Origin: Promethearchaeota archaeon
GTDB taxonomy: Archaea > Asgardarchaeota > Lokiarchaeia > Sigynarchaeales > SOKP01
Direction of reading: 5' to 3'
NCBI GenBank assembly: GCA_004524425.1
Contig: SDNN01000092.1
Location: 1 to 10,490 of the forward strand
DNA: 10,490 nucleotides
The translations under genes and the position numbers were made by a program. Below the pieces are notes generated by a model. That model ran no database searches. It was not told the origin of the DNA and worked only from the letters and a program-made list of their open reading frames with translations. The number at the start of each line of letters is the position of its first letter. The first letter of the stretch is position 1. Below, piece by piece: positions 1 to 10,490 of this stretch.

Positions 1-387
1 AAGGAAAAGCTTATGGAATTAAAGCAAGACTTCACTTTAGGGATAGTAACTTCCAAAAAGGAAGATATCGCAAAAAAATTATTGAAGTATTTAGAAATTG
101 ACTCTTATTTTGATTATATTTTAGGAGAGACTGAAGCAAGAAAGAGTAAGACCCATCCAAGCTTAATTAGTTATCTAAGGGAAAGATACCGTGATTATAA
201 ATTCGTGATCATAGGGGACCATCTGAATGATAGAGCACTTGCTGAAGCATTAGGTTGTCCGTTTATTGGTGTTTTAACGGGATTTCATGCCAAAAAACAG
301 TTAACGCGTGGAAGCAAGACCAATACGATTATTTTGAATAACGTTATTGAACTGGAGAAAAATTTGATACGTGCATTATTTAATTAG
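1..387 (+). CDS. HAD-superfamily hydrolase, phosphoglycolate phosphatase-like (5' partial)
   Basis: The reading frame is open from the first base, so the gene enters from upstream. The ATG at 13 is probably internal, because the N-terminal catalytic DxDx[TV] motif of HAD phosphatases is missing from the window. The visible 128 residues hold the later HAD motifs: motif II in GIVTSK (about residues 14-19), a motif III lysine region ARKSKTHP, and motif IV GDHLND followed by RALAEALGC, which supplies the acidic Mg2+ ligands. The product is probably a soluble cytosolic phosphatase of the Gph/PGP type acting on a small phosphorylated metabolite; the substrate cannot be told from this part. It converges on cdhE with a gap of only 30 bp, so the two are not co-transcribed. 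The family call is firm, the specificity is not. Confidence 0.8.
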   Translation, partial: KEKLMELKQDFTLGIVTSKKEDIAKKLLKYLEIDSYFDYILGETEARKSKTHPSLISYLRERYRDYKFVIIGDHLNDRALAEALGCPFIGVLTGFHAKKQLTRGSKTNTIILNNVIELEKNLIRALFN

Positions 388-417
388 AAAAATTAAAATA
401 AAAAAGAATAAAATTAT
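388..417 (-). terminator. T-rich convergent gap, probable terminator of cdhE
   Basis: This is the 30-bp gap between two converging genes. On the minus strand, just past the cdhE stop, it is nearly all T and A with runs of three to six T. Archaeal polymerases stop at such T-runs without needing a hairpin. On the plus strand it is A-rich and gives the HAD gene no obvious T-run, so that transcript may run into cdhE antisense. Confidence 0.4.
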
Positions 418-1878
418 TTATTCCTTGAGTTCTTCATATTGTTTCATGAATTCTTCAGGCTTCCATTGCGTTTCAATATATTTTGGAATACCTGAGCTGT
501 CTCGTGGTCCCACAACCACCCAGGCGTCGGCTTCATCTTCTAAAGCTCCACTTAACCTGGCAGCCATGCCGGGCAGGATTAAAATTCTATGATCAACCTT
601 GTCAAATGCCTTAAATTCTTTTGCAGCTTCTGCGATGGAACTTGCGTTGAATTGACCACCTGCAACGGCAGATTCAATTCCTATTCCTTCACTGTCTACA
701 ACTAAGAGATAACAGTCAAGATTTGCTCCTTTGAGATCCTGTTCAACTGGGATTTTTGTCATGCGGTAATTTGACGTTACAAAGATAGGAGCCATGGGTC
801 CGGGCTCACCAATTTCATAGAGGCCAGCATCAACAGCAGGATAGATTCTTGGATCTGAATATATTGTTTGTCGCATCGTCATTAAGGCTAACAAGCCCCA
901 TTTATCGTCTACATGACCTCCTGTATGAATTACTATCAAAGAAGTGGCGATAGAAATCATGATGGAGCCCATAATTATTTCCTGAAATTGATGACGCCAT
1001 AATTCATCCTTATTGCCTATTTCAACTTGAGTCCAATAGGAAGCAGGAACACCCATTACTGGCCAGCCAGCATTGGGATCCTCTTTATCAATCGCAGCAA
1101 TTCTTAATTGCATGATATCATCATACGTAAGTGTAATATTACCCGGGCCGAAAAAAGTACCTGGGTCTAAGACGATTTGATTTGAACCAAGTTTTTGTAA
1201 GGTTGCACTTAAGGATAATAATTCGTCTAAATTTGGAGAAGATGCAACTAATGGTAATTGGTTTTTTACAGCAAAAGTCCCAATTTTTTCCCAAGTATCT
1301 TTTGTTGCCGCATAGAGTAATGGTTTTTTGTCCTTGATTCCCTCTGCAGCAGCTAATAAAATATCGGGATTTAGACAGCAAAGCATTATTGGAAGACTGG
1401 AACTAGCACTAATTTTTTGAGCAGCACTTTTAAACTTGTCCGCATCTCCTGAGACACATCTCAATGCGATGCCATTTACCTCTAGTGTATCTCCAATTCT
1501 TTCAATCTTTAAATCATCTAAATATTTCGCTCGTTCTTCTAATTCGCTCTCTGATAAATCATCTGGAACTTCAGCGAAGATAGCTGTTTCATTATAAAAG
1601 GTTAACTGGTGCCTCATGAGAACTTCCTCCCCGCCAATGGTGACTTCCTTTTCACCTACTCCAATTCGAACAGGCTTCTGTGGAGGGGTAGTAATTTCTT
1701 TTAGTTTATTTAGATTTTTTCTTTGTTTCGGGTCTTGCATCAAATGAGTGCAATCTTCCAATCTAACCTTCCGTTCAAGCAGATCCGTTGCGTAGGCCAT
1801 GCAAGTGTCATAACCGCATTCTTTACAGTTGCTTTTATCTAGTAATGCGTATATATCTAAAGGTGAAGGTCTTGCCAT
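418..1878 (-). CDS. cdhE: Acetyl-CoA decarbonylase/synthase gamma subunit (corrinoid iron-sulfur protein large subunit)
   Basis: CdhE is the large subunit of the corrinoid iron-sulfur protein. It carries the cobalamin-bound methyl group between tetrahydro(methano/sarcina)pterin and acetyl-CoA synthase in the Wood-Ljungdahl pathway. At 486 residues it has the family's usual length. The N-terminus holds the [4Fe-4S] motif CX2CX4CX16C (C18, C21, C26, C43), within the typical KSNCKECGYDTCMAYA context. A TIM-barrel-like middle region follows (roughly 110-355). The C-terminal corrinoid-binding part has SNYRMT near 369, LLVVDSEGIGIES near 391 and PGMAARLSGAL near 436. The ATG is preceded by GGAG eight bases upstream and aligns with family N-termini. 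Its usual partner CdhD and the other CODH/ACS subunits are not in the window, so this copy stands alone. The identification is firm; direction of use (acetyl-CoA synthesis or breakdown) cannot be told. Confidence 0.95.
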   Translation of the reverse strand: MARPSPLDIYALLDKSNCKECGYDTCMAYATDLLERKVRLEDCTHLMQDPKQRKNLNKLKEITTPPQKPVRIGVGEKEVTIGGEEVLMRHQLTFYNETAIFAEVPDDLSESELEERAKYLDDLKIERIGDTLEVNGIALRCVSGDADKFKSAAQKISASSSLPIMLCCLNPDILLAAAEGIKDKKPLLYAATKDTWEKIGTFAVKNQLPLVASSPNLDELLSLSATLQKLGSNQIVLDPGTFFGPGNITLTYDDIMQLRIAAIDKEDPNAGWPVMGVPASYWTQVEIGNKDELWRHQFQEIIMGSIMISIATSLIVIHTGGHVDDKWGLLALMTMRQTIYSDPRIYPAVDAGLYEIGEPGPMAPIFVTSNYRMTKIPVEQDLKGANLDCYLLVVDSEGIGIESAVAGGQFNASSIAEAAKEFKAFDKVDHRILILPGMAARLSGALEDEADAWVVVGPRDSSGIPKYIETQWKPEEFMKQYEELKE

Positions 1879-1913
1879 TTTCTATACTCCGATTAACATA
1901 ATTTTGTTTTTTG

Positions 1914-1922
1914 TATAAATAT
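1914..1922 (-). promoter_or_regulatory. cdhE: TATA-box candidate for cdhE
   Basis: On the minus strand this reads ATATTTATA, a good match to the archaeal TATA box. With the usual 25-base spacing, transcription would start near 1892 and give a leader of about 15 bases. That leader would contain the GGAG at 1887-1890, eight bases before the cdhE ATG. TATA spacing and ribosome site therefore agree with each other. Inferred from sequence only. Confidence 0.5.
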
Positions 1923-2023
1923 GGTTAGGATAATAATTACTTAAAATTAAAAGTTATTTTTTTCACATTTCCATGTAAGTTCACGATGATAAGATGTTAA
2001 AGAAATGAAATTTTTCTATTAAA

Positions 2024-2088
2024 GGAGGTATTAAAAACAAAAAATGTGCGGAATTACCTCATGTAGCACGCTTATCATCTTAATTTAA
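2024..2088 (+). CDS. Possible 14-residue small ORF with strong Shine-Dalgarno sequence
   Basis: In the gap between the longin-like gene and cdhE, the plus strand carries GGAGGT at 2024-2029, the best Shine-Dalgarno match I found in the window. An ATG follows at 2044 and the frame runs to TAA at 2086-2088, encoding MCGITSCSTLIILI. Spacing from GGAGGT to ATG is 14 bases, longer than usual. The first four residues, MCGI, match the N-terminus of class II glutamine amidotransferases, where Cys2 is the nucleophile, but four residues are too few to call a gene remnant. GAGGTA (2025-2030) can pair with TACCTC (2055-2060) and hide the ribosome site. It could be a real micropeptide, a leader-like element or chance. 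The span given includes the ribosome site. Confidence 0.2.
2030..2047 (-). terminator. T-rich stretch downstream of the longin-like gene
   Basis: On the minus strand, 64-81 bases past the longin-like stop codon, the sequence contains two T-runs (six and five T). They lie in the loop of a possible GAGGTA/TACCTC stem (2025-2060). This fits an archaeal T-run terminator placed before the cdhE promoter. It was called from composition and position only. Confidence 0.3.
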
Positions 2089-2110
2089 GGTCATTCTCGT
2101 GTTTATATTA

Positions 2111-2536
2111 TTATTTAAACTCGTACCAAAACTTTTTGATGGGTTCTTCTAGCGCATCTTCAATATCCTTTTCAAAATCTTTGAAGACACTTATTTCCAT
2201 GTTCCAATTATCAAAATCGTTTAGAATTTCTTCATATTTCTTAAAAAAAATGTGAGAGATTTTTTTCAATTCCTCCAATACCCTTTTATCCTTAATTTTT
2301 CTAGAGGAATTGGCAATAAATAGCAATTTTTCGCATTTTAAAATCGTGAAACGCACATCTCTCACTTCAAAACTATTGAGGCCTTCTTCTCCCATTCCAA
2401 TTCCTTTTGCAAAAGAATCTAAAGCTGTCATTAAGGCTCCAAATAATTGTACATTAACTACGGGATCAAAAACTCGATTAAATACAACGATCCCTGATTC
2501 AGTCAAGATCCATAAATCTTGGATGATCTTTACCAT
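2111..2536 (-). CDS. Longin-like (roadblock-related fold) domain protein
   Basis: A 141-residue soluble protein. The predicted order is strand (6-12, QDLWILT), strand (15-20, GIVVFN), long helix (28-46), three strands (54-58, 61-67, 70-75) and long helix (83-105), then an acidic region and a final helix (116-136). Beta-beta-alpha-beta-beta-beta-alpha is the longin order; the start directly on a strand argues against classical roadblock, which opens with a helix. The phrase LWILTESGIVVFNR is typical of such domains. In eukaryotes longin domains sit in SNAREs, signal-recognition-particle receptor and GTPase regulators; Asgard archaea carry many stand-alone copies. A role as partner or regulator of small GTPases is a family-level guess. 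No strong Shine-Dalgarno precedes the ATG. The fold comes from pattern reading only. Confidence 0.5.
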   Translation of the reverse strand: MVKIIQDLWILTESGIVVFNRVFDPVVNVQLFGALMTALDSFAKGIGMGEEGLNSFEVRDVRFTILKCEKLLFIANSSRKIKDKRVLEELKKISHIFFKKYEEILNDFDNWNMEISVFKDFEKDIEDALEEPIKKFWYEFK

Positions 2537-2597
2537 TGTTTTAAAGCTCGAGAGAAAAATTTTTTCTTAATTACAATTAATGATAATACAATTCTTC

Positions 2598-2605
2598 TAT
2601 ATATA
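2598..2605 (-). promoter_or_regulatory. TATA-box candidate for the longin-like gene
   Basis: The self-complementary TATATATA lies in the 138-bp gap upstream of the longin-like gene. With a 25-base spacing the transcript would start near 2575 and carry a leader of roughly 40 bases. This implies the longin-like gene has its own promoter and does not depend on read-through from the membrane-protein gene upstream. Confidence 0.4.
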
Positions 2606-2674
2606 ATTAAAAATTCTCTTAACCACTCTTCGCACGATGAGATAATTTTACATGGCGATAATCTAAAGAATTTG

Positions 2675-3643
2675 CTAAACAGTTTGCAACAAGGTAGTAA
2701 AAAATTTAATAATGATTATGATAATAGTGAAACCTACTGCACCTATAAGGAAATATAGTGGTTTTCCTTTTTCTTTTTCTGGAATAACCTCTCTAAATAT
2801 GGTATAAAGAATAATACCCGAAATGAATGAAAACAGAATGTAGATGATTTCTAAGTCTACAGGGAAGAATAATTCGAAAATAATACCAGTAAATACACCA
2901 ATTAAGATTGCTGACGCAAGTACTATTCTTGTTTTTTTAGATTCATCATACTTAACCTCTATACCGAGATCTGAATAGACTTCTAAACTTAATTCAGTAC
3001 TACTAGTTATTATTAGTCTGAAAAGAGCAAATATGAAAAATAAAATACCTGAAAGAAGTTCGATAATTAACAACGCAACTATAAGTATTCCTACAATTAC
3101 ATGGTAGAAAAAATCAGTAAGATAACGTAATTCCTTCAAGTCTTTCTCAATGTGCGCTTGAATTTTTAACTTTTTTTGTTCTATCTCCGATTCGATTTCC
3201 TTACTTTTTTCTTTTAATTCTAAGAGAGTTGAGCCTAAATCCTTTAAGGCAAATTCATCTAACTCTTCTTGATTCAATTCCATGTTGACTATGTCTTCTA
3301 TATTATTTTCCACCAGGTCTAGATCTTTTTCCATTTTAATGAGTTTCCTGACCCTTTTTTGGGATTTAGATTCGACTTTTTGAAGGATTAACTTCTCACT
3401 TACATGAATGAAAATAAATCCTATTAGTACGAATAAAAATTCAAATAATTCTAGACCCAAGGGAAACTCCGGTAAATTAAGGGCGATTTCAGGAAGGAGG
3501 ACAAGGAAAAAATATGCTAGGGAAATCCCTGCAATAAAGGATTTATTTAACCTGAATTTAGCTGTTGTAGAATAATCTTCGATAAAAAATAACGCTCCAA
3601 AAATAATAGCAAGAATTATTGCTAAAAAGAAATTTCCTTCCAT
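2675..3643 (-). CDS. Eight-helix membrane protein, ZIP-transporter-like, with coiled-coil cytosolic insert
   Basis: A 322-residue membrane protein with helices at about 4-22, 35-55, 63-86, 177-193, 195-213, 238-259, 263-283 and 295-316. Between helices 3 and 4 is a highly charged stretch (about 88-172) rich in heptad-like Leu/Ile, a likely coiled coil. Eight helices split three plus five with a variable loop after helix 3 is the ZIP metal-transporter layout. LPE (50-52) ending helix 2 and REVIPE (283-288) ending helix 7 also match ZIP. The ZIP metal motif HNxxDG in helix 4 is not present: only H180 remains, in FFYHVIVG, and the HExP motif of helix 5 is absent. The loop is not histidine-rich. 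This suggests a ZIP-fold protein that no longer moves zinc in the usual way, perhaps a sensor or scaffold. It is divergent from dtdA. The ZIP relationship is an inference from layout. Confidence 0.55.
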   Translation of the reverse strand: MEGNFFLAIILAIIFGALFFIEDYSTTAKFRLNKSFIAGISLAYFFLVLLPEIALNLPEFPLGLELFEFLFVLIGFIFIHVSEKLILQKVESKSQKRVRKLIKMEKDLDLVENNIEDIVNMELNQEELDEFALKDLGSTLLELKEKSKEIESEIEQKKLKIQAHIEKDLKELRYLTDFFYHVIVGILIVALLIIELLSGILFFIFALFRLIITSSTELSLEVYSDLGIEVKYDESKKTRIVLASAILIGVFTGIIFELFFPVDLEIIYILFSFISGIILYTIFREVIPEKEKGKPLYFLIGAVGFTIIIIIIKFFTTLLQTV

Positions 3644-3730
3644 TAAATTGATAACTTAAGATTTTTTATACTTAATATTAATTCTACGTGATAATTTTTA
3701 ATTTTTAAGATAATAACTAAGACAAGAAAA
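3644..3730. promoter_or_regulatory. Divergent promoter region between the ZIP-like gene and dtdA
   Basis: This 87-bp gap must serve both genes. On the minus strand TATAAAAAA (3662-3670) is centred about 23 bases before the ZIP-like ATG. On the plus strand a TTTTTAA element (3702-3708) is about 26 bases before the dtdA ATG. Neither start has a Shine-Dalgarno sequence. Both distances suit leaderless transcripts. In such A+T-rich DNA TATA-like words arise easily, so confidence is moderate. Confidence 0.4.
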
Positions 3731-4636
3731 ATGGTAGAAATATTAATCATAACCTCAACGGAAGACATAGCTTCAATCAATATTCGAAATAATCTATTGA
3801 ACTCAAAAAGTTGGGAATTTAGTGAACTTGATTTTACATGGCATGATAATGCATTATTTAAGCTTGATGAAATAAAGCTAGAAAAAGAGAAAGACTTTAA
3901 CCCGAACGTGAATAAGGTCTATTTAGGTTTAACGCACGATCCTTTGATTAATTTAGATAATTTAAGACTTGAGGATACGCAAATCAACCCCGATTCATTA
4001 ATATTTGCGAGTAGGCACCGATCCAAAACTTCTAAACCAGCTTTTTTAGTTCATACAACGGGTAATTGGAGCAGGGAGGCTAAGTTTGGAGGAGAGCCTC
4101 GAAGATTATCCCACTCGAGTGCCTTTCTCATAAAATCTGGTTTCATTTCTTTGGTAGAACAACATGAGTTATCAAATTTGAAAAAATTCTCAATTGACAT
4201 GGAAGTCACTCATCATGGTCCAACTGATTTAGAAAAACCATTGATATTTATTGAACTTGGAAGTAGCAAAAAAGAATGGGTCATTCAAGAGGCTGGAAGG
4301 GTGGTAGCTCAAGCAATAATTAACACGGTCTTGAATTATTTAAAATTACAACATGATGAAACTAGTAAAGTTGGATTAGGATTTGGGGGGACCCATTATG
4401 CACCACAGTTTAGAAAATTATCACTAAAAGAAGACATGGCAATATCCTTCATATGTCCAAAATATTATATTGAAGACTTAGATGAGACAATGATAGCCCA
4501 AATGATATCCAATACGCGGGAAGAAGTTGATTATTTCATTGTTGATTGGAAAGGAACCAATTCTCAAGAAAAAAGGCACCTTATTCCGCTTTTAGAAGAA
4601 TTTGAAATTCCCATTAAAAAATCTAAAGATTTCTAA
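3731..4636 (+). CDS. dtdA: D-aminoacyl-tRNA deacylase, archaeal DtdA (GEK1) type
   Basis: DtdA removes D-amino acids wrongly attached to tRNA (for example D-Tyr- or D-Asp-tRNA), freeing the tRNA for use; it is a cytosolic zinc enzyme found in archaea and plants. The 301 residues cover the whole family and carry its motifs in order: SRHRS (94-98), HTTGN (108-112), EVTHHGPT (158-165), IELGSSKKEW (174-183) and GFGGTHYAPQF (217-227). The conserved histidines in these motifs (H96, H108, H161, H162, H222) are the likely metal and catalytic positions. The N-terminus MVEILIITS is the usual first strand, supporting this ATG. The C-terminus ends in a short basic tail. The gene is single, divergent from the ZIP-like gene and converging on the winged-helix gene with a 27-bp gap. 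The identification is firm. Confidence 0.95.
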   Translation: MVEILIITSTEDIASINIRNNLLNSKSWEFSELDFTWHDNALFKLDEIKLEKEKDFNPNVNKVYLGLTHDPLINLDNLRLEDTQINPDSLIFASRHRSKTSKPAFLVHTTGNWSREAKFGGEPRRLSHSSAFLIKSGFISLVEQHELSNLKKFSIDMEVTHHGPTDLEKPLIFIELGSSKKEWVIQEAGRVVAQAIINTVLNYLKLQHDETSKVGLGFGGTHYAPQFRKLSLKEDMAISFICPKYYIEDLDETMIAQMISNTREEVDYFIVDWKGTNSQEKRHLIPLLEEFEIPIKKSKDF

Positions 4637-4663
4637 GGTTTTACTAAGGTGCAGTTTTTGACC

Positions 4664-5584
4664 TCATTTCGTAGCTTCTTGAAGTTCTTCATAATATTTT
4701 ATTAGATTTTTAAATACATAATCCGCCGCGGAAAATCCTTGGGTGGCAGATCTCGATAAAATAGAATTTAGAAAATCACGATGCGGTGTTTTTTCATCTA
4801 AGGTGACATTTAATTCTCGAATATTGTAAAAACTTCTCCAAAATTGAGTTGGCCAATCAATTAATGGACGCAACGTTTTATTATAGCTCTCTTTACCTTT
4901 AGGGCTTAATTTTAGTTCCTTTTTTAAATTATAGAAGAAGGTATCATCTTTTTTAGAGATCGAAATAATACCTTCATTTTCGATTTCTTTCATGATAGTC
5001 CTTATTCTTGGGAGAGAGAGATTTTTTATTTTCAGTTTCTTCATGTTTTCAAGAATATCTTTATCTTTTTGACCATTCATCTTAATTAATAAATAATTTC
5101 TAGCCATGATATTGTATTTAGTAGGGACTGAATCATGGTCCATCATGTTATACTGTACTAAATTTCCTAATATCTCTCTTGCAACCAAATATTTAAGAAT
5201 AAGTTGATCTTTTTTGGAGAAATCTTTTTTAAATAATTCAGAATCAAAATATGAATTATATAATGTTTCTAATAGAGATTTGATGGTGTAAAAGCCGTCA
5301 ACTAAACAAGCCTCAACATTATTTAATAGTTCAATTCGATATTTTATATCTTGTTTAAATTTCTCCTTATCTATCCTAATTTTCCTTACTGAATGGGGAG
5401 ATTGAGTGAGTGATGTGAAGTATTCTTTCCATTTATTCATGAATCTTGAACCTTGAGTATTTGCGATTGATGCAAGTTTACCTATCACATCAGAAAGTTT
5501 ATCAATAAATTCTTTTTCACTAACTTCAGTCATTAATTTTAACCAATTATAAAAGATTTCTTTTTTGGATAAAAAATCAATCAA
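4664..5584 (-). CDS. Uncharacterised protein with predicted winged-helix domain
   Basis: I do not recognise this 306-residue soluble, mostly helical, lysine-rich protein. Residues 1-170 are predicted alpha-helical with no motif I can name. Residues about 173-235 read like a winged helix-turn-helix: helix, then LSLPRIRTIMKEIENEGII (189-207) as the helix pair with recognition helix, then strand IISISKKDDTFFYNLK as the wing, then LSPKGKESYNKTL. The pattern of an 'EGII' turn followed by a charged wing and 'LSPKGKE' is common in archaeal DNA-binding regulators. The C-terminus has WPTQFWRSFYNIRELNVTL (244-262) and a final helical segment. Another in-frame Met is at residue 18, but the first ATG is kept because the frame before it looks helical and continuous. 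It lies 74 bp behind the aminotransferase on the same strand and could be co-transcribed. Function is open. Confidence 0.55.
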   Translation of the reverse strand: MIDFLSKKEIFYNWLKLMTEVSEKEFIDKLSDVIGKLASIANTQGSRFMNKWKEYFTSLTQSPHSVRKIRIDKEKFKQDIKYRIELLNNVEACLVDGFYTIKSLLETLYNSYFDSELFKKDFSKKDQLILKYLVAREILGNLVQYNMMDHDSVPTKYNIMARNYLLIKMNGQKDKDILENMKKLKIKNLSLPRIRTIMKEIENEGIISISKKDDTFFYNLKKELKLSPKGKESYNKTLRPLIDWPTQFWRSFYNIRELNVTLDEKTPHRDFLNSILSRSATQGFSAADYVFKNLIKYYEELQEATK

Positions 5585-5613
5585 TACTACTATTAAAATA
5601 ATGTTAAATTTTC

Positions 5614-5636
5614 AATAAAAAACCTAAAAATAAAAA
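5614..5636 (-). terminator. T-rich stretch between the aminotransferase and winged-helix genes
   Basis: On the minus strand the 74-bp gap contains runs of five, five and six T interrupted by A and GG, starting about 23 bases past the aminotransferase stop codon. It could terminate the aminotransferase transcript. Equally, its TTTTTTATT part lies about 33 bases before the winged-helix ATG and could be a TATA element for that gene. The sequence cannot decide between the two. Confidence 0.35.
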
Positions 5637-5658
5637 TCTTTCTTAAAATACTTCATTA

Positions 5659-6849
5659 TCACTGTGAAATTTCGTGAATTACTTCCAAGACTTTATTTAC
5701 TTGATTGTCATTTATCAAGAGAGGAGGAAGAAGTCTAATAACCGTTAAACCCGCATTGAGCATTAAAACACGTAATTCTTCAGCTTTATTAATTAAATCT
5801 CTAACTTTTGTCCTATATTCTATACCTATCATTAAACCTTTACCCCTAACGGTTCTTATTATATCAGCCTCTCCCTCTAATTTATTTAAACTTGCAAGCA
5901 TTTTGGCCCCTTGTTTAGCGGAATTCTCTACGAGATTCTCTTCCTGTATTATTTCAATTACCGCATTTGCTGCCGCACATGCAATTGGATTTCCTCCATA
6001 AGTAGTTCCATGTTCTCCATCAAGGAATTTATCATACAATTCTTCGGAAGCGACAGTTGCTCCCATGGGAAGCCCTCCTGCTATCGCTTTAGCCAAGCAT
6101 AAAATATCTGGCGTAATATCATAATGTTCAAATGCGAACATCTTTCCAGTTCTTCCAAAACCCGTCTGAACCTCATCTATCACCAAAATTAAATCTTTTT
6201 CATCACACAATTCTCGCAATTCTTTTGGGAATTCATCAGGTACTGGGTGTATGCCTCCTTCACCTTGGATTAGCTCGCAAAAAATTGCAACCGTGTTATC
6301 ATTGACTAATTCCTTTACGGAATCTATATCACCATGAGAAGCAAATTTAACATTTTTACTCAACCATGGTAAGAACGGTTTCCGATATTTCATGTGATGA
6401 GTCATGGCAAGAGATCCTAACGTTCTTCCGTGAAAATCTCTCTTAAAAGCGATTACTTCTGGTTTATTATTATCTCTGTTTGCTGCTAATACTATTTTTA
6501 ACGCAGTTTCGATAGATTCTGTTCCGCTATTGCATAAAAATGACTGTGTTAATGATTTTGGGGTAATATCGGCCAATTTTTTCAAAATTTTTGCTCGTTC
6601 TTCTACGGGAAATCCTGGGGGCACCATCACTAAATTATCTAGTTGTTTCTTAACAGCCTCGATATATTTCGGATGACTATGACCAATATTTAATACTGCA
6701 TGTCCAGCTACACAATCGATATATTCGTTCCCTTTTTCATCATATAAAATTGCACCTTTCCCTTTGGTCGCAACGAATTTACGTTTTGAAAACAGCTTGG
6801 TATGGTGCGCTTTTTCAATATCTATTAAATTAGAATAATAATCAGGCAT
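5659..6849 (-). CDS. argD: Acetylornithine / [LysW]-aminoadipate semialdehyde aminotransferase (class III PLP)
   Basis: A PLP-dependent class III aminotransferase that uses glutamate as amino donor, acting in arginine synthesis (ArgD) or lysine synthesis on the carrier protein LysW (LysJ); archaeal members often do both. The 396 residues match the family length. Visible sites: NSGTES (107-112) and FHGRT (139-143) for cofactor and substrate, the D225 that binds the pyridine nitrogen in IDEVQTGFGRTG, the Schiff-base lysine about K254 in LAKAIAGGLPMGA, and GEHGTTYGGNP further on. The segments EYIDCVAGHAVLNIGH and AGLTVIRLLPPLLI resemble LysJ proteins closely, so a lysine role is as likely as arginine. 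No other arg, lys or LysW gene is in the window. A TTTAAATT element (6871-6878, minus) lies about 25 bases before the ATG, with no Shine-Dalgarno. The family is firm; the ArgD or LysJ choice is open. Confidence 0.88.
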   Translation of the reverse strand: MPDYYSNLIDIEKAHHTKLFSKRKFVATKGKGAILYDEKGNEYIDCVAGHAVLNIGHSHPKYIEAVKKQLDNLVMVPPGFPVEERAKILKKLADITPKSLTQSFLCNSGTESIETALKIVLAANRDNNKPEVIAFKRDFHGRTLGSLAMTHHMKYRKPFLPWLSKNVKFASHGDIDSVKELVNDNTVAIFCELIQGEGGIHPVPDEFPKELRELCDEKDLILVIDEVQTGFGRTGKMFAFEHYDITPDILCLAKAIAGGLPMGATVASEELYDKFLDGEHGTTYGGNPIACAAANAVIEIIQEENLVENSAKQGAKMLASLNKLEGEADIIRTVRGKGLMIGIEYRTKVRDLINKAEELRVLMLNAGLTVIRLLPPLLINDNQVNKVLEVIHEISQ

Positions 6850-6870
6850 GAGAGATCTTAAATAATATTT

Positions 6871-6878
6871 AATTTAAA
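6871..6878 (-). promoter_or_regulatory. argD: TATA-box candidate for the aminotransferase gene
   Basis: On the minus strand this reads TTTAAATT, centred about 25 bases before the ATG, with no Shine-Dalgarno in between. That spacing would place the transcript start at or next to the ATG, a leaderless mRNA. The 169-bp gap to the divergent seven-helix gene also holds that gene's own TATA candidate, so the two promoters are separate. Confidence 0.4.
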
Positions 6879-6987
6879 TCAAAACTTTAATTGAACAAAA
6901 TATTAAAAGCTAAAATAATTTTTGGGATTCGTCTACTTTTTCTTTTCTATAGTATAATTTTGCAAAATCATGTTTCAGGTAAGAATC

Positions 6988-6995
6988 TTTAAATA
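6988..6995 (+). promoter_or_regulatory. TATA-box candidate for the seven-helix membrane protein gene
   Basis: TTTAAATA is centred about 27 bases before the ATG at 7019. No Shine-Dalgarno lies between them. This is a textbook spacing for a leaderless archaeal transcript. It is the clearest example of this arrangement in the window. Confidence 0.5.
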
Positions 6996-7018
6996 GACTG
7001 ATAATTCACATATAATTA

Positions 7019-7813
7019 ATGATTTCTCAATATTACATGATAAGGGTGTTTACTCCTTTTTTTTACACGTTAGAATTCTTGATAGCTATTATTGTATTTA
7101 TTTTCAGTTTATATTTTTACGTTAAACGTATCGATCGCAACTCTCTCTTAGTTTTTTTAATAGTGGGAATGATAAATAGCGGGGTGGAATTATTATTACA
7201 GGGGATAGGAATAAGAGTGGTTGAGAATGCGTGTTTATTTTCATTGCCTATTGGTTTTCCTTTTATTGCCTTCATTCTGGGATTTTATGAAGGTGGAGTA
7301 AAAACTCTTTTAGCTTATCATTTTGTCAAATTCATAATCGATAAGAAGAGGTATAATGAATTATTTTTATCCTTTCTCGTAATCATTGTATTTATTCCCT
7401 TTTTTATTTATTCAATAGTTTCAGCTACGCAAATTGGAGAAGGAACGACAAACATAACAATTACCGTGAGAGATATGCTTGCACCCTTATCAATTTTTTT
7501 ATTAATACTTGCGTTTATTTTAAGCATTTCATATTTTATTCTTAATGAAAGCATTCCTAAGGAAAGGAAAATGACATTGCTCTATTATGAATTTGGTGTG
7601 GTTGTATACTTATTAATTTGGATGGTCCCCCTTCATGTATTCCTTCAACGTTATATTGGAATATTTCAGAACAATAATTATATTCCAGCAAGTATTGTAG
7701 AGCAAATTTTATTCATGTACGTCTATTTTCTTTTTTTTGAAGGTGTTGGCGTAAACATCATAATGTATCCAATAATTTATCATTTTAAATTAATTGAATT
7801 CGAAAATTTATAG
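7019..7813 (+). CDS. Uncharacterised seven-helix membrane protein
   Basis: I do not recognise this 264-residue protein. It has about seven membrane helices: 15-35, 42-62, 75-106 (long or kinked), 114-135, 152-175, 188-209 and 226-256. Loops are short, with KRIDR (36-40) and DKKR (108-111) as positively charged segments that would sit in the cytoplasm. There is no large soluble domain and no known catalytic motif. Several charged residues fall inside or at the edge of helices: E56 in GMINSGVELLLQG, E90 and K94 in GFYEGGVKTLLAYH, E190, H205 and E240 in FFEGVGVN. Buried charges of this kind suggest a transport path, a ligand site or helix contacts. It converges on the small four-helix gene with a 79-bp gap. 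The start is supported by the TATA element 27 bases upstream. Function is unknown. Confidence 0.6.
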   Translation: MISQYYMIRVFTPFFYTLEFLIAIIVFIFSLYFYVKRIDRNSLLVFLIVGMINSGVELLLQGIGIRVVENACLFSLPIGFPFIAFILGFYEGGVKTLLAYHFVKFIIDKKRYNELFLSFLVIIVFIPFFIYSIVSATQIGEGTTNITITVRDMLAPLSIFLLILAFILSISYFILNESIPKERKMTLLYYEFGVVVYLLIWMVPLHVFLQRYIGIFQNNNYIPASIVEQILFMYVYFLFFEGVGVNIIMYPIIYHFKLIEFENL

Positions 7814-7819
7814 AAATAA

Positions 7820-7835
7820 TTCTAACTTTTTAGAA
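7820..7835 (+). terminator. Small hairpin after the seven-helix gene
   Basis: TTCTAA (7820-7825), loop CTTT, TTAGAA (7830-7835) form a perfect six-pair stem seven bases after the stop codon. The loop and right arm together give five T in a row. It is a weak A+T-rich stem and may be a terminator for the plus-strand gene. Confidence 0.35.
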
Positions 7836-7867
7836 CTTCTTCATGCTGAACCTAGGATTCTTGAGGT

Positions 7868-7890
7868 ATAAAAATAAAAAAAATAAAATG
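7868..7890 (-). terminator. Poly-T terminator candidate for the four-helix gene
   Basis: On the minus strand, directly after the stop codon of the small four-helix gene, there is a T-rich stretch including a run of eight T and one of five T. This matches the T-run terminators of archaea. Together with the hairpin at 7820-7835 it separates the two converging genes. Confidence 0.5.
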
Positions 7891-7892
7891 AA

Positions 7893-8258
7893 CTACAAGG
7901 TATCTTTTTCTCTTAATTTTAAGAATAAATAAATGCAGATAGGCACAACTATTATATCCACGATTACATGAAATATGATAAAGAAATTATAAATTCCTTC
8001 CAAAATAACTACTGCGATGAATCTAATAACTCCTAAAGTGCCTCCGACTGCAGGAAGTATTATGCATAAGATCAATACAATTTTATTCTCGCCATATTTA
8101 ATAAGAGCAATCCCAAGAATGGCATAACATGCTCCATAAACTGCTGCCACTATCTGGTGCCAATCAAATCCATAGACAAATAATTGGGAAACATGGGTAA
8201 TCGCTGAAATTATCAATAAAATTCCGGCAAAAAGTTTCAATTTTTCTTCTTTTTCCAT
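7893..8258 (-). CDS. Small four-helix membrane protein of unknown function
   Basis: A 121-residue protein with a short charged N-terminus (MEKEEKLK) and four membrane helices at about 9-28, 36-54, 59-84 and 89-114, ending in a charged tail (LREKDTL). Histidines sit at helix edges or inside: H22 in AITHVSQL, H34 in DWHQIV, H97 in FIIFHVIVD, with D101 one turn later. Such placement can bind heme, quinone or a metal, but no exact family motif is visible. Size and topology resemble small DoxX-like or DUF four-helix families; I cannot assign one. A TATA-like element (CATTAAAAAATAG on the minus strand, 8275-8286) is centred about 23 bases before the ATG. The gene converges on the seven-helix gene, so no operon is implied. 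Confidence 0.6.
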   Translation of the reverse strand: MEKEEKLKLFAGILLIISAITHVSQLFVYGFDWHQIVAAVYGACYAILGIALIKYGENKIVLILCIILPAVGGTLGVIRFIAVVILEGIYNFFIIFHVIVDIIVVPICIYLFLKLREKDTL

Positions 8259-8332
8259 TATAAATACATCACTACTATTTTTTAATGTATTTTAGAGTCC
8301 AATTAAATGAACAATTAACTTCATATTATTAA

Positions 8333-8340
8333 TATTTATT
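8333..8340 (+). promoter_or_regulatory. TATA-box candidate for the VOC-family gene
   Basis: TATTTATT is centred about 28 bases before the ATG at 8365. No Shine-Dalgarno sequence precedes the start. The 106-bp gap also contains the divergent four-helix gene's TATA candidate. The surrounding DNA is very A+T rich, so other TATA-like words exist nearby. Confidence 0.35.
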
Positions 8341-8364
8341 ATTTTTATTATCACACTATTTAAC

Positions 8365-8757
8365 ATGGTAAATAAAATGAAAATCGAGCACGTAGCATTA
8401 GCTTCGAATTCAGAAGAAGACAGTGATAAATTCTACATAGAGCTTCTTGGCTTAGAAAAGACAAGATCTTTTACTGTTTCGGCAGACTTAATGGCAAAAT
8501 TTTTTGGCGTTGATAAAGAACAAAATATTATAAGATATGAAAACGATTCATTGAGTTTTGAAGTATTTATTACGAATGATGATTCTCATTCACGAGATAT
8601 TTACACACACGCGTGTTTAGTCGTGGAAAATCGGGATTCATTCTTAAATAAATCGAGATCACTGGGATTTACAACAATAAAAGTACCCAGAAAGAATGGG
8701 CAAGGATATTACTTATTTATAAAAGATAACTATGGAAATCTGTACGAAATCAAGTAG
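8365..8757 (+). CDS. VOC-superfamily (glyoxalase / bleomycin-resistance fold) metalloprotein
   Basis: A 130-residue single-domain protein with the two beta-alpha-beta-beta-beta modules of the vicinal oxygen chelate fold. The four expected metal ligands can all be placed: H9 in KIEHVALAS, E66 in SFEVFI, H82 in YTHACLVV, and E128 in GNLYEIK. His-Glu-His-Glu is the metal set of glyoxalase I and methylmalonyl-CoA epimerase-like enzymes. The end FIKDNYGNLYEIK is the standard VOC last strand. The substrate cannot be read from sequence; lyases, epimerases, dioxygenases and drug-binding proteins share this fold. A second in-frame Met at residue 5 (8377) is a possible start, but the first ATG matches the TATA element 28 bases upstream. 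It lies 162 bp before the first GTPase on the same strand, probably in its own transcript. Confidence 0.85.
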   Translation: MVNKMKIEHVALASNSEEDSDKFYIELLGLEKTRSFTVSADLMAKFFGVDKEQNIIRYENDSLSFEVFITNDDSHSRDIYTHACLVVENRDSFLNKSRSLGFTTIKVPRKNGQGYYLFIKDNYGNLYEIK

Positions 8758-8919
8758 AAGGTATAAATATGTGATAAAATATGTTATATTAGAACAAAAA
8801 ATATTGTGTTGAATGCAATTTTTTAAACTGTTGAGTTTTACTTATAATGGCTAAAGCTTTTTTAACACAATAAATTATTATCATGAGATATTACATTTTT
8901 AAAGGAAATAGGTTCTAAG
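8758..8919. other. Intergenic gap upstream of the first GTPase gene
   Basis: This 162-bp A+T-rich gap has no ORF worth calling. It contains T-runs near 8818-8824 and 8855-8863 that could end the VOC transcript. A nine-base inverted repeat is present: TATTGTGTT at 8802-8810 and AACACAATA at 8864-8872, 53 bases apart. The downstream start is GTG at 8920; the frame is closed by TGA at 8884 and has no ATG between, so GTG is the only reasonable start before the P-loop. AAAGGA (8901-8906) or AGGT (8910-8913) could act as a weak ribosome site. Confidence 0.4.
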
Positions 8920-9711
8920 GTGCCCAAAACGCCAAAATCATGTATTTTTAAAATTATCATGGGAGGGTCTGCAAAATCAGGAAAGACTACCTTTCTAAAC
9001 GGAACTTATTTTCCTTACAATGAGGAAGAATTTTTTCACATTGGTGTAAGCTTTAAACTAATTGATTGTTTAGTTAATAATGAAGACACTTATTTACTAC
9101 AGATCTGGGATTTTAAAGTCATGAATCAATTTAGGTGCTTGTATCCAAGCTTTTGCAAGGGGGCTAAAGGAGCTCTTTTATGTTTTGACGTGACTGACCG
9201 TGAATCTTTTAATGAATTGCATTATTGGATCAAGATCATTCGAAAAATTTCAGGAAAGATTCCCATAATTTTAATTGGTACCAAAAATGAATTAAATAGA
9301 ATTATCACCGACGAAGAAATTGATGATTTAATGGAGATGTATCAAATAAATGGAATATTTTTCACCTCACTTGATGATTTAAATCGTGAAAATGTATTTA
9401 AAGAGCTAATATCACAGATGTCGAATATCTCCCAAATTTCTAAATTTAACATATTTTTACCCGAGTTCGATAAGGATTTTGAGAAATTTATCGATTATTT
9501 CTCCATATGCGTATTATGTGGTCGAAAATTACATTTTAATTATCTGAAGAGATTTTATTATAGCACTAATCAAACCAAGCAAAGGTTAAGAGCAAAACTC
9601 ATTGAATTAATGGAAATGTCGAATGAGTTTGATGATTTATTTTATCATCACATCGATTTTGGAATTCCATGCTGTAAGTGTTATGAACTGATTTTTAAAG
9701 ACAATCAATAG
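8920..9711 (+). CDS. Divergent Ras-like small GTPase with C-terminal Cys-pair (zinc-ribbon-like) extension
   Basis: A 263-residue protein starting with GTG. Residues 9-170 follow the Ras/Rab fold: P-loop GGSAKSGKTT (15-24), switch I HIGVSF (40-45), strand LLQIWD (59-64), FDVTDRESF (89-97), LIGTKNEL (118-125) and FFTS (147-150). Key changes: the switch I threonine is replaced by H40; the switch II motif normally reading DTAGQ is D64-F-K-V-M, so both the glycine and the catalytic glutamine are gone; the guanine motif is TKNE, not [NT]KxD. The C-terminal 70 residues carry CVLCGRKLH (197-205) and GIPCCKCYELIF (248-259), a probable zinc site of two CxxC pairs (C197/C200, C251/C254). There is no prenylation signal. 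It is the first of two tandem paralogues. It probably binds nucleotide, but fast GTP hydrolysis looks unlikely. Family firm, role unknown. Confidence 0.85.
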   Translation: MPKTPKSCIFKIIMGGSAKSGKTTFLNGTYFPYNEEEFFHIGVSFKLIDCLVNNEDTYLLQIWDFKVMNQFRCLYPSFCKGAKGALLCFDVTDRESFNELHYWIKIIRKISGKIPIILIGTKNELNRIITDEEIDDLMEMYQINGIFFTSLDDLNRENVFKELISQMSNISQISKFNIFLPEFDKDFEKFIDYFSICVLCGRKLHFNYLKRFYYSTNQTKQRLRAKLIELMEMSNEFDDLFYHHIDFGIPCCKCYELIFKDNQ

Positions 9712-9873
9712 TATTTCTATTTTTCACGATTCAAAAGTAATTATCAATGAATCATTTTTTTTAGTTTGACAATTATCATGATTGGGATATCAATATCATA
9801 AACTTTTTTAATAGGAATTTTCATGTAAGTTTTGAGGTTTATTATTGATAATCTTACGCATTTTTTATGAACC
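9712..9873. other. Intergenic gap between the two GTPase genes
   Basis: This gap is 162 bp and A+T rich, with T-runs at about 9756-9762 and 9804-9809 that may end the first GTPase transcript. A TTTATTATT element (9838-9846) is centred about 32 bases before the ATG of the second GTPase and may be its TATA box. A nine-base inverted repeat lies here: ATTATCAAT (9740-9748) and ATTGATAAT (9844-9852). No Shine-Dalgarno is seen before the ATG at 9874. An open frame on the other strand (9744-9956) runs into the P-loop of the second GTPase and is a shadow. Confidence 0.35.
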
Positions 9874-10490
9874 ATGTCTAAAACATACAAATTAAAAATG
9901 GTCATAGGAGGAGCCTCAGGTTCTGGAAAGACTTCATTTCTCCTGGGAAAACCCACTCTTGAAGTCGACTATGGCAATCTGGGTGTCTCTTTCAAACCAG
10001 TTGAGGTCATCATAAATGATGATGATACCTATCAATTTATCATGTGGGACTTAAAAACAAAGAATAATTTCAAATTTTTATATCCAACTTTTTGTAGGGG
10101 GGCCTCAGGAGCTTTTTTATGTTTTGATATAAATGATCATCAATCATTTGAAGAGTTACCCTTTTGGATTAACATAGTTCGTAAAAATGCGATTATTGAG
10201 GATTTTAAAATTCCGATCATTTTGATAGGAACCAAAACAGATTTGAATAATCGTGAAGTTTCTGACGATGAAATTCATCAATTAATGCAACAGCATGATC
10301 TAGACGATGTATTTTTTATATCAATCCACGATGAGGATAAAAAACAAAAGAAAGTGAGCATATTCAAATCATTAATTGAAAAAATACAACCATTTTACCA
10401 GATCGAGGATATATCCATCTTTATCCCGAGAGAAGATAATGAATTTAAAGAATTTCTTCATGCCTTTTCAAATTGCATTATTTGTGGAAA
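9874..10490 (+). CDS. Divergent Ras-like small GTPase, tandem paralogue (3' partial)
   Basis: The gene starts at ATG 9874 and runs off the window after 205 complete codons. It is a paralogue of the gene just upstream: P-loop GGASGSGKTS (12-21), switch I NLGVSF (35-40), FIMWDLKTKNNFKFLYPTF (55-73), GAFLCFDINDHQSF (79-92), LIGTKTDL (117-124) and FFISI (147-151). As in its neighbour, the switch I threonine is lost (N35 here) and DTAGQ is replaced (D59-L-K-T-K). Unlike its neighbour, the guanine motif TKTD is intact. The last visible residues, CIICGK (201-206, final codon incomplete), match the first Cys pair of the neighbour's C-terminal extension, so a full gene should carry the second pair beyond the window. 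The shared phrases YPxFCxGAxGAxLCFD and SFxEL show a tandem duplication that has since diverged widely. Confidence 0.85.
   Translation, partial: MSKTYKLKMVIGGASGSGKTSFLLGKPTLEVDYGNLGVSFKPVEVIINDDDTYQFIMWDLKTKNNFKFLYPTFCRGASGAFLCFDINDHQSFEELPFWINIVRKNAIIEDFKIPIILIGTKTDLNNREVSDDEIHQLMQQHDLDDVFFISIHDEDKKQKKVSIFKSLIEKIQPFYQIEDISIFIPREDNEFKEFLHAFSNCIICG

Follow-up and report, generated by a model that had tools for sequence, protein, structure and literature searches.

The window, that is, the whole 10,490-nucleotide stretch of DNA analysed here, ends in two tandem genes that encode paralogous, atypical small GTPases. The genes and their motifs are as follows.

8920..9711, + strand: copy 1, an atypical Rab-like GTPase with a C-terminal cysteine-rich domain (GTG start, 263 aa, complete; Pfam Ras, AF2 model)
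8965..8988, + strand: copy 1 P-loop, GSAKSGKT, residues 16-23
9025..9054, + strand: copy 1 switch I region, EEFFHIGVSF, residues 36-45 (Rab11 alignments)
9106..9123, + strand: copy 1 G3, WDFKVM in place of WDTAGQ, residues 63-68 (Rab11 alignments)
9277..9294, + strand: copy 1 G4, GTKNEL, residues 120-125, with TKxE where TKxD is usual
9439..9708, + strand: copy 1 C-terminal helical cysteine domain, residues 174-263
9508..9519, + strand: copy 1 first cysteine pair, C197-V-L-C200, present in 142/142 rows of the family alignment
9661..9681, + strand: copy 1 second cysteine cluster, GIPCCKC, residues 248-254, where the last helix begins (DSSP)
9874..10488, + strand: copy 2, the paralogous atypical GTPase, 205 aa visible, running off the end of the window (open reading frame, Pfam Ras)
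9910..9933, + strand: copy 2 P-loop, GASGSGKT
9964..9993, + strand: copy 2 switch I region, VDYGNLGVSF, with Asn35 at the position of the Mg2+-binding Thr (alignment to copy 1)
10045..10062, + strand: copy 2 G3, WDLKTK in place of WDTAGQ (alignment to copy 1)
10228..10245, + strand: copy 2 G4, GTKTDL, with the canonical TKxD
10474..10485, + strand: copy 2 first cysteine pair, CIIC, right at the window end

Both proteins match the Pfam Ras family (PF00071) far above its cut-off of 21.6 bits, copy 1 scoring 74.1 and copy 2 scoring 65.8, and they share 44% identity across 210 columns. Ras is the best Pfam match, whereas the best PDB-sequence matches are Rabs and the best fold matches are Rab and Ran; the AF2 model of copy 1 has a mean pLDDT of 88.2. 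The window ends directly past the first CxxC of copy 2, placing its second cysteine cluster beyond the sequence.

The rest of the window is occupied by genes of other kinds. These include a CO dehydrogenase/acetyl-CoA synthase delta-type protein with an Fe-S domain (418-1878, reverse strand; 346.6 bits), a D-aminoacyl-tRNA deacylase (3731-4636, forward; 208.4 bits) and a class III aminotransferase (5659-6849, reverse; 392.3 bits), all assigned by Pfam. Two further reading frames, one of 306 aa (4664-5584, reverse) and one of 264 aa that is hydrophobic and probably a membrane protein (7019-7813, forward), have no Pfam match among those listed at a limit of E 1. About 6 kb from the GTPases, a 141-aa protein (2111-2536, reverse) weakly matches the first longin domain of FUZ/MON1/HPS1, with 25.6 bits against a cut-off of 26.1; longin proteins have been listed with the regulators of GTPases (PMC10933270). 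No RNA genes were found in the window by Rfam at gathering thresholds or by ARAGORN.

An earlier note on this DNA described both copies as keeping an intact P-loop, GVSF in switch I and the WD of the G3 strand, while the Mg2+-binding threonine had become His or Asn and DTAGQ had become DFKVM or DLKTK. The alignments bear this out in each particular: the P-loops and G3 motifs read as listed above, GVSF is preceded by Ile in copy 1 and by Leu in copy 2, and His40 of copy 1, like Asn35 of copy 2, occupies the position of the Mg2+-binding Thr of Rab and Ras. In the Rab11 alignment, F45 of copy 1 falls on the first position of the hydrophobic triad. The accompanying claim, that these are substitutions in a loop of unchanged length and not deletions, holds for switch II, since the WDTAGQ of Rab11 is matched without gaps by copy 1 and by the profile of the family, and copy 2 aligns without gaps to copy 1. 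At switch I an unchanged length is only approximate, because the number of residues leading up to IGVSF varies by a few between subfamilies. Displacement of G3 to another part of the protein is unsupported, the Rab11 alignments being gapless across this motif.

The two copies belong to a conserved family. Searching with copy 1 yielded 135 matches, of which 120 were listed, and searching with copy 2 yielded 35; relatives were found through words shared with the query. Consequently, a canonical member bearing the tail could have escaped, whether among the 15 unlisted matches or for want of shared words. Those relatives that bear an organism name, a minority, are all Asgard archaea, from the Promethearchaeota, Lokiarchaeota, Hermodarchaeota and Thorarchaeota, and by these names the window itself most likely comes from an Asgard archaeon. 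The family alignment comprises 142 rows, both window copies included. In one comparison of family rows with copy 1, identities ranged from 34% to 66%, so that the loss of motifs described below is common across a wide divergence. Left out of this alignment and of a 146-row tree were P0105, P0111, P0114, P0115, P0116, P0150 and P0151, which are truncated or end in unrelated sequence and, wherever their G3 is visible, have WD or WE without GQ, together with P0152 and P0153. The latter two, like P0117-P0120, carry WDFGGQ or WDTAGQ, and the tail is absent in all six, which one earlier motif count excluded. In the 146-row tree, the canonical tailless GTPases P0117-P0120 branch off with an SH-aLRT support of 99.

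A mobile or viral origin found no support in the collections searched. When P0124 was searched by tblastn against 50,697 phage and 72,556 plasmid records, nothing matched, and none of the 77 hits to the pattern in viral contigs was a relative. Residues 166-238 of copy 1 have a match of 35% identity in a contig of a Diapherotrites MAG (L001, 10001-10222), which is probably due to chance, since P0124 finds nothing in that genome.

Across the family, the residues that would sense the gamma-phosphate have been lost almost without exception. DxxGQ occurs in 0/142 rows; DxxG alone survives in two (P0032 and P0036) and the G3 Gln in one (P0049), never together in one protein. At the switch I Thr position there is Pro in 58 rows, His in 32, Gln in 20, Ser in 12, Asn in 11 and Thr in a single row, and the Ser of those 12 rows might still bind Mg2+. 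The family G3 is mostly WD[LF]K. The third position counted from the Asp, which is that of Ras Ala59 (K66 of copy 1), is K or N in 141/142 rows (Lys 124, Asn 17) and is far more conserved than the next two. Judged by these motifs, switch I Thr, G3 Gly and G3 Gln are thus each lost except in one or two rows. The earlier note had held that homologues restoring DTAGQ would count against a distinct family; they were looked for, and among the 141 of 155 proteins with the GIPCCxC tail pattern, none has a canonical G3. One apparent case, P0038, matched a loose regular expression only within its G4 loop.

Such uniform loss speaks against degeneration. Were the two genes decaying, functionless duplicates of an ordinary Asgard Rab, the loss of catalytic motifs from both copies would be expected, yet none of the 142 family rows has DxxGQ, over a wide divergence, while the cysteines and the hydrophobic triad are invariant. 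The probability of decay is negligible, conservation over 142 rows having already refuted it for the family. The view of the earlier note, that these are atypical Asgard GTPases maintained by selection, is supported by the same pattern.

In contrast to the switches, the nucleotide pocket, as judged from its P-loop, Walker-B Asp and TKxD, is kept in most members. P-loop Gly16, Gly21 and Lys22 are present in 140, 135 and 139 of 142 rows, respectively, whereas over residues 8-169 the commonest residue of a position has an average frequency of 0.61, and the G3 Asp equivalent to Ras Asp57 in 135. A strict test that demands an intact P-loop, G4 KxD and Asp57 is passed by 96/142 rows. Among the 46 rows that fail, some deviate only slightly, with E for D in G4; copy 1 itself falls short solely through its TKxE, a change that may make its recognition of guanine weaker. 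The proteins present the features by which pseudoGTPases are recognised: a G-domain fold, seen in the AF2 model and fold matches, without switch I Thr and G3. PseudoGTPases have been sorted biochemically into those that bind no nucleotide, those that only bind it and those that retain activity (PMC5593906).

It is conceivable that these are still-cycling GTPases in which K66, expected beside the phosphates, replaces Mg2+, Thr35 or Gln61 while a partner controls hydrolysis or exchange, as may hold for RGK-type proteins. The prevalence of Lys or Asn at the Ras Ala59 position, conserved above the two residues that follow it, would fit such a role, as would the 96 rows with all pocket motifs intact. 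Hydrolysis via other residues is possible, since RGK proteins are listed as retaining activity (PMC5593906) although they too lack DxxG, their G3 being DXWE (PMC4081519). However, equivalents of Gly60 and Thr35 remain in only 2/142 and 1/142 rows, Asn stands in for Lys in 17, and several lineages keep the architecture despite a broken P-loop or G4. We regard continued cycling as unlikely.

Those eroded lineages bear on the opposite reading, in which no nucleotide is bound at all (class i) and the P-loop is kept for the fold only, leaving a pure scaffold. At least three lineages have an eroded P-loop or G4 while keeping the triad and cysteines, and all eroded members keep the tail. In a 22-row clade (P0063, P0066, P0073 and 19 more), Asn replaces the P-loop Ser/Thr, as in Ras S17N, and in 21/22 rows also the G4 Asp, as in Ras D119N. 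The D119N type of change shifts Ras towards xanthine nucleotides, and the clade could have lost its nucleotide or changed its base. Elsewhere, P0069 and P0081 have broken P-loops, P0113 has no P-loop region, and G4 is altered in P0046, P0057, P0070, P0154 and P0155. A test in the 146-row tree of whether P-loop Asn and loss of the G4 Asp arise jointly found two independent pairs, without significance. Three clades of this kind and 46 rows failing the strict test speak for this reading, and the motif losses in side lineages could mean that nucleotide binding never mattered. Nevertheless, the near-invariance of Gly16, Gly21 and Lys22 far above the family mean indicates a pocket that is used in most members, and mild failures, copy 1 among them, inflate the 46; we therefore consider the absence of any nucleotide to be quite improbable.

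In Rab23, the hydrophobic triad Phe46, Trp63 and Tyr78 is important in effector binding, Thr41 lies close to Mg2+ and the nucleotide, and Gly67 contacts the gamma-phosphate through its main-chain NH (PMC11730874). The positions matching Thr41 and Gly67 are lost in our family, while those of the triad are kept in 142/142 rows: F45 in 142, W63 in 142, and at position 78 Phe (140 rows) or Tyr (2 rows). F45, W63 and F78 of copy 1 match the Rab triad in the Rab11 alignment, F for Y being a conservative change. This combination, in which the switching chemistry has gone and the face read by partners has stayed, is what chiefly leads us to infer a fixed scaffold.

We propose, with a probability of a little under 0.6, that the two genes encode paralogous members of a pseudoGTPase family of Asgard archaea, which descends from Rab-like GTPases and whose effector face is fixed in one state. 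The G domain would no longer toggle. In most members a nucleotide, GDP or GTP, is probably still bound and serves as a structural cofactor, with none in some lineages, and the effector face would be permanently displayed. The cysteine domain would bind metal, probably Zn, and act as a docking or dimerisation module.

This C-terminal domain is the other constant of the family. Every row that reaches the tail has it, with the first CxxC in 142/142 rows, the second-cluster cysteines in all 140 rows that reach them (two are gaps) and His205 in 134/142; the C-terminal cysteine pair pointed out by the earlier note is thus real and nearly invariant. In copy 1 the tail is modelled with a mean pLDDT of 86.9 as helices without any strand of three or more residues. 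It contains no Pfam family above cut-off and has no significant Foldseek match (best E 2.5). At a limit of E 10, no Pfam match to a roadblock domain was found in the copy 1 tail or in five full-length relatives, HMMER filters dropping most very weak matches. Prenylation cysteines are rare, with copy 1 ending in IFKDNQ and Cys occurring in the last four residues of 8/141 tailed proteins. The tail probably binds metal and serves in docking or dimerisation. Alternatively, the tail might be the working part, a Zn or Fe-S cysteine domain with a nucleic acid or enzyme role, and the G domain a mere dimer platform. Its invariant cysteines, its conserved histidine and the lack of a Pfam assignment would suit such a role, which we nonetheless think very unlikely.

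The two copies represent separate paralogue clades. In a tree of 54 rows chosen from 146, with motif columns removed, 15 copy-2 relatives form one clade (support 99/95) and 16 copy-1 relatives together with P0034, P0035 and P0036 form a second (99/96; the 16 alone, 89/71). The 146-row tree recovers a copy-2 clade of 26 rows (SH-aLRT 99) and a copy-1 clade of 33 (SH-aLRT 83). Equal longest-contig sizes suggest that one of each paralogue lies on three further contigs: P0017/P0141 (4631 bases), P0013/P0142 (7247) and P0020/P0146 (21913). Among these, P0141 and P0146 group in both trees (94; 85/95), whereas P0017 and P0020 group in the 146-row tree (SH-aLRT 92) and are left without resolution by the 54-row tree. 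With the window included, and among proteins whose longest contig exceeds 4 kb, a partner is visible for 4/11 in the copy-1 clade and 4/14 in the copy-2 clade; P0124, on a contig of 1,276,219 bases, has none. The tandem arrangement thus looks old, given three more apparent pairs, yet not universal, given that most long contigs show no partner.

We speculate that the tandem paralogues may act together as a heteromer, like some septin monomers or Rag pairs, although this is the weakest step of the proposal. A more far-reaching and doubtful version would see an ancient Asgard pseudoGTPase heterodimer in which the conserved Lys beside the phosphates, at Ras position 59, takes the place of both Mg2+ and the switch residues. 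Its nucleotide would be locked in as a structural cofactor, its effector face permanently on and its new metal-binding tail an anchor. Within the GTPase network of Asgard archaea it would act as an arm of constitutive scaffolds, and the nucleotide itself would later have been lost repeatedly.

Among known systems, the closest likeness is to Rab, including the Asgard Thor-Rab, which binds and hydrolyses nucleotide like Rab11B (PMC10933270). Shared features are the G-domain fold, P-loop, IGVxF, G3-strand W, triad positions and, in most rows, TKxD. Unlike Rab, the family lacks switch I Thr and DxxGQ and carries an extra cysteine domain, and copy 1 has no terminal cysteines. RGK proteins (Rad/Gem/Rem) and other pseudoGTPases likewise have a poorly conserved switch I and a G3 that is not DxxG. 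However, our family has mostly WD[LF]K at G3, a cysteine tail and named relatives that are all Asgard, and the resemblance is likely to reflect convergence and not kinship. RGK membership itself was rejected, as the window has DFKV and DLKT in place of DXWE.

Septins polymerise and form a separate branch of GTPases. Like the present family, they include pseudoGTPases in which GTPase motifs were lost repeatedly and independently within a paralogue set, losses that the authors of one study tie to hetero-oligomer interfaces (PMC10731463). Rag/Gtr proteins offer another parallel, since the Asgard genome MK-D1 has an operon pair of Rag-like proteins. These too are small GTPases encoded by neighbouring paralogous genes and carry an extra domain, and their roadblock domains are predicted to bring them together (PMC10933270). 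Our family, by contrast, has lost the switch motifs, and CxxC and GIPCCxC mark its helical tail; as no roadblock match was found in the tail of copy 1 or in five full-length relatives, Rag/Gtr membership was rejected.

Among the papers listed, the one that comes nearest to the family reports 74 GTPases in MK-D1, of which 35 consist of a single domain and 26 carry roadblock or longin domains. A figure legend there names architectures with domains of unknown function (PMC10933270), among which the family could sit unnamed. We found no description of it among the matches listed from titles and abstract openings in the open literature, a search with preprints and most subscription journals outside its range. 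The family is real, conserved and undescribed in the literature searched, although pseudoGTPases as a kind are already known.

Asgard genomes are rich in small GTPases, with 74 in MK-D1 (PMC10933270). These proteins are usually viewed as forerunners of eukaryotic switches. If a conserved branch kept the effector face and dropped the switch, counts of Asgard 'GTPases' would overstate switching capacity, and pseudoGTPase scaffolds would either predate the eukaryotic ones or have arisen in parallel. The family also provides a test set, in which members with an intact pocket, members with a broken P-loop and tandem paralogues all carry the same tail.

Some database entries of the family appear to be shortened at their N-termini. 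In P0010, P0017, P0070 and others, the first residue is an internal Met a short way ahead of the P-loop (MGGSA, MVIGG), whereas relatives begin MPKSYKLK. Starts at GTG or TTG have probably been miscalled in these entries.
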